From NCBI RefSeq assembly GCF_018618475.1, contig NZ_JACSMD010000001.1, forward strand, positions 744,001 to 808,000: a DNA stretch of 64,000 bases, given 5' to 3'. The notes below the pieces were generated by a model. That model saw only the letters and a list, made by a program, of their open reading frames with translations, was not told the origin of the DNA and made no database searches. A program made the translations under genes and the position numbers. Below, one piece after another: positions 1 to 64,000 of this stretch (position 1 is its first letter; each line of letters begins with the position of its first letter). The stretch comes from Exiguobacterium sp. s122 (GTDB lineage: Bacteria > Bacillota > Bacilli > Exiguobacteriales > Exiguobacteriaceae).

Positions 1-2
1 AA

Positions 3-176
3 GAAGCTCGTGGGTATATCATTGAACCAGAGATTCATGATGTAACAGATGAATTTCATCATATCTTGAGACAACTAAAGATACCTTTTGTAATGGAAGG
101 TGAGATCATTTGTATATTTGGCTACGTTCGAGATACGGGCATCTTTGAACCGGAGGAAGATGAGACGAGTGTATGA
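3..176 (+). CDS. Hypothetical protein, C-terminal part only (gene starts before the window)
   Basis: An open frame enters from the left edge and gives 57 residues ending ...EPEEDETSV before TGA. It is acidic, with a hydrophobic stretch (PFVMEGEIICIFGYV). I do not recognise the family. The DNA here is clearly more A+T-rich than the rest of the window. Its stop codon overlaps a small downstream ORF, which suggests translational coupling. The function cannot be judged from this fragment. Confidence 0.5.
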   Translation, partial: EARGYIIEPEIHDVTDEFHHILRQLKIPFVMEGEIICIFGYVRDTGIFEPEEDETSV

Positions 177-252
177 AGACTTAGGTGGTGGAAGAGTCGA
201 AATCACAGAGCAGTTAACAAAGTCGGAAGTACTAGAACTTATAAGAAAATGA
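160..252 (+). CDS. Possible small protein of 30 residues overlapping the preceding gene
   Basis: ATG at 160 reads MRRVYEDLGGGRVEIT... and ends at TGA 250-252. It overlaps the previous ORF by 17 nt in another frame. A GGAGG lies at 152-156, but only 3 nt before this ATG; an in-frame GTG at 169 is the alternative start. No family is recognised. It could be a coupled small gene or chance. 78 nt of A+T-rich DNA separate it from hen1, where I see no clear terminator. Confidence 0.3.
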   Translation: MRRVYEDLGGGRVEITEQLTKSEVLELIRK

Positions 253-330
253 CGAGCACGTTCGAATTCAAAAATATGGTATATTTAAATAAAATTGAGC
301 GAATAAGTTCGAAGAAAGTCAGGTGACACT

Positions 331-1677
331 GTGCAACTTTCCATTCAAGCCAAAGGCAAACACGTAGACGTATTATCCTATTTACTCGCAAAAAATCCAA
401 ATAACTTATATGAACGCAATGAAAACGGTCATCTTGTCCGTATGTTCTTTAATCGCTTTGAGGCTGAGCATGTGGACGTCACATTTTTTGTGACGCCTGA
501 CCCCATTGAGCTTTCCCGTAATAATGCTGGGCAATATGACATCACTTCGTACATAAATGACCGAGAGTTCGCCGTGAGTAGTATTTTTTGTTCGTTACTA
601 CGAACTGCCCTTGGTACGGCACTAAACGGGAAACCGAAACCGGAATATACAGAATGGGTAGATCATCCATTTTCAATGGATCTTTCTGTCGGTCCGATTG
701 CAAGTGCGTTAAGTGATGAGGCGATTCGTGAGTTGTTCGAACCGCTAGGCTATCAAGTCGATTTCATCTATAGCGAATCAGGCTACGAGTTAGACAAAAC
801 AAAAAGACGGTCCGCCCGGATGCTACGACTTTCAGGGTTGACGACGCTTCAAGCCGCGTTGCGACAACTTTATGTGTTGATTCCTGTCATGGACAACTAT
901 AAGCATTATTATATCGACGAAAAAGAAGTTGAAAAACTGAAGCGCTACGGGGAAGGGTGGTTGGATGATCATCCACAACGTTCGTTCATTTTAAAACAAG
1001 CCTTGCGCTTTAAAGAAGTGTATCGCCTTGTTGAGGAAGAAACGACGACACAAGCACCAAAAGTCGATCGTCAGCGGTTGAACGATATGCGCTATGAGAC
1101 AATCATTGAAAAAGTCCGTTCCTTGACCGAGCGGCGCATCGTGGTTGATATGGGCGCTGGGGAAGGGAAACTTGCGAGCCGACTCGGATTCGTTCCAGGA
1201 ATCGATACCATTTATGCCGTTGAACCGTCTGAGCGGGAACGTCTCAAAGCTTTAAAACGTTATGAGAAAAATGCCGAAGATCCGAGCTTCAATCCGCCAC
1301 TCTCGATGTTTGGTTCGCTCTTTTATGTCGATGATCAGTTACGTGGCGCAGATGTGATGATTCTTTGTGAGGTCATCGAACATATCGATGAAAATCGAAT
1401 TCCTAAGATGATGACGACACTATTGAATCTTTATCGACCGAAGACTCTTTTCGTGACGACACCAAATCGTGAGTATAACGAGGTGTATGGGCTCGACTCG
1501 TCGTATCGTCATCCGGATCATCGCTTCGAATGGACAAGATCTGAGTTTATATCTTTTTGTGAGACGCAGGCCGAACGGTTCGGCTACACATGTACATTCA
1601 GTGGGATTGGGGACAGCCATCCGACATTCGGAGAGCCAACGCAACTCGCCGAATTTACGAGAAAGCAGGTGTTGTAA
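331..1677 (+). CDS. hen1: Hen1, 3'-terminal RNA ribose 2'-O-methyltransferase
   Basis: Bacterial Hen1 methylates the 2'-OH at the 3' end of cleaved RNA before ligation, so that the repaired junction resists re-cleavage; it is the partner of Pnkp. The protein has 448 residues, close to the Clostridium thermocellum protein. The N-terminal half (about 1-240) is the bacteria-specific Hen1 N-terminal domain. The C-terminal half is a SAM methyltransferase with motif I VVDMGAGEGK (271-280). The metal-ligand cluster typical of Hen1 is intact: E347, E350 and H351 in EVIEH, and H397 in PDHRFEW. The start is GTG at 331, with AGGTGA at 321-326. The stop overlaps the pnkp start (TAATG), so the two are co-translated. 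Substrate-RNA specificity cannot be read from sequence. Confidence 0.95.
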   Translation: MQLSIQAKGKHVDVLSYLLAKNPNNLYERNENGHLVRMFFNRFEAEHVDVTFFVTPDPIELSRNNAGQYDITSYINDREFAVSSIFCSLLRTALGTALNGKPKPEYTEWVDHPFSMDLSVGPIASALSDEAIRELFEPLGYQVDFIYSESGYELDKTKRRSARMLRLSGLTTLQAALRQLYVLIPVMDNYKHYYIDEKEVEKLKRYGEGWLDDHPQRSFILKQALRFKEVYRLVEEETTTQAPKVDRQRLNDMRYETIIEKVRSLTERRIVVDMGAGEGKLASRLGFVPGIDTIYAVEPSERERLKALKRYEKNAEDPSFNPPLSMFGSLFYVDDQLRGADVMILCEVIEHIDENRIPKMMTTLLNLYRPKTLFVTTPNREYNEVYGLDSSYRHPDHRFEWTRSEFISFCETQAERFGYTCTFSGIGDSHPTFGEPTQLAEFTRKQVL

Positions 1678-4271
1678 TGCACATTCAACTCCCTTATGCA
1701 GGAATTGTCTTATTGATTGGCCCATCCAATAGTGGAAAGTCGACATGGCTCAATCAATTAATTGAAAATGAAATCATTCGTCCGAGCGAAGTCGTTAGTT
1801 CTGATGATTATCGCAAGCTCGTAGGAGATGTCGAACATATCGATTGGAAAGGTCATCCCCCGGACGAAGCCGATTCGCTCTTTGAGACGTACCAAGATAT
1901 CTCGACAGAGGCGTTCGCTCTTATGACCTCGCTCATCGAAGCGAGAGCGCGGCTAAATAAATTAACAATTATCGATGCGACACATCTGTATGCGTCAGAT
2001 CGAAAAAAACATATTGAACTGGCCCATCGCCTCCATCAGCCGGTCTATGCGCTCGTTTTGGATATCGCGCAACCAATTTTGTTGGAGCGAGATCGATTGC
2101 GCGACTTTCCTCGTGGGGGACGACGCGTCAAACAACAAGTCCAAGTGTTCAATCGTGAAAAAAGGACCATCAAGCGGGAAGGATTCGATCAAGTTCACGT
2201 CATTTCAGACGTCAGTCAAGTGAACGTCGAGCGTGAAAATATGAATCCGCTACATCTATCTTCGGAGCGCGGAATCGATGTGATAGGGGACATTCACGGA
2301 TGTTTCGATGAATTTCTTGAGCTGTTGGAACGATTAGGTTATTGCCCAAATGACGAGGGGTTATACGTGCATCCAGAGGGACGAATTTTCTTATCTCTCG
2401 GTGATGTTATGAGCCGTGGACCAAAGTCACTTGAGACGATCGAGTTCTTCATTCGTCATGTCGAAGCTGGCATCGCACACATGATTGATAGCAATCACGG
2501 CTGGAAAGTGTTGCGTTGGCTCGAAGGGCGAAACGTGACGATGAAGCATGGAGATGAGCTGTTTGTCGAGGAACTTCAAATGTATGAGAAGCAGAAGGGT
2601 TCTGACGCGACGGAAGCATTAAAATCTTCAATGAAACGGTTGTTAAAGCATGCTCCCTCGCACTATGTTTTGACAAAACAGGCTATTCCGACAGCGGTCT
2701 GTGTGCATGCGGGAATCCGGGACGAGTTCATCGGGAAGACTTCACGGGACATTAGTGATTTTTGTCGATATGGCGACAATGAAGGATTTGATGAGGCGGG
2801 TAAGCCGATCCGAAAAGATTGGACGGTGCAACACAAATCGAAGACGTTAATCATTTGGGGCCATGACCCACGACCGCGACCGCTACGCCTCAATCACACC
2901 ATTAATATTGACCAAGGGGTTGTCTTCGGAGGACAGTTAACGGCGTTTCGTTATCCGGAACAAACAATTGTTCAAGTCGAGGCGAAGCAAGACTACGCGC
3001 AAGTGGACGACAACCCGCTCGTGACGCTAGAAGCGAAACGATTAGACCCGCCAAATATCGGGAAGCTTATGAATGGTTATACGGTTGACACGGAAGCGTT
3101 CGGTGAGATTCATGTATCGAAAGAAACGGCACTCCCATCGATTGATCTCGTCTCACATTATACGGTCCCCCTTGAAGAACTCGTCTACATTCCACCAACG
3201 ATGAGCCCGACACCAAAGCCGTCTGCAGAGGAAGACTATCTCGAGCACCCGAATGAAGCGATTGCCTATTATCGAGAACATGGCATCACACGATTAATCG
3301 CGGAAAAGAAACATATGGGGAGTCGCGCCATTCTTCTACTATTTAAAAATGAGGATGCTGCAGAGAAGGCGATTGGTCGTCGAACGAAAGGAATCATTTA
3401 TACTCGTTCTGGTAGAAAGTTTTTTGAACGTGAACAAGAAAACGAGATCGTCTCGCGACTTCATCAATCGTTAACAACACATGACTACTTCACGACGTAT
3501 CAGACCGACTTTGTTTTACTCGATGCTGAAATTTTGCCTTGGAACTTGAAAGCACGAGAGTTAATTCGGAATCAGTACGCCCATGTGGCGGAACAGGCGT
3601 TACTTGATCGGAAGCAATTGCAACAAACGCTTGAATCCGCTGTCGACCATGTGGAGGGTATTCAGGACTGGTTCACTGAAGTCAATCAAAAACTGAAACA
3701 AGCGGAGACGTTCAAGCAGGCGTTCCAAACGTATTGTTGGGATGTTGAAGAAATTGATTCGATTCAAATTGCACCGTTTCATGTCTTAGCCCATAGCGAA
3801 GAAACCTTTTTCAATCAGTCACATGAATGGCATATGAGTATGAATCAAAAGTTAGCGGAGATGGATGACTTATTTCTAGCAACCGATTATAAAATAATTG
3901 AAGATACAGATAGCGCAAACGATGTAATCGAGTGGTGGAAAATGATGACGGAAGACGGTCATGAAGGAATCGTCATCAAGCCGGAGCGGTTCATGACGAA
4001 GGTAGACGGGAAACTGATTCAGCCAGCAATCAAAGTCCGTGGACGGAAGTATTTATCCATCATCTATGGGATGGATTACTTAGAGCCTGACAACTTGAAA
4101 CGTTTGAAGAAACGAAACGTCTCAAAAAAGCAAAAGCTGGCATTACGTGAATTTGCGCTCGGAATGGAAGGCATCAAACGTTTTGTTCATCGTGAATCGC
4201 TTGAACGTTATCATGAATGTGTGTTGGCCACATTGGCGATGGAAGCTGAACCGGTAGATCCACGCCTGTAA
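1677..4271 (+). CDS. pnkp: Pnkp, polynucleotide kinase-phosphatase-ligase for RNA repair
   Basis: This 864-residue three-domain enzyme heals and seals RNA breaks: it phosphorylates the 5'-OH, removes 2',3'-cyclic phosphate and joins the ends. The kinase domain carries the P-loop GPSNSGKST (15-23), then SSDDYR. The metallophosphatase domain has GDIHG (D205, H207), GDVMSRG (D243, R247) and SNHG. The ligase domain has the nucleotidyl lysine in KHMGSR (K545), and further on EGIVIKP and IKVRGRKYL. One oddity is that the family signature GDxxDRG reads GDxxSRG here (S246). The start is ATG at 1677, overlapping the hen1 stop, with AGGTG at 1667-1671. An in-frame upstream GTG/ATG lies inside hen1 and has no suitable ribosome site. 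Ligase activity in this family needs Hen1 as partner, which matches the coupling. Confidence 0.95.
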   Translation: MHIQLPYAGIVLLIGPSNSGKSTWLNQLIENEIIRPSEVVSSDDYRKLVGDVEHIDWKGHPPDEADSLFETYQDISTEAFALMTSLIEARARLNKLTIIDATHLYASDRKKHIELAHRLHQPVYALVLDIAQPILLERDRLRDFPRGGRRVKQQVQVFNREKRTIKREGFDQVHVISDVSQVNVERENMNPLHLSSERGIDVIGDIHGCFDEFLELLERLGYCPNDEGLYVHPEGRIFLSLGDVMSRGPKSLETIEFFIRHVEAGIAHMIDSNHGWKVLRWLEGRNVTMKHGDELFVEELQMYEKQKGSDATEALKSSMKRLLKHAPSHYVLTKQAIPTAVCVHAGIRDEFIGKTSRDISDFCRYGDNEGFDEAGKPIRKDWTVQHKSKTLIIWGHDPRPRPLRLNHTINIDQGVVFGGQLTAFRYPEQTIVQVEAKQDYAQVDDNPLVTLEAKRLDPPNIGKLMNGYTVDTEAFGEIHVSKETALPSIDLVSHYTVPLEELVYIPPTMSPTPKPSAEEDYLEHPNEAIAYYREHGITRLIAEKKHMGSRAILLLFKNEDAAEKAIGRRTKGIIYTRSGRKFFEREQENEIVSRLHQSLTTHDYFTTYQTDFVLLDAEILPWNLKARELIRNQYAHVAEQALLDRKQLQQTLESAVDHVEGIQDWFTEVNQKLKQAETFKQAFQTYCWDVEEIDSIQIAPFHVLAHSEETFFNQSHEWHMSMNQKLAEMDDLFLATDYKIIEDTDSANDVIEWWKMMTEDGHEGIVIKPERFMTKVDGKLIQPAIKVRGRKYLSIIYGMDYLEPDNLKRLKKRNVSKKQKLALREFALGMEGIKRFVHRESLERYHECVLATLAMEAEPVDPRL

Positions 4272-4291
4272 CGATAGAGGAGGGTTTATAT

Positions 4292-5248
4292 ATGGAAACG
4301 ATTGATCCAAAAGACATCACCCGCATCGCCGTCGTCGGCGCTGGCTGGGTCGGTATTAGTTTCGCTTACCAACTGTCTACGGCAGCACTCTGTGAGGAAC
4401 TCGTCTTAATCGACTCCAATCACGCCAAGGCCGAAGGGGAGGCGATGGACCTGAACCACGGCATCTCGTTCGCCCCGAGCCCGGTCCGGATTTGGGCAGG
4501 GGACTATTCAGACTGTCGGGATGCAGACATCGTCGTGATCACGGCCGGTGCCGCTCAGAAGCTCGGACAGACGCAGATGGATCTCGCGGAACAAAACGCG
4601 ACGGTCGTCCGAGACGTCACAAATCACGTCATGGCGAGTGGATTTGATGGTATTCTCGTCGTCGCGACGAACCCGGTAAACGTCATGGCGCACGTCGCCT
4701 GGAAAGCGTCCGGTTTACCGAAACGCCGGATCATCGGCTCAGGGACCGTCCTCGACACGGCGCGGCTTCGCTACAAGGTCGGCGAGTACTTCGACTTGTC
4801 CCCACGCAACTGCCACGTCTATTATATGGGCGAACACGGCGCCGGGGGCTTCGTCGCATGGGACAATGCACGGATTTATGGGAAGTCGATTGCCCAACTC
4901 TTAGCAGAGAATGACCAGTATAGCCAAGCGGACTTGGATGACATTTATCAACGCGTCCGCGACGCCGCCAACCAAATTATCGAATATAAGAGTGCGGCCT
5001 ATTATGCGATTGGGCTTGGTCTCCTTCGTATCGTTCGGGCCGTCGTCCGAAATGAGAATTCGGTTGTGACAATCGGAGCGCATCTTGACGGCGAATACGG
5101 GGCATCCGGACTCCACATCGGGGTACCGGCCCTGATTGACCGGACCGGGATTCGTCAAATCATCGAGATCGATTTGACGGAGGACGAGCAACAACAATTC
5201 AATGCTTCGGTGGGGCGAATTCAACGCGCCATCGCGAACGTGGAATAA
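4292..5248 (+). CDS. Divergent L-lactate dehydrogenase-like protein (2-hydroxyacid dehydrogenase family)
   Basis: A 318-residue member of the LDH/MDH family. The NAD fold is intact (GAGWVG at residues 16-21, acidic D41). The LDH-type Gln is present (Q89, position 102 in LDH numbering), as are the catalytic D155/R158 and H182 of GEHG. However, the mobile-loop arginine (R109 in LDH numbering) is Q95, and the substrate-pocket threonine (T246) is A236. The segment after GEHG is also unusual (AGGFVAW instead of DTE/DSxxPVWS). Normal lactate turnover is therefore doubtful, and another 2-keto acid or a regulatory role is possible. The gene lies 20 nt after pnkp with its own GAGGAGGG site and is more G+C-rich than hen1-pnkp. 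It ends at a strong terminator. Confidence 0.8.
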   Translation: METIDPKDITRIAVVGAGWVGISFAYQLSTAALCEELVLIDSNHAKAEGEAMDLNHGISFAPSPVRIWAGDYSDCRDADIVVITAGAAQKLGQTQMDLAEQNATVVRDVTNHVMASGFDGILVVATNPVNVMAHVAWKASGLPKRRIIGSGTVLDTARLRYKVGEYFDLSPRNCHVYYMGEHGAGGFVAWDNARIYGKSIAQLLAENDQYSQADLDDIYQRVRDAANQIIEYKSAAYYAIGLGLLRIVRAVVRNENSVVTIGAHLDGEYGASGLHIGVPALIDRTGIRQIIEIDLTEDEQQQFNASVGRIQRAIANVE

Positions 5249-5249
5249 G

Positions 5250-5282
5250 AAAGGCCCGATTGCTTGGCAATCGGGCCTTTTG
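5250..5282. terminator. Bidirectional intrinsic terminator
   Basis: A 12-bp stem AAGGCCCGATTG / CAATCGGGCCTT is followed by TTTTG. The A-rich left side lets it also serve the convergent agcS gene. Confidence 0.9.
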
Positions 5283-6665
5283 TTACGACGCTTTCTCTTC
5301 GGCGACGTCTTTTTTGTAATACTTCTCTGACGTAAAGAACTCGGTCGTCAGTCGCTTCACTTCACCGCTCAAGAGCAAGACGGCAATCATGTTCGGGATG
5401 AGGATCATTGCGAGCATCAAATCGAGGAAATTCCAAATCATTTGGGCACCCCCGATCGCACCGATGACGATGGAAGCGATGTAGACGATTTTCATAAAGA
5501 AGCCCGCCTTTAATCCGAATAAATACTCAGCTTGGCGTGAACCGTAAAAGATGATGACGATAATCGTCGACAAGACGAAGAAGATGAGTGAGATGGTGAC
5601 GAGTAGACTGCCTGTATACCCAAAGTATTCACGGAACGCGATTGTCGTCAACGCAGCCGGATCACTCATTGCTCCGTCACGTGTCCAGACACCTGATGAC
5701 AAGACAACGAAAGCTGTCGTACTACAAATGATGAGCGTATCAATGACGATTCCGATAACCGCCCAGAAACCTTGACGCACCGGATGATCGGTTTGCGCGG
5801 CCGCGTGGGCGATTGGCGCCGTACCAAGCCCGGCTTCGTTCGAATAAAGTCCGCGGGCAAAGCCCCAACGGATCGTCTCAGCGACAGCGGCACCAGCAAA
5901 ACCACCGAGCGCGGCCATCGGCTGGAACGCATACGAGAAGATGAGTCCGAGCACGTCTGGAATTTGCGTGATGTTCATCAAAACGATGACGAGTCCAGCA
6001 CCGACATACACGAGCGCCATGACGGGAACAACGATTTCCGTAACTTTTGCGATCCGTTTCAACCCACCAAATACGACGACACCGACAAGTGCGGCGACGA
6101 GGAGTCCTGTGATCAACGTGTTGCCGTTGAACGTCTCGCGCACGGCTGAACTGACGGCGTTGCCTTGTACCATGATGCTCGGGATGAGTTCAATCATGAG
6201 CGCGAAAGCGAACCAAGAGGCGAGCCATTTCATCTTCAAGCCTTTCGCCATGTAATAGACGGGTCCGCCGACGAACTCACCGGCCTCATTTTTCTCGCGA
6301 TAGCGGACAGCGAGGACGCTCTCGGAGAATTTGATGGCCATTCCGACGACGGCGATGACCCACATCCAAAAAATCGCACCCGGTCCCCCGAACATAATCG
6401 CTGCTGGTACACCGATGATGTTCGCGGCACCGACTGTTGAAGACAAGGCAGATGTCAAGGCTTGTCGTGGACTGATGTCACCTTCACCTTTTGGTTTTTT
6501 GAACACACTGCCGAACGTTTGCTTCACTATGTATAACGGGTATCGAAATTGGAAAAAACCTAATCTAATCGTGAGAAAGATACCGGACAAGACGAGAAGG
6601 GAGATGATCGGGACACCCCAAAGCCAATCTGAAAACTTCGTTACGCTATCAATCAATACATTCAC
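5283..6665 (-). CDS. Alanine/glycine:cation symporter (AGCS family)
   Basis: A 460-residue integral membrane protein that takes up small neutral amino acids with Na+ or H+. Family landmarks include GGPVYYMAKGL, and YSNEAGLGTAPIAHA around residues 275-290. About ten hydrophobic segments are visible. It resembles the AlsT group of Bacilli; the exact substrate cannot be told. The ATG is preceded by AGGAGTG. It is monocistronic, convergent with the LDH-like gene and divergent from acylphosphatase, with a 14-bp palindrome in the shared promoter region. Confidence 0.9.
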   Translation of the reverse strand: MNVLIDSVTKFSDWLWGVPIISLLVLSGIFLTIRLGFFQFRYPLYIVKQTFGSVFKKPKGEGDISPRQALTSALSSTVGAANIIGVPAAIMFGGPGAIFWMWVIAVVGMAIKFSESVLAVRYREKNEAGEFVGGPVYYMAKGLKMKWLASWFAFALMIELIPSIMVQGNAVSSAVRETFNGNTLITGLLVAALVGVVVFGGLKRIAKVTEIVVPVMALVYVGAGLVIVLMNITQIPDVLGLIFSYAFQPMAALGGFAGAAVAETIRWGFARGLYSNEAGLGTAPIAHAAAQTDHPVRQGFWAVIGIVIDTLIICSTTAFVVLSSGVWTRDGAMSDPAALTTIAFREYFGYTGSLLVTISLIFFVLSTIIVIIFYGSRQAEYLFGLKAGFFMKIVYIASIVIGAIGGAQMIWNFLDLMLAMILIPNMIAVLLLSGEVKRLTTEFFTSEKYYKKDVAEEKAS

Positions 6666-6712
6666 CGAATCACTCCTATACCATTATTTTACTTATATAT
6701 TGTTTCCTATCT

Positions 6713-6726
6713 TTTAATCGATTAAA
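6713..6726. promoter_or_regulatory. Perfect 14-bp palindrome in the agcS/acyP divergent promoter region
   Basis: TTTAATCGATTAAA reads the same on both strands and sits in the 96-nt gap between two divergent starts. It is a candidate operator for an unknown dimeric regulator. Confidence 0.4.
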
Positions 6727-6761
6727 CCTGATTGATCAAATTTAGAGGAGGAGAAGTTTAT

Positions 6762-7034
6762 ATGGCGATTGCAAAACGACTGATTGTATCTGGCCACGTC
6801 CAAGGAGTTGGGTTCCGTTACTTTACCCAATCGACCGCGCTCGCATATAAAGTGAAAGGATGGGTTCGCAACTTGAGTGACGGAACAGTTGAGATTCATG
6901 CCGAGGCGGAGGAGGAACAGTTCGACTCGTTTAAACAGGCGTTACGAGACGGGAATCGTTTCGTCGGGGTCGAACGAATCGAGGAAACAGATATAGCTGA
7001 AGAAGGGCATCGAAAATTCGATATCCGTTATTGA
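6762..7034 (+). CDS. acyP: Acylphosphatase
   Basis: A 90-residue cytosolic enzyme that hydrolyses acyl phosphates. It has the family signature GHVQGVGFRYF with catalytic R19, and VRNLSDG with catalytic N37. The chosen start is ATG 6762, preceded by AGAGGAGGAG at 6744-6753; an upstream in-frame start would place the ribosome site inside the coding region. The length is standard for the family. Confidence 0.95.
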   Translation: MAIAKRLIVSGHVQGVGFRYFTQSTALAYKVKGWVRNLSDGTVEIHAEAEEEQFDSFKQALRDGNRFVGVERIEETDIAEEGHRKFDIRY

Positions 7035-7080
7035 CCAATTGTTCAACAAATTCCAATATAACGGCTTGACAACTGGGCTT

Positions 7081-7107
7081 GCTCTCTCAAACGAGGGAGC
7101 TTTTTGT
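7081..7107 (+). terminator. Intrinsic terminator after acyP
   Basis: The stem GCTCTCTC / GAGGGAGC (one G-T pair) is followed by TTTTTG. Confidence 0.75.
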
Positions 7108-7157
7108 GATGAAAAATCCACTTTTCCAAAAAATAAACATCTTTTTTGCAGATAGGG

Positions 7158-7185
7158 TGGTCAAAAAAAGTAAAGTGTGTATAAT
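7158..7185 (+). promoter_or_regulatory. SigA-type promoter of brnQ
   Basis: A perfect -10 TATAAT (7180-7185) sits 16 nt after TGGTCA, a 4/6 match to the -35 box. Transcription would start near 7192. Confidence 0.55.
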
Positions 7186-7203
7186 GAAATAGACCAAGCG
7201 CTT

Positions 7204-7218
7204 ATTTGTCAGAAAATT
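7204..7218. promoter_or_regulatory. CodY box in the brnQ leader
   Basis: ATTTGTCAGAAAATT matches the CodY consensus AATTTTCWGAAAATT at 13 of 15 positions. It lies just downstream of the predicted start site, a roadblock position. BrnQ transporters are classic CodY targets. Confidence 0.65.
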
Positions 7219-7277
7219 TAGTCATTTAGTACGATTAATCACACGGAAGGTATTACAATGTATGTGGAGGTAGTTGT

Positions 7278-8597
7278 ATGAAAAAATCGACATTATTCCC
7301 GTTAGCGTTTACGATTTTCGCGTTATTCTTCGGGGCCGGGAACTTACTGTTCCCACCGATGCTAGGGGCAATGGCGGGTGAGAACCTCATTCCGGCCATG
7401 ATTGGCTTCGTCATTACTGGCGTTGGTCTCCCACTCCTAGCACTCTTCGCGGTTGCGCGAGTCGGTGGAGGGTCTGATCAAATCGCTCGGTATATTCCGA
7501 AGCGACTAGCGCTCCTTTTGACGGGACTAATGTACGTGGCAATCGGACCGTTCTTCGGGATTCCACGGACGGCAGCCGTCACGTATGAGATGGGACTTGC
7601 GCCGTTCTTAAGTGCACCATCGACGCTCACGCTCGCTCTCAGCTCAACTGTCTTCTTCGGATTGACATTCTTCTTGACGCTCCGTGCTCAGAAGTTGATT
7701 GAAATCATCGGTCGCATCATCACGCCAATCTTGTTGTTCTTGCTTGCGGCGATTGGAATCACGAACCTCGTGGCTCCTCTCGGGACGCCGTCAGCTCCGG
7801 CAGCAGGCTACGAGACGTGGATTGGAGCGCTCGGTGAAGGATTCAAACAAGGGTATTTGACGATGGACGTCTTCGGCGCTCTCGTCTTCGGGGCCATCGT
7901 ACTCGTCACGCTTAAAGCGAACGGGATGTCTGATCAAAAAGAAGCGTCTTCGCTTCTTCGTACGTCAGGAATCCTTGCTGTCACGTGTTTGATGCTCGTC
8001 TATATCTCGCTCGGCTCAATCGGTGCGAATATGGCAGGCGTCACAGGGGCAACAGACGGTGCGACATTGCTTCAAACGTTTGCTGGCTCTTCATTCGGTC
8101 AAGTTGGAATGCTCGCTCTTGGAGCAGCCGTGTTCCTCGCTTGTTTGACGACAGCAGTTGGCCTGATCACAGAGTTCTCTCGTTTCATCAGCACGACGTT
8201 TAAGTCGCTTAAGTACTATCAAGTCGTGATCGCAACGACACTATTCGGCTACTTGATTTCTCTCGTCGGACTCAATACGTTGATTCAAATCGCCGTACCA
8301 CTTCTCATTCTTTTATATCCAGTTATGATTGCACTCGTCCTCGTCTCAATCACAGAACGACTTCAACGCAACCCTCATGTTGCGATGAAAGCGACGGTTT
8401 ATACGGCGCTCGTTCTCTCGCTCTTTGAGACGGTTCATAGCTTACAGCCAACAGTGGCTACGAATTGGATCACGAACTTGCCGATGGCGGATATCGGGCT
8501 CGCCTGGGCAGTTCCAACATTGATTGTGTATGTGATTACCTTGTTTCTTCCGAAACGACAGTCACGTGAACAACTCGTCCAATCACGAATCTCATAA
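7278..8597 (+). CDS. brnQ: Branched-chain amino acid transport system II carrier protein
   Basis: A 439-residue LIVCS-family symporter for leucine, isoleucine and valine. It opens with the family signature FPLAFTIFALFFGAGNLLFPP and has about twelve hydrophobic segments. The start ATG follows GTGGAGG. It is monocistronic, with its own promoter and terminator. A CodY-like box in the leader predicts repression when branched-chain amino acids and GTP are plentiful. Confidence 0.93.
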   Translation: MKKSTLFPLAFTIFALFFGAGNLLFPPMLGAMAGENLIPAMIGFVITGVGLPLLALFAVARVGGGSDQIARYIPKRLALLLTGLMYVAIGPFFGIPRTAAVTYEMGLAPFLSAPSTLTLALSSTVFFGLTFFLTLRAQKLIEIIGRIITPILLFLLAAIGITNLVAPLGTPSAPAAGYETWIGALGEGFKQGYLTMDVFGALVFGAIVLVTLKANGMSDQKEASSLLRTSGILAVTCLMLVYISLGSIGANMAGVTGATDGATLLQTFAGSSFGQVGMLALGAAVFLACLTTAVGLITEFSRFISTTFKSLKYYQVVIATTLFGYLISLVGLNTLIQIAVPLLILLYPVMIALVLVSITERLQRNPHVAMKATVYTALVLSLFETVHSLQPTVATNWITNLPMADIGLAWAVPTLIVYVITLFLPKRQSREQLVQSRIS

Positions 8598-8604
8598 TTG
8601 AGTC

Positions 8605-8636
8605 AAACCCATCCTCTGGTCAAGGATGGGTTTTTT
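8605..8636 (+). terminator. Intrinsic terminator after brnQ
   Basis: The stem CCCATCCT / AGGATGGG is followed by TTTTTT. Confidence 0.9.
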
Positions 8637-8706
8637 GCTGTCTTATCGTTTGCTCATTCCAATCCTGAACAAGTAAAATGAATAGATGAAAAGGAAGTGA
8701 CAAACG

Positions 8707-9888
8707 TTGACTACAAAACAAAATAAACAATTGGCGATTCTCATGCTCAACATGTTCATCGCCGTCGCAGGTTTCGGTATTATCATCCCCATCATTCCCG
8801 ACTATTTGAAGATGATCGGGGAAGGCGGGACGGCCGCCGGGCTGATGATTTCTGTTTTTGCCGGTGCCCAGTTGCTCATGTCGCCGGTTGCCGGAAAATG
8901 GGCCGATGTATATGGCCGTCGTCCGATGATCATCGCTGGGTTAATCGGCTTCACCGTGTCGATGGGAGTCTTTTACTTATCTGATAACTTGACCGTCTTA
9001 CTTATTTCTCGGGCAATCGGGGGTGTCGGTGCGGCACTTCTCATCCCGGCAATCTTCGCCTACGTCGCCGATATCACGACGCTCCAGCAACGAGCAAAAG
9101 GAAACAGTTATATTTCCGCGGCAATGTCACTTGGTATCGTCATCGGGCCGGGAATCGGTGGGTTCTTTGCCGAGTTCGGACTGAAAGCGCCGCTTCTCTT
9201 ATCGGCCATCGTATCGTTCGTCGCGGTGATTTCGTCCATCATTCTGTTGAAAGAACCGGACCGCGAAGTCGCGCCGGTCACGGCTGATAACGAATCGTTA
9301 CCGCGCCAGCTCATCTCATCGACGAAGAAACCTTATTTCTTTGTACTCGTCATCAACTTGGTCATGGCGTTTGGGCTCATGGCGTATGAGTCGGTGCTCG
9401 GATTATTCGTAAGCGAGACGTTCAGTGCGACGCCGCAACAAATCGCGGTCATGATCACAGGAACAGGAATTGTCAGCGTCATCGTCCAGCTCTTTGCCGT
9501 CGACCGTCTCGTGTCATTGTTCGGGGAAATCAAAGTCGTCCTCATCTTCATCATGCTCGCGGCGCTCGGCTTCTTGTTCTCGCTGTTTGCGGGGTCATAT
9601 GCCATTTTCTTCGCCGTCACGCTGATCATCTTCTTGTCGACGTCCATCCTTCGTCCAGTGCTCAACACGCTCGTATCGAAAATGGCCGACAAAGAACAAG
9701 GGTTCGCGATGGGGATGAATAACGCCTATATGAGTATCGGAAACATCGTCGGCCCGACGCTCGCTGGCATTGCATTTGATATTGATATGCGCTATCCGTT
9801 CATTATGGGTCTCGCCCTACTCTTAATCACGTTCGGGGGGACGCTGAACTGGACCAAACGGAAACGGGTCGCTACGTTCGAACAGTAA
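8707..9888 (+). CDS. MFS drug efflux transporter (DHA1, NorA/Bmr-like)
   Basis: A 393-residue 12-helix major facilitator. It has motif A in GKWADVYGRRPM between helices 2 and 3, and the antiporter motif C GIVIGPGIGG in helix 5, which point to proton-coupled export of drugs or other hydrophobic compounds. The start is TTG 8707, preceded by AAGGAAGTGA. It is followed 18 nt later by the DUF72 gene, so the two are probably one transcript. The substrate is unknown. Confidence 0.85.
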   Translation: MTTKQNKQLAILMLNMFIAVAGFGIIIPIIPDYLKMIGEGGTAAGLMISVFAGAQLLMSPVAGKWADVYGRRPMIIAGLIGFTVSMGVFYLSDNLTVLLISRAIGGVGAALLIPAIFAYVADITTLQQRAKGNSYISAAMSLGIVIGPGIGGFFAEFGLKAPLLLSAIVSFVAVISSIILLKEPDREVAPVTADNESLPRQLISSTKKPYFFVLVINLVMAFGLMAYESVLGLFVSETFSATPQQIAVMITGTGIVSVIVQLFAVDRLVSLFGEIKVVLIFIMLAALGFLFSLFAGSYAIFFAVTLIIFLSTSILRPVLNTLVSKMADKEQGFAMGMNNAYMSIGNIVGPTLAGIAFDIDMRYPFIMGLALLLITFGGTLNWTKRKRVATFEQ

Positions 9889-9906
9889 ACGGAGGAGGGA
9901 TGAACG

Positions 9907-10752
9907 ATGATTTATATCGGTGTGACCGGGTGGGGAGACCATGATCTCCTCTATACGACCCCGGAAGAACGAAAACATAAACTGTCGACTTATGCCGGGC
10001 ATTTTCCAACCGTAGAAGTGGATTCCTCGTTCTATGCGATTCAACCGGTTAAAAATTATGAGAAATGGAATCATGAGACACCGGACACGTTTCAGTTCGT
10101 CGTCAAAGTTTCCAGGGAAATGAGCGGACATGACCGAGAACCGAAATTGCCGCTCACCGAAATCTTCGAACGGTACCGGACTTCGGTCGAACCTTTGAAA
10201 CAGGCCGGGAAGTTACGAGCAGTACTCGTTCAGCTCCCACCGTGGTTTGATGTTTCGAAACCGCATCTCGACTATTTGCGGACAATTCGTTCGGAACTCG
10301 CAGACTACGAGATTGCCATCGAGTTCCGCAATCCGACTTGGTTCTCGGAAGCGTTTCGTGACCGGACACTCGCTTTTTTGACCGAACAACGGTTCATTAA
10401 TACGATTTGTGACGAACCGCAGACGAAAGAGAGTAGTATCCCGTTCGTGCCGGTCGTGACACATCCATCCGTCGCCGTCGTTCGTCTTCATGGCCGCAAT
10501 ACTTCTGGCTGGCTCCGAAAACCCGGGATGACGAGCCAAGAGTGGCGTCACGTCCGATGTTTGTACCGCTATAGTGAAGAAGAGTTGCAACAGTTGGCAG
10601 AAGCGCTTAAAAAAGTCGATGAAGATGCAGAGGAAGTGTACGTGTACTTCAACAACAACTCGGCCGGCGACGCTGTACCGAACGCGAAGCGCTTGATTGA
10701 GATTCTCGGTACCGAGTATGAACTTGCGCCGAGCCAAATCAGTTTGTTTTAA
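9907..10752 (+). CDS. DUF72 family protein (YunF-like)
   Basis: A 281-residue DUF72 protein, a TIM-barrel-like family. The conserved opening IGVTGWGDHDL, EVDSSFYAIQP, VLVQLPPWF, the EFRNPTW segment and VRLHGRN are visible. The biochemical role is not established; the barrel and conserved acidic and histidine residues suggest an enzyme. It sits between the MFS gene and yunD with short gaps, likely one operon, as in the B. subtilis yun cluster. Confidence 0.88.
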   Translation: MIYIGVTGWGDHDLLYTTPEERKHKLSTYAGHFPTVEVDSSFYAIQPVKNYEKWNHETPDTFQFVVKVSREMSGHDREPKLPLTEIFERYRTSVEPLKQAGKLRAVLVQLPPWFDVSKPHLDYLRTIRSELADYEIAIEFRNPTWFSEAFRDRTLAFLTEQRFINTICDEPQTKESSIPFVPVVTHPSVAVVRLHGRNTSGWLRKPGMTSQEWRHVRCLYRYSEEELQQLAEALKKVDEDAEEVYVYFNNNSAGDAVPNAKRLIEILGTEYELAPSQISLF

Positions 10753-10767
10753 AAGAAAGGGGCGGCC

Positions 10768-12105
10768 ATGGATACGATTTCGATTTTTCATTACAACGAT
10801 TTACATTCAACCTTTCATGCGTGGCCACAACTCGTTTCATTTTTAAATGAACGCAGACAGGCGGACACGCTCGTCTTTGACCTTGGCGACCATGCCGACC
10901 GGACGAACCCGGCAACGGAAGTGACGAAAGGACACGCCAACGTTCGCCTGCTCAACGAAATCGAACCGACCGCAGTGACGATCGGAAATAATGAAGGGAT
11001 TACGTTTCCACATGATTGGCTTGACGCGTTGTATGAGGACGCGACGTTCCCGGTGCTTCTTGCGAACGTATACCATCAAGACGGGACGCGTCCAGATTGG
11101 GTGACAGAAACGCTCGTCTTAGAACGGGCCGGTATGCGAGTCGGGCTATTCGGAGTGACCGCGCCTTATGAAGAGTTGTATCCTGAGCTCGGCTGGCAAG
11201 TCGAATCGCCGCATGAGGCGACGGCTCGCTCGCTCGAATTGCTGTCGGATTGTGATGTCATCATCGCGCTTAGCCATCTCGGGTTTTATGCCGATGAGCG
11301 GCTCGCTGAGGCGTTTCCGCAACTTGATGTCATCTTAGGGGCGCATACGCATCACGTACTCGACGATGGGGTCATGAAAAACGGGGTCTTAATCGCCCAA
11401 GCCGGGAAGTTTGGCAAATACGTTGGAGAAGTGACGCTTTCGATTGATGCAGGACGCGTCACCGAAAAGCGGGCCACGCTTCATGATTTGTCAGACCGGA
11501 CGTTCGATCAAGCGACAGAGCAGATGCTAAAAGAGGAATTCACAACAGCGCAGCAGTTATTGGATGTGACCGTCGCCGTCACGCCGGGTTATGCGTCGGA
11601 TTGGTTCGGTCCATCCCCGCTCGCGTCACTATTGGCAGAAGGATTGACAGAGTGGTGTGACGCCGAGGCTAGTGTCATTCCTTCCGGCGTACTCTTGGAT
11701 CCGTTACCAGCAGGTGATGTCACACTCGACATGCTCCATCGGATTTGTCCACATCCGATTAATCCTTGTGTGTTGACGCTTGACGGGACGACACTCATCC
11801 GCTTTTTAGAAGACGTACACGAAGAAGCGTTCACATCGATGCACGTCCGTGGTCTCGGATTCCGCGGGACCGTGCTCGGATTGCCGGCGCTTCAAAACAT
11901 CGAGTCGATTTCAGGGCAGTGGACGATTGCAGGGAAAGCGATTCAGGCGACGCATCGGTATCGCATCGCTACGGTCGATATGTTCACGTTTGGACCCCTG
12001 CTCCCGTATTTGGCCGAGCAACAAAAACGATACTTCATGCCGGAGCTGTTACGAGACGTACTGCAAGAGACGATTAAGCGTCATCACGTCCTTCGAAAAG
12101 GATGA
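10768..12105 (+). CDS. yunD: YunD-like metallophosphatase / 5'-nucleotidase
   Basis: A 445-residue two-domain protein of the 5'-nucleotidase/UshA family. The N-terminal calcineurin-like domain has FHYNDLHS, GDHADR, GNNEG, ALSHLG and GAHTHH, giving a two-metal site. The C-terminal nucleotidase domain runs from about 270. No signal peptide is seen, so it is cytosolic, unlike secreted UshA proteins. It probably hydrolyses nucleotides or related phosphoesters. The start ATG follows AAAGGGGCGG, 15 nt after the DUF72 gene. Confidence 0.88.
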   Translation: MDTISIFHYNDLHSTFHAWPQLVSFLNERRQADTLVFDLGDHADRTNPATEVTKGHANVRLLNEIEPTAVTIGNNEGITFPHDWLDALYEDATFPVLLANVYHQDGTRPDWVTETLVLERAGMRVGLFGVTAPYEELYPELGWQVESPHEATARSLELLSDCDVIIALSHLGFYADERLAEAFPQLDVILGAHTHHVLDDGVMKNGVLIAQAGKFGKYVGEVTLSIDAGRVTEKRATLHDLSDRTFDQATEQMLKEEFTTAQQLLDVTVAVTPGYASDWFGPSPLASLLAEGLTEWCDAEASVIPSGVLLDPLPAGDVTLDMLHRICPHPINPCVLTLDGTTLIRFLEDVHEEAFTSMHVRGLGFRGTVLGLPALQNIESISGQWTIAGKAIQATHRYRIATVDMFTFGPLLPYLAEQQKRYFMPELLRDVLQETIKRHHVLRKG

Positions 12106-12154
12106 GGCGGCAGAGGAGAGCGCATGATATGATAAGGATGTGGAGGTGTGAGTC

Positions 12155-12532
12155 ATGATTAGAGTGAATCGCCACGGCTATACCGTCATCGAAGAAAAAC
12201 GGGACGGGTTTGACGAAGAGGCGTTCATCGCGCGTTACAGCGATGTGCTCGATAAGTACGACTATATCGTCGGGGATTGGGGACATGGTCAGCTTCGTTT
12301 GAAAGGGTTTTACGAAGCCAAATCGAAGTTTGCCACGTACGATAATCGAATCGACCATATGATGGATTACGTGTATGAATACTGTAACTTCGGCTGTCCG
12401 TTCTTTGTGTTGAAAAAAGAGACGGAGATTGATGAGGCGGAAGACGGTCCGGTCTTTGGTGGAACGAAACAACCGCTCAAGTTGAAGCGGAAATTTAAAA
12501 AAGCAGAAGAAACCGAATCTACCGAAACATGA
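12155..12532 (+). CDS. yutD: YutD family protein (DUF1027)
   Basis: A 125-residue cytosolic protein with the YutD core (EEAFIARYSDVLDKYDYIVGDWG, then YEYCNFGCPFFVLKK), followed by a charged tail. The function is unknown. It is preceded by GGAGGTG and ends at a strong terminator. The two cysteines of CNFGC are conserved in what I recall of the family. Confidence 0.88.
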   Translation: MIRVNRHGYTVIEEKRDGFDEEAFIARYSDVLDKYDYIVGDWGHGQLRLKGFYEAKSKFATYDNRIDHMMDYVYEYCNFGCPFFVLKKETEIDEAEDGPVFGGTKQPLKLKRKFKKAEETESTET

Positions 12533-12533
12533 C

Positions 12534-12559
12534 GCGCTGATGACATCAGCGCTTTTTTT
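12534..12559 (+). terminator. Intrinsic terminator after yutD
   Basis: The stem GCGCTGA / TCAGCGC closes a 5-nt loop and is followed by TTTTTTT. Confidence 0.9.
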
Positions 12560-12616
12560 GTTACAATCTTTTCCAAAGTGTTTCGTTTAGGTGAAAAGAC
12601 GGTGTGACAGGTTTAG

Positions 12617-12672
12617 ACCCTTAAAAATTGTGATACTTTGTTTATAAGATGTTCGTTCAGTGTTTTAAGGGT
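12617..12672. repeat. Perfect 10-nt inverted repeat before a small membrane protein gene
   Basis: ACCCTTAAAA (12617-12626) and TTTTAAGGGT (12663-12672) are exact inverted copies, 36 nt apart, immediately upstream of the gene starting at 12690. The second arm is near the ribosome site. It could be a pair of operator half-sites or a leader stem. Confidence 0.45.
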
Positions 12673-12689
12673 ACGGAAGAGGTGAGTGG

Positions 12690-12995
12690 ATGGAACACGC
12701 ACATATGGCGACTGTCGGCGATCGTGACGACGTCCATAACCGGATTCACAATTTAGGGTTAGGACTGTTGACGATGTTGTTTTTCGGACTTGGAAGCATC
12801 ATGACCTTTTATTTTACCGCCGCAGTAATCTTATTTGAAGTAACGCACGTCTTGTTCATCCGTCGCTTCGAATACCGACATGCATTTTTAAGAACGCGTC
12901 TGTTTAAAGCAACCTCACTTGTCGCGGTTGCGGTTGGCGTGCTCTTATTAATTTTATCGATGTCGCAATTTTTCTTAGGCAATGTGATGTATTGA
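12690..12995 (+). CDS. Small membrane protein of unknown function
   Basis: A 101-residue protein with a histidine/aspartate-rich N terminus (MEHAHMATVGDRDDVHN) and three hydrophobic stretches (about residues 23-37, 38-56 and 72-97), separated by a basic loop. I do not recognise the family. The start follows GAGGTGAGTGG. It is monocistronic, flanked by terminators, with an exact inverted repeat in its leader. Confidence 0.7.
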   Translation: MEHAHMATVGDRDDVHNRIHNLGLGLLTMLFFGLGSIMTFYFTAAVILFEVTHVLFIRRFEYRHAFLRTRLFKATSLVAVAVGVLLLILSMSQFFLGNVMY

Positions 12996-13028
12996 AAGGG
13001 GAAAAGGGAAAACCTTTTTCCCTTTTTT
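12995..13028 (+). terminator. Intrinsic terminator
   Basis: The stem GGGGAAAAGG / CCTTTTTCCC is followed by TTTTTT. Confidence 0.8.
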
Positions 13029-13038
13029 CGCATTTTCA

Positions 13039-13064
13039 TGAAACTTCTCAAGCTTTTTCACGTA
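13039..13064 (+). promoter_or_regulatory. SigW-type (ECF sigma) promoter
   Basis: TGAAAC (13039-13044), a spacer of exactly 16 nt, then CGTA (13061-13064) match the SigW consensus of Bacilli without a mismatch. It lies 35 nt before the DUF975 gene start. Confidence 0.7.
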
Positions 13065-13099
13065 AACTAAGAAAAGACTAAAATAAAAGGATGGATTTT

Positions 13100-13777
13100 A
13101 TGACAGCACAATGGAAAAAACATGCGCGTGAAATGATGGCAGGGAAATGGTGGCTCCTCGCTGGAATCTTGATTGTGTTCACGGCGCTGAACACGATTCC
13201 ACAAGTAATCTCCCCACCAATCGACCCGGATACAGTTCCGACGACGAACCAGTCAATCTTATCATTCGTTTCGGTTGTTTTATCACTATTAATTGCACCA
13301 CTTTCGATCGGATGGTCATGGATTGCGCAAGATGTATCGCGTGGCGGTAAACCTGTCATCTCGACAATGTTCGCACCGTTCCGTAACAACTACGTGAAAC
13401 ACGTGCTCGCGCCGTTCTTGATGGGACTTTTTATTTTCTTATGGTCGTTGTTATTGGTGATTCCAGGGATTATCAAAGCGTTTTCTTACTCGCTCACATA
13501 TTACGTGTTGCGAGACAATCCTGAACTGACAGCGCTCGAAGCGATCACCGAATCGCGCCGCTTGATGGACGGTCATAAGATGGAGGCGTTCAAGCTTGTC
13601 TTGTCGTTCATCGGCTGGTTCTTTGTCGGACTGTTTACACTTTTTATTGGTTTCTTGTTCATCTATCCGTACTTCTCGACGACGTACGCGACGTTCTACG
13701 ATTCGATTCAAAAAGAACATCGTCCGGAACCCCAGTATATGACGGATCATTCATCGGACGTTCCGACTGGGTTTTAA
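13100..13777 (+). CDS. DUF975 family membrane protein
   Basis: A 225-residue membrane protein with about six hydrophobic segments. It has the family feature LVIPGIIKAFSYSLTYYVLRDNP, followed by ALEAITESRRLMDGHK in a cytosolic loop. The function is unknown. The start chosen is ATG 13100, preceded by AAAGGATGG; ATG 13091 falls within that ribosome site. The upstream ECF-type promoter suggests induction by envelope stress, possibly detergent-like or antimicrobial compounds. It ends at a strong terminator. Confidence 0.85.
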   Translation: MTAQWKKHAREMMAGKWWLLAGILIVFTALNTIPQVISPPIDPDTVPTTNQSILSFVSVVLSLLIAPLSIGWSWIAQDVSRGGKPVISTMFAPFRNNYVKHVLAPFLMGLFIFLWSLLLVIPGIIKAFSYSLTYYVLRDNPELTALEAITESRRLMDGHKMEAFKLVLSFIGWFFVGLFTLFIGFLFIYPYFSTTYATFYDSIQKEHRPEPQYMTDHSSDVPTGF

Positions 13778-13795
13778 ATCTGTAAATAAATTAAG

Positions 13796-13835
13796 AAATG
13801 CGACTATCTCTTCATTACGAGATAGTCGCATTTTT
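13796..13835 (+). terminator. Intrinsic terminator after the DUF975 gene
   Basis: A 15-bp perfect stem, AAATGCGACTATCTC and its complement, is followed by TT. It is among the strongest hairpins in the window. Confidence 0.9.
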
Positions 13836-14030
13836 ATGCGGGCGGATAATGGTCTAACCCTTTATGAAAAGAAAAAGTATATCAGCAACGTAAATAAAAC
13901 AAAGACATTCATATCATGTATTACATTTTAGTTTTAAAATCAAGACGATAAATGAATAACTTTGCTCCTTTGTTATAATAATTGCGCATTGTCTATCAGA
14001 CTGAACTCACACAAAGGAGAAACGAATCTC

Positions 14031-15236
14031 ATGCTCAGATTAATCACTCTCATGTTACTCACTTTCCTATTAACCCCAGCTACTTCTCTTGCAAGTTATA
14101 CGTCGTCGCCTTCAACCCCCGGTGAAGAGGAAATGATGCATGAGTTACCGGATACGGTCAATACTACCGCTCGCGTTTTAGAAGTAATAGATGAAGGAAC
14201 GGAAATCGATGACATGACGCAAGTGGAACGAGAGTTTCAACAAATGAACGTCGAAATTTTAACAGGCGAATTTAAAGGACAAGAAATCGAGGTCGTCGGC
14301 TACAATTATGTAGACGCGTATTATTCGAACAGTAACTTTTGGTTTAAAGAAGGGGAACGGATCACCATTGGATTACAGGTTGAAAACGGTGAAATCACTC
14401 GCGCCTATCCAGTTGGATATACGCGTGATGTCCCTTCCTATATACTAGGCGGGCTGTTCATCGCACTGTTACTCTTCTTTGGTAAGATGAAAGGTTTAAA
14501 GTCGGTGATTACGTTAGGGCTGACCGTCTTCATTCTTTTCAAGTTTATGATTCCTTATCTGTTGGAAGGGTATAATCCAGTCTTACTCGTCCTCGTTACC
14601 GGTGCGATTGTCACGACGCTCACGTTCTTGATCGTGAGCGGGATTTCCCGGAAAACGTTTGCTGCGATTACCGGGACCGTGGGCGGATTAGGAGCAGCGG
14701 CTTTCATCTCCTTTCTATTCATGAGCCTGATGAAACTATCCGGTTTTCACGGAGAAGAAGAAGTCATGCTCGGCATGCTCGATTCGGAACAGTCGATTGA
14801 CCTTTCAGGACTGTTACTAGCCGGCATTATCATCGGTGCATTAGGCGCGGTCATGGATGTCGCGATTTCGATTGCCTCATCACTTGAAGAAATAAAACGC
14901 AATCATAAAAAGGCGACGTACAAAGACCTGTTTAAGTCCGGAATGAACGTAGGCGGAGACATCATGGGTACGATGGCGAACACGTTAATTCTTGCTTATG
15001 TCGGTGCCTCTCTTCCTATTCTTTTATTAATGAACGCGTATGAGTATCCATTCGGTGAATTGATTCATATGGAAATCTTTACAGTCGAAATTTTAAGGAC
15101 GCTTGCCGGAAGTATCGGTCTCGTACTTGCCATCCCAATCACTGCGCTTGTCTCGGCCTTCCTATTAAGTAAAGGGGAAATTCAGACAGCACAAGATAAA
15201 ACGATTGTAGTCGGTGACCGTAACACAGGTTCATGA
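14031..15236 (+). CDS. YibE/F family membrane protein
   Basis: A 401-residue protein. The N-terminal hydrophobic stretch (about 1-20, ending near SLAS) is a signal peptide or anchor. An extracellular beta-rich domain to about 135 (VEILTGEFKGQEIEVVGYNY) is followed by eight or so membrane segments. The conserved YibE/F core includes GALGAVMDVAISIASSLEEI and MGTMANTLILAYVGASLP. The function of the family is unproven. The start is ATG 14031 with AAAGGAGA upstream; a longer in-frame version would translate the promoter region, which has TATAAT at 13974-13979. The gene stands alone between two terminators. Confidence 0.9.
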   Translation: MLRLITLMLLTFLLTPATSLASYTSSPSTPGEEEMMHELPDTVNTTARVLEVIDEGTEIDDMTQVEREFQQMNVEILTGEFKGQEIEVVGYNYVDAYYSNSNFWFKEGERITIGLQVENGEITRAYPVGYTRDVPSYILGGLFIALLLFFGKMKGLKSVITLGLTVFILFKFMIPYLLEGYNPVLLVLVTGAIVTTLTFLIVSGISRKTFAAITGTVGGLGAAAFISFLFMSLMKLSGFHGEEEVMLGMLDSEQSIDLSGLLLAGIIIGALGAVMDVAISIASSLEEIKRNHKKATYKDLFKSGMNVGGDIMGTMANTLILAYVGASLPILLLMNAYEYPFGELIHMEIFTVEILRTLAGSIGLVLAIPITALVSAFLLSKGEIQTAQDKTIVVGDRNTGS

Positions 15237-15270
15237 CGAACATCCGGGTATCCGTTATTTAATTGAATTC

Positions 15271-15305
15271 AAGTGGCTCCGGTATTGCTCCGGAGCCACT
15301 TTTTC
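15271..15305 (+). terminator. Intrinsic terminator after yibE/F
   Basis: The 11-bp stem AGTGGCTCCGG / CCGGAGCCACT is followed by TTTTT. Confidence 0.92.
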
Positions 15306-15348
15306 GGTCTTCGTACATGAGACAATGGACGATGGAACGCGTTCAGAC

Positions 15349-15400
15349 AAAAAAACCTGGAGGCGTATCCTTTGTAAAGAGGACTGCCATCCAGGGTTCA
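15349..15400 (-). terminator. Probable terminator of glpX
   Basis: On the minus strand, AACCCTGGA and TCCAGGTT pair across a 28-nt loop and are followed by seven Ts. The long loop makes this a weaker call. Confidence 0.4.
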
Positions 15401-15416
15401 GTTCAGCTTACATCCA

Positions 15417-16397
15417 TCAGACGTTCACCGGTTGTTTCTGTAAATACGGTTTGAGCGAGAGCGTATGCTCGGCGACGACTTTTCGAATCGTCTTCGTCTT
15501 CGAGCGCATGACGAGCGACGTCGTTTCGACGATATCATCCGTTAAGAACTTGACGCCATCGAGCAGTTCACCCGTCGTGACACCGGTTGCGGCGAAGATG
15601 CAGTCGTCACTCTTGACGAGGTCATCGAGCGTGAGCAATTGGAGCGGATCTTCCATCCCCATCGAGATGACACGTGCCGTCTCTTCTTCGTTCATCGGGT
15701 GCAGACGCGCTTGCATATCGCCACCGAGCGCCTTGACGGCTGCTGCCGTGATGACGCCTTCCGGTGCGCCGCCCGTCGAGATGAAGATATCGATCGGATT
15801 TGATTTAACGGCTGCGGCGATTCCGGCCGACACGTCACCATCTTCGAATAGCTTGACGCGGGCGCCCATTTGAATGGCTGCTTGGCGTAAATGCTCATGA
15901 CGATCACGGTCCTGCATGATGACCGTCACTTCCTCGATCCGTTTTCCGTTATAAAGAGCGGCTTTCTCGATGATCGATTCGAGCGGCTCATCGAGCGAGA
16001 CTTTCCCTTTCAAGTTCGGTCCGACGACAAGTTTGTCCATATACATATCTGGTGCGTGGAGGAGGGCACCTTTATCTGCGACCGCGATGACGACCATCGC
16101 GTCCCCGAGACCTTTGGCGACAATCGATGTCCCCTCAAGCGGGTCAACAGCGATATCGACTTTCGGTCCAAACGTCGTCCCGAGACGCTCGCCGATATAG
16201 AGCATCGGTGCCTCATCGAGTTCGCCTTCGCCGATGACGACCGTCGCATCCATGTTGACCGTGCCGAGCACTTCCCGCATCGCTGACGTCGCTGCATCGT
16301 CGGCTTCATTTTTCTGACCGCGACCGATCCATTTTGATGAGGCGAGTGCTGCCGCTTCTGTTGCCCGTACGATTTCTAACGCTAATTCTCGTTCCAT
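15417..16397 (-). CDS. glpX: Fructose-1,6-bisphosphatase, class II
   Basis: A 326-residue GlpX-type phosphatase that converts fructose-1,6-bisphosphate to fructose-6-phosphate in gluconeogenesis. Signatures are the metal-binding GEGELDEAPML, the sugar-phosphate motif VDPLEGT, and STGGAPEGV. The start ATG follows GGAGGG. It is monocistronic. The promoter region carries inverted CcpN-like boxes also seen at pckA, consistent with repression on sugar. Confidence 0.95.
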   Translation of the reverse strand: MERELALEIVRATEAAALASSKWIGRGQKNEADDAATSAMREVLGTVNMDATVVIGEGELDEAPMLYIGERLGTTFGPKVDIAVDPLEGTSIVAKGLGDAMVVIAVADKGALLHAPDMYMDKLVVGPNLKGKVSLDEPLESIIEKAALYNGKRIEEVTVIMQDRDRHEHLRQAAIQMGARVKLFEDGDVSAGIAAAVKSNPIDIFISTGGAPEGVITAAAVKALGGDMQARLHPMNEEETARVISMGMEDPLQLLTLDDLVKSDDCIFAATGVTTGELLDGVKFLTDDIVETTSLVMRSKTKTIRKVVAEHTLSLKPYLQKQPVNV

Positions 16398-16429
16398 AGT
16401 GTTGTACCCTCCACGTAAGCTCTATTTAA

Positions 16430-16475
16430 TGTGACATACTAATTAAAGTGTTTATCCGTGAATTAGTGTATCACA
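16430..16475. promoter_or_regulatory. Pair of CcpN-like boxes at glpX
   Basis: TGTGACATACT (16430-16440) fits the CcpN consensus TRTGHYATAYW exactly. An inverted copy, TGTGATACACT on the minus strand (16465-16475), has one mismatch. The minus-strand sequence TTGTGA-N16-TAAACA, a plausible promoter, overlaps the inverted box. Confidence 0.6.
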
Positions 16476-16555
16476 ATAAAATAAATGATGTAAATAGGGG
16501 AGTTTCTTTTCTCATTCTTTAAAAACGATTATGATAAAGAGCAGGGGGGATTCGA

Positions 16556-16999
16556 ATGTATTTTGTGAATAGAGAAAAAATCAATGCGACATTGGCCCAT
16601 ATGGAATCGATGCTCGACCGAATCGATGGACTCGTCGGGGACGCGTTCACGGTCGAACTGGCAAAGGAACGGCTCGCCGTCCACTTGATGGAGGGCGTCA
16701 TTGACGTCGGGAACTCGATGATTGACGGCTTCATTATGCGTGACCCGGGGAGTTATGAGGACATCGTCGATATTTTGCTTGATGAGCGTGTACTCGATGC
16801 GAAAACCGCGGAAGCGACGAAGGCGTTGGTAGCGTTACGGGCGTATTACGTCCGTGAGTTCGTGACTTCGGATAGCACAAAGTTTGATGATTGGGCAGCC
16901 GTCTCGTTACAAGACTTCCGAGCGTTCCCGGACCAGGTCCGCCGATACCTCGAAGTCGAGCTCGGACCCGTGTCGGCATTTCTACCAGAAAGTGAGTGA
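16556..16999 (+). CDS. yutE: DUF86 / HepT-like protein (YutE)
   Basis: A 147-residue all-helical HEPN-fold protein of the DUF86 family, matching YutE (signature DVGNSMIDGFIMRDPGSYEDIVDIL and C-terminal ELGPVSAFLP). The HEPN RNase motif RxxxxH is R95-AYYV-R100 here, so the histidine is replaced. No MntA-type nucleotidyltransferase partner is adjacent. RNase toxin activity is therefore unlikely. The ATG follows GGGGGGA. It is coupled to yutF with a 4-nt gap. Confidence 0.88.
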   Translation: MYFVNREKINATLAHMESMLDRIDGLVGDAFTVELAKERLAVHLMEGVIDVGNSMIDGFIMRDPGSYEDIVDILLDERVLDAKTAEATKALVALRAYYVREFVTSDSTKFDDWAAVSLQDFRAFPDQVRRYLEVELGPVSAFLPESE

Positions 17000-17003
17000 T
17001 TGG

Positions 17004-17783
17004 ATGGATTCGATTAAAGGATATTTGTTTGACTTAGACGGAACGCTGTATGCCGGGACTGAACCGATTAAAGCAGCGGTCGATTTCGTGAATCGATTGG
17101 AGGCGACGGGGTTCCCGTACTTATTCGTGACGAATAACGCCTCGATGACACCGGCCCAAGTCGCGGACAAACTCGTCCGAATGGGTGTCCATGTGACACC
17201 GGAGCACGTTTTGACGAGTGCGATGGCGACAGCACGATATATTGAAAAGATGACGCCAGGGGCGACAATCTATATGATCGGGGAAGACGGACTTCGCATC
17301 GCGTTAGAAGAGCGCGGTTTTACCATAACGGACGAGCCGAAAGCGGATTATGTTGTGATTGGACTTGACCGTCATATTACTTATGAGAAGTTAGCGAAAG
17401 GGGCGCTCGCGATTCGAGGCGGAGCGCGGTTCATCTCGACGAACGGGGATATCGCCATTCCGACCGAACGCGGCTTTTTACCAGGAAACGGGGCGCTCAC
17501 GTCCGTGCTTGCTGTCACGACTGAGAAAGACCCGTTCTTCATCGGTAAACCAGAACCGGTCATGGTCGATATCGCGTTAGAAATGATCGGTCTTTCAAAA
17601 GAAGAAGTCGTCATGGTCGGCGATAACTACCACACAGACATTTTATTTGGTATCAACGGTGGGATTCAAACGCTTCATGTCAATTCAGGCGTCCATGGAC
17701 CTGCGTTCATCCAAGCACAAGAAAAGCTCCCGACCTATATGGTCGAGAGCCTAGATGAATGGATTCACGAAAAAAAGGGATGA
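17004..17783 (+). CDS. yutF: HAD-superfamily phosphatase (YutF, NagD-like)
   Basis: A 259-residue class IIA HAD hydrolase. It has motif I FDLDGTLY, motif II VTNNAS, a C2-type cap, the lysine region IGKPEPVM, and motif IV MVGDNYHTDI. It dephosphorylates small phosphate metabolites, probably sugar or nucleotide phosphates as in NagD proteins; the exact substrate is not known. The start ATG 17004 lies 4 nt after the yutE stop with an AGTGAG site; upstream in-frame codons would run through yutE. Confidence 0.92.
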   Translation: MDSIKGYLFDLDGTLYAGTEPIKAAVDFVNRLEATGFPYLFVTNNASMTPAQVADKLVRMGVHVTPEHVLTSAMATARYIEKMTPGATIYMIGEDGLRIALEERGFTITDEPKADYVVIGLDRHITYEKLAKGALAIRGGARFISTNGDIAIPTERGFLPGNGALTSVLAVTTEKDPFFIGKPEPVMVDIALEMIGLSKEEVVMVGDNYHTDILFGINGGIQTLHVNSGVHGPAFIQAQEKLPTYMVESLDEWIHEKKG

Positions 17784-17800
17784 CGCACGTCTCCCTTTTT
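17770..17800. terminator. Bidirectional terminator between yutF and yutI
   Basis: The imperfect palindrome AAAAAGGGA...TCCCTTTTT overlaps the yutF stop codon and has T-runs on both strands. Confidence 0.55.
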
Positions 17801-17802
17801 GC

Positions 17803-18030
17803 TTAGAATACTTGTTCTACTTCAACGATGCCGGCTACTTCTTCGATGAGCGCGCGCTCAATCCCGGCTTTCAATGTGATTGTCGAAGACGGGCAGCTGC
17901 CGCAAGCACCCATCAAACGGAGTTTGACAATGCCTTCTTCTACGTCAACGAGTTCGACGTCACCGCCGTCGCGAAGCAAGAACGGGCGTAATTTATCGAG
18001 TACTTCTTGGACTTGATCGAACATTTCCAT
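17803..18030 (-). CDS. yutI: NifU C-terminal-domain Fe-S scaffold (YutI/Nfu type)
   Basis: A 75-residue single-domain Nfu protein that carries a labile Fe-S cluster to targets. It has the motif [18 protein letters not shown] with the CxxC ligands, and [14 protein letters not shown]. The start chosen is the ATG at 18030, preceded by AGAAAGGGG; the longer frame has no ribosome site. The domain that often precedes it in fused Nfu proteins is encoded separately at 48442-48690. Confidence 0.92.
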
Positions 18031-18162
18031 GGTATCTACCCCTTTCTGGTTCTCTTTTATTCTAGCAAGTTTGAGAGTGTTTCTCAATCATTAACGCTGA
18101 GCGTTTTGTGGCGATGGCAATCCATGAGTTTTGTATAATAGAAGAGAAGAGGGGGAATGAAC

Positions 18163-18444
18163 ATGAAAATCACGGTGTATGGGGCCGAAGTGCAGTGTGC
18201 GAGCTGTGTCGGGGCACCGAGTTCAATCGAGACATATGAATGGTTGCAAAGCGCACTCGGACGAAAGTATCCAGAACATAACTTTGAATTTGAATACATC
18301 GATTTTGAGACGGTCGATGATGAGATTTCCGAGGCGATTAAACAAGATGAGTGGTTTTATCCGCTCGTCCTTTTGAACGGCGAAGTCGTGGACGAAGGGG
18401 TCGTCCAGCTTCGAAAAGTGTATGCCGCCATTGAACAAGCATAA
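18163..18444 (+). CDS. yuzD: YuzD family protein (DUF1462)
   Basis: A 93-residue protein with a thioredoxin-like appearance: ITVYGAEVQCASCVGAPSS puts a CxxC near the N terminus, followed by a YPLVLLNGEVVDEG strand region. The function is unproven; a redox or Fe-S role is plausible given its divergent neighbour yutI. The start chosen is ATG 18163, 7 nt after GAGAAGAGGGGG; ATG 18157 would be too close. Confidence 0.88.
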   Translation: MKITVYGAEVQCASCVGAPSSIETYEWLQSALGRKYPEHNFEFEYIDFETVDDEISEAIKQDEWFYPLVLLNGEVVDEGVVQLRKVYAAIEQA

Positions 18445-18486
18445 AAAAGAGTCGGACGCGTCCATAGATGCGTCCGGCTCTTTTGT
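18445..18486. terminator. Bidirectional terminator between yuzD and the subtilisin gene
   Basis: The stem AAAAGAGTCGGACGC / GCGTCCGGCTCTTTT has one mismatch and T-runs on both strands. Confidence 0.9.
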
Positions 18487-19923
18487 TTAACGAAGTTGGA
18501 ATGATGTCGTCGCCGATCCGGCTGTGTAGCCTGTGAGCGTCGCGTCAGATTTTACTTGGTACGTCCCTTTGACAGATGAAGACGTTGTTGAAAGTGTGAA
18601 CGTGATGGATCCGTTCGAGGCCGTTTTCCCTGTCCCAGTCAACGTCGCGCCGTTCGGTTGCGTGACCGTCACGCGAACGTCCGCATTGGCGACAGCTTGA
18701 CCGTTCGAATTACGGACCGTCGAAGTGATGGACACTTGCTCGCCAGCCGTGTAGATGGCTTTTGACGTGGTGACCGTCGCAGAGAGTGCCTGGACCGGCT
18801 GTGATGTGCCGCCTGAAGCTGGCGCTTGAACGAGCCCGTTACCGAACCACGTGTCGCGGCCAGTCGGACCAAGGTCAATCACGTCTTGCGACAAGCGTGT
18901 GCGAAGCTGTGAAGCCGTAAGTGACGGGTAAGCTTGTTTCATGAGCGCCAAGTTACCGGCAACGTAAGGCGTCGCCATCGACGTTCCGCTCATCGGGCCG
19001 TAGCCACCGTTTGAGAGGGTCGAATTGATGCTGACGCCTGGAGCGGCGACTTCGACTGTGCTACCTGTCGCTGAGAACGAGGCACGGTTGTTGTTGATAT
19101 CCGTCGCTGCGACTGCGATGGCCGAGCTGTAACGAGCCGGGTAGTTGACGAGGTCGCCTGTACCATCAGCGCGTCCATTGTTACCTGCCGCCGCGACAAC
19201 GAGAATGCCTGCATTATTGGCACGGTCAACGACTTGTTGAAGCGTAGTCGACGGACTTGTTGTCCCTAAACTCAAGTTGATGATGTCCATTTGATTCGAG
19301 ATGGACCAGTCAATTCCCGCGATGATGCTCGATAAGCTCCCGCTACCGTTCGCTTCAAGTGCCTTGACGGCATAAATGCTTGCTTCGTGCGCAATCCCGA
19401 CCGTCCCGATGCTGTTGTTACGAGCGGCGATAATCCCGGCAACGTGAGTCCCGTGACCGTTGTCGTCGGCGTATGAGCTTGTCACACTGCTGAATGAAGC
19501 ACCACCCGAGATGGTCAAGTCAGGGTGTTGTGAAATCCCGGTATCCACGACAGAGATTTTGACGCCTTTTCCTGTGAAGCCACTTTGCCATGCGGCAGGG
19601 GCTTTCAACTTGGCGATGCCCCAGTCTTGAGTTTGATTTTCGATTTGTACGGTCTGATCGAGCTCGACGTGGGCGATGTTCGGGTTGTTCTTCAACCCAG
19701 CAAGGGCAGCTTTCGGCACTTCGAGTGCGGCGGCCGGGATGTTCGCGTACTGCTGACGCACTTCAAGTCCTTGAATAGAAAGTGGGTTCTTCTTAGCCGA
19801 GTCTTTGAATACGACGATGACACGCTCTTTTCCGTTATCACTTGACGCATCCGCGATTTGTGGAGCAGATGACAAAACGAGAAGTGAGGCAAGGACAGTG
19901 CTGCAAAGTTTCTTCTTCTTCAA
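18487..19923 (-). CDS. Secreted subtilisin-like serine protease (S8) with a C-terminal Ig-like domain
   Basis: A 478-residue extracellular protease. From the TTG at 19923 (ribosome site AAGGGGG) it has a signal peptide (KKKK, hydrophobic core, ADA near residue 26), an inhibitor I9 propeptide (about 33-95), and the catalytic domain with D127 (VVDTG), H157 (GHGTHVAG) and S315 (GTSMATP). From about 385 to the end comes a beta-rich Big/Ig-like domain (ATVTTSKAIYTAGEQVSI). That domain may aid folding or wall contact. The gene sits with the chemoreceptor between yuzD and yutJ, which are close neighbours in B. subtilis. Confidence 0.92.
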   Translation of the reverse strand: MKKKKLCSTVLASLLVLSSAPQIADASSDNGKERVIVVFKDSAKKNPLSIQGLEVRQQYANIPAAALEVPKAALAGLKNNPNIAHVELDQTVQIENQTQDWGIAKLKAPAAWQSGFTGKGVKISVVDTGISQHPDLTISGGASFSSVTSSYADDNGHGTHVAGIIAARNNSIGTVGIAHEASIYAVKALEANGSGSLSSIIAGIDWSISNQMDIINLSLGTTSPSTTLQQVVDRANNAGILVVAAAGNNGRADGTGDLVNYPARYSSAIAVAATDINNNRASFSATGSTVEVAAPGVSINSTLSNGGYGPMSGTSMATPYVAGNLALMKQAYPSLTASQLRTRLSQDVIDLGPTGRDTWFGNGLVQAPASGGTSQPVQALSATVTTSKAIYTAGEQVSITSTVRNSNGQAVANADVRVTVTQPNGATLTGTGKTASNGSITFTLSTTSSSVKGTYQVKSDATLTGYTAGSATTSFQLR

Positions 19924-20210
19924 TGTGGTTCCCCCTTGAGATGATTTTGGCACGTTGCCATCTGATTCTAGGTCGCTCGAGCTGGAGAATTAAATGACTA
20001 GGTAGCCGTGACAATAATGTAACAAGTATTTCCATTGGGAAGTAGATGTCAATCGAATCAATATTCTGAATATTTAAAATGGTAAATCGGGGACATCGGT
20101 CCAGGACTTAAGTCTTAGTTAGAGGAACAAAGGAAAACATAAGAAGATAGCGTTACTCCTGTCGAACCAACGATTTTGAAGGAAAATTTTTAAATGGGAG
20201 GGAGAGCTTA
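19924..20210. other. Intergenic region between the protease and the chemoreceptor
   Basis: This is A+T-rich with no credible ORF. On the minus strand TTGACA (20047-20052) could be the -35 of the protease promoter, but the matching -10 is poor. I see no further structure. Confidence 0.4.
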
Positions 20211-20237
20211 TAAACTTTTGTTGGCTCCATACGATAT
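20211..20237 (+). promoter_or_regulatory. SigD-type (motility/chemotaxis) promoter
   Basis: TAAA (20211-20214), a spacer of 15 nt, then TACGATAT (20230-20237) compare with the SigD consensus TAAA-N15-GCCGATAT. It lies 22 nt before the chemoreceptor start. Confidence 0.75.
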
Positions 20238-20259
20238 ATACAACAAAGGGGGTATTTAC

Positions 20260-21546
20260 ATGTTCTTGAAACAAAAGCCAACCACTGTCTCGTTGCAAAC
20301 TTCTTCAGAACTGTCGTTCGTCGTCATCAAATTGAACGACAAGATGGAAGCACAACGACGACTCATTCTTCTTGAACGAGAGGATTTAGCGCTACTTCGA
20401 GCATATCGAAACGAATTACAAGCTTTGACCCCGACGTTAGTCCATGTATTTTATGAAGAACTTGAGAAGATAGAAGAGATGCGAGCAATGATTCAACAGC
20501 ATTCCTCATCTGACCGTTTGAGGTTGACCTTGTCGAATCACATTGCGGAGATGTTCGAAGGGGTGTTAGATGACACGTATATTCATAAACGGTTAGCGAT
20601 CGCAAAGCGACATCATTTGATTGGTCTCCAGGGCAAATGGTATATCGCAGCGTTTCAAAAGATTTTTGAGAACATCGTATGGGCCATCGAGCAAGAAGCA
20701 TTATCAAGTGAATCAAAAATCAAACTCATCGTCGCCGTCTCAAAAATTTTTAACTTCGAACAACAAATCGTACTCGAGATGTTTGATGATGAGGCGGAAA
20801 AAGTACGACGTGAAATCGAGGCAATCAAGTTTGAGGTAACGAGAGCGGTCCAAAAAGCGAGCGAAGATTTGGCGGCTATGACCGAAGAAGTAATGGCCAA
20901 CTATCAAGTGATGAACGACCGTGCTCTTGAAATGGAAAAGACGAGTGATTTAACAACAGATAAGTTAAAAGCGATGCGAGAGTCTTCAGCAGAAGGGAAG
21001 TTGGCGATTCAAAAAGAATCCGATGCCCTCGGGGGAATCGCGGATGATTTAACGGTCTCAGCTCAACATATTCACGAGCTTGAAGGGCTGACTGGGGAAA
21101 TCGTCGTCATCGCCGAGGCCGTCAAACGAATCGCGAATCAGACGAACATGCTTAGTTTAAATGCAGCGATCGAGGCCGCGCGCGCCGGTGAACAAGGGAA
21201 AGGGTTTCATGTCGTCGCGACAGAAGTCAGGCAACTGGCAAATCAATCGAAAGAATCAGCGGAACAAGTGAGTAATTTGATTCAACGGTTGACGAAGCGG
21301 ATGGACGAGACGTCAAGACGCGTCGTCATGACGGAGCGTGAGATGCAACAGTCGATGTCACGAATGAATGGAATCAATGAAACGTTCTCACGCATTTCAG
21401 ACGCTTCAGAACTTGCCGACGGTCAAATGGCGCAGTTGGCAACAGATATTAGCGGCATGGTCGATGTCATCACCGACTTGAAACGTGCGACTGCCCAGAT
21501 TGCCGATTCCTCGATAGAATTAAATGAAACGTCAAGACGATTTTAA
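20260..21546 (+). CDS. hemAT: Globin-coupled methyl-accepting chemotaxis protein (HemAT-like oxygen sensor)
   Basis: A 428-residue soluble chemoreceptor. The N-terminal protoglobin domain (about 20-185) contains the probable proximal heme histidine in RHHLIGL (H118, with H119 next to it), aligned to HemAT. A coiled-coil linker follows, then the MCP signalling hairpin ([33 protein letters not shown]). There are no transmembrane segments. It should bind O2 and feed CheA/CheW to control aerotaxis. The start is ATG 20260 after AAAGGGGG; the longer frame would begin inside the SigD promoter. Confidence 0.93.
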
Positions 21547-21549
21547 AAC

Positions 21550-21580
21550 AAAAAGAAGCGGCGCGCGCCGCTTCTTTTAT
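21550..21580. terminator. Bidirectional terminator between hemAT and yutJ
   Basis: AAAAGAAGCGGCGC pairs with GCGCCGCTTCTTTT. T-runs are present on both strands. Confidence 0.92.
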
Positions 21581-22632
21581 TTAATGACTTTATGCTTCCA
21601 CAGAATCCCTGACTTGAGTAAGCGGGCCACTTTCCCAGTGAGCGATTGTTTCCCCATGAACACGCCGAATCCGGCCTTCTTTCCGAGCGATCCGAGTGTA
21701 CCTTTCAACTTGATTGCCGGAAGGTCCGGGTATGATACACCTTTCCATTTACAGAGAAGCACTTGAACGATTTGCTCGGCTTGGGCTTCTGCCAATTGAC
21801 CAGAAGGGGCGTACGGCAAACTTGCGTTATCCCCGACAACGAAGACATCAGGTGCTTCCGGGACGTGATGATGCGGTGTCAACTTGACTCGACCACCGCC
21901 GTCGAGTTCCCATCCTTGATTCCGAACGACGGCGACCGGTTGAATGCCAGCCGTCCAAACAATCAAATCTGATGGGAAGAGGTCGTCGTGATTCCATAAC
22001 CCGTCTGCATCGACGCGGGTGATGTTGGCGTTGTTGATGACGTCGACACCGTGCTCTTCGAACCAGGACTGGACGTACATCGAGACGCGATTCGACAAGA
22101 ACGATAAGACGGAAGGACCGCGGTCGAAGAGACGGACGGTTAAATCCGGGCGGCTTTCACGAAGCTCGCTGGCGAGCTCGACGCCAGACAGTCCGGCTCC
22201 GACGATGGAGACGACAGAACCGGGTGAGAGCCCGTTGATGGCCTGTTGCGTCTTCCGAGACTCTTCAAGCGTCTGGATGCTATACGTGAACTCGGCTGCA
22301 CCGGGCACGTTATGGTATTTGTCTTCACAGCCAAGCCCGATGACGAGGTCGTCATACGGAACTTTTTCCCCGCTTGCAAGGAGTACCATTTTGTCATTCG
22401 TGTCGATGTCCGTCACTTGGCCGTATATGTAGTCGATTCCTTCCGGGAAGTCGACTCGGATGTCACGATCTGACACCGTTCCCGCGGCCAAAGCATAATA
22501 CTCTGTTTTTAATCCATGATAAGGCAGGCGATCGACGAGTGTGATCGATACGTCATTCAGCTGATGGCTGAGCACACGTTCAATGACACGCATTCCCCCG
22601 TAACCGCCTCCTAAGACGACTAATTTGCGCAT
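21577..22632 (-). CDS. yutJ: NADH dehydrogenase-like FAD/NAD oxidoreductase (YutJ)
   Basis: A 351-residue member of the type II NADH dehydrogenase family: N-terminal FAD motif VVLGGGYGGMR, NAD motif SIVGAGLSGVELASEL, and the FAD-contacting VFVVGDNASLPY. The C-terminal part is short for a membrane-attached NDH-2, so a quinone or other acceptor is uncertain. It is divergent from yuzB, as in B. subtilis. Confidence 0.88.
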   Translation of the reverse strand: MRKLVVLGGGYGGMRVIERVLSHQLNDVSITLVDRLPYHGLKTEYYALAAGTVSDRDIRVDFPEGIDYIYGQVTDIDTNDKMVLLASGEKVPYDDLVIGLGCEDKYHNVPGAAEFTYSIQTLEESRKTQQAINGLSPGSVVSIVGAGLSGVELASELRESRPDLTVRLFDRGPSVLSFLSNRVSMYVQSWFEEHGVDVINNANITRVDADGLWNHDDLFPSDLIVWTAGIQPVAVVRNQGWELDGGGRVKLTPHHHVPEAPDVFVVGDNASLPYAPSGQLAEAQAEQIVQVLLCKWKGVSYPDLPAIKLKGTLGSLGKKAGFGVFMGKQSLTGKVARLLKSGILWKHKVIK

Positions 22633-22733
22633 AAAAATCCCCCTTTGTTACTCTTTAACTGTATCATGTTATAATCTGCCGTAGAAGAACCATTTTCCTG
22701 ATTCTAAAGGAAAGAAAGACGGTGAAAGCAATG

Positions 22734-22967
22734 ATGAATCCAATCATCGAGTTCTGTGCCTCGAACTTAGCGATGGGCTCCCAAATCGCTCGCGCCAAGC
22801 TCGAAAGTGACCCTGACCTCGACGTAGTCGAGTATGGCTGTACCGGCTATTGCGGCGTCTGTTCGATCGACTTGTTTTGTCTTGTCGATGGAGAGGTCGT
22901 GACAGGAGAAACACCTGAGGGACTTGTGACGAACGTATATGAAAAAATCGAAGAAATGGCATGGTAA
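22734..22967 (+). CDS. yuzB: YuzB family protein (DUF1450)
   Basis: A 77-residue protein with conserved cysteines ([22 protein letters not shown]), suggesting a metal or Fe-S site. The function is unknown. The family starts with MNPIIEFC, so ATG 22734 was chosen, with GGTGA at 22721-22725; GTG 22722 and ATG 22731 are in-frame alternatives. It lies between yutJ and nupC. Confidence 0.88.
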
Positions 22968-23169
22968 AAAGTTTGGAGTTTCTTCAAACTTTTTTTCATT
23001 TTGACCCGTTGCTTTTTTAAAAGTGGTCTGTTATATTCAAAGAGGTTCGAATGTAGGTTGTCTGACGTTTAACATCAAAAAAAGAAAGCGTTTCAAACGG
23101 TAGGACACATCTTGTTTCGGGTATGACACAAATAATAGCTTTTCCTAATATGAAAGGAGCACAACACCA

Positions 23170-24381
23170 ATGAAAATCATGAGTGTGGTTGGTATTTTGG
23201 CACTAATTGCAATCGCTTACATGTTCTCAACCAACCGTAAAGCCATTAAATGGCGCACAGTGTTAGCGGCCTTCGCTATCCAATTCTTATTTGCTTTCCT
23301 CGTCCTTTATACGTCGGCTGGCCGAGCAGTATTGCTTTGGATCTCGGAAGGGGTTCAAAACGTCTTAAACACGGCAAACGCAGGGATCAGCTTCGTCTTC
23401 GGTACAGCCGTAGGCGGCGACAACTTCGTCTTCGCGTTCCAAGTTTTGACGATTATCGTCTTCATGTCTTCACTCATCGCGCTTCTTTACTACATCGGCG
23501 TCATGCAGTGGGTCATCCGGATCCTCGGAACAGCACTTGCGAAAGCGCTCGGTACGTCACGTAAAGAGTCGCTCTCGGCGACGGCGAACATCTTCGTCGG
23601 TCAAACTGAGGCACCACTCGTCATCAAACCGTATCTTCCGACGATGACACAATCGGAGCTCTTCGCAGTCATGGTCGGTGGTCTCGCGTCGGTTGCCGGT
23701 TCGGTACTTGCTGGATATGCCGCACTTGGTGTACCTCTTTCGTACTTGCTCGCAGCAAGTTTCATGGCTGCTCCGGCAGGTCTTATGTTCGCAAAAATCA
23801 TCGTTCCTGAGACAGATGAGCCAGATGACAACATCGAAATCGCGGAAGATGAAGAGAACAAAGCAGCAAACTTTGTCGATGCGGCCGCTCGTGGTGCCTC
23901 AGACGGTCTCTTCCTCGCGTTGAACGTCGGTGCGATGCTTCTCGCCTTCGTTTCATTGATTGCACTCGTCAACTTGATTCTCGGTGGAATCGGTGGCTTG
24001 TTCGGATTCGGTGACCTTACGGTTCAATTGATTCTTGGTTATGTGTTTGCTCCGCTCGCGTTCGTCATCGGTGTCCCTTGGGCAGATGCCGTTCAGTTTG
24101 GTAGCTTCCTTGGACAAAAACTTGTCTTGAACGAGTTCGTTGCCTTCTCTGAGTTCGCACCAATCATTGGTACGGGTGAGCTTTCAGCTCGTACGGAAGC
24201 CATGACGGCGTTCGCGCTTTGTGGATTCGCTAACATCTCGTCGCTTGCGATTCTTCTTGGTGGTCTTGGTGGTATGGCTCCAAACCGTCGCGGTGATATC
24301 GCACGCATGGGTGTTCTCGCGATTCTCGCAGGTACGCTTGCGAACTTGATGTCAGCAACACTCGCTGGACTTCTTCTCTAA
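23170..24381 (+). CDS. nupC: Nucleoside:H+/Na+ symporter, NupC family (YutK-like)
   Basis: A 403-residue concentrative nucleoside transporter. The signatures GQTEAPLVIKPYL, the GSVLAGY region and SLAILLGGLGGMAPNRR are clear. Expected role: uptake of pyrimidine or purine nucleosides. The start follows AAAGGAGC. The 200-nt leader has a cre-like site with two mismatches near 23082-23096 and the 11-mer GGTTGTCTGAC also found at ptsG. A terminator follows. Confidence 0.92.
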   Translation: MKIMSVVGILALIAIAYMFSTNRKAIKWRTVLAAFAIQFLFAFLVLYTSAGRAVLLWISEGVQNVLNTANAGISFVFGTAVGGDNFVFAFQVLTIIVFMSSLIALLYYIGVMQWVIRILGTALAKALGTSRKESLSATANIFVGQTEAPLVIKPYLPTMTQSELFAVMVGGLASVAGSVLAGYAALGVPLSYLLAASFMAAPAGLMFAKIIVPETDEPDDNIEIAEDEENKAANFVDAAARGASDGLFLALNVGAMLLAFVSLIALVNLILGGIGGLFGFGDLTVQLILGYVFAPLAFVIGVPWADAVQFGSFLGQKLVLNEFVAFSEFAPIIGTGELSARTEAMTAFALCGFANISSLAILLGGLGGMAPNRRGDIARMGVLAILAGTLANLMSATLAGLLL

Positions 24382-24399
24382 TCGAATGCGTTATACTTC

Positions 24400-24428
24400 A
24401 AGTGATCACTTTGGTGGTCACTTTTTTA
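24400..24428 (+). terminator. Intrinsic terminator after nupC
   Basis: The stem AGTGATCAC / GTGGTCACT is followed by TTTTTT. Confidence 0.85.
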
Positions 24429-24448
24429 TTTGAAGGGGGGATAAAATA

Positions 24449-24994
24449 ATGTATGCTGTGATTGCTTTATTTGATAAAAAAACGGAAGAAGAAATCAAAG
24501 GATTGTGGAGTGGGTTAAGAGACGAGCAAATCTCTTCTTATGCCTATGAAGTACCAGCTCGACAACCTCATCTTACGATTGCAAGTTACAAGCAAGTAGA
24601 GGTTCCGCTTTTTATTGAAACCATGCAAGCACATTATCAAAATAAAGAATGCATTCCTTTCGTATTCAGTACGTTAGGCACATTTATCCATTCAGGTACG
24701 TTGTTTCTCGCTCCGACCATCTCGGTTGAGTTAAGAGAGTTTCATCTACGTCATCATTTTATTTTTAAACAGTTTGACGATGACCCTGCTTCTTTATACT
24801 TACCGGATTTCTGGGTCCCTCATTGTACACTCGCAAACCGGTTGACGAGAGGTGAGAGGCTAGCGGCTTACGAATACTGTTCGGAACATATCAAAACGTA
24901 TAATCGAGAAATAACAGGGGTCGCATTCATTCACCTCGTTGCTCCGAACGATGTCAGGACAATTCATAAAATGACGTTCAAAAAAAGCACCTAG
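24449..24994 (+). CDS. 2H phosphoesterase (2'-5' RNA ligase / LigT-like family)
   Basis: A 181-residue protein with the two HxT/S motifs of the 2H superfamily, HLTIAS and HCTLAN, each at the end of a half-domain. Such enzymes open or hydrolyse 2',3'-cyclic phosphates or 2'-5' linkages in RNA or small nucleotides. The substrate here is unknown. It is more A+T-rich than its neighbours, with a GGGGGGAT ribosome site. It stands alone between terminators. With Hen1/Pnkp it is another RNA-end enzyme in the window, though far away. Confidence 0.88.
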   Translation: MYAVIALFDKKTEEEIKGLWSGLRDEQISSYAYEVPARQPHLTIASYKQVEVPLFIETMQAHYQNKECIPFVFSTLGTFIHSGTLFLAPTISVELREFHLRHHFIFKQFDDDPASLYLPDFWVPHCTLANRLTRGERLAAYEYCSEHIKTYNREITGVAFIHLVAPNDVRTIHKMTFKKST

Positions 24995-25011
24995 TTTTCT
25001 AGGTGCTTTCC
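24982..25011. terminator. Bidirectional terminator between the 2H phosphoesterase gene and ribU
   Basis: The stem AAAGCACCTAG / CTAGGTGCTTT overlaps the stop codon and has an A/T-run on each side. Confidence 0.85.
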
Positions 25012-25013
25012 AC

Positions 25014-25601
25014 TTATGCTTGAAGTTGCATGCGCTGACGTTCGATCCACGGCTTCAATTTAATGAAGAGCGGGACGAACAACGCCGTGATCAACAATGC
25101 TTTGATAAGGTTAAACGGCAAGATTCCATAAAGGACGAGGTTCGTCTTCACAGCCGGATCGGCCATCTCAGCCATCCCGAAGAAGAACGCGTATGCCGGT
25201 AAGATGATTAAATAGTTCAAGATTGCCAAGCTGAGCGCCATTGTAATCGTTCCGGCGAGAAGACCCGAAGCGAGCGCTTTGTTCGTTTTGCGTTTATGGT
25301 AGAACCAAGCGACCGGATACATGAAGGCGACACCCGCGAAGAAGTTCGCAAGTTCACCGACCGGCACGCCGCCACCGTTAAAGACGTAATACAAGACGTT
25401 TTTTAGAGCGACGACCACGACACCTGCGAGTGGAGAAAAGACGATACCGGCGACGAGCGCTGGGATGTCACTGAAATCCACTTTTAGGAATGGCGGGAGG
25501 AAAGGCAGCGGGAAGTTAAAGAGCATGAGGACGAATGAGATCGCCCCGAGCATCGATAGCGTCACCAGTGTAGTTAATCGTTTGTTGCGCGTTGTTTTCA
25601 T
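25014..25601 (-). CDS. ribU: Riboflavin ECF transporter S component
   Basis: A 195-residue membrane protein that binds riboflavin and works with the shared EcfA/A'/T module. Signatures are FNFPLPFLPPFLKVDFSDIPALVAGI, ALKNVLYYVFNGGGVPVGELANF and LNYLIILPAY. The start chosen is ATG at 25601 with AAAGGAGAG; the longer frame would translate the riboswitch terminator. The upstream FMN riboswitch fixes the substrate as riboflavin/FMN with good confidence. Confidence 0.95.
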   Translation of the reverse strand: MKTTRNKRLTTLVTLSMLGAISFVLMLFNFPLPFLPPFLKVDFSDIPALVAGIVFSPLAGVVVVALKNVLYYVFNGGGVPVGELANFFAGVAFMYPVAWFYHKRKTNKALASGLLAGTITMALSLAILNYLIILPAYAFFFGMAEMADPAVKTNLVLYGILPFNLIKALLITALFVPLFIKLKPWIERQRMQLQA

Positions 25602-25649
25602 CAAAATCTCTCCTTTTGTCGCTCCTTGATGAATGGCACCCGTCGCATA

Positions 25650-25681
25650 GAAAAACCCGATTGCATCATACAATCGGGAGA
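25650..25681 (-). terminator. Expression-platform terminator of the FMN riboswitch
   Basis: On the minus strand CCCGATTG and CAATCGGG pair across a 7-nt loop and are followed by TTTTT. It sits between the aptamer and the ribU ribosome site, the right place for transcription attenuation. Confidence 0.88.
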
Positions 25682-25764
25682 GTTTACGCGCATACGAAAT
25701 AGATGTTTTCCGTCGTGAAAAACTCCACGTCAAAGAAAACATCCGAATATCGGTCGGATGCCGC

Positions 25765-25899
25765 CATCTTCTCCCATCCAGACTTTACTGTCGGCTTTCG
25801 AATCTCACGAAATCAGCAAGCAACGCCTTGCTCGCTCACGGGCTGAGAAGAACGTGTCTTCAATACCGCCGGTCGGGAATTTCACCCTGCCCCGAAGAT
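25765..25899 (-). promoter_or_regulatory. FMN riboswitch (RFN element)
   Basis: The minus strand carries the RFN core: GGGGCAGGGTGAAATTCCC, GACCGGCGGT, AGCCCGTGAG, and the closing GTCTGGATGGGAGAAGAT. Binding of FMN should favour the downstream terminator and switch off ribU. Confidence 0.96.
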
Positions 25900-25930
25900 G
25901 GAACGATTTAATTTTTTTTGTTACAGTTTA

Positions 25931-25959
25931 GTTATACAAGATAATTCACAAAATCTCAA
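25931..25959 (-). promoter_or_regulatory. SigA promoter of ribU
   Basis: On the minus strand TTGAGA (25954-25959), a 17-nt spacer and TATAAC (25931-25936). It lies just upstream of the RFN element. Confidence 0.75.
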
Positions 25960-25977
25960 GCGAGTTGACTTGAGATT
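25952..25977. repeat. Perfect 9-bp inverted repeat overlapping the ribU -35 box
   Basis: AATCTCAAG and CTTGAGATT are separated by 8 nt. It lies between divergent ribU and yutM and is a candidate operator. Confidence 0.45.
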
Positions 25978-26000
25978 AAGATAATTAAGGAGGAGTTCAG

Positions 26001-26357
26001 ATGATTCATTTGACAGAGTCAGCGGCGCTACAGGTCATCGACATGATGAAACAAACCGAACGCCCCGAAGCGCAGTATTTGCGAATTAAAGTCCAAGGCG
26101 GCGGCTGTACGGGTTTGTCGTACGGGATGGGGTTTGATGAAGAGAAGAGCGACAAGGATGTCCAGTTCGATCATCACGGCGTCCGCGTCATCGTCGCCGA
26201 GGCCGACCATGGGGTCGTCGATGGGCTTGAGATCGACTACAAGCAGTCGATGCTCGGAGGTGGGTTTACGATCAAAAACCCGAACGCCATCGCGACATGC
26301 GGTTGTGGCTCGAGTTTCCGGACGGCCTCGAACGCCGGCACACCGGGAGATTGCTAA
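26001..26357 (+). CDS. yutM: HesB/IscA-family Fe-S cluster carrier (YutM/ErpA-like)
   Basis: A 118-residue A-type Fe-S carrier. The three cluster ligands are C36 (GGGCTGLSY), C100 and C102 (TCGCGSSF). It should receive clusters from SufBCD and deliver them to apoproteins. The tail is slightly extended and ends in a fourth cysteine (GDC), which is not typical in what I recall. The ATG follows AAGGAGGAG. Confidence 0.93.
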   Translation: MIHLTESAALQVIDMMKQTERPEAQYLRIKVQGGGCTGLSYGMGFDEEKSDKDVQFDHHGVRVIVAEADHGVVDGLEIDYKQSMLGGGFTIKNPNAIATCGCGSSFRTASNAGTPGDC

Positions 26358-26360
26358 ACG

Positions 26361-26394
26361 TATGGCCAATCGTACAGACGATTGGCCTTTTTTT
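26361..26394. terminator. Bidirectional terminator between yutM and the 26398-26640 gene
   Basis: The stem GGCCAATCGT / ACGATTGGCC is followed by TTTTTTT. Confidence 0.9.
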
Positions 26395-26397
26395 GAT

Positions 26398-26640
26398 TCA
26401 GTCGATTTCCTCAATCAAAATCAAGCGAATCACTTTTGACGTCGCATCCAGTTCGATGTGATGTTGCCAAGGGCGGAACGCTGAGATTTTACACGTGTCG
26501 GTCGTGATTTGGAACGAGCAGATGCTCTCTTGCTCTTGGTCGAGAATTGAATAGCGACTAAAATCTGATAAGCTTTGGTAGATGGCGTACTGTTTCGGTA
26601 CCTCACACGTCCATCCTTTTTCTAACATCATCTGATGCAT
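26398..26640 (-). CDS. Small hypothetical protein
   Basis: An 80-residue protein that I do not recognise. It has a tryptophan/tyrosine-rich N terminus (KGWTCEVPKQYAIYQSL) and alternating hydrophobic residues at the end (SKVIRLILIEEID), suggesting a small beta-rich fold. It is supported as a gene by GAGG 8 nt before the ATG, by a promoter-like TTGAAT-N16-TATATA upstream on the minus strand, and by the terminator shared with yutM. Confidence 0.6.
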   Translation of the reverse strand: MHQMMLEKGWTCEVPKQYAIYQSLSDFSRYSILDQEQESICSFQITTDTCKISAFRPWQHHIELDATSKVIRLILIEEID

Positions 26641-26769
26641 CCGCTTCGCCTCTTTCTTCTTTCATATATATAAGAATAACAAAAAGATTCAAGAGTGTGG
26701 AAGATTAGTCAGGAGTCCGTGAGGGAAAATGAAAAGAGATGTCATTTTGATGTAGGAGGGAATGGGACG

Positions 26770-27624
26770 ATGAGAAAAGTGTTGATTTTCGGTGGCTCGC
26801 GCTATTTTGGTAAACGGTTGGCGCTTCGATTGGCAGAGGCGGGAGACGACGTGACGATTGTGACGCGAGGACAGTTACAAGTACCGGAGGCAGAGGGCAT
26901 CCGTTCGGTCAAAGGAGACCGTCAATCAGTGGCGACGATGAAAGACTTGTCACGGGAACGTTATGACCTCGTCTATGACAACATTTGCTTTACACCCTAT
27001 CAGGCGAAAATTGCGTCTGATGCGTTTATGGACCAAGTCGGGAAGTACGTACTGACGTCGACGATGTCTGTGTATGCACCCGGCGCCGAGCTAAAGGAAA
27101 GTGACTTCAATCCGCTCCATTATGACTACCACCTCGATGCCGAACACGATTACGGCCAAGGGAAGCGGGAGGCGGAATCGTACTTCTTCAACCGGGCCTC
27201 GTTTCCGGTCTCGACTGTCCGGCTGCCGATTGTGCTCGGTCCCGATGACTACACCGATCGTCTCAAATTTTACGTCGATGCGATTCGGCGAGAAGAGCCA
27301 ATCGTCCTCCATCATCCCGAAGCGAAGATGGGCTTTATCTCGAGTTTTGAAGCGGCCGCCTTTTTAGAATGGGTCGGTCGGGCCAACGTGACCGGTCCGT
27401 TTAATGCAGCGAGCGAGGGGGTTATCTCGATGGGCGCGCTCATGGAACGAATTGGTCAGCATTTAAATAAACCGATCCACATTATTAAAGACGGGGAATC
27501 TTCGCCTTATGACACAGATGTCGACTACTACATGTCAATCGCCGAGGCGAAAAAGGCAGGCTTCGTTTTCACGAAACTTGATGACTGGATCGACCGAGTC
27601 ATTCTTCAAACGATCCGCAAATGA
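26770..27624 (+). CDS. NAD(P)-dependent epimerase/dehydratase-like (SDR) protein
   Basis: A 284-residue extended-SDR protein. It has a Rossmann start VLIFGGSRYFGKRLA, TSTMSVYAPG, and a YGQGKREAE segment with the YxxxK catalytic pair. This GGSRYFG subgroup is usually annotated as NAD-dependent epimerase; the substrate is unknown. The start is ATG 26770 with AGGAGGG 9 nt before; the longer in-frame version has no ribosome site. Confidence 0.82.
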   Translation: MRKVLIFGGSRYFGKRLALRLAEAGDDVTIVTRGQLQVPEAEGIRSVKGDRQSVATMKDLSRERYDLVYDNICFTPYQAKIASDAFMDQVGKYVLTSTMSVYAPGAELKESDFNPLHYDYHLDAEHDYGQGKREAESYFFNRASFPVSTVRLPIVLGPDDYTDRLKFYVDAIRREEPIVLHHPEAKMGFISSFEAAAFLEWVGRANVTGPFNAASEGVISMGALMERIGQHLNKPIHIIKDGESSPYDTDVDYYMSIAEAKKAGFVFTKLDDWIDRVILQTIRK

Positions 27625-27652
27625 AAAACGGCCTCTCATCAATGAGGGGCCG
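27624..27652 (-). terminator. Terminator of the ferredoxin-NADP reductase gene
   Basis: On the minus strand CGGCCCCTCAT and ATGAGAGGCCG pair and are followed by TTTTTC. It may also end the convergent SDR transcript. Confidence 0.75.
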
Positions 27653-27658
27653 AATCTA

Positions 27659-28636
27659 TTATTTCCCGGCAAATACCGAGGTCGAGTGTTGTGGGTGACG
27701 CGCTGTCGGGTCGACGAGCTGCTTCACTTGGTTGATGGCGATCGGGGCTTCACCGAAGCCTGTCGCGATTAATTTGACTTTTCCTTCATACGTGGCGATG
27801 TCTCCACAAGCGAAGATGCCAGCGACCGTCGTCTCCATACGCGAGTCGACACGAATCGTGTTCTTCTCGAACTCCATGCCCCAGTTTTTGATTGGGCCGA
27901 GTGATGAGACGAATCCGTAGTTACAAATCAAATCATCGACTTCGATGAACTTCGACGTACCGTCTTTGTCCGTCAATTCGACTGATTCGATGTGCGTCTC
28001 TCCTGAAAGCGACTCGATGTTGTAAGGCGTCCAGACGTTGATCGTCGAGGCTTTCATCTGTTCGACCGTATGTTCGTGGGCGCGGAAGCGGTCACGACGG
28101 TGAACGATGTGGACTTCTCTCGCGATGCCTTCGAGCATGAGGGCCCAGTCGACTGCCGAGTCGCCACCACCGGCGATCATGACGCGGCGGTCGCGGAACT
28201 TCTCCATGTTGTCGACGAAGTAATGAAGGTTCGCGAAGTCTTCGCATCCATCAAGACCGAGCGGACGTGCGGCGAATGCCCCGTTCCCGGCTGTGATGAT
28301 GATCGCCTTCGTATGATACTCGTCTTTGTTTGTCGTGATGTGGAACGAGCCGTCTTCAAGGCGCTCGACCGTCTCGACCGTCTCGCCGAGGCGATAGTCT
28401 TGTTCGAACTGATCGGCTTGTGCCTTCAGTTGGTCGATCAAATCTTGGGCTTTCACTTTCGGGAAGCCGGCGATATCATATATATATTTTTCTGGATAGA
28501 GCGTTGATAACTGGCCACCAAGTTGTGGCAAGCTTTCAATCAACGTCGCATCGAGTTGGCGCATACCTGCATAAAATGCGGTGAACAACCCGACCGGGCC
28601 GCCACCGATGATGATCACATCTTTCGTCGATTTCAT
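27659..28636 (-). CDS. yumC: Ferredoxin--NADP+ reductase, thioredoxin-reductase-like type (YumC)
   Basis: A 325-residue flavoprotein that passes electrons between NADPH and ferredoxin or flavodoxin. The FAD motif is [16 protein letters not shown]. The NADPH motif is [15 protein letters not shown], with [10 protein letters not shown]. The C-terminal [25 protein letters not shown] is typical. It lacks the CxxC disulfide of true thioredoxin reductase. The start is ATG 28636 with GAGGAGGAA. It could reduce the flavodoxin of the nrd operon (inference). Confidence 0.93.
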
Positions 28637-28748
28637 CGAATTCCTCCTCAAAACGTATACATTTATTATAATGACAATCGTCAATTAAATCCATTCTGTA
28701 CAAACATGCTACAGATTCAAAAAAAATTCAAGAAGATAAGCTTTACCA

Positions 28749-28777
28749 TTGAGAATTTGAGACAAAGAGCGTACAAT
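28749..28777 (+). promoter_or_regulatory. SigA promoter of the NADH dehydrogenase gene
   Basis: TTGAGA (28749-28754), a 17-nt spacer and TACAAT (28772-28777). Transcription would start near 28784. Confidence 0.7.
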
Positions 28778-28789
28778 GACAGAGAAGCA

Positions 28790-28833
28790 ATTGTGAACAT
28801 TGTTTAACAAGGTTTAGGCTTTATTGTGAACAT
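28790..28833 (+). repeat. Two exact 11-nt direct repeats downstream of the ndh start site
   Basis: ATTGTGAACAT occurs at 28790-28800 and 28823-28833, 33 nt apart start to start (about three helical turns). Each holds TTGTGAA, the half-site seen in Rex operators, but the second half of a Rex palindrome is imperfect. Confidence 0.55.
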
Positions 28834-28902
28834 CTATGTGAAATAACACACAACATGATTGTTCAAGAAAACAAATCTATGAAACATAAGGTGGAAATGA
28901 AC

Positions 28903-30114
28903 ATGAAACGACCTAACATCGTTATTCTCGGCGCAGGTTTTGGTGGACTCATTACAGCAGTCAACCTTCAGAAGACACTTTCAGCTGGAGACGCGAATAT
29001 TACGCTCATTAACAAACATGATTACCACTATCAAACGACATGGCTCCATGAGCCAGCAGCAGGGACAATGAAACCTGACCAAGCTCGTATTTACATTAAT
29101 GACGTCGTCAACCCGTCACGCGTGAAATTTGTCAAAGGGATCGTCGATCGCGTCGATACTACGGCAAAACAAGTATTGCTCGCAGACGGCTCGACAGTCG
29201 AATATGATTACGTCGTATTCGCACTCGGCGGTGTTCCGGAGACGTTTGGTATCCCTGGCCTCAAAGAGAACGCGATGACAATCAGCTCGCTCAACAGCGT
29301 CCGTAAAATCAAAAACCATATCGAGTACTCATTCTCAGAATATAAATCAAACAACTCGGCAGATCGTTCATATGTGACAATCGTCGTCGGCGGTGCAGGC
29401 TTCACAGGAATCGAATTCCTCGGAGAGCTTGTGAACCGAATTCCTGAACTTTGCAAGCAGTATGACGTCCCACGCGAAGCTGTTCGGATCGTCAACATCG
29501 AGGCTGCACCAACCGTTCTTCCTGGATTCGATCCAGACCTTACGACGTACGCACAGAAATGGCTCGAGCGTAATGGTGTCGAGATGAAACTCGGCAACGG
29601 AATTAAAGGTGTAGAGCCAGGCGTCGTGACGTTCGGTCCGCTCCAAGGCGATACGACAGAGACGATTCACGCGAACACGATCATCTGGACAGGTGGCGTT
29701 AGTGGTAGCCCGATCATCGAAAAATCAGGCTTCGAAGCTGTACGTAACCGTGTCATGGTCGAAGCGGACAACCGTGCCCCTGGTCACGACAACGTCTTCA
29801 TCATTGGTGACTGTTCAGCGGTCATGGACCCGGTATCGAACCGTCCATACCCACCGACAGCGCAAATCGCGACACAACAAGCACATAACGTCGCGAAAAA
29901 CATCGCCGCGCTCATCAACGGGAAATCGACTTCGAAATTCGCGTACGAGAGCAAAGGGACTGTGGCGTCACTTGGTCATAACGACGGCATCGGGATCGTC
30001 ATGGGTAAAAAAATCTATGGTCGCAACGCTTCGTTCATGAAGAAAGTGATCGACAACAAACACTTCCTCGAATTGAAGAAGTACGGACTCGTCCTTAAAA
30101 AAGGGAAGTTCTAA
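28903..30114 (+). CDS. ndh: Type II NADH:quinone dehydrogenase
   Basis: A 403-residue NDH-2, the non-proton-pumping entry of electrons from NADH to menaquinone. It has the FAD motif IVILGAGFGGLITAV, the NADH motif VTIVVGGAGFTGIEFLGEL, the second FAD contact NVFIIGDCSA, and the quinone-site segment PPTAQIATQQA. The C terminus is amphipathic and basic, suited to membrane attachment. The start is ATG 28903 (AAGGTGG 9 nt before). It is probably controlled by the ATTGTGAACAT repeats. Confidence 0.93.
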   Translation: MKRPNIVILGAGFGGLITAVNLQKTLSAGDANITLINKHDYHYQTTWLHEPAAGTMKPDQARIYINDVVNPSRVKFVKGIVDRVDTTAKQVLLADGSTVEYDYVVFALGGVPETFGIPGLKENAMTISSLNSVRKIKNHIEYSFSEYKSNNSADRSYVTIVVGGAGFTGIEFLGELVNRIPELCKQYDVPREAVRIVNIEAAPTVLPGFDPDLTTYAQKWLERNGVEMKLGNGIKGVEPGVVTFGPLQGDTTETIHANTIIWTGGVSGSPIIEKSGFEAVRNRVMVEADNRAPGHDNVFIIGDCSAVMDPVSNRPYPPTAQIATQQAHNVAKNIAALINGKSTSKFAYESKGTVASLGHNDGIGIVMGKKIYGRNASFMKKVIDNKHFLELKKYGLVLKKGKF

Positions 30115-30124
30115 CTCCCACGCG

Positions 30125-30156
30125 TCAACCCGTTCTTCGGAACGGGTTGTTTTTTG
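30125..30156 (+). terminator. Intrinsic terminator after ndh
   Basis: The stem CAACCCGTT / AACGGGTTG is followed by TTTTTT. Confidence 0.92.
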
Positions 30157-30178
30157 TTCATCACGACGTCAATCTTTT

Positions 30179-30208
30179 TTGACCCGTTCGAGCGATTTTC
30201 GGTATAAT
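30179..30208 (+). promoter_or_regulatory. SigA promoter of yuiB
   Basis: TTGACC (30179-30184), an 18-nt spacer and a perfect TATAAT (30203-30208). Confidence 0.75.
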
Positions 30209-30234
30209 AGACGATGGGAAAAGGGGGCAATTGT

Positions 30235-30552
30235 ATGCATATTATCCAGGCAGTCATCGGCGCCATTTTATATTTGGTCATCTTCTTTAGCATCGGCTTC
30301 ATCTTGAATATGTTACTGAAAAAGACGTGGACACTCGTCTTCATTTATCCGATTTTCGTCATTTTAATGATTGATAACGTCAAGCTCTCTAGTTATGTCA
30401 CCGAAACGTCGACCGCACTCGCAAGCGTCTATGAACGCCTGCTCGGCTTGCAGTTTCTTGACATCTTTATGCTCGGTTTCGGTTTGCTCGGTGCGATTTT
30501 GGCCGGTGTGACGATTCGATTTTTGCGTAAGAGCGGTTATTCGATGTTTTAA
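30235..30552 (+). CDS. yuiB: YuiB-like small membrane protein
   Basis: A 105-residue protein with three hydrophobic segments (about 3-23, 28-45 and 75-95) and a basic tail RFLRKSGYSMF. It resembles B. subtilis YuiB, of unknown role, also found near NADH dehydrogenase genes. The start chosen is ATG 30235 with AAGGGGG 7 nt before; the longer frame begins within the ribosome-site region. Confidence 0.75.
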   Translation: MHIIQAVIGAILYLVIFFSIGFILNMLLKKTWTLVFIYPIFVILMIDNVKLSSYVTETSTALASVYERLLGLQFLDIFMLGFGLLGAILAGVTIRFLRKSGYSMF

Positions 30553-30579
30553 AGACGACAGAAATGTTCGTCTTTTTTG
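30551..30579 (+). terminator. Intrinsic terminator after yuiB
   Basis: The stem AAGACGA / TCGTCTT is followed by TTTTG. Confidence 0.75.
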
Positions 30580-30657
30580 TTTTCCGCCTACTTTTTTAGG
30601 GGATGAACCGATATACTAAGTACGAAACGATTATAGTGAGTAAGGGATGCGATACGA

Positions 30658-31503
30658 ATGACATTACCGATGTATACGATCAAAAAAGTGTTGAATAATA
30701 GCGTTGTCATTTGTCAACATGATACGGATCCGGAAGTCATTCTACTCGGGAAGGGGATTGGCTTTGGCAAAAAGGCGGGCGATCTCGTCGACCCGGCCAG
30801 TGTCCCGGAGAAAGTGTATCAGTTGACCGACAAAGAAGAACAGTCGCAATATCGCGAGCTCGTCAAACATGTCGATGAAGACTTTATCGCCTTCATGCAA
30901 GAGATTGTCGGCTTCATCGAAACGAGTACGGGCAAGAAAGTCGATCAACATATCCATATCGGTTTGACTGACCACTTGTTCTTTACGATGAAGCGAATCG
31001 AGCAAGGGATGGAAGTGACGAATCCGTTTCTCCTTGAGACCGAATCGCTCTATCCGAACGAATATTCACTCGCGGAACGCATCGTCGACATGATTCATGA
31101 ACGGCTCGATGTGTTGTTGCCAGACGCCGAGATCGGATTTATCGCGCTTCATATCCATTCGGCGACGACGTTTAAAAACGTCCTGGAAGTGAACCGTCAT
31201 AATCAAATTATCGGGCTGATCGTTCAGACGATTGAGAGTCGGCTGAACGTCAAAATGGACAGGTCTTCACTCGATTATAAGCGCTTACTTCGGCACTTAA
31301 GGTACGCCGTTGAGCGGGTTGCGACGGGTGAGCTCGTCGAGGCTCCACAAAAAATAGAAAAGGTGTTGCGTGAAGAATATCCGCTATGCTATAGTACTGC
31401 TTGGGAGCTGATGGGCATCATGGAACGCGAATTAAAGCGTCCTGTCCCGCGAGGTGAAGCGACATATTTGACGATGCATCTCCAGCGACTTACAAGTAGA
31501 TAA
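30658..31503 (+). CDS. glcT: GlcT, BglG-family transcription antiterminator of ptsG
   Basis: A 281-residue RNA-binding antiterminator. The N-terminal CAT domain (about 1-60, KKVLNNSVVICQ...LLGKGIGFGKKAGD) binds the RAT hairpin. Two PRD domains follow (about 70-170 and 175-281) with phosphorylatable histidines (HIHIG, ALHIHS). Without glucose, EII(Glc) phosphorylates and inactivates it; with glucose it dimerises and allows ptsG read-through. A matching RAT and terminator lie directly downstream, which fixes the identity. GGGATG precedes the ATG; an internal ATG at 30670 is possible. Confidence 0.95.
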   Translation: MTLPMYTIKKVLNNSVVICQHDTDPEVILLGKGIGFGKKAGDLVDPASVPEKVYQLTDKEEQSQYRELVKHVDEDFIAFMQEIVGFIETSTGKKVDQHIHIGLTDHLFFTMKRIEQGMEVTNPFLLETESLYPNEYSLAERIVDMIHERLDVLLPDAEIGFIALHIHSATTFKNVLEVNRHNQIIGLIVQTIESRLNVKMDRSSLDYKRLLRHLRYAVERVATGELVEAPQKIEKVLREEYPLCYSTAWELMGIMERELKRPVPRGEATYLTMHLQRLTSR

Positions 31504-31520
31504 CTGATACCACGTATCTT

Positions 31521-31549
31521 ACGTGTTACTGATTCGATCAGGCATGAGT
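31521..31549 (+). promoter_or_regulatory. RAT (ribonucleic antiterminator) target of GlcT
   Basis: ACGTGTTACTGATTCGATCA followed by GGCATGAGT closely resembles the B. subtilis ptsG RAT as I recall it. It overlaps the left arm of the leader terminator, so the two structures are mutually exclusive. Confidence 0.9.
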
Positions 31550-31627
31550 AAGGAGTGGAACGGCTTACGATTTCTCTAAGAGGAGAAGTCTACGTTCTGT
31601 CCCTTATTCATGCCTGTTTCTGTTTTT
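31539..31627 (+). terminator. Regulated leader terminator of ptsG
   Basis: CAGGCATGAGTAAGG (31539-31553) pairs with CCTTATTCATGCCTG (31602-31616) and is followed by a T-rich run. It should form when GlcT is inactive. Confidence 0.9.
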
Positions 31628-31640
31628 ATAAACGTTTATT

Positions 31641-31655
31641 ATGAAAACGTTTAGA
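31641..31655. promoter_or_regulatory. cre-like site before ptsG
   Basis: ATGAAAACGTTTAGA matches the CcpA cre consensus WTGNAANCGNWNNCW at all but one defined position. It lies between the terminator and the ptsG start. Confidence 0.4.
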
Positions 31656-31719
31656 TACGTCGGTTGTCTGACATCTACGTCGTCCATTCGTATTACAAAA
31701 ACAAGAAGGAGGATTTATC

Positions 31720-33246
31720 ATGTTTAAGCAGATTTTTGGTGTTCTTCAAAAAGTCGGTAAAGCACTTATGCTTCCTGTTGCAATCTTACCGGCAGCCGGT
31801 CTTCTCCTTGCATTCGGTAACGCAATGCAAAACCCGGCGCTTACATCACGCGCTGGCTGGTTAACGAATGCAGGCGTCGTGAAATTCGCTCAGCTCATGG
31901 AGCAAGCGGGTGGCATCATCTTCGCGAACTTGGCACTCTTGTTCGCTGTCGGTGTCGCGATCGGGTTAGCTGGGGACGGCGTTGCCGGACTCGCGGCCAT
32001 CGTCGGATTCCTCATCATGAACCAAGTCATGGGAATCTGGCTCGAGCTCACGCCTGAAGTCATTGCACAAGGTGACCCGGCATACGCGACAGTACTCGGG
32101 ATCCCGACACTCCAAACAGGGGTATTCGGCGGGATTATCATGGGTCTGATTGCCGCATGGGCGTACAACAAGTACTTCAACATTGAATTGCCGCAATTCC
32201 TTGGCTTCTTCGCTGGTAAGCGTTTCGTCCCAATCGTCACGGCTGTTGCCGCGGTCGTCGCTGGTTTCGTTATGCTTCTTATCTGGCCACCAGTTCAGCA
32301 CGGTTTGAACTCATTCTCAAACTTCATGTTGACTGAAAATCGCACGTTCGCCGCGTTCATCTTCGGTTTGATTGAACGCTCATTGATCCCGTTCGGTCTC
32401 CACCACATCTTCTACTCACCGTTCTGGTTCGAGTTCGGTCAATATACAGATGCAGCGGGTAACATCGTCCGTGGTGACCAAGCAATCTTCTTCGCACAAA
32501 TCCGTGATGGCGCTGAGTTGACAGCTGGTACGTTCATGACTGGTAAATACCCGTTCATGATGTTCGGTCTTCCTGCTGCAGCACTCGCGATGTACCATGA
32601 AGCACGTCCAGAACGTAAAGCAGTCGTCGGTGGTCTCTTGGCTTCGGCAGCACTCACATCGTTCTTGACTGGTATCACAGAGCCGATCGAGTTCTCATTC
32701 TTGTTCGTTGCTCCACTCTTGTTCGCTGTACACGCAGTCTTCGCTGGCCTTTCGTTCATGGTCATGCACATCTTGAACGTCAAAATCGGGATGACGTTCT
32801 CGGGCGGTTTGATCGACTACCTTCTCTTCGGTGTACTTCCTAACCGTACAGACTGGTGGCTCGTCATCCCAGTCGGTCTCGTGTTCGCAGTCGTTTACTA
32901 CTTCGGATTCCGTTTCGTCATCCGTAAGTTCAATCTTAAAACACCGGGCCGTGAAGATGAAGTCGTTGAGCAATCAACTGCTACTGGTTCGGAACTTGCA
33001 CAAGATATCCTCGTTGGGTTCGGTGGTTCACAAAACATCAAACACTTAGACGCTTGTATCACACGTCTTCGCGTCGAAGTAAAAGATAAGAACCAAGTGA
33101 ACAAAGAAGAGTTGAAACGTCTCGGGGCCGCAGGTGTCCTTGAAGTCGGAAACAACATTCAAGCGATTTTCGGACCACGCTCGGATGCATTGAAATCAGA
33201 AATGCAAGCCGTCATCGCGTCAGGTAACGAGAAGAAAGCAAACTAA
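31720..33246 (+). CDS. ptsG: PTS glucose transporter subunit IICB (no IIA)
   Basis: A 508-residue glucose permease. The IIC domain (about 1-390, ten or so membrane segments, sugar-site ITEPIEFSF) is joined to a IIB domain with the phospho-cysteine C446 in [11 protein letters not shown]. It ends after IIB, so it needs a IIA domain supplied in trans, for example by the paralogue downstream. It is controlled by GlcT/RAT. AAGGAGG precedes the ATG. It shares very high similarity over its length with the next gene. Confidence 0.95.
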
Positions 33247-33255
33247 TTTTAGTGG

Positions 33256-33287
33256 AAAGCCAATCCTTCCTGGGTTGGCTTTTTTTG
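33256..33287 (+). terminator. Intrinsic terminator between the two ptsG genes
   Basis: The stem AAAGCCAATCC / GGGTTGGCTTT (one T-G pair) is followed by TTTTT. Confidence 0.85.
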
Positions 33288-33290
33288 TGG

Positions 33291-33305
33291 ACGCAAACGG
33301 TTTCA
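33291..33305. promoter_or_regulatory. cre-like site before the second ptsG
   Basis: ACGCAAACGGTTTCA matches WTGNAANCGNWNNCW with one mismatch. It sits right after the terminator and before the second start. Confidence 0.4.
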
Positions 33306-33358
33306 GGCATATGTCAGATGGGGAAAAGTAAGTATTCTGACAAAAGGAGGGAACCAAG

Positions 33359-35386
33359 ATGTGGAAGAAAGTGTTTGGTGTCTTGCAACGGATCGGGAAG
33401 GCACTCATGCTTCCGGTTGCGATCTTACCGGCAGCCGGTCTCTTACTCGCGTTCGGTACCGCGTTCCAAAACCCTGATCTCGTCGCGCTCTTACCTTTCT
33501 TGGCAAACGATTCACTCGTCCTCATCTGGCAGGTCATGACCGATGCCGGGGATATCGTGTTTGCCAATCTCGGATTGCTGTTTGCCGTCGGTGTCGCCAT
33601 CGGGCTAGCCAACGGGGACGGGGTTGCCGGGTTAGCAGCTATCGTCGGGTATTTGATTATGAACAAGGTTATAAGCACATGGAACGGCATCACTGCAGAA
33701 ATCGTTCAAGGGGACCCGCAGTACGCGACTGTTCTCGGAATTCCGACACTCCAAATGGGGGTATTCGGGGGGATTATCGCCGGTCTCGTCGCCGCATTCG
33801 CTTACAACAAATACTTTAATATCAAGTTGCCAGAGTTCTTAGGGTTCTTTGCCGGGAAACGTTTTGTTCCGATTGCGACAGCCGCATTCAGTTTAATTAT
33901 CGGGATTGCGCTCGCCTACATCTGGCCGCCAATCGGGGTCGCAATCAATACGTTCTCACGTACCATCATCGAAGCGAACGTGGCCGTCTCGGCCTTTGTT
34001 TTCGGATTGGTCGAACGGTCCTTGATTCCGTTTGGGCTTCACCACATCTGGTACTCTCCGTTTTGGTTCCAGTTCGGTGAATACACGAACCAAGCCGGGG
34101 ACCTCGTCCAAGGGGACCAGCGGATCTTCTTCGCACAGCTTCGTGATGGCGTTGAATTTACGGCCGGGACGTATATGACCGGGAAATTCCCGTTCATGAT
34201 GTTCGGGTTGCCAGCTGCTTGTCTTGCGATGTATCACACCGTGCCAAAAGAACGCCGTAAGAACGTCGAAGGGCTTTACTTCTCGGCGGCGCTCACGTCG
34301 TTCCTTACAGGGATCACAGAGCCGGTCGAGTTCTCATTCGTCTTCGTTGCGCCACTCTTGTTTGGGATTCATGCCGTGTTCGCCGGTCTATCCTTCATGA
34401 CGATGCACTTGCTCAACGTCAAGATCGGGATGACGTTCTCCGGTGGATTGATTGACTACTTGTTGTTCGGGGTGTTACCGAACCGGACCGCATGGTGGCT
34501 CGTCATACCGGTCGGTCTCGTATTCGCCGTCATTTATTACTTCGGATTCCGTTTCGCGATTCAAAAATTCGACTTGAAGATTCCGGGTCGTGAAGCCGCC
34601 GTCGAAGGGAAAGAAGGGCGTACTGCCGTCGGAGACGATTTACCGCATGAAGTACTTGTCGGTCTCGGCGGTCCAGAAAACATTAAACACCTTGACGCTT
34701 GTATCACACGTCTCCGTGTCACCGTCAATGACGTCAAACAAGTCGATAAAGGGTTGTTGAAAGACCTTGGGGCGGCGGGTGTTCTCGAAGTCGGAGATAA
34801 CATTCAAGCCATCTTCGGACCGAAGTCCGATACGCTCAAGTCTCAAATCGCTTCCATCATTGAAGGTGGAGAATATCGCGGGAAAGAAAAACCGGTCGTC
34901 ACGTCAGGCACATCGAACCCAAAAGAAGAAGGATTCTTAGCGCCGATGTCGGGAACGATTTTGTCGCTTGATGATGTCCCGGATCAAGTCTTCTCTGGGC
35001 GGATGATGGGCGATGGATTTGCGATTGAACCGAGTGATGGAAAAGTCGTTGCACCATTCACCGGCACCGTCACTACCTTCTTCCCGACGAAGCATGCCAT
35101 CGGACTACTTTCAGACGATGGACGCGAGATTTTGATTCACGTCGGTCTAGATACCGTCAACCTGAAGGGTGAGGGCTTCGACGCCAAAGTGAAAGAAGGC
35201 GATCGCGTCAAAGCAGGCGACGTCTTATTAGAAGTCAATCTTGATTTGATTCGAGATAAAGTCCCATCCCTCATCACACCGATCATTCTGACGAACGGTG
35301 ACGGGAAACAGGTCATCGTCTCGTACGGTGAGTCGATTGTCGCTGGAGAAGAACTAGATTTCCAAATCGTGGATCGCATCGAGTAA
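33359..35386 (+). CDS. ptsG: PTS glucose transporter subunit IICBA
   Basis: A 675-residue fused permease. It has IIC (about 1-390), IIB with phospho-cysteine C448, then a linker and a IIA(Glc)-type domain (about 515-665: APMSGTILSLDDVPDQVFSG, KHAIGL, phospho-histidine H594 in LIHVGLDTV). It is a complete glucose PTS unit and could also phosphorylate the IIA-less neighbour. Its own leader has no RAT, only a short AAAGGAGGGA site and a cre-like box, so control differs from the first copy. Tandem duplication is likely, with loss or gain of IIA. Confidence 0.95.
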   Translation: MWKKVFGVLQRIGKALMLPVAILPAAGLLLAFGTAFQNPDLVALLPFLANDSLVLIWQVMTDAGDIVFANLGLLFAVGVAIGLANGDGVAGLAAIVGYLIMNKVISTWNGITAEIVQGDPQYATVLGIPTLQMGVFGGIIAGLVAAFAYNKYFNIKLPEFLGFFAGKRFVPIATAAFSLIIGIALAYIWPPIGVAINTFSRTIIEANVAVSAFVFGLVERSLIPFGLHHIWYSPFWFQFGEYTNQAGDLVQGDQRIFFAQLRDGVEFTAGTYMTGKFPFMMFGLPAACLAMYHTVPKERRKNVEGLYFSAALTSFLTGITEPVEFSFVFVAPLLFGIHAVFAGLSFMTMHLLNVKIGMTFSGGLIDYLLFGVLPNRTAWWLVIPVGLVFAVIYYFGFRFAIQKFDLKIPGREAAVEGKEGRTAVGDDLPHEVLVGLGGPENIKHLDACITRLRVTVNDVKQVDKGLLKDLGAAGVLEVGDNIQAIFGPKSDTLKSQIASIIEGGEYRGKEKPVVTSGTSNPKEEGFLAPMSGTILSLDDVPDQVFSGRMMGDGFAIEPSDGKVVAPFTGTVTTFFPTKHAIGLLSDDGREILIHVGLDTVNLKGEGFDAKVKEGDRVKAGDVLLEVNLDLIRDKVPSLITPIILTNGDGKQVIVSYGESIVAGEELDFQIVDRIE

Positions 35387-35419
35387 CGTGTCTCGCTTTC
35401 TTTTGTAAGCAGGCAAAAC

Positions 35420-35464
35420 AAAAATCAGCTTCGTCTCGACGGGGAGACGAAGCTGATTTTTTAT
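35420..35464. terminator. Bidirectional terminator between ptsG and ptsI
   Basis: A 17-bp stem AAAATCAGCTTCGTCTC and complement, with T-runs on both strands. Confidence 0.95.
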
Positions 35465-35470
35465 AGTCGA

Positions 35471-37189
35471 TTACTTTTTAATGTCGAACTTTTGACTGAG
35501 GAAGTCCACGACTTCTTCTGCCGTGTCCATGTTGAGCACTTCGTTGACGATTGCTTCTGTTTCTGACTTCGTCAAACGTTTCACGAGGCTACGTGCGCGA
35601 AGGACGCTTGAAGCCGACATCGAGAATTCGTCAAGACCAAGTCCGAGAAGGATCGGGATCGCGAGTTCTTCTCCAGCCATCTCGCCACACATACCGACCC
35701 ATTTGCCAGCTTTATGCGCTTCTGTGATGACGTTGTGGAGAAGGTTCAAGATGGCCGGGTTGAACGGTTGGTACAAGTACGAAACTTTCTCGTTCATGCG
35801 GTCCGCTGCCATCGTGTATTGAATCAAGTCGTTCGTGCCGACTGAGAAGAAGTCGACTTCTTTCGCAAACTGCTTCGCCATGACGGCAGTTGACGGAATC
35901 TCAACCATCATTCCTGTCTCGTAGTTGCCGACAGCGATGCCTTCCTCTTTCAACTTCGCTTCCTCTTCGAGAAGGAGTGCTTTCGCGGCACGGAACTCTT
36001 CGAGTGTCGCGATCATCGGGAACATGATGGCGAGGTCGCCGTGAGCCGACGCACGGAGAAGGGCGCGGAGCTGAGTGCGGAACAAGTCCGTCTCTTCGAG
36101 GCAAAGGCGAATCGCGCGATAGCCGAGGAACGGGTTCATTTCTTTCGGCAAGTCGAGGTAAGACAATTCTTTGTCGCCGCCGATATCGAGTGTACGGATG
36201 ACAACTTGTTTGCCTTCCATACCTTCGAGCACTGATTTGTACGCGTTGTACTGTTCTTCTTCTGTCGGGAACGTCTCAGAGTCCATATATAGGAACTCGG
36301 TACGGTAGAGGCCGATCGCGTCTGCTCCGTTTTTGAGTACGCCTTCAAGGTCGTTCGGTGTCCCGATGTTGGCCGCAAGTTTCACTTTATGACCGTCCGC
36401 CGTGACCGACTCTTCGTTGACGAGTTGCTTCAATTCTTCTTTGTATGCTTCGAACGACTCACGTTTTGCAACGTATTCGTTGAGGAGCTCTTCTGAAGGA
36501 TTGACGAACACGTCGCCTTCTGTTCCATCGATGACGACGACATCGCCATTTTTGATTTCTTCAAGTGCCACTTTCGTTCCGACAACAGCCGGGATTTCGA
36601 GTGAGCGTGACATGATTGCCGAGTGAGACGTACGTCCGCCAATGTTCGTTGCGAACCCTTTGACGTACTTACGGTTAAGTTGTGCTGTGTCAGATGGCGT
36701 CAAGTCTTCTGCGATGATGATGACTTCTTCAGAGATTGAAGCCGGTGTCATGAATGTCACGCCGAGGATGTGGGCCATGACGCGTTTTGTGACGTCACGT
36801 ACGTCTGCTGCCCGCTCACGCATGTACTCGTTGTCCATTGATTCAAAGATCATGATCATCGTCTGCGCGACTTCGTCGAGTGCTTTCGCAGCGTTCATGT
36901 GTTCGCTTTCAATTTTCTCGTTCACTTGAGAAACAATCTCTGGATCTTCAACGATGAGCAAGTGTGCCGAGAAGATCTCAGCCTTGTCTTCGCCGAGCTC
37001 ACGGAGTGTGATTTCGCGAATTTCTTCAAGTTCGACTTTCGATTGCGCGATTGCCGCATCGAAGCGAGCCTTTTCAGCTGCTACATCCTCGATTTTGTTC
37101 GTTGGGATGTCGAATGAAGGTGTTTCCATGACGAATGCTTTTGCAACTGCGATTCCTGCAGATGCGCCAATACCTTTAATGTGTGACAT
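35471..37189 (-). CDS. ptsI: PTS enzyme I (phosphoenolpyruvate-protein phosphotransferase)
   Basis: A 572-residue cytosolic enzyme that moves phosphate from PEP to HPr. The active histidine is H189 in [11 protein letters not shown]. The PEP-binding barrel follows ([43 protein letters not shown]). The start is ATG 37189 with AGAGGG; an in-frame TTG 21 nt upstream contains that ribosome site. Usually ptsH precedes ptsI; here there is none in the window, and the 5' leader is long and structured. Confidence 0.96.
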
Positions 37190-37400
37190 AAGCGTAGTCC
37201 CTCTCTTCAAAGAAATAGTGTGTTTCCGACGTTACCTCGTTAGTTCTTACCCGAAATGAAAAAGGAATTAACGAAAACGCGGAAGATTAGAGTAGCAACG
37301 GTCTGCGACTAGGGGAAGCCTCGACCGAACAAAATGGCCTCACCTCAACTGTGAGGGATGCCGGATTGCGTACTTACCTATCCTATCATAAAATAAAACC
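37190..37400 (-). other. Long, possibly structured 5' leader of ptsI
   Basis: No gene lies in these 210 nt upstream of ptsI. On the minus strand two hairpins are visible: one around 37340-37368 (CCTCA / TGAGG within GGC...GCC arms), and one around 37301-37332 with CGGTC / GACCG ends and inner complementarity. TATGAT near 37385 on the minus strand may be the -10 box. I do not recognise a known riboswitch class. Confidence 0.4.
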
Positions 37401-37519
37401 CCGTCACAACGAGGAGATAGCGCTTGAATTCGAAGATTTCTTGACTCTTGCGCGTACCGTTTTATTATTTTAAAGAAGTTCGTTATGCTAACTATATATA
37501 AAGAAGGGAAGTGGCACAT

Positions 37520-38959
37520 ATGTATCAAGTGAAAGCGCTAGACTGGACCGGATCGTATGAGACGATCGTGGTCGGAATCGGAGCGGCCGATACGATTGAG
37601 GAAGGGCTCGACACGTTGTTCAACGGGCGCGTGAAGTCGCTCATTCAAGCGTCTGATATCTCGACGAAGACTGGAGAAATTTCAATCGTTCCGACGTTTG
37701 AAGGCTCGGTGAAACGCATCCTGTTCGTCGGTCTCGGCCAACGGAACGAGAACACGACGGAACATCTGCGAAAATGGTTCGGGAAAGTCGCGAAAGAAAT
37801 GAAGGCTAGAGCGTTCACCGATGTCGCCATTGCCCTCGAGACGTTCGATGCATCTGGAGAGCTGTTCGCAGAAGCGTATGAGCTGGCCATGTATGAACAT
37901 CCTACATACAAGTCGACTCCGAAATCGAGCGTGCCGGACGTGACGATCACCCTTTGTGGTGACGTCGACGAGGAAGCGGTCCAAAGAGGGGCTGCGCGCG
38001 GTCGTGGGGTGAACGTGGCACGTTCGTTGACGATGATGCCGGCAAATATATTAACAGCCGAAGCGCTCGCGGAGTTTGCGGTCGAATTGGCGGAACGACA
38101 CGGGTTCAAGCATCGGATTCTCGACAAGGAGGAGATGGAAGGGCTCGGGATGGGTGCCTTACTTGCCGTCAACCAAGGCTCGACGTTGCCGCCGAAGTTG
38201 ATTGTGCTCGAGTATAACGGGGCTGGGGAAGACGCGCCGATTGCAATCGTCGGAAAAGGCGTCACGTTTGATACGGGTGGTTATTCGATTAAACCGAAAG
38301 ACGGAATCGTCGGCATGAAAGGTGATATGGGTGGTGCGGCGACGGTACTTGGCTTGTTCGAGACGCTTTCGACGACGAAACCGGCTGTCAACGTCCTTGG
38401 GGTCATCCCGGCGACAGACAATATGATTTCAGGTGACGCGTTTAAACCAGATGACGTCATCACGGCGATGAACGGGAAGACGATTGAAGTGTTGAACACT
38501 GACGCGGAAGGGCGCCTCGTCCTCGCGGATGCGGTGACGTTCGCGAAAACGTATGAGCCACAAGCGATCATTGACGTCGCGACACTGACAGGTGGTGTAC
38601 TCGTCGCGCTCGGCACGGAAGTGACCGGCTGTTTGACGAATGACGACGCGCTATACGGGGCGCTCGAGACGGCGAGCCGAGAAACGAACGAGCTTGTCTG
38701 GCAAATGCCGTACTTTGACGTGTTCATCAATCAAGTCCGGAAGTCGGAAGTGGCGGACTTGAACAACTCACCTGGGCGCTATGGACATATGATCTTTGGT
38801 GGGGCGTTCGTCGGAGAGTTCGTGGGCGATACGCCGTGGCTCCACCTCGATATCGCCGGGACGAGCGAGCGCGCTTCGGCGCATGAGCTCGGACCAAAAG
38901 GGCCGACGGGCGTTATGGTCCGCACACTTTCTACTTTACTCGACGGGTGGAATCGGTGA
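37520..38959 (+). CDS. pepA: Leucyl aminopeptidase (M17 family)
   Basis: A 479-residue cytosolic dizinc aminopeptidase. Metal and catalytic motifs are GKGVTFDTGGYSIKP, MKGDMGGAA and NTDAEGRLVLADA. It removes N-terminal residues from peptides for amino-acid recycling. The start chosen is ATG 37520, behind AAGAAGGGAAGTGG; GTG 37511 is within that site. It is followed without a gap by a small membrane protein gene and a DUF429 gene. Confidence 0.95.
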   Translation: MYQVKALDWTGSYETIVVGIGAADTIEEGLDTLFNGRVKSLIQASDISTKTGEISIVPTFEGSVKRILFVGLGQRNENTTEHLRKWFGKVAKEMKARAFTDVAIALETFDASGELFAEAYELAMYEHPTYKSTPKSSVPDVTITLCGDVDEEAVQRGAARGRGVNVARSLTMMPANILTAEALAEFAVELAERHGFKHRILDKEEMEGLGMGALLAVNQGSTLPPKLIVLEYNGAGEDAPIAIVGKGVTFDTGGYSIKPKDGIVGMKGDMGGAATVLGLFETLSTTKPAVNVLGVIPATDNMISGDAFKPDDVITAMNGKTIEVLNTDAEGRLVLADAVTFAKTYEPQAIIDVATLTGGVLVALGTEVTGCLTNDDALYGALETASRETNELVWQMPYFDVFINQVRKSEVADLNNSPGRYGHMIFGGAFVGEFVGDTPWLHLDIAGTSERASAHELGPKGPTGVMVRTLSTLLDGWNR

Positions 38960-39114
38960 AACTAGGATTGGGATTGGTCGGTCTTGCCGCTCTGACCGGA
39001 TTCGGTTATACGGCTTGGCCTTCCCAATGGCTTTTAGGCATCACCGTGTTTTGTGCGGTGTTCGGAATATTGGTTTTCATGCAGGAGGTACGCCGTGGTA
39101 GGAGTAGGAATTGA
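38956..39114 (+). CDS. Small two-segment membrane protein (52 residues)
   Basis: GTG at 38956 overlaps the pepA stop (GTGA), and the frame runs to TGA 39112-39114. The protein MKLGLGLVGLAALTGFGY... has two hydrophobic stretches (about 2-16 and 23-42) and a basic tail QEVRRGRSRN, so inside-positive topology is sensible. It overlaps the DUF429 start by 20 nt. The ribosome site is weak, so coupling to pepA would be needed. The family is unknown. Confidence 0.5.
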   Translation: MKLGLGLVGLAALTGFGYTAWPSQWLLGITVFCAVFGILVFMQEVRRGRSRN

Positions 39115-39754
39115 TGGGGCACGCGGGAGCTGGGTACGCATCACGTACGATAGCATCTCGCTTTGTCTAACCATCTCAGAACAGTTAGAAGATTTAATGA
39201 TTGATGGGGCCGTCCATTTTATCGATATGCCGAAAACGTTAGGGACGGTCGCGCAACCGAATCGGGCGTGTGACGCATACATGCGCTCTGAATTGACGAA
39301 ACGAAAGTCGTCCATCTTTACGCCGCCGATTCAAGAAGTGTTAGAGGAAGAGACGTATGACGCGGCGAACGCGTTGAGCCGAGAACTGGTCAGTAAAGGA
39401 ATCAGCAAGCAGGCGTGGAAACTCGCGCCCCGCATTCGTGAGTTTCAAAAACTCGACCGCGATGACGTATATGAGTCGCATCCAGAAGTGTGCTTTGCCG
39501 TCATGACCGGGCAAGAGGCACAGTTCAGTAAAAAGACGGAGGCTGGGGAAGCGGAGCGAATCGAGCTATTGCGTCGCTATTCAAACAGTTCCCCTTGGAA
39601 ATGGAAGATGTCGAACGTACAGGTCGATGACATTATCGATGCCTGTATCCTCGCCGTCGCCGCCTATGAGGCCGGCACGACAGGTCTTACGACCGTTCCA
39701 GATCGAACTGAAAATGAGCCGTATGTAGCGGTGCCTACAAAGAGAGAGCGATGA
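39095..39754 (+). CDS. DUF429 family protein
   Basis: A 219-residue protein of the DUF429 family, with the opening VGVGIDGARGSWV, IDMPKTLG, RACDAYMR, SIFTPPIQEV, SHPEVCF and DDIIDACILAVAA. The fold is related to RNase H, and a nuclease role is often guessed but not proven. The GTG start at 39095 follows AGGAGG by 6 nt. It is part of the pepA transcript. Confidence 0.85.
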   Translation: MVGVGIDGARGSWVRITYDSISLCLTISEQLEDLMIDGAVHFIDMPKTLGTVAQPNRACDAYMRSELTKRKSSIFTPPIQEVLEEETYDAANALSRELVSKGISKQAWKLAPRIREFQKLDRDDVYESHPEVCFAVMTGQEAQFSKKTEAGEAERIELLRRYSNSSPWKWKMSNVQVDDIIDACILAVAAYEAGTTGLTTVPDRTENEPYVAVPTKRER

Positions 39755-39770
39755 CGCGTCATCGCTCTTT
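39739..39770. terminator. Bidirectional terminator between the DUF429 and AI-2E genes
   Basis: A palindromic run AGAGCGATGACGCGTCATCGCTCT with A and T flanks on the two sides. Confidence 0.88.
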
Positions 39771-40889
39771 TGGTATGGGCGCAGGGCCGATAATGAAGCG
39801 CCAGATGTAATGGAACACCTGGGCGTTGTACAGTGCCTTCAATAAGACGGCGAGCACAGGTCCTAGAATAAAGCCGAGGACGCCGAACAACTTCAGTCCG
39901 ACGAAAATCGAGACGAGGGCCGCGAGGGGATTTAATCCGATATGCGAGCCGACAATTTTCGGTTCGGCCAAGTTGCGTTGCACGATCACAATCAAATACA
40001 GGACGAGCACGCCGATGGCGATGAACCAATCACCCGTGATGGCGGCATAGGCTGCCCAAGGGATTAAAAGCGTACCGACCCCAAGGTAAGGCAACAAGTC
40101 GAAGAAGGCAGCGAGGAGTGCGAACGAGAGCGGGTTATCGACCCGAAGGATGAACATGCCGACAAGGACGATGGCGAACGTGATGGAGATGAGGGTCACT
40201 TGGGCCCGGGCGTATCCGAATAAGGCAAAACGTAGATTGAGCATGACGGCCTCAAATTCTTTGAAGCCTTTCCGTTCATTCAAGCGTTCGATTTGACGCA
40301 TGTAAGTTGGCCAATCTTTCGTGATGAAGAACCAGGCGAGCACGATGACGATGAAAAGCAACAAGACGAGCGGTAAAGCGCTCAGTAATCCTTGGAGCAT
40401 ACTTGCGATGCCGCGAGACAAAACCCCGATTGCCGCACCGAGCTGGACGCCGAGTTCCGTGATTCCACCTTCGATTGAAGTCGTCTGGCTCGGGTTGAGC
40501 TGTTCGAGGCTGTCGTATGCGTCATTGACGAGCGGGGCGATGCGTTCATTGAACACACGCTGAGCGAAGGTCGTGAACGTCTCGATTTGACCAGGAAGTT
40601 TTTCCGCAGCGATCGTGGCGTAGCGAATCAATTGAGAAATGACGATCACGATCATCCCGGTCACAATTCCGATGACGATGAATAGCGAAGCGAGTGTCCC
40701 GAGGGCGCGCGGTAGATTCACCTTTCGTTCGAACCAATTGACGAGCGGCACGGTCAACAAGGACAACAAGAAGGCAAGGACGAAAGGATAGGTGTACTGA
40801 AATAGGATGCCGAGTACCCAAATGACGGCGAAGGTACCAAGTATGACGAGGATAAGCCGAACAAGTTGCCAAAGTTTTGCGGATGACAT
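39759..40889 (-). CDS. AI-2E family transporter
   Basis: A 376-residue membrane protein with about eight hydrophobic segments. It has the family segments FLLSLLTVPLVNWFERK, FFDLLPYLGVGTLLIPWA and VGSHIGLNPLAALVSIFVG. Members export diverse small molecules (the B. subtilis relatives include YtvI), so a quorum-sensing role should not be assumed. The start is ATG 40889 with AAAGGGG; the longer frame runs into the opposite gene's promoter. Confidence 0.87.
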   Translation of the reverse strand: MSSAKLWQLVRLILVILGTFAVIWVLGILFQYTYPFVLAFLLSLLTVPLVNWFERKVNLPRALGTLASLFIVIGIVTGMIVIVISQLIRYATIAAEKLPGQIETFTTFAQRVFNERIAPLVNDAYDSLEQLNPSQTTSIEGGITELGVQLGAAIGVLSRGIASMLQGLLSALPLVLLLFIVIVLAWFFITKDWPTYMRQIERLNERKGFKEFEAVMLNLRFALFGYARAQVTLISITFAIVLVGMFILRVDNPLSFALLAAFFDLLPYLGVGTLLIPWAAYAAITGDWFIAIGVLVLYLIVIVQRNLAEPKIVGSHIGLNPLAALVSIFVGLKLFGVLGFILGPVLAVLLKALYNAQVFHYIWRFIIGPAPIPKER

Positions 40890-40973
40890 GAGGCGTTGCC
40901 CCTTTCCGTACAATTCGATTGAGCATAGTATACCATGGGGCCGGTTAATAGAGCAGAAGGATAGGTGAAGGAA

Positions 40974-41693
40974 ATGAGAGAAATTCAACAACAAGTCGAT
41001 CAGATGATCATTCATTTAGGTGGCTATTGGCGACCGCTGTCGGGCCTGGCTCGATTGTTAGAAGAGGTGGGGGAAGTCGGTGCGGCGCTCTATGAAGACG
41101 ATCGTACGGCGCTCGTCGAAGAGCTTTTAGACGTATTCGTCATCTCGACGTGTTTGGCCAACCAGTATGCGATCGCACTCGAGGCGCCAACGAGTCACGA
41201 TTGTGACGTTCCGGTCCATGTGACGTATTACGCACTCGTTCGCGAATCTGGGGAAGTCGCCCGCATCTTAAACGCCTACGAGGGCGACAAGAAGTTGAAA
41301 GCGACGGCGACGCCGGGATCGCTCCAAATGCATCTTCAAGGCGTACAACAGGCGGTCTTCTCGATTGCGGGAACAATCGGACTCGACGTAAATGCTTCCA
41401 TCGGGGCGCTCGTCGAAGCAAAATCGTCCCGGGACTTTGGTCGGTTCGATCACACCCCGGATCCGATCACGGAAAATTCAGTCCGTACGTACCCGCGACG
41501 AGTCGAAGGGCGATACTGGGGTGGAATTGAGGCTAAAGAAAACGAAACGTTCGACCGATATATTGAACGAGAATATAATTTACGTCGCTTTTTAAAGATT
41601 GCTTCTGTCGAGGGACTCGACGGGTTCGTCCTTTGTCCGCCAATATCAGGGTGGAACTTGTCGACGATTAAACAGGAGCTTTCGAATGTATAG
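40974..41693 (+). CDS. MazG-like protein with a tandem second (degenerate) repeat
   Basis: A 239-residue protein. The N-terminal unit shows the MazG pyrophosphohydrolase signature EExxE...ExxD: E30, E31, E34, E50, D53 (LLEEVGEVGAAL, VEELLDVF). A second unit, about 82-150, repeats the layout (LVRESGEVARIL, then LQGVQQAVFSIAGTIGLDV) but lacks most acidic ligands. The C-terminal 80 residues are unrecognised. Likely role: hydrolysis of nucleoside triphosphates or house-cleaning; the substrate is unknown. The start is ATG 40974 after AGGTG; GTG 40965 is the alternative. Confidence 0.75.
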   Translation: MREIQQQVDQMIIHLGGYWRPLSGLARLLEEVGEVGAALYEDDRTALVEELLDVFVISTCLANQYAIALEAPTSHDCDVPVHVTYYALVRESGEVARILNAYEGDKKLKATATPGSLQMHLQGVQQAVFSIAGTIGLDVNASIGALVEAKSSRDFGRFDHTPDPITENSVRTYPRRVEGRYWGGIEAKENETFDRYIEREYNLRRFLKIASVEGLDGFVLCPPISGWNLSTIKQELSNV

Positions 41694-41877
41694 GTGACGG
41701 AAGAAAAATATGGAAATGGGAATTACATCATCATTCGACAAAGTAACTAAAAACTATTCCCCTTTTTATCAAAAATATTCATCTTTTTTTCAAATACTTA
41801 CTTTTTTTTAAAAAGCATTATGCTAATATGAAGTTGTTGTTAGTAGTAAGTAGCGCGAGAGGAAAGGAATATTTTGA

Positions 41878-43791
41878 ATGAAAATGAAGCTATTAAAGGT
41901 TGCCCTCATTCTTTCGCTTCTCTTGTTCGGCGCCCAACTGCCAACGGTTGAGGCCTCGACTTTAGATGGCGAGACGACTGTCAACTTGAACGTCCGCTCG
42001 ACAGCGAGCACGACGGGAACGCTCATCACGACGTTACCGAAAGGCACGAAAGTGAAATATGGTACTCATAACCAATCATGGCATAAAGTGTATTTGAATA
42101 ATCGCACTTATTATGCTTCGGCGCAGTACATCAAGCCGCTTGCGCCGGCTGCAATCACGACACAGGCAGCGACATTGACAGGGGTGACGACGGAGAACTT
42201 GAACATCCGGATCACGTCCCATCGCGATGCCCAAATCGTGACGACACTTAAAAAAGGGACGGAAGTCCAGTACGCTGCCCATAACACGTCGTGGGTGAAA
42301 GTCTTTTTGAGTGGCAAGACATATTATGCGGCAAAAGCGTACATTGCACCGAAAGTCGTCACAGCGACACCGCAAAAACAGACAGGCTACACGAACCGGA
42401 CAATCGAGTTGTTCAACCGGACGTTGCAGACGTCTCCGGTCGTCAAAACGATTCCGGCTAACCGTACCGTCACGTTCAGTATTCACAACTCAAGTTGGTC
42501 GGTCATCTACGAAGGGACGAGCACGTTCTTTACCCCGACACGAGGGATTACGGCCGGAACACTTCAACCTTCGGTCACGAAAGAGAACGGGTATGCGAAC
42601 CGTGAAATGAAGTTGTTCGAAACGCGCAACCAAGCTTCAAAAGTTATGAAGGTGCTTCCGCTCAACTCGCCGGTCGTATCGAGTAAATACAACTCGAGCT
42701 GGTCGGCAGTATATGACGGGAACGCCACGTATTACACACCGACGGCCTGGATCACACCTGGTCCTGCACCGGTTCAACCACCGACGACGACGACGCCTGA
42801 ACCGGCAAAAGTGCAAGGCTATGCCAACCGCAATGCCAACTTGTTCGGTCAGACGCATCAGAGCTCACCGGTACAACTCGTCTTGCCACAATATACGGCT
42901 GTGACGTATAGTGCCCACAACTCGAGCTGGTCGGTCGTCTATATCGGGACGAAGACATACTTCACGCCGACGTCTTGGTTGACTGCCGGCAAGGCTCCAG
43001 CCGCACCAGCTCCGGCACCGCAAGGAAAAGTGTATACGAACACGCCAGGTGACGCGTTGAACGTACGTTCAGCTGCTTCGGTCAGCTCGACGGTTCTCGG
43101 GAAGTTAGCACATGGAACAGAAGTTGAACATTACGGTTTGACGAGCGGATTCTATAAGATTAAATACAACGGCCGTGACGGGTTCATCTCGGCAGGATTC
43201 ACGATGGCGACGAAGCCATCTGTCTCAAAAGGACCAGTTATCGTGATTGATCCGGGGCACGGTGGGAAAGACCCAGGTGCGTTGAACGGATCGCTTTACG
43301 AAAAGACAGTCGTTCTCGATGTGTCAAAACGTATCGAATCGTACCTCAGTTCAAAATATAACTACCAAGTACGTTTAACCCGTTCGACTGATATTTATTA
43401 CACGCCACAACAACGTCCGACAATCGCACGAGATCTTCGCGGTGAATTATTCGTCAGCATTCATGCGAATGCATCAACAGATAAGACAGCGAATGGAATT
43501 GAAACGTTTTACTCAGGTTCGACATCTCAAAGTGCTCGTAGCCGTGTATTGGCAACGAACATTCAAAACAATCTTGTTTCGAGTATGTCAGGAACCGGCA
43601 TGCGGAACCGTGGTGTGAAGACGGCTAACTTTGCTGTTATTAACCATAGCTTGATGCCATCAGCACTCGTTGAGCTCGGATTCATCACGTCACCGACGGA
43701 TGTCGTCCACCTTCGCAGTGAAGCGTCACGCCAACGGATGGCGCAAGGGATTGCGGAAGGCATTGCCCAATACGTAAGAACTTATTATTGA
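41878..43791 (+). CDS. Secreted N-acetylmuramoyl-L-alanine amidase with six SH3-like repeats
   Basis: A 637-residue cell-wall hydrolase. A signal peptide (about 1-26, ending VEAS) is followed by six SH3b-like repeats (about 30-440), which should bind the wall. The C-terminal amidase_3 domain has zinc ligands H461, E475 and H529 and catalytic E599. Repeats 1, 2 and 6 carry the usual LNxR motif. Repeats 3-5 form a separate class, GYANRxxxLF...NSSWSVxYxGxxTYFTPT. The start ATG follows GGAAAGGAA. It is likely involved in cell separation or wall turnover. Confidence 0.93.
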   Translation: MKMKLLKVALILSLLLFGAQLPTVEASTLDGETTVNLNVRSTASTTGTLITTLPKGTKVKYGTHNQSWHKVYLNNRTYYASAQYIKPLAPAAITTQAATLTGVTTENLNIRITSHRDAQIVTTLKKGTEVQYAAHNTSWVKVFLSGKTYYAAKAYIAPKVVTATPQKQTGYTNRTIELFNRTLQTSPVVKTIPANRTVTFSIHNSSWSVIYEGTSTFFTPTRGITAGTLQPSVTKENGYANREMKLFETRNQASKVMKVLPLNSPVVSSKYNSSWSAVYDGNATYYTPTAWITPGPAPVQPPTTTTPEPAKVQGYANRNANLFGQTHQSSPVQLVLPQYTAVTYSAHNSSWSVVYIGTKTYFTPTSWLTAGKAPAAPAPAPQGKVYTNTPGDALNVRSAASVSSTVLGKLAHGTEVEHYGLTSGFYKIKYNGRDGFISAGFTMATKPSVSKGPVIVIDPGHGGKDPGALNGSLYEKTVVLDVSKRIESYLSSKYNYQVRLTRSTDIYYTPQQRPTIARDLRGELFVSIHANASTDKTANGIETFYSGSTSQSARSRVLATNIQNNLVSSMSGTGMRNRGVKTANFAVINHSLMPSALVELGFITSPTDVVHLRSEASRQRMAQGIAEGIAQYVRTYY

Positions 43792-43816
43792 TCCGTTTCT
43801 GCTCGCGCAGGACAGC

Positions 43817-43847
43817 GAACCCTCGACGAATCAGTCGAGGGTTTTTC
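43817..43847 (+). terminator. Intrinsic terminator of the amidase gene
   Basis: The stem AACCCTCGAC / GTCGAGGGTT is followed by TTT. Confidence 0.9.
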
Positions 43848-43855
43848 GGTACACC

Positions 43856-43893
43856 AAAACAGGAGCTCCTTCGTGAGAAGGAGCTCCTGTTTG
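43856..43893 (-). terminator. Intrinsic terminator of the nrd operon
   Basis: A 16-bp stem AAACAGGAGCTCCTTC and complement lies immediately after the nrdF stop. The minus-strand T-run is short (TTTT). Confidence 0.85.
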
Positions 43894-44934
43894 TTAGAGG
43901 TCGTCGAAGCCGTTGGCGTCGGTGACTTTCGCGTAAGAGCGTGATTTCTGTTCAAAGAAATCGGATTTTGTCGCATTGAGTGAGTCGTCTGAATAGGCAC
44001 GAATCCAAGGCATAACGTCTTCGTTGAAGCCTTCATACAAGTCGTTCAATCCGATTACCCGGAGTCGCTTGTTGGCGAGGTACTTCACGTAGTCGCGCAT
44101 CTCGCTCACGTCAAGTCCATCGAGGTCGCGGAGCACGTACTCACACCACTCAATTTCTAAGTCGACCGCTTCTTTCATCGTGTCGTAGACGAATTCGCTG
44201 AAGCTGCCGTCCGCGTCAATCTGTGGGTTTTCCGTCAAGACGGCGCGGAGCAACTGGCTGACGAAGTAAGAATGTTGCATCTCGTCACGCTGGATGTAGC
44301 TGATCATCGTCGATGTGCCGACCATCTTCTGGTGGCGGGCCAAGTTGTAGAAGTAGGCGAAGCCAGAATAGAAGTTGATTCCTTCAAGGATAATCGAGGC
44401 GACGAGCGATTTCGCGAACGTTTCGGCCGTCTGTTCTTCGCGGAACTCTTCATATAAGTCCAAGATGAATTGATTACGTTTCATGACCATCTCGTCGTCT
44501 TTGGCGATATCGAAGATTCGATTTTGTTCGCTGAGCGGGACGAGGCTCGAGAGGACGTAGCTGTACGATTGGTTGTGGACGACTTCTTGTTGCGCGACGA
44601 CGGCGAGAACGGCGTGCACCGACGAGTCTGACGAGAACATCGACGACTCAAGGATGTAGCGCGTCTGCACCGAATCGAGAATCGATAGCAAGCCGATGAT
44701 GCGTTTGAACGCATCCTGCTCGCGTTCGCTCAACTGCGGCCATTGCTGCATGTCTTTTGACATCGAAATCTCATCTGGAATCCAGAAGTTTGAGAGCAGT
44801 TGCTTATAAATTGTATAAAATTGCGGATAGGCGATGTCATTCCAGTTGACGATGGAACTTGTCTCGCCCCCGATAATCGCTGTCGCCCGGTTAGGATGTT
44901 TGGGCGACAGTAGTTTGATCTTTTGAATGGTCAT
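43894..44934 (-). CDS. nrdF: Ribonucleotide reductase beta subunit (class I radical-bearing)
   Basis: A 346-residue radical subunit. The dimetal ligands D87, E117, H120, E184, E218 and H221 are all present, as is the radical tyrosine Y124 (ExxHxxxY). It generates the tyrosyl radical used by NrdE. The start is ATG 44934 with AAGAAGGAG; a longer frame runs into the flavodoxin gene. Its first 44 nt overlap the end of the flavodoxin gene in another frame, which suggests coupled translation. Class Ib versus Ia cannot be proven from sequence, but the NrdE-like tail of the partner favours Ib. Confidence 0.93.
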   Translation of the reverse strand: MTIQKIKLLSPKHPNRATAIIGGETSSIVNWNDIAYPQFYTIYKQLLSNFWIPDEISMSKDMQQWPQLSEREQDAFKRIIGLLSILDSVQTRYILESSMFSSDSSVHAVLAVVAQQEVVHNQSYSYVLSSLVPLSEQNRIFDIAKDDEMVMKRNQFILDLYEEFREEQTAETFAKSLVASIILEGINFYSGFAYFYNLARHQKMVGTSTMISYIQRDEMQHSYFVSQLLRAVLTENPQIDADGSFSEFVYDTMKEAVDLEIEWCEYVLRDLDGLDVSEMRDYVKYLANKRLRVIGLNDLYEGFNEDVMPWIRAYSDDSLNATKSDFFEQKSRSYAKVTDANGFDDL

Positions 44935-45397
44935 TGGCGTATACTCCTTCTTCGGCGTTTCGTGCCAACCGTTCGGCCCAGTGTCGGACGTTGTACGGTT
45001 GATTGCGCGGTGATTGTTCAATTTTAAGCAGTTCACCGGCGAGGGGAATCCCGTATTTAGACAGGTGGTACGCCATCTCATCGACGGCCCGGCAGAAGTG
45101 GACGAACATTTTGTCCCCGGTACCGAAGACGGCCGCTTGGCGAATCGGCACGTTCAGTTCTTTTAAGACGAGACGGAACGTGTCTTTCATCTCATCTGGC
45201 AACACACCGTCGGCCCACGTGTATGAACCGAAATAGACGAGGTCGTACGAAGCGAGTGAAGTCGCCTCGCGATGTCCGATTCGGTCCGACTCGAACAAGA
45301 CGACATGGTCGCCTCGTTCGATATGGGCCGTCTCAACGAGTGACGCGACTTCTTCCGTATTTCCGCTCATTGAACTGTAGACGATTGCGACGTTCAT
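44891..45397 (-). CDS. Flavodoxin within the nrd operon
   Basis: A 168-residue flavodoxin. The FMN phosphate loop SSMSGNTEE is near the N terminus, the 50s loop is GSYTWADGVLPDEM, and the third loop is GTGDKMFVHFCRAVD. It is longer than NrdI, whose TGN/TYTTNFG pattern it does not show, so it is a canonical flavodoxin rather than NrdI. It lies between nrdE and nrdF and overlaps nrdF by 44 nt, so a role in activating or maintaining the NrdF cofactor is a reasonable inference. The start ATG 45397 follows AAAGGTGGG. Confidence 0.9.
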   Translation of the reverse strand: MNVAIVYSSMSGNTEEVASLVETAHIERGDHVVLFESDRIGHREATSLASYDLVYFGSYTWADGVLPDEMKDTFRLVLKELNVPIRQAAVFGTGDKMFVHFCRAVDEMAYHLSKYGIPLAGELLKIEQSPRNQPYNVRHWAERLARNAEEGVYANDHSKDQTTVAQTS

Positions 45398-45420
45398 GGT
45401 CGGTCCCACCTTTCTTTATA

Positions 45421-47688
45421 TTACGAAGCACATGATTCACACTCATCGACTTCGACGGTCGTTGAGCGCGTATAGTAAATCGATTTCATCCCGAGCGACC
45501 ACGCCTCAAGGTGCATCGTGAGGAGCTCTGTCGCTTTGACATCGTTTTTGACGTATAAGTTGAAGCTGATCGCTTGGTCGATATGACGCTGACGCGCCGC
45601 GTTTTGGCGGATGCTCCATAACTGGTCGACTTCGAACGCTGATTTATAGAACCAGTTCGTCTCAGGGTTGAGATCGGGTACAGTGACCGGAATCTTGTAG
45701 TTTTTCTTCTCTTCTGAATACACTTTTTTGTAGACCGGATCGATCGATGCCGTACTCCCTGCGATGATGGCAGTCGACGAGTTCGGCGCAACAGCCATCA
45801 TGTAGGCGTTCCGGACACCGTTTTGATGGACTTCTGCGGCGAGTCCGTCCCAGTCGAGGTCGTCGTGTGAACGGTAGTTACGGCGTTTGAAGTATTCACC
45901 GGTATGCCATTCCGAACCTTCAAAGACACCGAACGCACCTTTCTCTTTCGCAAGTTCCATCGAAGCTTGAATCGTGAGGTAAGCGATTTTCTCATACAGT
46001 TTTTCTGCATATTGCACCGCATCGACCGACTCCCAACGAATTCCTTCAAGGGCGAGCAAGTGGTGCCAGCCGAACGTTCCGAGACCGACGGCACGATATT
46101 TTTGGTTCGTGATCATCGCTTGCGGCACTTCGATCGTGTTCAAGTCGATGACGTTGTCGAGCATACGCATTTGAATCGGGATGAGTCGCTCGAGCACGTC
46201 CGACTTGACGGCACGGGCGAGCGCGATTGAGCTTAAGTTACAGACGACAAAATCGCCTGGGGTCTTCGTGATGACGATTTTTCCATCTTCTGTGTACTCT
46301 TCGTCGATGACGGTCGGTGACATGTTTTGCGCGATTTCTGAACAGAGGTTCGAACTGTAAATCATGCCGGCATGTTTGTTCGGGTTAGCACGGTTCACCG
46401 CGTCCCGGAAGAACATATACGGCGTCCCCGTTTCGAGTTGCGAGCGCATGTAACGTTTGACGAGATCGATTGCCGGTACGGTCACGCGTGTAAGTTCTGG
46501 CGTGTTGACACATGCCATATATTTCTCCGTGAACGAACCACCGTTCTCTGTCTCGTCGTAGAAGTCTTCGAGGCTGAAGCCCATGACCGTACGAATCTCA
46601 TGTGGGTCGAACAAATGCCAGTCACCACGAGCTTCGACCGTGCGCATGAACAAGTCTGGCAAACAGACCCCTGTGAACAAGTCGTGCGTCCGGAGGCGCT
46701 CATCCCCGTTATTCAATTTCGCATCGAGGAATTCAAAGATATCCTTGTGCCAAATGTCTAAATAGACCGCAATCGAACCTTGGCGCATGCCGAGTTGGTC
46801 GACCGAGACGGCTGTGTTGTTCAATTGTTTCATCCAAGGAAGTGCTCCGCTTGAGACACCTTTGAACCCTTTAATGTCGCTGCCGCGTGAACGAATCTTT
46901 CCGAGATAGACACCGATGCCGCCGCCGCCTTTCGAGAGCGTGGCTACGTCTGTATTCGAGTCATAAATGCCACGAAGTGAATCGTCGACCGTATCGATGA
47001 AGCATGAGCTGAGCTGACCGTAAGACTTCCCGGCATTCGAGAGCGTCGGCGTGGCGACGGTCATGTACAAGTTCGAAAGGGCCCAGTATGCCTCTTCGAC
47101 GAGTTTCACACGTTGTGCCGGTGCCTCTTTTTGCATGAGCGTCATGGCGATGACCATGAACCGCTCTTGTGGAAGCTCGAACAAGTTTTTGACGTGATCG
47201 CGGCCGAGGTAGCGGTCAGACAAGGTGCGTAATCCGATGTACGTGAACAGGCGGTCGCGTGACGGGTCGATTAACGTCTCTAAGTAATCGATGTCTTCTT
47301 TTGAGTACGTGTCGACGAGGGCAGATGTGAAGATGCCTTTTTTCGTGAGCGTCTCGATCATCGGATAAAGTGCACCGTAACGCATCGACGCGTCGTAGCC
47401 ACGATTACGTGCAGCTTCTAGATAGAGTCGGTTCAAGTACATCTCGGTCGCGACGAACGTCCAGTCCGGTTCTTCTGCCTGCAACATGTCAAGGGCGTGC
47501 ATCGTCAAGAGTTCATATACTACATCTTGTGTCAGTGTTTTTGACTCGAGCGCCCGAATCGCTCGTTCTTCGTATCGCTCCACACTCAGTTGTGGATAGC
47601 GTTGCTTGATGGATTGAATCAATGTGGAGACGTCTGTAAGTGTTGGCGATTGGGCCAACATCGTCTCGTGTTGGATAGGGGATGTCAA
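45421..47688 (-). CDS. nrdE: Ribonucleotide reductase alpha subunit (NrdE-type)
   Basis: A 755-residue catalytic subunit that reduces ribonucleoside diphosphates. Landmarks are TVATPTLSNAG, SKGGGGIGVYLG, NLCSEI, MAVAPNSSTAIIAGSTASIDP, and the C-terminal redox tail DECESCAS. There is no full N-terminal ATP-cone (no TKRDG-type start), and the CxxC tail resembles NrdE. The start chosen is TTG 47688, behind AAGGAGTGA; the longer frame would begin in the promoter. First gene of the nrdE-flavodoxin-nrdF operon, preceded by NrdR-like boxes. Confidence 0.93.
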   Translation of the reverse strand: MTSPIQHETMLAQSPTLTDVSTLIQSIKQRYPQLSVERYEERAIRALESKTLTQDVVYELLTMHALDMLQAEEPDWTFVATEMYLNRLYLEAARNRGYDASMRYGALYPMIETLTKKGIFTSALVDTYSKEDIDYLETLIDPSRDRLFTYIGLRTLSDRYLGRDHVKNLFELPQERFMVIAMTLMQKEAPAQRVKLVEEAYWALSNLYMTVATPTLSNAGKSYGQLSSCFIDTVDDSLRGIYDSNTDVATLSKGGGGIGVYLGKIRSRGSDIKGFKGVSSGALPWMKQLNNTAVSVDQLGMRQGSIAVYLDIWHKDIFEFLDAKLNNGDERLRTHDLFTGVCLPDLFMRTVEARGDWHLFDPHEIRTVMGFSLEDFYDETENGGSFTEKYMACVNTPELTRVTVPAIDLVKRYMRSQLETGTPYMFFRDAVNRANPNKHAGMIYSSNLCSEIAQNMSPTVIDEEYTEDGKIVITKTPGDFVVCNLSSIALARAVKSDVLERLIPIQMRMLDNVIDLNTIEVPQAMITNQKYRAVGLGTFGWHHLLALEGIRWESVDAVQYAEKLYEKIAYLTIQASMELAKEKGAFGVFEGSEWHTGEYFKRRNYRSHDDLDWDGLAAEVHQNGVRNAYMMAVAPNSSTAIIAGSTASIDPVYKKVYSEEKKNYKIPVTVPDLNPETNWFYKSAFEVDQLWSIRQNAARQRHIDQAISFNLYVKNDVKATELLTMHLEAWSLGMKSIYYTRSTTVEVDECESCAS

Positions 47689-47783
47689 AACGATCACTCC
47701 TTCTTCAGATGTAGATATTATAAAGGTATAGCGGAACATGTCCGATACGACGTCAACAGTGACGGAACGTGATAATTATCCGT

Positions 47784-47840
47784 TAACTATATATTGACGT
47801 TTTCTTGTCTTTTTAATCATAAATCACCTATATTTAGTTT
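47784..47840. promoter_or_regulatory. Two NrdR-like boxes upstream of nrdE
   Basis: CTATATATTG (in 47784-47799) and CTATATTTAG (in 47825-47840) are close to the core of the NrdR box (ACACwATATaTwGtgt). They start 41 nt apart, about four helical turns. This is the standard arrangement for ATP-cone repressor NrdR. Confidence 0.65.
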
Positions 47841-48180
47841 TGCAATCTTGACATTCGTCAAACGGCACATGCATGAATTACTTTCATTCAAAAACGGCGC
47901 TGTCATCCGATTTGAGATGAGATTTGAGATAGAAAAAAGTTTGTGGAAGAAGTGGAGTCATGGAACTCGTATTTTATGTAAGCGGTCAATTTTAAAAAAA
48001 GTGTTAGTGAAACTGTTCAAAGTGATGCTTTTCACACGATATGTAGAAAAAATGAAATCGGCGGTCCATACTATATATGGTAGTCTCGATATTTTAAAAA
48101 CAGGGCAACACAGGGATGAGGTAGCGTCGAGCACGAAAGTGCGGTAGATTGAGAAAGTAAGGTTTGAAAAACGTAATAAA
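47841..48180. other. A+T-rich intergenic region without a credible gene
   Basis: An open frame of 117 codons exists here on the plus strand, but it lacks a ribosome site, has a lysine-rich composition and no recognisable domain. A third NrdR-like palindrome, CCATACTATATATGG, lies at 48066-48080. I see nothing else certain. Confidence 0.4.
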
Positions 48181-48195
48181 AGAAGGGTTTAACAA

Positions 48196-48429
48196 ATGAG
48201 AGCAGAAGACTTATTATTAGCATGGGACCCGCTCGGTTACGGGATCGGGTCGTATGGGCCAGAGTTCGATGATATCGCCGTGGCATTGACTGAAATCGAG
48301 ACGGAAGAAGACTTGTCCGAACGAATTCGGCACATCTTAATGGAGGCGTTCGATGAATGTCCGTCCGACTCTGATTTGCGGGACATGGCGAGACGACTAC
48401 TCGCGTCTTCACAATCTTGTCAACTATAA
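48196..48429 (+). CDS. yugE: DUF1871 family protein (YugE-like)
   Basis: A 77-residue acidic helical protein with the DUF1871 start LLLAWDPLGYGIGSYGPEFDDIA. The function is unknown. An AGAAGGG site lies before the ATG. First gene of a five-gene cluster (yugE, Nfu-N, glycosyltransferase, alaR, alaT) with gaps of 12 nt or less. Confidence 0.82.
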   Translation: MRAEDLLLAWDPLGYGIGSYGPEFDDIAVALTEIETEEDLSERIRHILMEAFDECPSDSDLRDMARRLLASSQSCQL

Positions 48430-48441
48430 GGGGGAACTTAC

Positions 48442-48690
48442 ATGTTACGAATCGATCCAACACCAAATCCAAACGCAATGAAAATCACACTTCCTGAAAA
48501 CGTCTTCGGAGCGAAAAGCCAGAGCGTAAAAGCCGGAGAAGCGACAGACCAGCCGCTCCTTGCGAAACTCGTCCAAATCGAAGGTGTCGAGAGCGTCTTC
48601 GCTTACGGCGACTTTGTCACCGTGTCAAAAGAGAATGGCGTTAGCTGGGAGACGATTTTACCGCACGTCGAAACAGCTTATCGCGGATGA
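48442..48690 (+). CDS. Nfu N-terminal-domain protein
   Basis: An 82-residue protein consisting only of the Nfu_N domain (start RIDPTPNPNAMKITLPENVFG, then LVQIEGVESVFAYGDFVTVSK). It has no cysteines for cluster binding. In many organisms this domain is fused to the CxxC domain that here is the separate gene yutI. It may be a docking or specificity module for Fe-S delivery. The stop overlaps the next start (ATGA). Confidence 0.88.
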   Translation: MLRIDPTPNPNAMKITLPENVFGAKSQSVKAGEATDQPLLAKLVQIEGVESVFAYGDFVTVSKENGVSWETILPHVETAYRG

Positions 48691-49487
48691 ATCCGCTCGT
48701 CACGATCGTCATTCCGGTTCATTCACGTGAAGCGGAACTGACGGAACTGTTAGACAGCCTCGTCGTCCAGACGTTTCAGCAGTTTGAAGTCGTTGTAATC
48801 AATAATGACGGGCCGCCAAAACAACATCTTTTGGCGCCTTTTTTGAATCGTTTGACGATTCGCTATATCGAGCTCGGTGAGAACCATCACGTCAAGGCGC
48901 GGAATCGTGGAGTGAGCGAGGCGGCCGGGGAGTACATCTTACTGCTCGACGACGACGACTTGCTCATGCCGACCCATATTGAACAGGCGCTTCGTGACCT
49001 CTCGACGGCCGACCTCGTCTTCACGGACGCCGAACTGTTTCGCTTCGAGTGGATAGACGGTCACCGTGTCGTCACCGAATGGGAAGCGTTCGCCTATGAT
49101 CTCGACTTGGTTCGACTGCGGCAAGACTCGACATATATCCCGTCGGGCACGCTCTATCGGAAACAATTGCATGATGCGATTGGACCGTTCGACGAATCGG
49201 TCTATAATTATTGGGACTGGGATTTTATTTTACGCGTAAGCGAAGTCGGTACGATTGCACACCCGGCGCGAGCGACCGTACTGTATGCCTTTAACGGCAC
49301 GGATAACTTATCAGCCAAACAAGACGAGACGCGACGGCGCTACTTTGACCGATTTTGTGAGAAGCACGGGCTCGTCAATATGGAGATGAAAAACTTTCAT
49401 ATCGTCCAAGCCGAACGGCGCGACTATGTGAGACAGACAGAGAGAACGTTCTCGGGAGCGTTCCCCGGCAGAACGGAAGGAGAATAA
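48687..49487 (+). CDS. Family 2 glycosyltransferase
   Basis: A 266-residue GT-A fold glycosyltransferase. It has the N-terminal VTIVIPVHSREAELTELLDSL, a nucleotide-sugar DxD-like run LLLDDDDLL at about 90-98, and the acceptor-region YNYWDWDFILRV. The donor and acceptor are unknown. No membrane segment is seen. It is translationally coupled to the Nfu-N gene and 3 nt before alaR, an unusual insertion into a yugE/yugG/yugH-type cluster. Confidence 0.87.
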   Translation: MNPLVTIVIPVHSREAELTELLDSLVVQTFQQFEVVVINNDGPPKQHLLAPFLNRLTIRYIELGENHHVKARNRGVSEAAGEYILLLDDDDLLMPTHIEQALRDLSTADLVFTDAELFRFEWIDGHRVVTEWEAFAYDLDLVRLRQDSTYIPSGTLYRKQLHDAIGPFDESVYNYWDWDFILRVSEVGTIAHPARATVLYAFNGTDNLSAKQDETRRRYFDRFCEKHGLVNMEMKNFHIVQAERRDYVRQTERTFSGAFPGRTEGE

Positions 49488-49490
49488 CGG

Positions 49491-49985
49491 ATGTATACAA
49501 CGAAAGAATTAGAACTGCTCGAGCTACTCGAGGAGAAAGGCTACATGGAAACGAAAGTCCTCGCGGATATGCTTGCGACAGACGAACAGACGGTCGACGC
49601 GATGCTCGAGAAGTTCAAGCAGGATGGAATCTTGCTCGGCTTTCGCGCGATGGTCAACTGGCAAAAAATCAATCGCCATGACGTGACGGCGTTCATCGAC
49701 GTCAAAGTGACACCGAAGCGGGGCCGTGGGTTTGATGAGGTCGCCGAACGGATATATCGATTCCCTGAAGTGACGGCGCTCTATTTGATGTCAGGGGCAT
49801 ATGACCTCCAAGTCGTCATCCGAGCCAATTCGCTCCAAGACGTCGCGTCTTTCGTGTCTGATAAACTATCACCGCTCGACTCGGTCGTTTCGACGACGAC
49901 CCACTTCAAATTGAAGACGTATAAGCACGACGGCATCTTGTTCACCCCACAAGTCGAAGACAAGCGGTTGAACATCACGCCATGA
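49491..49985 (+). CDS. alaR: Lrp/AsnC family regulator (YugG/AlaR-like)
   Basis: A 164-residue regulator. The N-terminal winged helix-turn-helix (about 1-60, LLEEKGYMETKVLADMLATDEQTVDAMLEKF) is followed by a RAM effector domain (AFIDVKVTPKRG, VTALYLMSGAYDLQVVI). Its stop overlaps the aminotransferase start (ATGA). In B. subtilis the equivalent pair YugG/YugH is AlaR/AlaT, so it probably senses alanine. Confidence 0.88.
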   Translation: MYTTKELELLELLEEKGYMETKVLADMLATDEQTVDAMLEKFKQDGILLGFRAMVNWQKINRHDVTAFIDVKVTPKRGRGFDEVAERIYRFPEVTALYLMSGAYDLQVVIRANSLQDVASFVSDKLSPLDSVVSTTTHFKLKTYKHDGILFTPQVEDKRLNITP

Positions 49986-51166
49986 AGTCGCTATCGAATC
50001 AAGTCGTCTCGATGAAACCGTCGGGCATCCGCCGTTTCTTTGACTTGGCACAAACGATGGAGAACGTCGTCTCTCTCGGGGTGGGAGAGCCGGACTTCAT
50101 TACGCCGTGGAACGTTCGCGAGGCGAGCTATGCAGCACTCGAGCAAGGGTATACGGCGTATAGTGCCAACGCTGGGCTTCTCGAGTTGCGACAAGAAATC
50201 GCTCATTATATGAAACAACGGTTCGATGTCGCCTACGATCCGGCGACCGAACTCATCGTCACGACCGGCGCCTCGCAAGCACTCGATATCGCGTTCCGTG
50301 CACTCCTTAACCCGGGCGACGAAGTCATCGTCGTCGAGCCGGCGTTTGTTTCCTATGGACCGCTCATCGAGTTGGCCGGAGGAACCGTCGTGCCGGTAGC
50401 ATGTCGTCCGGAATCCGGGTTCCGATTGAGCCGCGAAGACGTCGAAGCCGCCATCACCGAGCGGACGAAAGCGATGCTTCTCTGTTTCCCATCGAATCCG
50501 ACAGGGGCGACGATGACGGGAGAAGAGCTCGCGGATATCGCCGAACTCGCCACGAAGCATGACCTTTGGGTCGTCAGTGACGAGATTTATGCTGAACTTT
50601 CATATGATGAACCGTTCACGAGTTTTGCGACGTTACATGATATGCGGGAGCGTACGATCGTCGTCAACGGTTTCTCGAAAGCGTTCGCGATGACGGGGTG
50701 GCGCCTCGGTTTCACCTGTGCCCCGGAAGTCGTCACGCGCGAGATGCTCAAAGTCCATCAATATGGCATGATGTGCGCGCCGACGCTCGTTCAGTTTGGG
50801 GGTCTTGAGGCGCTTCGGAGCCAGGAACAACATGTGCCGAAAATGGTGAAGAGCTATCGCCAACGTCGTAACTATTTCATCCAAGCGCTAAATGACGCGG
50901 GTCTTCCAACACATGTGCCGGGTGGCGCGTTTTACGCTTTCCCGTCGATTCGCCACACCGGGTTATCGAGTGAGGAGTTCGCCGAACGACTGTTGCTTGA
51001 AGAGCGCGTCGCGGTCGTTCCGGGCAATGCTTTCGGAGCGAGCGGCGAAGGGTTTGTCCGAGCGAGTTACGCGACATCGATTGAACAACTTCAAGAAGCA
51101 ATTCGTCGCATCGATCGGTTCATGAGCCAGTTCGAGGTGACGGTCACAACAGACTCTCAGCAATGA
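49982..51166 (+). CDS. alaT: Class I aminotransferase (YugH/AlaT-like, probable alanine aminotransferase)
   Basis: A 394-residue PLP enzyme of fold type I. It has substrate motif SLGVGEPDF, PLP-contact TTGASQALDIAFRAL, FPSNPTG, VSDEIYAEL, and PLP lysine in NGFSKAFAMTGWR. By synteny with AlaR/AlaT it most likely interconverts alanine and pyruvate, but aspartate or aromatic use is not excluded. Translation is coupled to alaR. Confidence 0.9.
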   Translation: MKSLSNQVVSMKPSGIRRFFDLAQTMENVVSLGVGEPDFITPWNVREASYAALEQGYTAYSANAGLLELRQEIAHYMKQRFDVAYDPATELIVTTGASQALDIAFRALLNPGDEVIVVEPAFVSYGPLIELAGGTVVPVACRPESGFRLSREDVEAAITERTKAMLLCFPSNPTGATMTGEELADIAELATKHDLWVVSDEIYAELSYDEPFTSFATLHDMRERTIVVNGFSKAFAMTGWRLGFTCAPEVVTREMLKVHQYGMMCAPTLVQFGGLEALRSQEQHVPKMVKSYRQRRNYFIQALNDAGLPTHVPGGAFYAFPSIRHTGLSSEEFAERLLLEERVAVVPGNAFGASGEGFVRASYATSIEQLQEAIRRIDRFMSQFEVTVTTDSQQ

Positions 51167-51184
51167 GAGTCTGTTGACGTTTTA
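51146..51184 (+). terminator. Hairpin after alaT
   Basis: A 13-bp perfect stem CAACAGACTCTCA and complement. The T-run is delayed (ACGTTTT), so termination may be partial. Confidence 0.6.
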
Positions 51185-51224
51185 GCGGTATAGTAGGCGG
51201 GAAAGAATAGGCGAGGTGAAGCAT

Positions 51225-52469
51225 ATGGAACAAGTTGATTTTGTCGCGATCGGATGTGGCCCTTATAATCTCGGGTTGATGGCGCTCAGTGAGCGCACTC
51301 GTTTGACCGGCGTCTGTTTTGAACAACGTGACGCCTTCGTCTGGCATGAAGGGATGTTGCTCGAGGCGGCGACGATGCAGACACATTATCTGTACGATCT
51401 CGTCACACTCGCCGACCCGACGAACCGTCATAGTTATTTGAACTATCTGAAACGAGAAGGGCGCTTACAGACGTTTATCGTCCAAGAAAATCCGACGATT
51501 CCTCGCGCCGAGTTCAATCGTTATTTGACGTCTGTGGCGGAGCGGCTGGAGACGATTCGGTTTTCAAGTCGCGTCATCGATGTCGAAGCCGACCGCGATG
51601 GATTTATCGTGACCGTGAAGTCGAACGAAGAGACGACTCGTGTGCATGCCCGTCACGTCGTCATCGGAACAGGTGCCGAACCACTCGTCCCCGAAGCGTT
51701 TGAAGATGTCGTCCATACGAGCGCTTATCGCATGGAACGCGACCGATTACTCGCCGAAGACAAACTCGTCGTCATCGGCAGCGGACAAAGTGCGGCCGAG
51801 GTCTATCTCGATTTATTACGTCGCGCAAGAACCGGTCAGTCCGTTGATTGGGTGACGCGTTCTGACGTGTTCGAGTCGCTCGAGAGCGGGAAACTCGGAG
51901 AAGAAATCTTCAGTTTGGCCTACGTCGACTATTTCAATGGTCTGCCTTTAGAAGAACGATTGAAGTTGGGTGAATCGTTCGAACGGTTCCGGAACGGCGT
52001 CAATCCGGAGACGCTCCGTGACGTGTATGGGACGCTTTACCATCGGACAGCGGACGGCTCGGATCAAGCGACGGAGCTGTTGACGCAAATCGAGATTGAA
52101 CGTGTCGCGCGAACGGGCACCGGTTACCGCGTCGAAGGGACGAATCAACATACCGGCGCAACGTTCCAACAGACATATGGGGCTGTCATCGCCGCGACCG
52201 GTTATTCGCCTATCATCCCTGACTGGGTCAAACGCTTTCCGATTAAGTGGGAGGCAGAAAGAAAGTGGTGTGTCAACGCACGGTATGAGATTAAAGTGGA
52301 AGAAGAGTTATCTGGAAAGTTGTTCACGCATACGAACTTAGAACATTCACACGGTCCTGCCGCGACGAACCTGGGGATGGCCGTCTATCGGAACGCGATT
52401 ATGTTAAATGAGATGGCGGGAGAAACGTTGTATGAAGTGAGTGGACAGAAGCCGTTTACAACGTTTTAA
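51225..52469 (+). CDS. Lysine N6-hydroxylase / ornithine N5-oxygenase family monooxygenase
   Basis: A 414-residue flavin-dependent N-hydroxylating monooxygenase of the IucD/SidA/PvdA family. It has FAD motif VAIGCGPYNLGL, MQTHYLYDLVTLADPTNRHSY, NADPH motif LVVIGSGQSAAEVYLDL and C-terminal ATGYSP. Such enzymes make hydroxamate iron ligands. No other siderophore synthesis or transport gene and no Fur box is visible nearby, so it is an orphan. The start is ATG 51225 after GAGGTG. Confidence 0.9.
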   Translation: MEQVDFVAIGCGPYNLGLMALSERTRLTGVCFEQRDAFVWHEGMLLEAATMQTHYLYDLVTLADPTNRHSYLNYLKREGRLQTFIVQENPTIPRAEFNRYLTSVAERLETIRFSSRVIDVEADRDGFIVTVKSNEETTRVHARHVVIGTGAEPLVPEAFEDVVHTSAYRMERDRLLAEDKLVVIGSGQSAAEVYLDLLRRARTGQSVDWVTRSDVFESLESGKLGEEIFSLAYVDYFNGLPLEERLKLGESFERFRNGVNPETLRDVYGTLYHRTADGSDQATELLTQIEIERVARTGTGYRVEGTNQHTGATFQQTYGAVIAATGYSPIIPDWVKRFPIKWEAERKWCVNARYEIKVEEELSGKLFTHTNLEHSHGPAATNLGMAVYRNAIMLNEMAGETLYEVSGQKPFTTF

Positions 52470-52622
52470 ACAAAAAAAGGGCTAGGCCAAAGCCTAGCGG
52501 AATCAGGGGGGAATACTTGAAGTCTTGCTTGATTTGTATTTACCCCGCCTTTGGACTTTGAAACGTCGAAATCTTTCGGAATAATCTTTTTTACTAATTT
52601 CTACACTTTATCGAAAAAAGTA

Positions 52623-52631
52623 TGTTATAGT
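52623..52631 (+). promoter_or_regulatory. Extended -10 promoter of yugI
   Basis: TGTTATAGT combines a TGn extension with TATAGT, 33 nt before the yugI start. No good -35 box is needed or seen. Confidence 0.5.
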
Positions 52632-52663
52632 AAGTTGATGAATTTAGCATAGGAGTGTTTGTA

Positions 52664-53056
52664 ATGGCAAAATACGAAAAAGATCAAGTTTTAAAAGGTA
52701 AAGTAACAGGAATTCAACCTTTCGGTGCGTTCGTCGCACTCGACGACGAGACGCAAGGTCTTGTCCACATCTCTGAAATCTCACACGACTACGTGAAAGA
52801 CGTGAACGAGTACGTTCAAGTCGGCCAAGAAGTTGAAGTGAAAATTCTTGAAGTTGATGAAGCTTCTAAGAAAATCAAGCTTTCGATGAAAGCGACACAA
52901 GAAGCGCCAAAACGCGAAAAGTCGGCTAAACCGGCTCGTCGTGGTGGCCAACGCCGCAACGAAGCTTCTAACTTCAAGCAAGAAGAAGCACCAGGCTTCA
53001 CAGTCCTCAAGGACAAACTCGAAGACTGGATCAAAAACACGAACTTCAAGAAGTAA
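52664..53056 (+). CDS. yugI: S1-domain RNA-binding protein (YugI / general stress protein 13)
   Basis: A 130-residue protein. The N-terminal S1 domain (about 5-78: LKGKVTGIQPFGAFVALDDETQGLVHISEIS, ILEVDEASKKIKLSMKA) is followed by a basic linker (KPARRGGQRR) and a short helix. It binds RNA and is ribosome-associated in relatives. The start is ATG 52664 after AGGAGTG. Codon use is strongly biased, suggesting high expression. Confidence 0.92.
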   Translation: MAKYEKDQVLKGKVTGIQPFGAFVALDDETQGLVHISEISHDYVKDVNEYVQVGQEVEVKILEVDEASKKIKLSMKATQEAPKREKSAKPARRGGQRRNEASNFKQEEAPGFTVLKDKLEDWIKNTNFKK

Positions 53057-53062
53057 GTGATC

Positions 53063-53094
53063 AAGGCGACCTAGCGATAGGTCGTCTTTTTTTG
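53063..53094 (+). terminator. Intrinsic terminator after yugI
   Basis: The stem GCGACCTA / TAGGTCGT (with a G-T pair) is followed by TTTTTTT. Confidence 0.85.
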
Positions 53095-53146
53095 TACAGG
53101 AAAACAAGTCGCTTGTCCCGAACAGTACAAAAAAGGAGTGAATGCT

Positions 53147-54145
53147 ATGAACATTGGAATTATTGGAACAGGCGGGATTGCCACGACGGCACATATCCCG
53201 CAATACATCGCCGCCGGCGCGAACGTCGTCGCCGTCATGAACCGCACCCGCGCACGAGGAGAAGCGGCGGCACGACAATTTGGAATCGAGCGTGTGTATG
53301 AGACGGTTGAAGAGATGCTTCAAAACGAATCGCTCGATGCCGTCAGCGTCTGCACGCCGAATGCGCTTCACAAAGACCAAGTCCTCGCGGCGCTCGCAGC
53401 GGGATGCCACGTACTTTGTGAAAAGCCCCCAGGTATTTCGGCTCGTGAAGCGAGAGAGATGCGGGCGGCGGCCGAACATGCGAACCGGACGCTCCACTAC
53501 GGCTTCCATTATCGGCATCGTGCGGATACGGCACTGTTGAAGCGAATGATTGAAGCCGGCGAACTCGGTCAGATTTATGCGGCGACTGCGATTGCCCTTC
53601 GGCGTCGCGGCATCCCGGGGTGGGGTGTGTTCACGGATAAAGAGCTCCAAGGCGGTGGGGCGCTCCTCGACCATGGGGTTCACATGCTTGATTTAGCGCT
53701 TTATTTGATGGGCTATCCAAAACCGATCGACGTAATGGGCCACATTGGGCAATATCTTGGCACGCGTCCAGGCGTCGGCTTGATGGGAACGTGGGATGCC
53801 GAAACATTTTCTGTAGAAGACACCGCGCGGGCGATGGTGAAGTTTGAAAACGGGGCCTCTCTCATGTTCGACGGTAGCTTCATGGCGAACGTTGGACCGC
53901 GTGACACGATGCGTGTCGAGCTAAGAGGTACAGACGGTGGCGCGACACTGTTTCCGCTCCATCTTCATACGGAAGCGCACGGCGCGTTGTTTGATCAAAC
54001 CCCGGCTCATTTGGAGCATGTCGACCCGTATGCGGTGCAAATCCAAGCGTTCCTCGAGGCATGTCGACACGAGCCGACATACGAACAGGCCGATCAAGCG
54101 GTCATCCTCCATTCCATTATCGATCGTATCTACGAACAGGCATGA
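53147..54145 (+). CDS. Gfo/Idh/MocA family oxidoreductase
   Basis: A 332-residue NAD(P)-dependent dehydrogenase. It has Rossmann start IGIIGTGGIATTAHIP, the CEKPPG motif with the conserved lysine at about 94, and HGVHMLDLALYLMGYP with the catalytic histidine. It probably acts on a sugar, inositol or sugar acid; the substrate is unknown. The start is ATG 53147 after AAAGGAGTG. It lies in a carbohydrate-metabolism block with an alcohol dehydrogenase and pgi. Confidence 0.88.
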   Translation: MNIGIIGTGGIATTAHIPQYIAAGANVVAVMNRTRARGEAAARQFGIERVYETVEEMLQNESLDAVSVCTPNALHKDQVLAALAAGCHVLCEKPPGISAREAREMRAAAEHANRTLHYGFHYRHRADTALLKRMIEAGELGQIYAATAIALRRRGIPGWGVFTDKELQGGGALLDHGVHMLDLALYLMGYPKPIDVMGHIGQYLGTRPGVGLMGTWDAETFSVEDTARAMVKFENGASLMFDGSFMANVGPRDTMRVELRGTDGGATLFPLHLHTEAHGALFDQTPAHLEHVDPYAVQIQAFLEACRHEPTYEQADQAVILHSIIDRIYEQA

Positions 54146-54213
54146 TGCTTTTCATTCAGGAAAAACAGGGTATATAGTGTAGGTGTTACATATTTTCTTG
54201 AGGAGGCTGACTT

Positions 54214-55377
54214 ATGCACAACTTTGAATACAAAAACCCGACGAAACTCATCTTCGGGACGCATCAGATTGAAAAACTCGCAAACGAGCTTCGATTGCTC
54301 GACGCGAAGAAAGTGATGCTCGTCTATGGGGGCGGGAGCATCAAAAAGAACGGAACGTACGAGGAAGTCGTCGCCGAATTGAACAACGCATCCATTGACT
54401 TCGTCGATTTCGCTGGTGTCGAGCCGAACCCGCGCATTGAAACAGTACGCCGAGCCGTCAAACAAGCGCGAGAAGAAAACATCGACGCGTTACTCGCGGT
54501 CGGTGGCGGGTCAGTCATCGACTGCACGAAATTGATTTCGGCAGCGATCCCGTATGAAGGCGATGCATGGGATATCGTCCTCCGTGACCACATCCCGACA
54601 GAAGCGGTCCCGTTCGGAACCGTCCTTACCCTCGCAGCGACAGGTTCAGAGATGAACTCGGGCTCGGTTATCACAAACTGGGAGACGCAAGAGAAATACG
54701 GCTGGGGCCATCCGCTCGTCTATCCGACGTTCTCGATCCTCGACCCGCGCTACACCGTGTCGGTCCCGAAAGACCAAACGATTTACGGGATTGTTGACAT
54801 GATGAGCCACTGCTTCGAGCAATATTTCCACCCGAACCACGCACCGGTACAAGAGCGCATGACCGAGGGCGTGTTAAAGGCGGTCGTGGAATCTGCACCG
54901 AAACTTGTCGACGATTTAGAAAATGTCGAGTTACGGGCCATCATCTTGTTCGCGGGTACGATCGCATTGAACGGCGTCTTGCAAATGGGCGCATCGGGTG
55001 ACTGGGCATCGCACAATATCGAACACGCGGTGTCGGCCGTCCATGACATTCCGCACGCAGGGGGACTCGCCATCTTGTTCCCACGCTGGATGGAGCATGT
55101 CCTCGACGAAGACAACGCGGCACGCTTCGCCCGACTCGGCACGGAAGTGTTCGATGTCGAACCGGCAGGCGATGACCTCGAGACGGCGAAACGGACGATT
55201 CAAGCGATTCGCTCGTTCTTCGATCAACTCGGTGCTCCGAATTCACTTCGCGATTACGAAATTGATGAATCGTCGTTCGACGCAATCCTTGATTCTGCGA
55301 TGAAACGTGGGTCGTTCGGTAATTTCCGTACACTTGAACGGGAAGATGTGGCACACATTCTTGAGTTGAGCAAATAA
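54214..55377 (+). CDS. yugJ: Iron-containing alcohol dehydrogenase (YugJ-like, butanol dehydrogenase type)
   Basis: A 387-residue type III alcohol dehydrogenase. It has the NAD(P) motif [11 protein letters not shown], the metal-binding stretch [14 protein letters not shown] with an aspartate and a histidine ligand, and [20 protein letters not shown] with the further histidines. It reduces aldehydes such as butyraldehyde or methylglyoxal-type products with NAD(P)H. A strong GAGGAGGC site lies before the ATG. Next to pgi, as in B. subtilis. Confidence 0.9.
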
Positions 55378-55483
55378 GGCGATTTGATGCCTATTTCGCA
55401 ATAATGATTGAACGAATCCAACGTTTCCGTTTATGATGGGTCATGTATGGCTCTTAAATGAGCGATTTAAAGGAGGAAATGAC

Positions 55484-56836
55484 ATGTCAACTGTACGTTT
55501 CGATTATTCAAACGCCCTCTCTTTCGTCGGGGAACACGAAATCGATCAAATGCAAGAAACGGTGAAAGCACTCCATTCGGTCATTCACGACCGGAGCGGG
55601 GCAGGCAGTGATTTTCTAGGATGGGTCGAGCTTCCAACGAACTTCGACACAGATGAGTTCGCCCGCATTAAAGCGGCAGCGGAACGCATCCGTGACAACT
55701 CGGACGTTCTCGTCGTCGTCGGCATCGGCGGCTCGTATCTCGGTGCACGTGCAGCCATCGAGATGCTTCAGCACTCATTCTTCAACGTCTTGTCGAAGGA
55801 AGAACGTCAAGCGCCACAAGTGTTCTTCGCCGGACATAACATCTCGTCAACTTACATGACAGAATTGCTTCACGTCTTGAAAGACAAAGAGGTCTCGGTC
55901 AACGTGATCTCGAAGTCTGGGACGACGACGGAACCGGCCATCGCATTCCGTGTCCTTAAACAGTTCATGGAAGACAAGTATGGACAAGACGGTGCCCGTG
56001 AGCGGATTTACGCGACGACGGACCGTGCCCGCGGTGCCTTGAAGACGCTCGCGGATGCAGAGGGATATGAGACGTTCGTCATTCCGGATGACGTCGGCGG
56101 TCGTTTCTCGGTCCTCACACCGGTCGGCCTCTTGCCAATCGCAGCAGCCGGCATCGACATCGACGCATTGATGGAAGGTGCACGGGACGCCCAAGAAGCG
56201 TACAGTTCACCTGAGCTTTCAGAGAACGAAGCGTATCAATATGCGGTCGTGCGTAACGCGATGTACGCGAAAGGGAAATCGATTGAGCTTCTCGTCAACT
56301 ATGAGCCGGCGCTCCATTACGTCTCGGAGTGGTGGAAGCAACTTTACGGCGAGTCGGAAGGAAAAGACAACAAAGGGATCTTCCCTGCGGCCGTTGATTT
56401 CTCGACAGACCTCCACTCGATGGGGCAATACATCCAAGAAGGGCGTCGCGATTTGTTCGAGACGGTCATCCGTGTCTCAAACGTGCGCCATGCGATGAAC
56501 GTGCCAGAAGATGCGCAAGACCTTGACGGGTTGAACTTCCTCGCCGGTGAGACGATTCAATTTGTGAACGATAAAGCGGCAGAGGGTACGCTTCTCGCCC
56601 ACACGGACGGCAACGTACCGAACCTCGTTATCGAATTGCCTGAGATGACACCATATCACCTCGGCTTCTTGTTCTACTTCTTCGAGAAGGCGTGTGCGAT
56701 GAGTGGTTACATCCTCGGGGTAAACCCGTTCAACCAACCAGGCGTCGAAGCCTATAAAGCGAACATGTTCGCACTTCTCGGGAAACCGGGCTATGAAGAA
56801 CAAAAAGCAGAGCTTGAAAAGCGTTTGAACCAATGA
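55484..56836 (+). CDS. pgi: Glucose-6-phosphate isomerase
   Basis: A 450-residue isomerase of the Bacillus type (shorter than the enteric enzyme). Signatures are [43 protein letters not shown] and [14 protein letters not shown], with the catalytic glutamate and histidine regions intact. It links ptsG-derived glucose-6-phosphate to glycolysis. The start is ATG 55484, behind AAAGGAGG; the longer frame has no ribosome site. Confidence 0.97.
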
Positions 56837-56842
56837 TTTTAC

Positions 56843-56873
56843 GTCGGTCCACTTCGGTGGGCCGATTTTTTTG
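56843..56873 (+). terminator. Intrinsic terminator after pgi
   Basis: TCGGTCCAC pairs with GGTGGGCCGA (one T-G pair) and is followed by TTTTTTT. Confidence 0.88.
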
Positions 56874-56934
56874 TTTGAAACTACGGTGAGACAAGGTAAA
56901 GTGAGAGTAGACACGGGAAAGAAAGGGATGGACT

Positions 56935-57408
56935 ATGTTGACATTCACGGACTACTATCATAATCAAGTCGAGTTGAGCTTCACCCACTATCCGTTCTCA
57001 GATACACCGCTTCACGTCTGGGTCGTCGCCCGTTACGGGGACAAATGGGTTTTGACGAAACATAAGCAGCGAGGTCTTGAGTTCCCTGGGGGCAAAGTCG
57101 AACCGGGCGAACACGAGGATGATGCGGCGATTCGCGAAGTGTTTGAAGAGACGGGAGGCATCGTCAAATCGCTCCATTACCTCGGCCAATATCGGGTACT
57201 CGGGCGAGGCGATACCGTCATTAAAAACATTTACTTTGCCGTCATCGACCGATTCGAAGACCATCCGGCCGTGGAGGAGACCGATGGTGCCGTCCTCCTC
57301 GACGAACTTCCAAAAAATCTGCTTCGTAACCCTAAATACAGTTTCATGATGAAAGATCGCGTCCTGCCTGAGACGATGAAGGTGCTCCATGCAAAAAACA
57401 TGGTTTGA
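56935..57408 (+). CDS. Nudix hydrolase (YtkD-like)
   Basis: A 157-residue Nudix enzyme with the full box G53-x5-E59-x7-R67-E68-xx-E71-E72-x-G74. It resembles YtkD, which removes pyrophosphate from nucleoside triphosphates including oxidised ones and may act on RNA 5' ends. The start ATG follows AAAGGGATGG. The last 20 nt overlap the next gene, showing an operon of two. Confidence 0.87.
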   Translation: MLTFTDYYHNQVELSFTHYPFSDTPLHVWVVARYGDKWVLTKHKQRGLEFPGGKVEPGEHEDDAAIREVFEETGGIVKSLHYLGQYRVLGRGDTVIKNIYFAVIDRFEDHPAVEETDGAVLLDELPKNLLRNPKYSFMMKDRVLPETMKVLHAKNMV

Positions 57409-58147
57409 CCGGACAGAGCGTCTCGCGCCGTATGCGGGTTATTTGATTCATCGAGGTTGGTATGAGACGCGGGACGGGGAAGACGTCGTCGCGTATACGA
57501 TCACGCCGAAACGTCCAAACGGGCACGTCCTGTTTTACTTGAGAGGCGGGACGGGGCGCATCGGGGACGTTCGCTTACCGCGTTTGATGCAATTCGCGGC
57601 GCGCGGCTTTCATGTCGTCGCCCCTGTTTATCGGGGCAATCATGGCGGGACAGGGAAAGAGGACTTTGGGGGAGACGATTTAGAGGACGTGTTATCGCTC
57701 TATGACCGAGTGCAACAGACGAATTCGCGGATTCATGCCCTCGGTTTTTCGCGAGGTGGCATGATGGCATTATCGCTTGCTGCCGCTCGTCCGCTCGTGT
57801 CCGTCACGTCATGGGCAGGAGTGACAAATTTGGAGTGGACGTACGAAGAGCAACAGACGATGCGCAAAATGCTCCGTCGCATGACGGGTGGGGACCCGGA
57901 GACGGCAAAGGCGGCCTATGTTGAACGGTCCCCACTCTATAAAGAATGGGACGCGCCGACGTTGTTGATTCACGGGACAGACGATGAACAAGTTCGGCTT
58001 CGCCATGCGACGGCCGTCGCTGAAAAGCTCGGCTCGCAGGGTGAGCTTTGGGTCGTACCGTTTCCGCACCAGTTGCCGTTTTGGGATAAATGGGAGACGA
58101 CGGAACGGGCGATGGATTGGATGTTGACTCAAACGAAAAAGAGCTAG
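57389..58147 (+). CDS. Alpha/beta hydrolase (prolyl-oligopeptidase-like)
   Basis: A 252-residue hydrolase of the S9/acetyl-esterase type. The nucleophile serine is in GFSRGGM, the acid in HGTDDEQV, and the histidine in PFPHQLPF. It resembles YtmA. The substrate, peptide or ester, is unknown. It overlaps the Nudix gene by 20 nt, with an AAGGTG ribosome site inside that gene. Confidence 0.87.
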   Translation: MQKTWFDRTERLAPYAGYLIHRGWYETRDGEDVVAYTITPKRPNGHVLFYLRGGTGRIGDVRLPRLMQFAARGFHVVAPVYRGNHGGTGKEDFGGDDLEDVLSLYDRVQQTNSRIHALGFSRGGMMALSLAAARPLVSVTSWAGVTNLEWTYEEQQTMRKMLRRMTGGDPETAKAAYVERSPLYKEWDAPTLLIHGTDDEQVRLRHATAVAEKLGSQGELWVVPFPHQLPFWDKWETTERAMDWMLTQTKKS

Positions 58148-58173
58148 TGCCGTATGTGCACTAGCTCTTTCTT
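58136..58173. terminator. Bidirectional terminator between the hydrolase gene and pckA
   Basis: The stem AAAGAGCTAGTGC / GCACTAGCTCTTT has A/T flanks on both sides. Confidence 0.9.
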
Positions 58174-58175
58174 AA

Positions 58176-59747
58176 TTAGAAGACGATTGGTCCGGCCGCG
58201 ATGACGGATTCGTTCGCTTTTGAGAACCGTTTGAAGTTATCTTGGAATTTGATTGCGAGTGCTTTCGCCTCGGCGTCGTACTTCGCTGGATCTTTCCATG
58301 TGTCACGTGGGTTGAGTACGTCACTCGGGACGCCTTTGATGTTGACTGGGATGTCGACGTTGAAGATGTCGTGGCGCATTGTTTCGACGTCACGAAGTTC
58401 TCCGTTGACAGCAGCGTTCACCATCGCACGCGTATAGGCGAGTTTCATCCGCGAACCTTCGCCGTACACGCCGCCCGTCCAACCTGTATTGACGAGATAG
58501 ACGTCGACGTCATGTTTCTCGATTAACGTGCCGAGCATATCGGCGTAGCGTTCCGGAGCGAGCGGCAAGAATGGAGACCCGAAGCAAGTCGAGAACGTCG
58601 CTTGCGGCTCGGTTACGCCACGCTCCGTGCCAGCTAACTTCGACGTGTATCCCGACAAGAAGTGATACATCGCCTGCTCTTTCGTCAATTTGCTGATCGG
58701 TGGCAACACGCCATACGCGTCAGCCGTCAAGAAGACGATTGTGTTCGGATGCCCGGCGCGTGATGGCAACATGGCGTTATCAATGAAATCAATCGGATAG
58801 GCGGCCCGCGTGTTTTCCGTCAATGAGATGTTCTTGTAATCGGGTGAACGGTCGTCGTTCAAGACGACGTTCTCGATTAAAGACCCGAAACGGATCGCGT
58901 CATAGATTTGCGGTTCGTTCTCACGCGACAAGTTGATCGTCTTCGCATAGCAACCACCCTCGATATTAAACACACCATCCGGAGACCAGCCGTGCTCATC
59001 ATCACCAATCAAGTGACGTTCTGGGTCGGCCGAGAGCGTCGTCTTCCCGGTTCCCGATAGTCCGAAGAAGAGGGCGGTCTCGTTCGCGTCGTTGACATTC
59101 GCCGAACAGTGCATCGACAAGACATGTTGCTCTGGGAGCAGGAAGTTCATCACAGAGAAAATCGACTTTTTGATTTCGCCACCGTACTCTGTTCCCCCGA
59201 TCAGAATCGTACGTTTGGCGAACGAGACGAGAATGAACGTCTCTGAATTCGTGCCATCGACAGACGGATCTGCCTTATAGCTCGGTGCATAGAGAACCGT
59301 GAACGGTTCGAACGCCCCTTCGGTCGGCCATTCGCGTAGGAACAGTTGCTTCGCGAACAAGCTATGCCATGCATACTCTGTGATGGCGCGAACCGGAAGC
59401 GTGTAATGCGCATCTGCCCCCGCCGAAGCTTCAAGGTAGTAGAGCTTTTCTTTCTTCTCGAGGTGAGTAAGCACCTTATCGAGTAACGCTGTGAACTTTT
59501 CTTCGGCGATCGGTTGGTTCACCGGTCCCCAGTCGACTAAATGGTTGCTGACTTCATCTTGCACGACGAATTTGTCTTTTGGTGACCGGCCTGTGAATTT
59601 GCCTGTACTGACCGATAAAGCCCCGTCTTTCGTCAGTACACCTTCCCCGTTTTGAATGGCTTCTTCCACCAGTTCTGGAACCGTCAAGTTCCGTTTTACC
59701 TCGGCACCATTAATTAATTCTTCGATTTTCAGGAGCGTTGTCGCCAT
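58176..59747 (-). CDS. pckA: Phosphoenolpyruvate carboxykinase (ATP)
   Basis: A 523-residue gluconeogenic enzyme converting oxaloacetate and ATP to PEP. It has the P-loop [11 protein letters not shown] (about 229-239), [10 protein letters not shown] for substrate binding, and EGGCYAK. The start is ATG 59747 after AAAGGTGGG. It is divergent from metK, as in other Bacilli. Its promoter carries CcpN-like boxes and a cre-like site, so it should be off during growth on sugar. Confidence 0.97.
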
Positions 59748-59809
59748 CCCGAATCCCACCTTTCCCCTAAATAGATGTGGATGAAATCCGCATACTTCCG
59801 CAGTTAATT

Positions 59810-59840
59810 AGTATGACGTTTTTATTATATGTGACACACT
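59810..59840. promoter_or_regulatory. CcpN-like boxes at the pckA promoter
   Basis: TGTGACACACT (59830-59840) differs from the CcpN consensus TRTGHYATAYW at one position and continues as AATCAA, as at glpX. An inverted partial copy (minus-strand GTCATACTAATTAA) ends near 59804. The boxes flank the -10. Confidence 0.6.
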
Positions 59841-59852
59841 AATCAAAAACAA
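59824..59852 (-). promoter_or_regulatory. SigA promoter of pckA
   Basis: On the minus strand TTGTTT (59847-59852), 17 nt, then a perfect TATAAT (59824-59829). Confidence 0.7.
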
Positions 59853-59871
59853 GCGTTTCTTCACTTTGATA

Positions 59872-59886
59872 AGTAAGCGCTTTCTT
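59872..59886. promoter_or_regulatory. cre-like site upstream of pckA
   Basis: Minus strand AAGAAAGCGCTTACT matches the CcpA cre consensus with one mismatch. It is centred about 62 nt upstream of the predicted start site. Confidence 0.5.
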
Positions 59887-60017
59887 ACATTGACATTCTA
59901 ACATATTCTGTACCAGGTCATAGAACAAAATCGAAAACCGTCATAAAAATGTTTGGTATTTCACAAAGTTAACTATTTGCGAGTTCGTGAAAAGTTTTAC
60001 GAATTCGGTCGATACGC

Positions 60018-60046
60018 TTGACAGAACGGGACGTCATTTATATGAT
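60018..60046 (+). promoter_or_regulatory. SigA promoter of metK
   Basis: A perfect TTGACA (60018-60023), 17 nt, then TATGAT (60041-60046), just upstream of the S-box. Confidence 0.85.
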
Positions 60047-60062
60047 GGTCTTCGTAACGGAT

Positions 60063-60182
60063 ACTCTTATTCTGAGCGGTGGAGGGAACAAGGCCCTACG
60101 AAGCCCAGCAACCGTCCGAATGTATTGTTGTCGGAAAAGGTGCTATCCTGAAGCGAAGCGTAAGCTTCGAACGATAAGAGGG
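60063..60182 (+). promoter_or_regulatory. SAM-I riboswitch (S-box)
   Basis: The S-box core is clear: CTCTTAT...GAGCGGTGGAGGGA, AGCCCAGCAACCG, AAGGTGCTATCCTG, and closing GATAAGAG. SAM binding should allow the downstream terminator to form and lower metK. Confidence 0.97.
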
Positions 60183-60197
60183 TAAGGAAGAACGATT

Positions 60198-60233
60198 CAA
60201 CCTTTCCCATTGAACGTGGCGAAAGGTTTTTTT
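60198..60233 (+). terminator. Expression-platform terminator of the SAM riboswitch
   Basis: AACCTTTC pairs with GAAAGGTT and is followed by TTTTT, before the metK ribosome site. Confidence 0.88.
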
Positions 60234-60310
60234 CATTACCGTCCCAAAGCAACGCGTAAGGGGAACGAGTACCGTCCACACATCACCCTTATTATAGGAG
60301 GTTTTTTGAA

Positions 60311-61519
60311 ATGTCAAACTTGAACCGTCGACTTTTCACTTCGGAGTCCGTCACTGAAGGACATCCGGATAAAATTTGTGACCAAATCTCAGACTCGATT
60401 TTGGACGCAATTTTAGCAGAAGATCCAAACGCCCGCGTTGCGGCTGAGACGTCTGTCACGACAGGTCTCGTGCTCGTAGCTGGTGAAATCACGACATCGA
60501 CGTACGTCGATATCCCGAAAGTTGTGCGTGAAACGGTCCGTGAAATCGGATATACACGCGCGAAGTACGGATTTGACGCTGAGACGTGTGCTGTCTTGAC
60601 TTCAATCGACGAGCAGTCTGTCGATATCGCGCAAGGTGTCGACCAAGCGCTCGAGGCACGTGAAGGTCAAATGACTGAAGAAGAACTCGATGCGATTGGC
60701 GCAGGGGACCAAGGTCTCATGTTCGGTTATGCGACGAAGGAAACGCCTGAACTCATGCCGCTCCCAATCTCGCTCGCACACAAATTGTCACGTCGTTTGG
60801 CGGAAGTCCGCAAAAACGGCACGCTTGCTTACCTCCGTCCGGACGGGAAGACGCAAGTGACGGTAGAGTACGACGAAGCGAACAACCCGGTTCGTATCGA
60901 CACAATCGTTATCTCGACACAACACGCTGAAGAGATCACGCTCGAGCAAATTCAAGCAGATCTTAAAGCACATGTCATCGATGCGGTCATCCCGACTGAA
61001 CTCATCGATGCAGAGACAAAATACTTCATCAACCCAACTGGTCGTTTCGTCATCGGCGGACCACAAGGGGACGCTGGTCTTACAGGCCGTAAAATCATCG
61101 TCGACACGTACGGTGGATACGCACGTCACGGTGGCGGCGCATTCTCTGGTAAAGATCCTACGAAAGTTGACCGTTCTGCAGCTTACGCGGCACGTTACGT
61201 TGCGAAGAACATCGTCGCGGCTGGCCTCGCTGACAAAGCAGAAGTTCAACTTGCTTACGCGATTGGTGTCGCACACCCGGTATCGATTGCCGTCGATACG
61301 TTCGGCACTGGTAAATTGAGCGAGACAGAACTCGTGGAACTCATCCGTGAGAACTTCGACCTTCGTCCGGCCGGCATTATTAAAATGCTCGACCTTCGTC
61401 GCCCAATCTACAAGCAGACAGCGGCATACGGCCACTTCGGTCGTACCGATATCGAACTCCCATGGGAGCAAACAGACAAAGCGTCAGTCCTTGAAGAAGG
61501 CGCGAAACGCTTCGCTTAA
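60311..61519 (+). CDS. metK: S-adenosylmethionine synthase
   Basis: A 402-residue enzyme making SAM from methionine and ATP. Signatures are [53 protein letters not shown]. The ATG follows TAGGAGG. It is controlled by the SAM-I riboswitch. SAM is also the methyl donor for Hen1 and for the methyltransferase at the right edge. Confidence 0.98.
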
Positions 61520-61522
61520 TCA

Positions 61523-61553
61523 AAAACGACCTTTCCGAGGAAAGGTCGTTTTT
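61523..61553. terminator. Bidirectional terminator between metK and the YtxH-like gene
   Basis: The 13-bp stem AAAACGACCTTTCC / GGAAAGGTCGTTTT has T-runs on both strands. Confidence 0.93.
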
Positions 61554-61555
61554 TC

Positions 61556-62053
61556 TTATGACTGCTGTTTGTCTTCGGTCGATGGTTGTTCGTGACCGAG
61601 TGCCGTGTCTTTTGCTTCGACGACTTTCTCGCCGATCGACTGTAAATCGGATTTCGCTTCTTGTGCCGTCTCGACGACTTTATTGACGTCTTGTTTGACT
61701 GTGTCTGCTTCACCGGCCACTTTTTCGTAGACGTTTTGGACATCTGTCGCCACTTCCTGGATAATCCCTGAAGCCGCCTTCACTTGATCGATGACTTGTG
61801 ACGCTTTGCCAGCAGGATCTTCTTTCACGGTCTCTACTAAGCTACCGACTGATGACTTGGCGTTCGTGAGCGATTGCTTCGTGTTTTTCCGGTTCGACGA
61901 ACTGAGTAGTGCAAGTAAGCCGCCGACCAATGCACCGAGCAAGATTCCATTTACAACGCTGATACGAGGAGAACTCGATTCGTACTGATCGAATTGGCGG
62001 TTTGGACTGTCTGCTTGAGTCGCGTGCGGATCGTGCTGTAATGGTGGTTGCAT
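61556..62053 (-). CDS. YtxH-like general stress protein
   Basis: A 165-residue protein. A polar N terminus is followed by one hydrophobic segment (about 35-50, VVNGILLGALVGGLLALL) with glycine pattern typical of YtxH. A long amphipathic helical tail rich in K, E, V and A (about 60-150) resembles LEA-like stress proteins. It is probably membrane-anchored and protective under stress. It is transcribed from a SigB-type promoter. Confidence 0.75.
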   Translation of the reverse strand: MQPPLQHDPHATQADSPNRQFDQYESSSPRISVVNGILLGALVGGLLALLSSSNRKNTKQSLTNAKSSVGSLVETVKEDPAGKASQVIDQVKAASGIIQEVATDVQNVYEKVAGEADTVKQDVNKVVETAQEAKSDLQSIGEKVVEAKDTALGHEQPSTEDKQQS

Positions 62054-62093
62054 AGTAAAACACTCCCTTTTTTTAATTTGGCATTGCTTCCTT

Positions 62094-62119
62094 ATACCCT
62101 TGTCAATTTCGAACTTAAC
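62094..62119 (-). promoter_or_regulatory. SigB-type (general stress) promoter
   Basis: On the minus strand GTTAAG (62114-62119), 14 nt, then GGGTAT (62094-62099). The SigB consensus is GTTTAA-N12-14-GGGTAT; the -10 is exact. It lies 40 nt before the YtxH-like gene. Confidence 0.65.
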
Positions 62120-62218
62120 CCGTTCTCGTGTTTCGTCATGAAAAAGTAATGAAGCGGCAGGATATTTTTGACGGGATGGGGAATGATAGTACTAGATTGG
62201 CCAAAAGGGGGAGCTGTC

Positions 62219-62686
62219 ATGAAGATGAGGGAAGCCGTGCCGGAAGATGCCGCTTTGATTCGAGAAATCGCGCTTGCGACGACGGACGCGGACAACGCAC
62301 GTGCGCGCGTGATGGAACGGGCGTATCAGCTCGAAGAAATCGTGCGCGCCATCAGTTCGAGTGAAGAAGCGAAAGAGCAATTGTTCATCGTCGGAGAGAC
62401 GGACGGTGACGTCATCGGGTTTTATCATGCGATTGACCGAGGCGATACGTGGGAAGTACTTCGTCTTTACCTCCATCCGGCCCATCACCGTCAAGGGTTA
62501 GGGGCAGAACTGTTAATGCATTTAGAAGAGCGAAAACGGCAGCCGGTCGAACTGTATGTCGAGAGTTCAAACGAGCAGGCACTCGCCTTCTTAGATCACC
62601 AATCGTTTATCGAGTTAAATCGGATTCAAGAAGAAGTGTACGATGAACCGATGGAGCTCGTGCATTTACGATATGACCCACGCTAA
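62219..62686 (+). CDS. GNAT family N-acetyltransferase
   Basis: A 155-residue acetyltransferase. Acetyl-CoA motif A is LYLHPAHHRQGLGAELLMHLE (with the QGLGA loop). The acceptor is unknown. The start chosen is ATG 62219 with GGGGGAG; the longer frame would translate the promoter (TTGACG-N16-TACTAG at 62168-62195). Confidence 0.85.
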   Translation: MKMREAVPEDAALIREIALATTDADNARARVMERAYQLEEIVRAISSSEEAKEQLFIVGETDGDVIGFYHAIDRGDTWEVLRLYLHPAHHRQGLGAELLMHLEERKRQPVELYVESSNEQALAFLDHQSFIELNRIQEEVYDEPMELVHLRYDPR

Positions 62687-62708
62687 GACTCCAGACGGAT
62701 TTTGATTG

Positions 62709-62737
62709 AAACATCAGTCGAGGCTGATGTTTTTTGT
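62709..62737 (+). terminator. Intrinsic terminator after the GNAT gene
   Basis: The stem AACATCAG / CTGATGTT is followed by TTTTG. Confidence 0.88.
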
Positions 62738-62774
62738 TAGAATAAAACAGACATACTAATAATGAGGTGACAGC

Positions 62775-63491
62775 ATGACATACGAAGAAACATCACGAAA
62801 AGGGGTCATCGTGATTGTGTATCCGCTCCAGTTCACGTCTCGGGTCAGCGAGGCGTTCGTCGAGCGATTGCGAACAGACTACGAGGTGCTCGTCGTCGCT
62901 GGGCCCGCGCTCGGGTTGACGGCCGAAGACCATAAACAGCTAATAAAAAATACGCTCCGTGAAGCTGGACAATACAAGTTGCCGATTCACGTCGTCGCCT
63001 TCAGTCTCGGCGCGCTGCTAACGAACCGTCTGTTACAGGAGTACGATGTCCCGCTCGGCAGCTTGACGTACATTTCGCCACTCTTTGACTGGCATGCGTC
63101 CCGTCAAATCGGTGGATTGAAACAAGTCGTCGCTTCCGCCGTCGATCGCTTCCGTCCCGATTTGCCGCTTGGCATGATGACGTTTACAGGAGGCGGGGAA
63201 GAATCGTCTCGATTTGGTGAGATCACGTACGCGCAATATCGTGAAATCGAGGAAGAAATTGTCGAGCACCAAGAGGAGAAGAAGCATTTACCGCGCTTAC
63301 CGCTCGCTTGTTTCTACGCCCCTGACGACCGTTTCGCTGATGTGAAGCTGACGCTGAACGTCTGCCGAAAAATCGGAGGCGACCAAGTCTACATCCGCCG
63401 CCTCGAGGGGTTCCCGCATTTTGGTTATGAGCGACTGAACACGAAGTTCGCGGAGACGCTGTTGACGTTTTATGATTTGATTCAAGAATAA
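62775..63491 (+). CDS. Alpha/beta hydrolase-fold protein
   Basis: A 238-residue protein. The likely triad is S77 in AFSLGA (a variant of GxSxG), an aspartate in YAPDDRF, and a histidine in GFPHFGYE. No signal peptide. The substrate is unknown. GAGGTGA precedes the ATG. Monocistronic, with terminators on both sides. Confidence 0.75.
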   Translation: MTYEETSRKGVIVIVYPLQFTSRVSEAFVERLRTDYEVLVVAGPALGLTAEDHKQLIKNTLREAGQYKLPIHVVAFSLGALLTNRLLQEYDVPLGSLTYISPLFDWHASRQIGGLKQVVASAVDRFRPDLPLGMMTFTGGGEESSRFGEITYAQYREIEEEIVEHQEEKKHLPRLPLACFYAPDDRFADVKLTLNVCRKIGGDQVYIRRLEGFPHFGYERLNTKFAETLLTFYDLIQE

Positions 63492-63518
63492 AGGCGACTC
63501 CTCCGAGTCGCCTTTATT
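63489..63518. terminator. Bidirectional terminator before the right-edge methyltransferase
   Basis: The stem AAAGGCGACTC / GAGTCGCCTTT overlaps the stop codon; T-rich on both sides. Confidence 0.85.
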
Positions 63519-63999
63519 ATGCCCGCTTTTCAATCGCGATGATGAACGGGGGATGATTCACTTGGTTGATAAAGCCGTATCGCAGCACACCGGCCTGTTT
63601 TTGGTCGAGCGACTCGACGTAAGCGAGTACTTCGTCGCGTTCGACTTTCCCGCTATCGTGACCATGATAGATGACGACGACGATGACGCCGCCGATGGCC
63701 ATGACGTCCTGCAACTGGCGTAGCGCATCGATGGTCGTCTCACCGGTCGTCGTGACCGTTTTATCGCTTCCGGGTAAGTACCCGAGGTTAAACACGGCGG
63801 CCGTGATGGGCCGTGTCTCGTTTTCGACGACGGTCCGAACAGTATGATGGCTATCGTGAATGACGCTAACTCGTTCGGACATGCCGGCTTCCTCGAGCCG
63901 CTGTCGTGTCGCCGTGACCGCCTCTTCTTGAACATCGAACGCGTAGACGTGTCCGTCGCCGACAAGCTCAGCTAAAAATAAGGTATCGTGTCCGTTACC
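63517..63999 (-). CDS. Class I SAM methyltransferase, MnmM/YtqB-like (5' part beyond the window)
   Basis: 160 C-terminal residues are visible. The SAM motif I GNGHDTLFLAELVG lies at the window edge, followed by VYAFDVQEEAV, then FNLGYLPGSDK (motif IV), GGVIVVVIYHGHDSG and PPFIIAIEKR. The pattern matches YtqB, shown in Gram-positives to be MnmM, which methylates the aminomethyl group of the wobble uridine in tRNA. About 25 to 30 N-terminal residues are missing. An internal ATG at 63882 is not the start, since motif I lies upstream in frame. Confidence 0.88.
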   Translation of the reverse strand, partial: GNGHDTLFLAELVGDGHVYAFDVQEEAVTATRQRLEEAGMSERVSVIHDSHHTVRTVVENETRPITAAVFNLGYLPGSDKTVTTTGETTIDALRQLQDVMAIGGVIVVVIYHGHDSGKVERDEVLAYVESLDQKQAGVLRYGFINQVNHPPFIIAIEKRA

Positions 64000-64000
64000 G

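Follow-up and report, generated by a model that had tools for sequence, protein, structure and literature searches.

The gene downstream of pnkp in the window (the whole 64,000-nt stretch of Exiguobacterium sp. s122 DNA analyzed here) encodes a paralogue of lactate dehydrogenase (LDH), called ldh2 below, that has lost the catalytic arginine of the mobile loop (R109) and probably no longer performs the job of the parent LDH. Comparison of its orthologues shows that the pocket was rewritten in two steps, both of which survive in living genomes. R109 is thus missing from a natural and conserved protein whose close orthologues retain it and whose host genomes also encode an ordinary paralogue. This combination allows direct tests of how function changes after the loss of a transition-state residue and of the order in which pocket changes occurred.

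Pocket residues of the ldh2 protein

The gene and the segments of its pocket discussed below are as follows.

4292..5248, + strand: ldh2, LDH-fold paralogue with a remodelled pocket (318 aa, ATG start)
4553..4588, + strand: mobile-loop segment AQKLGQTQMDLA (codons 88-99)
4832..4849, + strand: EHGAGG (codons 181-186), with H195 kept and the changes D197A, T198G and E199G
4970..4999, + strand: N227 (Y237N) to A236 (T246A) (codons 227-236)

The ORF reading of the window showed an intact frame with no internal stops, and the protein matched both the N- and C-terminal LDH domains of Pfam. Its alignment with the three solved Bacillus LDHs that match it best is gap-free and spans residues 7-315 or 10-315. 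Residue numbers from 102 to 246 follow the dogfish LDH convention and were carried over via the alignment, giving the map Q89=102, Q93=107, Q95=109, N127=140, N130=143, D155=168, R158=171, H182=195, A184=197, G185=198, G186=199, N227=237, and A236=246. The loop segment thus holds Q89 (Q102), L91 (P105L), Q93 (E107Q), Q95 (R109Q), and M96 (L110M), and the substitutions of the whole protein include P105L, E107Q, R109Q, L110M, D143N, D197A, T198G, E199G, Y237N, and T246A. All 19 orthologues retain Q102, N140, D168, R171, and H195. R160 and H175 of ldh2, which we take to be R173 and H188 of the fructose-bisphosphate (FBP) site, are also invariant (19/19).

Structure prediction gave a mean pLDDT of 48 with 10 close rows and of 74 with 14 rows, and the top structural matches of the latter model were Bacillus LDHs. 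Its pLDDT fell below 50 at residues 156-159, 178-200, and 225-232, among others. Because the model is weak at these pocket segments, pocket size is argued below from the size of the side chains.

R109 is a textbook catalytic residue of the LDH/malate dehydrogenase (MDH) superfamily, and E107 and Y237 are contact partners during closure of the LDH loop. R109Q, D197, T246, and the E107-Y237 contact have reportedly all been addressed in LDH mutagenesis studies. In PMC9486893, R109 is described as stabilizing the transition state, T246 as conserved across all LDHs, and position 199 as always acidic in LDHs, balancing charge when the loop closes.

The comparators were 78 LDHs, of which 38 were the LDH1s of the family and 40 came from other Bacilli. 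The original prediction had placed a glutamine (Q95) at 109 and an alanine (A236) at 246, and had described the segment after GEHG as rewritten. All three readings stood: position 109 is an arginine in 78/78 comparators, the gap-free alignment to the solved Bacillus LDHs places A236 at 246, and GEHGAGG contains D197A, T198G, and E199G. Outside the family, residue 109 was read in the 40 LDHs and in 4 LDHs on viral contigs, which also carry the arginine (4/4). E107, D143, D197, Y237, and T246 were each invariant across the comparators, with A246 in 19/19 ldh2 proteins vs T246 in 78/78, and position 199 was E in 76 comparators, Q in 2, and G in all 19 ldh2 proteins. The changed ldh2 states at 107, 109, 143, 197, 198, 199, 237, and 246 were seen in none of the 78. 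The prediction that the other catalytic residues are kept holds for H195, D168, R171, N140, and Q102, but it had overlooked E107Q (Q93), D143N (N130), and Y237N (N227), and it did not spell out which residues (D197A, T198G, and E199G) make up the rewritten segment.

At 16 first-shell positions listed in PMC4109310, ldh2 carries the common LDH residue at 12 and differs at 4 (109, 199, 237, and 246). The 78 comparators share 54 invariant columns, and the first shell showed no significant excess of changed columns among these (3/13 vs 5/41; P = 0.29). A leave-one-lineage-out control, designed after this test with the ldh2 changes already known, scored each lineage at the columns invariant in the remaining comparators. 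The 31 control LDH lineages had changed 0 to 2 such columns, and none at the 12 active-site positions checked, vs 8 columns in the ldh2 proteins with glutamine at 109 (Q-type) and 4 in those with arginine (R-type). Eight control lineages are about equally divergent (mean identity 0.53-0.57 vs 0.55 for Q-type ldh2) and changed 0 to 2 columns as well, so overall divergence fails to explain the pocket changes.

Origin, two stages of change, and selection

ldh2 was present in all 19 genomes of the Exiguobacterium group, with 81-100% identity and an open frame in each. Every one of these genomes also encodes, elsewhere, LDH1 (63-65% identity to the query) and MDH. None of the 19 genomes of the sister genus had ldh2; all of them carry LDH1 and MDH only. 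The nine named loci with 88-96% identity to the window were all from Exiguobacterium, and a search of 398 Bacilli genomes with an ldh2 profile, which scores ldh2 at 698-717 bits and LDH1 at 501-532 bits, gave no match outside the family above 432 bits.

In a tree of 97 rows, the 19 ldh2 sequences formed one clade (support 100/100) adjoining two LDH1 clades, and ldh2 and the LDH1s of the family grouped apart from the 40 other LDHs (support 100/100). This tree contained no MDH and leaves the branching order of ldh2 and the two LDH1 clades open. Since the ldh2 clade stands beside both LDH1 clades, the duplication behind it dates to the base of the family or close to it. The stem of ldh2 is long (0.62, compared with 0.098 and 0.2 in the LDH1 clades).

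The orthologues fall into two types that share E107Q, E199G, and T246A (19/19). The R-type (6 genomes) has R109, D143, D197-T198, and Y237, and already carries Q107, G199, and A246. In the Q-type (13 genomes; clade support 100/99), Q109, N143, A197-G198, and N237 occur jointly in 13/13. A first stage, common to all 19, accordingly brought T246A, E199G, and E107Q, with the acid at 199 lost before arginine 109. A second stage, in the 13 orthologues, brought R109Q with D197A, D143N, T198G, and Y237N; the arginine of the loop disappeared along with two acidic charges near it, and tyrosine 237 was swapped.

One Q-type gene (genome G013) looks mosaic. Two of its 15 type-diagnostic sites, residues 15 and 63, carry the R-type state, and every one of the other 13, which begin at residue 76, carries the Q-type state. 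At the DNA level, it is nearer to the R-type in the first 120 nt, about equally near to both up to nucleotide 300, and then nearer to the Q-type, so that the 5′ evidence consists of two diagnostic residues and near-equal identities. The sufB, sufS, symporter, transporter, and LDH1 genes of this genome cluster with the R-type genomes. Its ldh2 lies inside the Q-type clade in the careful tree and joins the branch of the R-type clade with a quick FastTree run (0.91), a discrepancy that a mosaic gene could produce. From this mosaic pattern, with its thin 5′ evidence, the catalytic part of Q-type ldh2 was probably transferred as a block by recombination.

Evolutionary rates (Nei-Gojobori dN/dS, leaving out pairs with undefined or tiny dS) were low in both types, with a median of 0.059 in the Q-type (range 0.022-0.115; 77/78 pairs) and of 0.031 in the R-type (15/15 pairs), compared with 0.015 for LDH1 (158/171 pairs in Exiguobacterium, 134/171 in the sister genus). 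The codons of Q95, N130, A184, and N227 vary synonymously while the residues stay fixed. With a dN/dS of about 0.06, ldh2 is under purifying selection and not decaying. A decaying duplicate, for which the stem longer than those of LDH1 and the roughly fourfold higher dN/dS could speak, is hardly credible given a dN/dS far under 1, frames open in 19/19 genomes, and substituted residues that are fixed though their codons differ, and it was rejected on selection and conservation. Of the original prediction of a new substrate rather than decay, the second half is thus borne out by dN/dS and the fixed residues, and a new substrate or function is the simplest reading of the two-step change.

Possible function, regulation, and known relatives

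The upstream regions of the two paralogues differ. A perfect TGTGA-N6-TCACA, which we take to be the form of a site for the CRP/FNR family, was found within 200 nt upstream of 19 of the 22 LDH1 genes scanned, and the other 3 have it with one mismatch (the remaining 16 of the 38 genes had too little flank). Upstream of ldh2 it occurred in 0/19 genes, even allowing one mismatch; when these ldh2 stretches were shuffled by mononucleotide, a perfect site arose in 0.05% of cases. ldh2 and LDH1 are probably regulated separately, since this element stands upstream of LDH1 and never of ldh2.

Taken at face value, these data point to a paralogue of the fermentative LDH that gained a new function in one Exiguobacterium clade, possibly an NAD(H)-dependent oxidoreductase whose larger, neutral pocket would accept 2-oxo/2-hydroxy acids, a reading that we regard as evenly poised. 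The protein retains the NAD-binding fold, the H195-D168 hydride/proton machinery, the R171 carboxylate anchor, and the candidate FBP-site residues. Because T246A, E199G, T198G, D197A, and Y237N each put a smaller side chain in the place of a larger one, the pocket is predicted to be roomier and neutral. The substrate would then be a C2-oxo (or imino) carboxylate that exceeds pyruvate and oxaloacetate in size and carries less charge than they do. In place of R109, its carbonyl might be polarized by the substrate itself, by Q109/N237, or by a bound water, and the loop would close in a different mode. The enzyme would be used outside the LDH1 regulon, as the upstream region suggests. Counting against a new function are the protein's score above the L-LDH equivalog cut-off and the lack of significant first-shell enrichment, and the loss of R109 may simply mean very low turnover.

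In a second, doubtful though by no means negligible possibility, Q-type LDH2 would be non-catalytic or nearly so and would bind NADH/FBP and act as a sensor of redox state or glycolytic flux, or as a subunit tuning LDH1 in mixed tetramers. The transition-state arginine, E107, and Y237 are lost while R160 and H175 are invariant in 19/19, the protein is 65% identical to the LDH1 of the same genome, and the upstream elements of the two genes differ, all of which would fit such a role. This alternative accounts for the loss of R109 equally well, but not for the strict retention of the catalytic set: H195, D168, R171, N140, and Q102 are invariant (19/19), although some of these residues should have been lost from a protein that only binds its ligands.

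A slow or kinetically tuned L-lactate dehydrogenase, suited for example to lactate oxidation or high pyruvate and with compensating changes elsewhere in the protein, seems unlikely. It would agree with the retention of Q102, with the score above the L-LDH equivalog cut-off, and with the R109 still present in R-type orthologues; set against these are the loss of R109, T246, and the acidic residue at 199, the latter two given as universal in LDHs in PMC9486893, and the absence of the LDH1-type upstream site in 19/19.

Within the new-function reading, Q-type ldh2 might even be an LDH-fold imino-acid reductase acting, for example, on a cyclic or linear ketimine (2-imino acid), although we consider this a very long shot. 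Such a substrate would itself be positively charged at the carbon that reacts, which would suit an arginine-free loop and a neutral, roomy pocket with R171 and H195 kept. If this were true, ldh2 would have left carbonyl chemistry through two steps that are both present in living species.

By sequence and descent, the closest known proteins are the bacterial L-LDHs (TIGR01771; B. cereus 4lmr/4ln1 and B. stearothermophilus 1ldn), which have the same fold and share with ldh2 Q102, N140, D168, R171, H195, and the FBP-site residues. The ldh2 protein scored 358.8 bits with TIGR01771, the NCBIfam L-LDH equivalog (cut-off, 303.55), and is 65% identical to the LDH1 of its own genome vs 35% to its MDH. 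It differs from bacterial L-LDHs in lacking R109, T246, the acidic 199, D197, Y237, and E107; it is thus an LDH by descent that fails the L-LDH description at the defining residues 109, 199, and 246. Because its score clears the cut-off of this equivalog, automated annotation could label it an L-lactate dehydrogenase, and lactate production has been studied in strains of this genus (PMC3744680). The same text mentions L-lactate dehydrogenase in an Exiguobacterium genome, with the copies not distinguished.

Among malate dehydrogenases, the comparison was with MalDH type 3 and the intermediate group, and the A246 of ldh2 is a MalDH-type state (PMC9486893). Unlike MalDH, ldh2 has Q102 instead of R102 (Q89 in 19/19) and has lost R109, and all 6 MDH models listed for the protein scored under their cut-offs; Q102 and these scores led us to reject membership in the MDHs. 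L-2-Hydroxyisocaproate dehydrogenase (HicDH) is likewise a natural LDH relative with altered specificity. HicDHs have position 102 changed to a residue other than Q or R, the loop lengthened, and R109 kept (PMC4109310), whereas ldh2 has kept position 102 and the loop length and has lost R109; with Q102 kept, no loop insertion, and no R109, it was not assigned to the HicDHs. Apicomplexan LDH, of the same superfamily, was also neofunctionalized after duplication, in its case by an insertion that lengthened the loop with R109 kept (PMC4109310), while ldh2 has no insertion and has lost R109. A literature search covering titles and the openings of abstracts found no natural LDH lacking R109 and no Exiguobacterium LDH paralogue.

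Gene neighbourhood of ldh2 and the hen1-pnkp insertion

Around ldh2, the window contains the following features.

331..1677, + strand: hen1 (PF12623 Hen1_L plus methyltransferase), variable cargo in 3/19 genomes
1677..4271, + strand: pnkp (kinase, phosphatase, and PF16542 ligase domains), in 3/19 genomes
4272..4291, + strand: pnkp-ldh2 gap of 20 nt, with the ribosome-binding-site-like GAGGAGGG and without GGGTATGCTAA
5253..5284, unstranded: terminator-like hairpin with T tail (11-nt arms, by eye), common to ldh2 and the converging symporter gene
5283..6665, − strand: sodium:alanine symporter family gene, conserved convergent neighbour of ldh2 in 18/19 genomes

The ORF of pnkp opens at 1590, but translation likely begins at the ATG at 1677, which overlaps the stop codon of hen1. 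The 20-nt distance to ldh2 given in the original prediction is correct (pnkp ends at 4271 and ldh2 starts at 4292), and it had been read as a possible co-transcription with an RNA repair operon. The conserved upstream neighbour of ldh2 is what we take to be a suf operon ending in sufB (18/19 genomes; gene names assigned by eye). sufB and ldh2 are directly adjacent in 7 genomes and separated by other ORFs of 70 aa or more in 11. hen1-pnkp occurs in 3/19 genomes, every time within this gap. The carriers (G000, G007, and G015) form no single clade in the ldh2 tree, where G000 groups with G004, G005, and G018, all without hen1-pnkp, which suggests repeated gain, transfer, or loss of hen1-pnkp at one site.

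A functional tie to RNA repair did not survive these counts, with pnkp in 3/19 genomes and ldh2 in 19/19. The original prediction had also suggested looking for the gene at other hen1-pnkp loci. Matches to pnkp, many of them to the phosphatase domain only, were present in 93 Bacilli genomes, and the best 30 loci were examined. hen1 stood beside pnkp in 30/30, and an LDH only in the three from Exiguobacterium; within about 1.5 kb of hen1-pnkp, it was found at 0/27 Bacilli loci outside the genus. That ldh2 is a functional member of a hen1-pnkp operon, as the 20-nt gap and the likely co-transcription in three genomes could indicate, is therefore exceedingly improbable, and this partnership was rejected on synteny and taxon counts. 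The position of ldh2 beside RNA-repair genes is a local accident, arising from cargo insertion.

The promoter-like element GGGTATGCTAA, whose GGGTAT resembles, we presume, a sigma-B −10 box, lies 35-45 nt before the ldh2 start in 15/19 genomes. Where sufB is adjacent (7 genomes), a hairpin and T run precede it. The four genomes that lack it upstream of ldh2 are the three hen1-pnkp carriers and G013. Since the usual element is missing in the three carriers, read-through from hen1-pnkp is plausible there, and the insertion of cargo probably put ldh2 under the hen1-pnkp transcript. The predicted co-transcription is thus plausible in this genome, but it arises from an insertion and reflects no conserved link; a separate promoter, which would have spoken against it, is indicated in 15 genomes and apparently not in this one. 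A consensus scan for sigma-70-type promoters over 200-5400 found 9, vs 6.2 (SD, 2.1) in shuffles, and none on the + strand between 1770 and 4795. The consensus terminator scan listed part of the hairpin at 5253..5284, with no excess of sites in the region (4 vs 5.2 in shuffles).

The sufB-ldh2 gap acts as a hot-spot for cargo and defence genes, because in L064 the gap that holds hen1-pnkp elsewhere contains a three-gene ABC-3C/Lamassu-like defence system (5084-9810, − strand; LmuA, 3e−18; MComp1; LmuB, 2e−59). In L052, the one genome of the 19 besides those with sufB upstream, phage-like genes (tail, holin-like, and endolysin-like, by eye) fill the stretch examined upstream of ldh2. A copy of the sufB 3′ end (GATGGAAGGTTCGATTGGATAATT) stands immediately before ldh2 in this locus, and the sufB end is likely the attachment site of a prophage, of which the ldh2-side end was observed. 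On the other side of ldh2, the symporter gene of L063 (8996-10378, − strand) is split into two ORFs of 70 and 384 aa, possibly by a frameshift or a sequencing error. A gene for an LVIVD-repeat protein is further cargo of the gap in L055, where it was tested, and the same cluster occurs in L061 and L062. Two small genes, one of them DUF6678, lie upstream of hen1 in the hen1-pnkp genomes (1-176 in the window, 3052-3885 in L070), and the DUF6678 gene is also found in the sufB-ldh2 gap of 4 genomes without hen1-pnkp.
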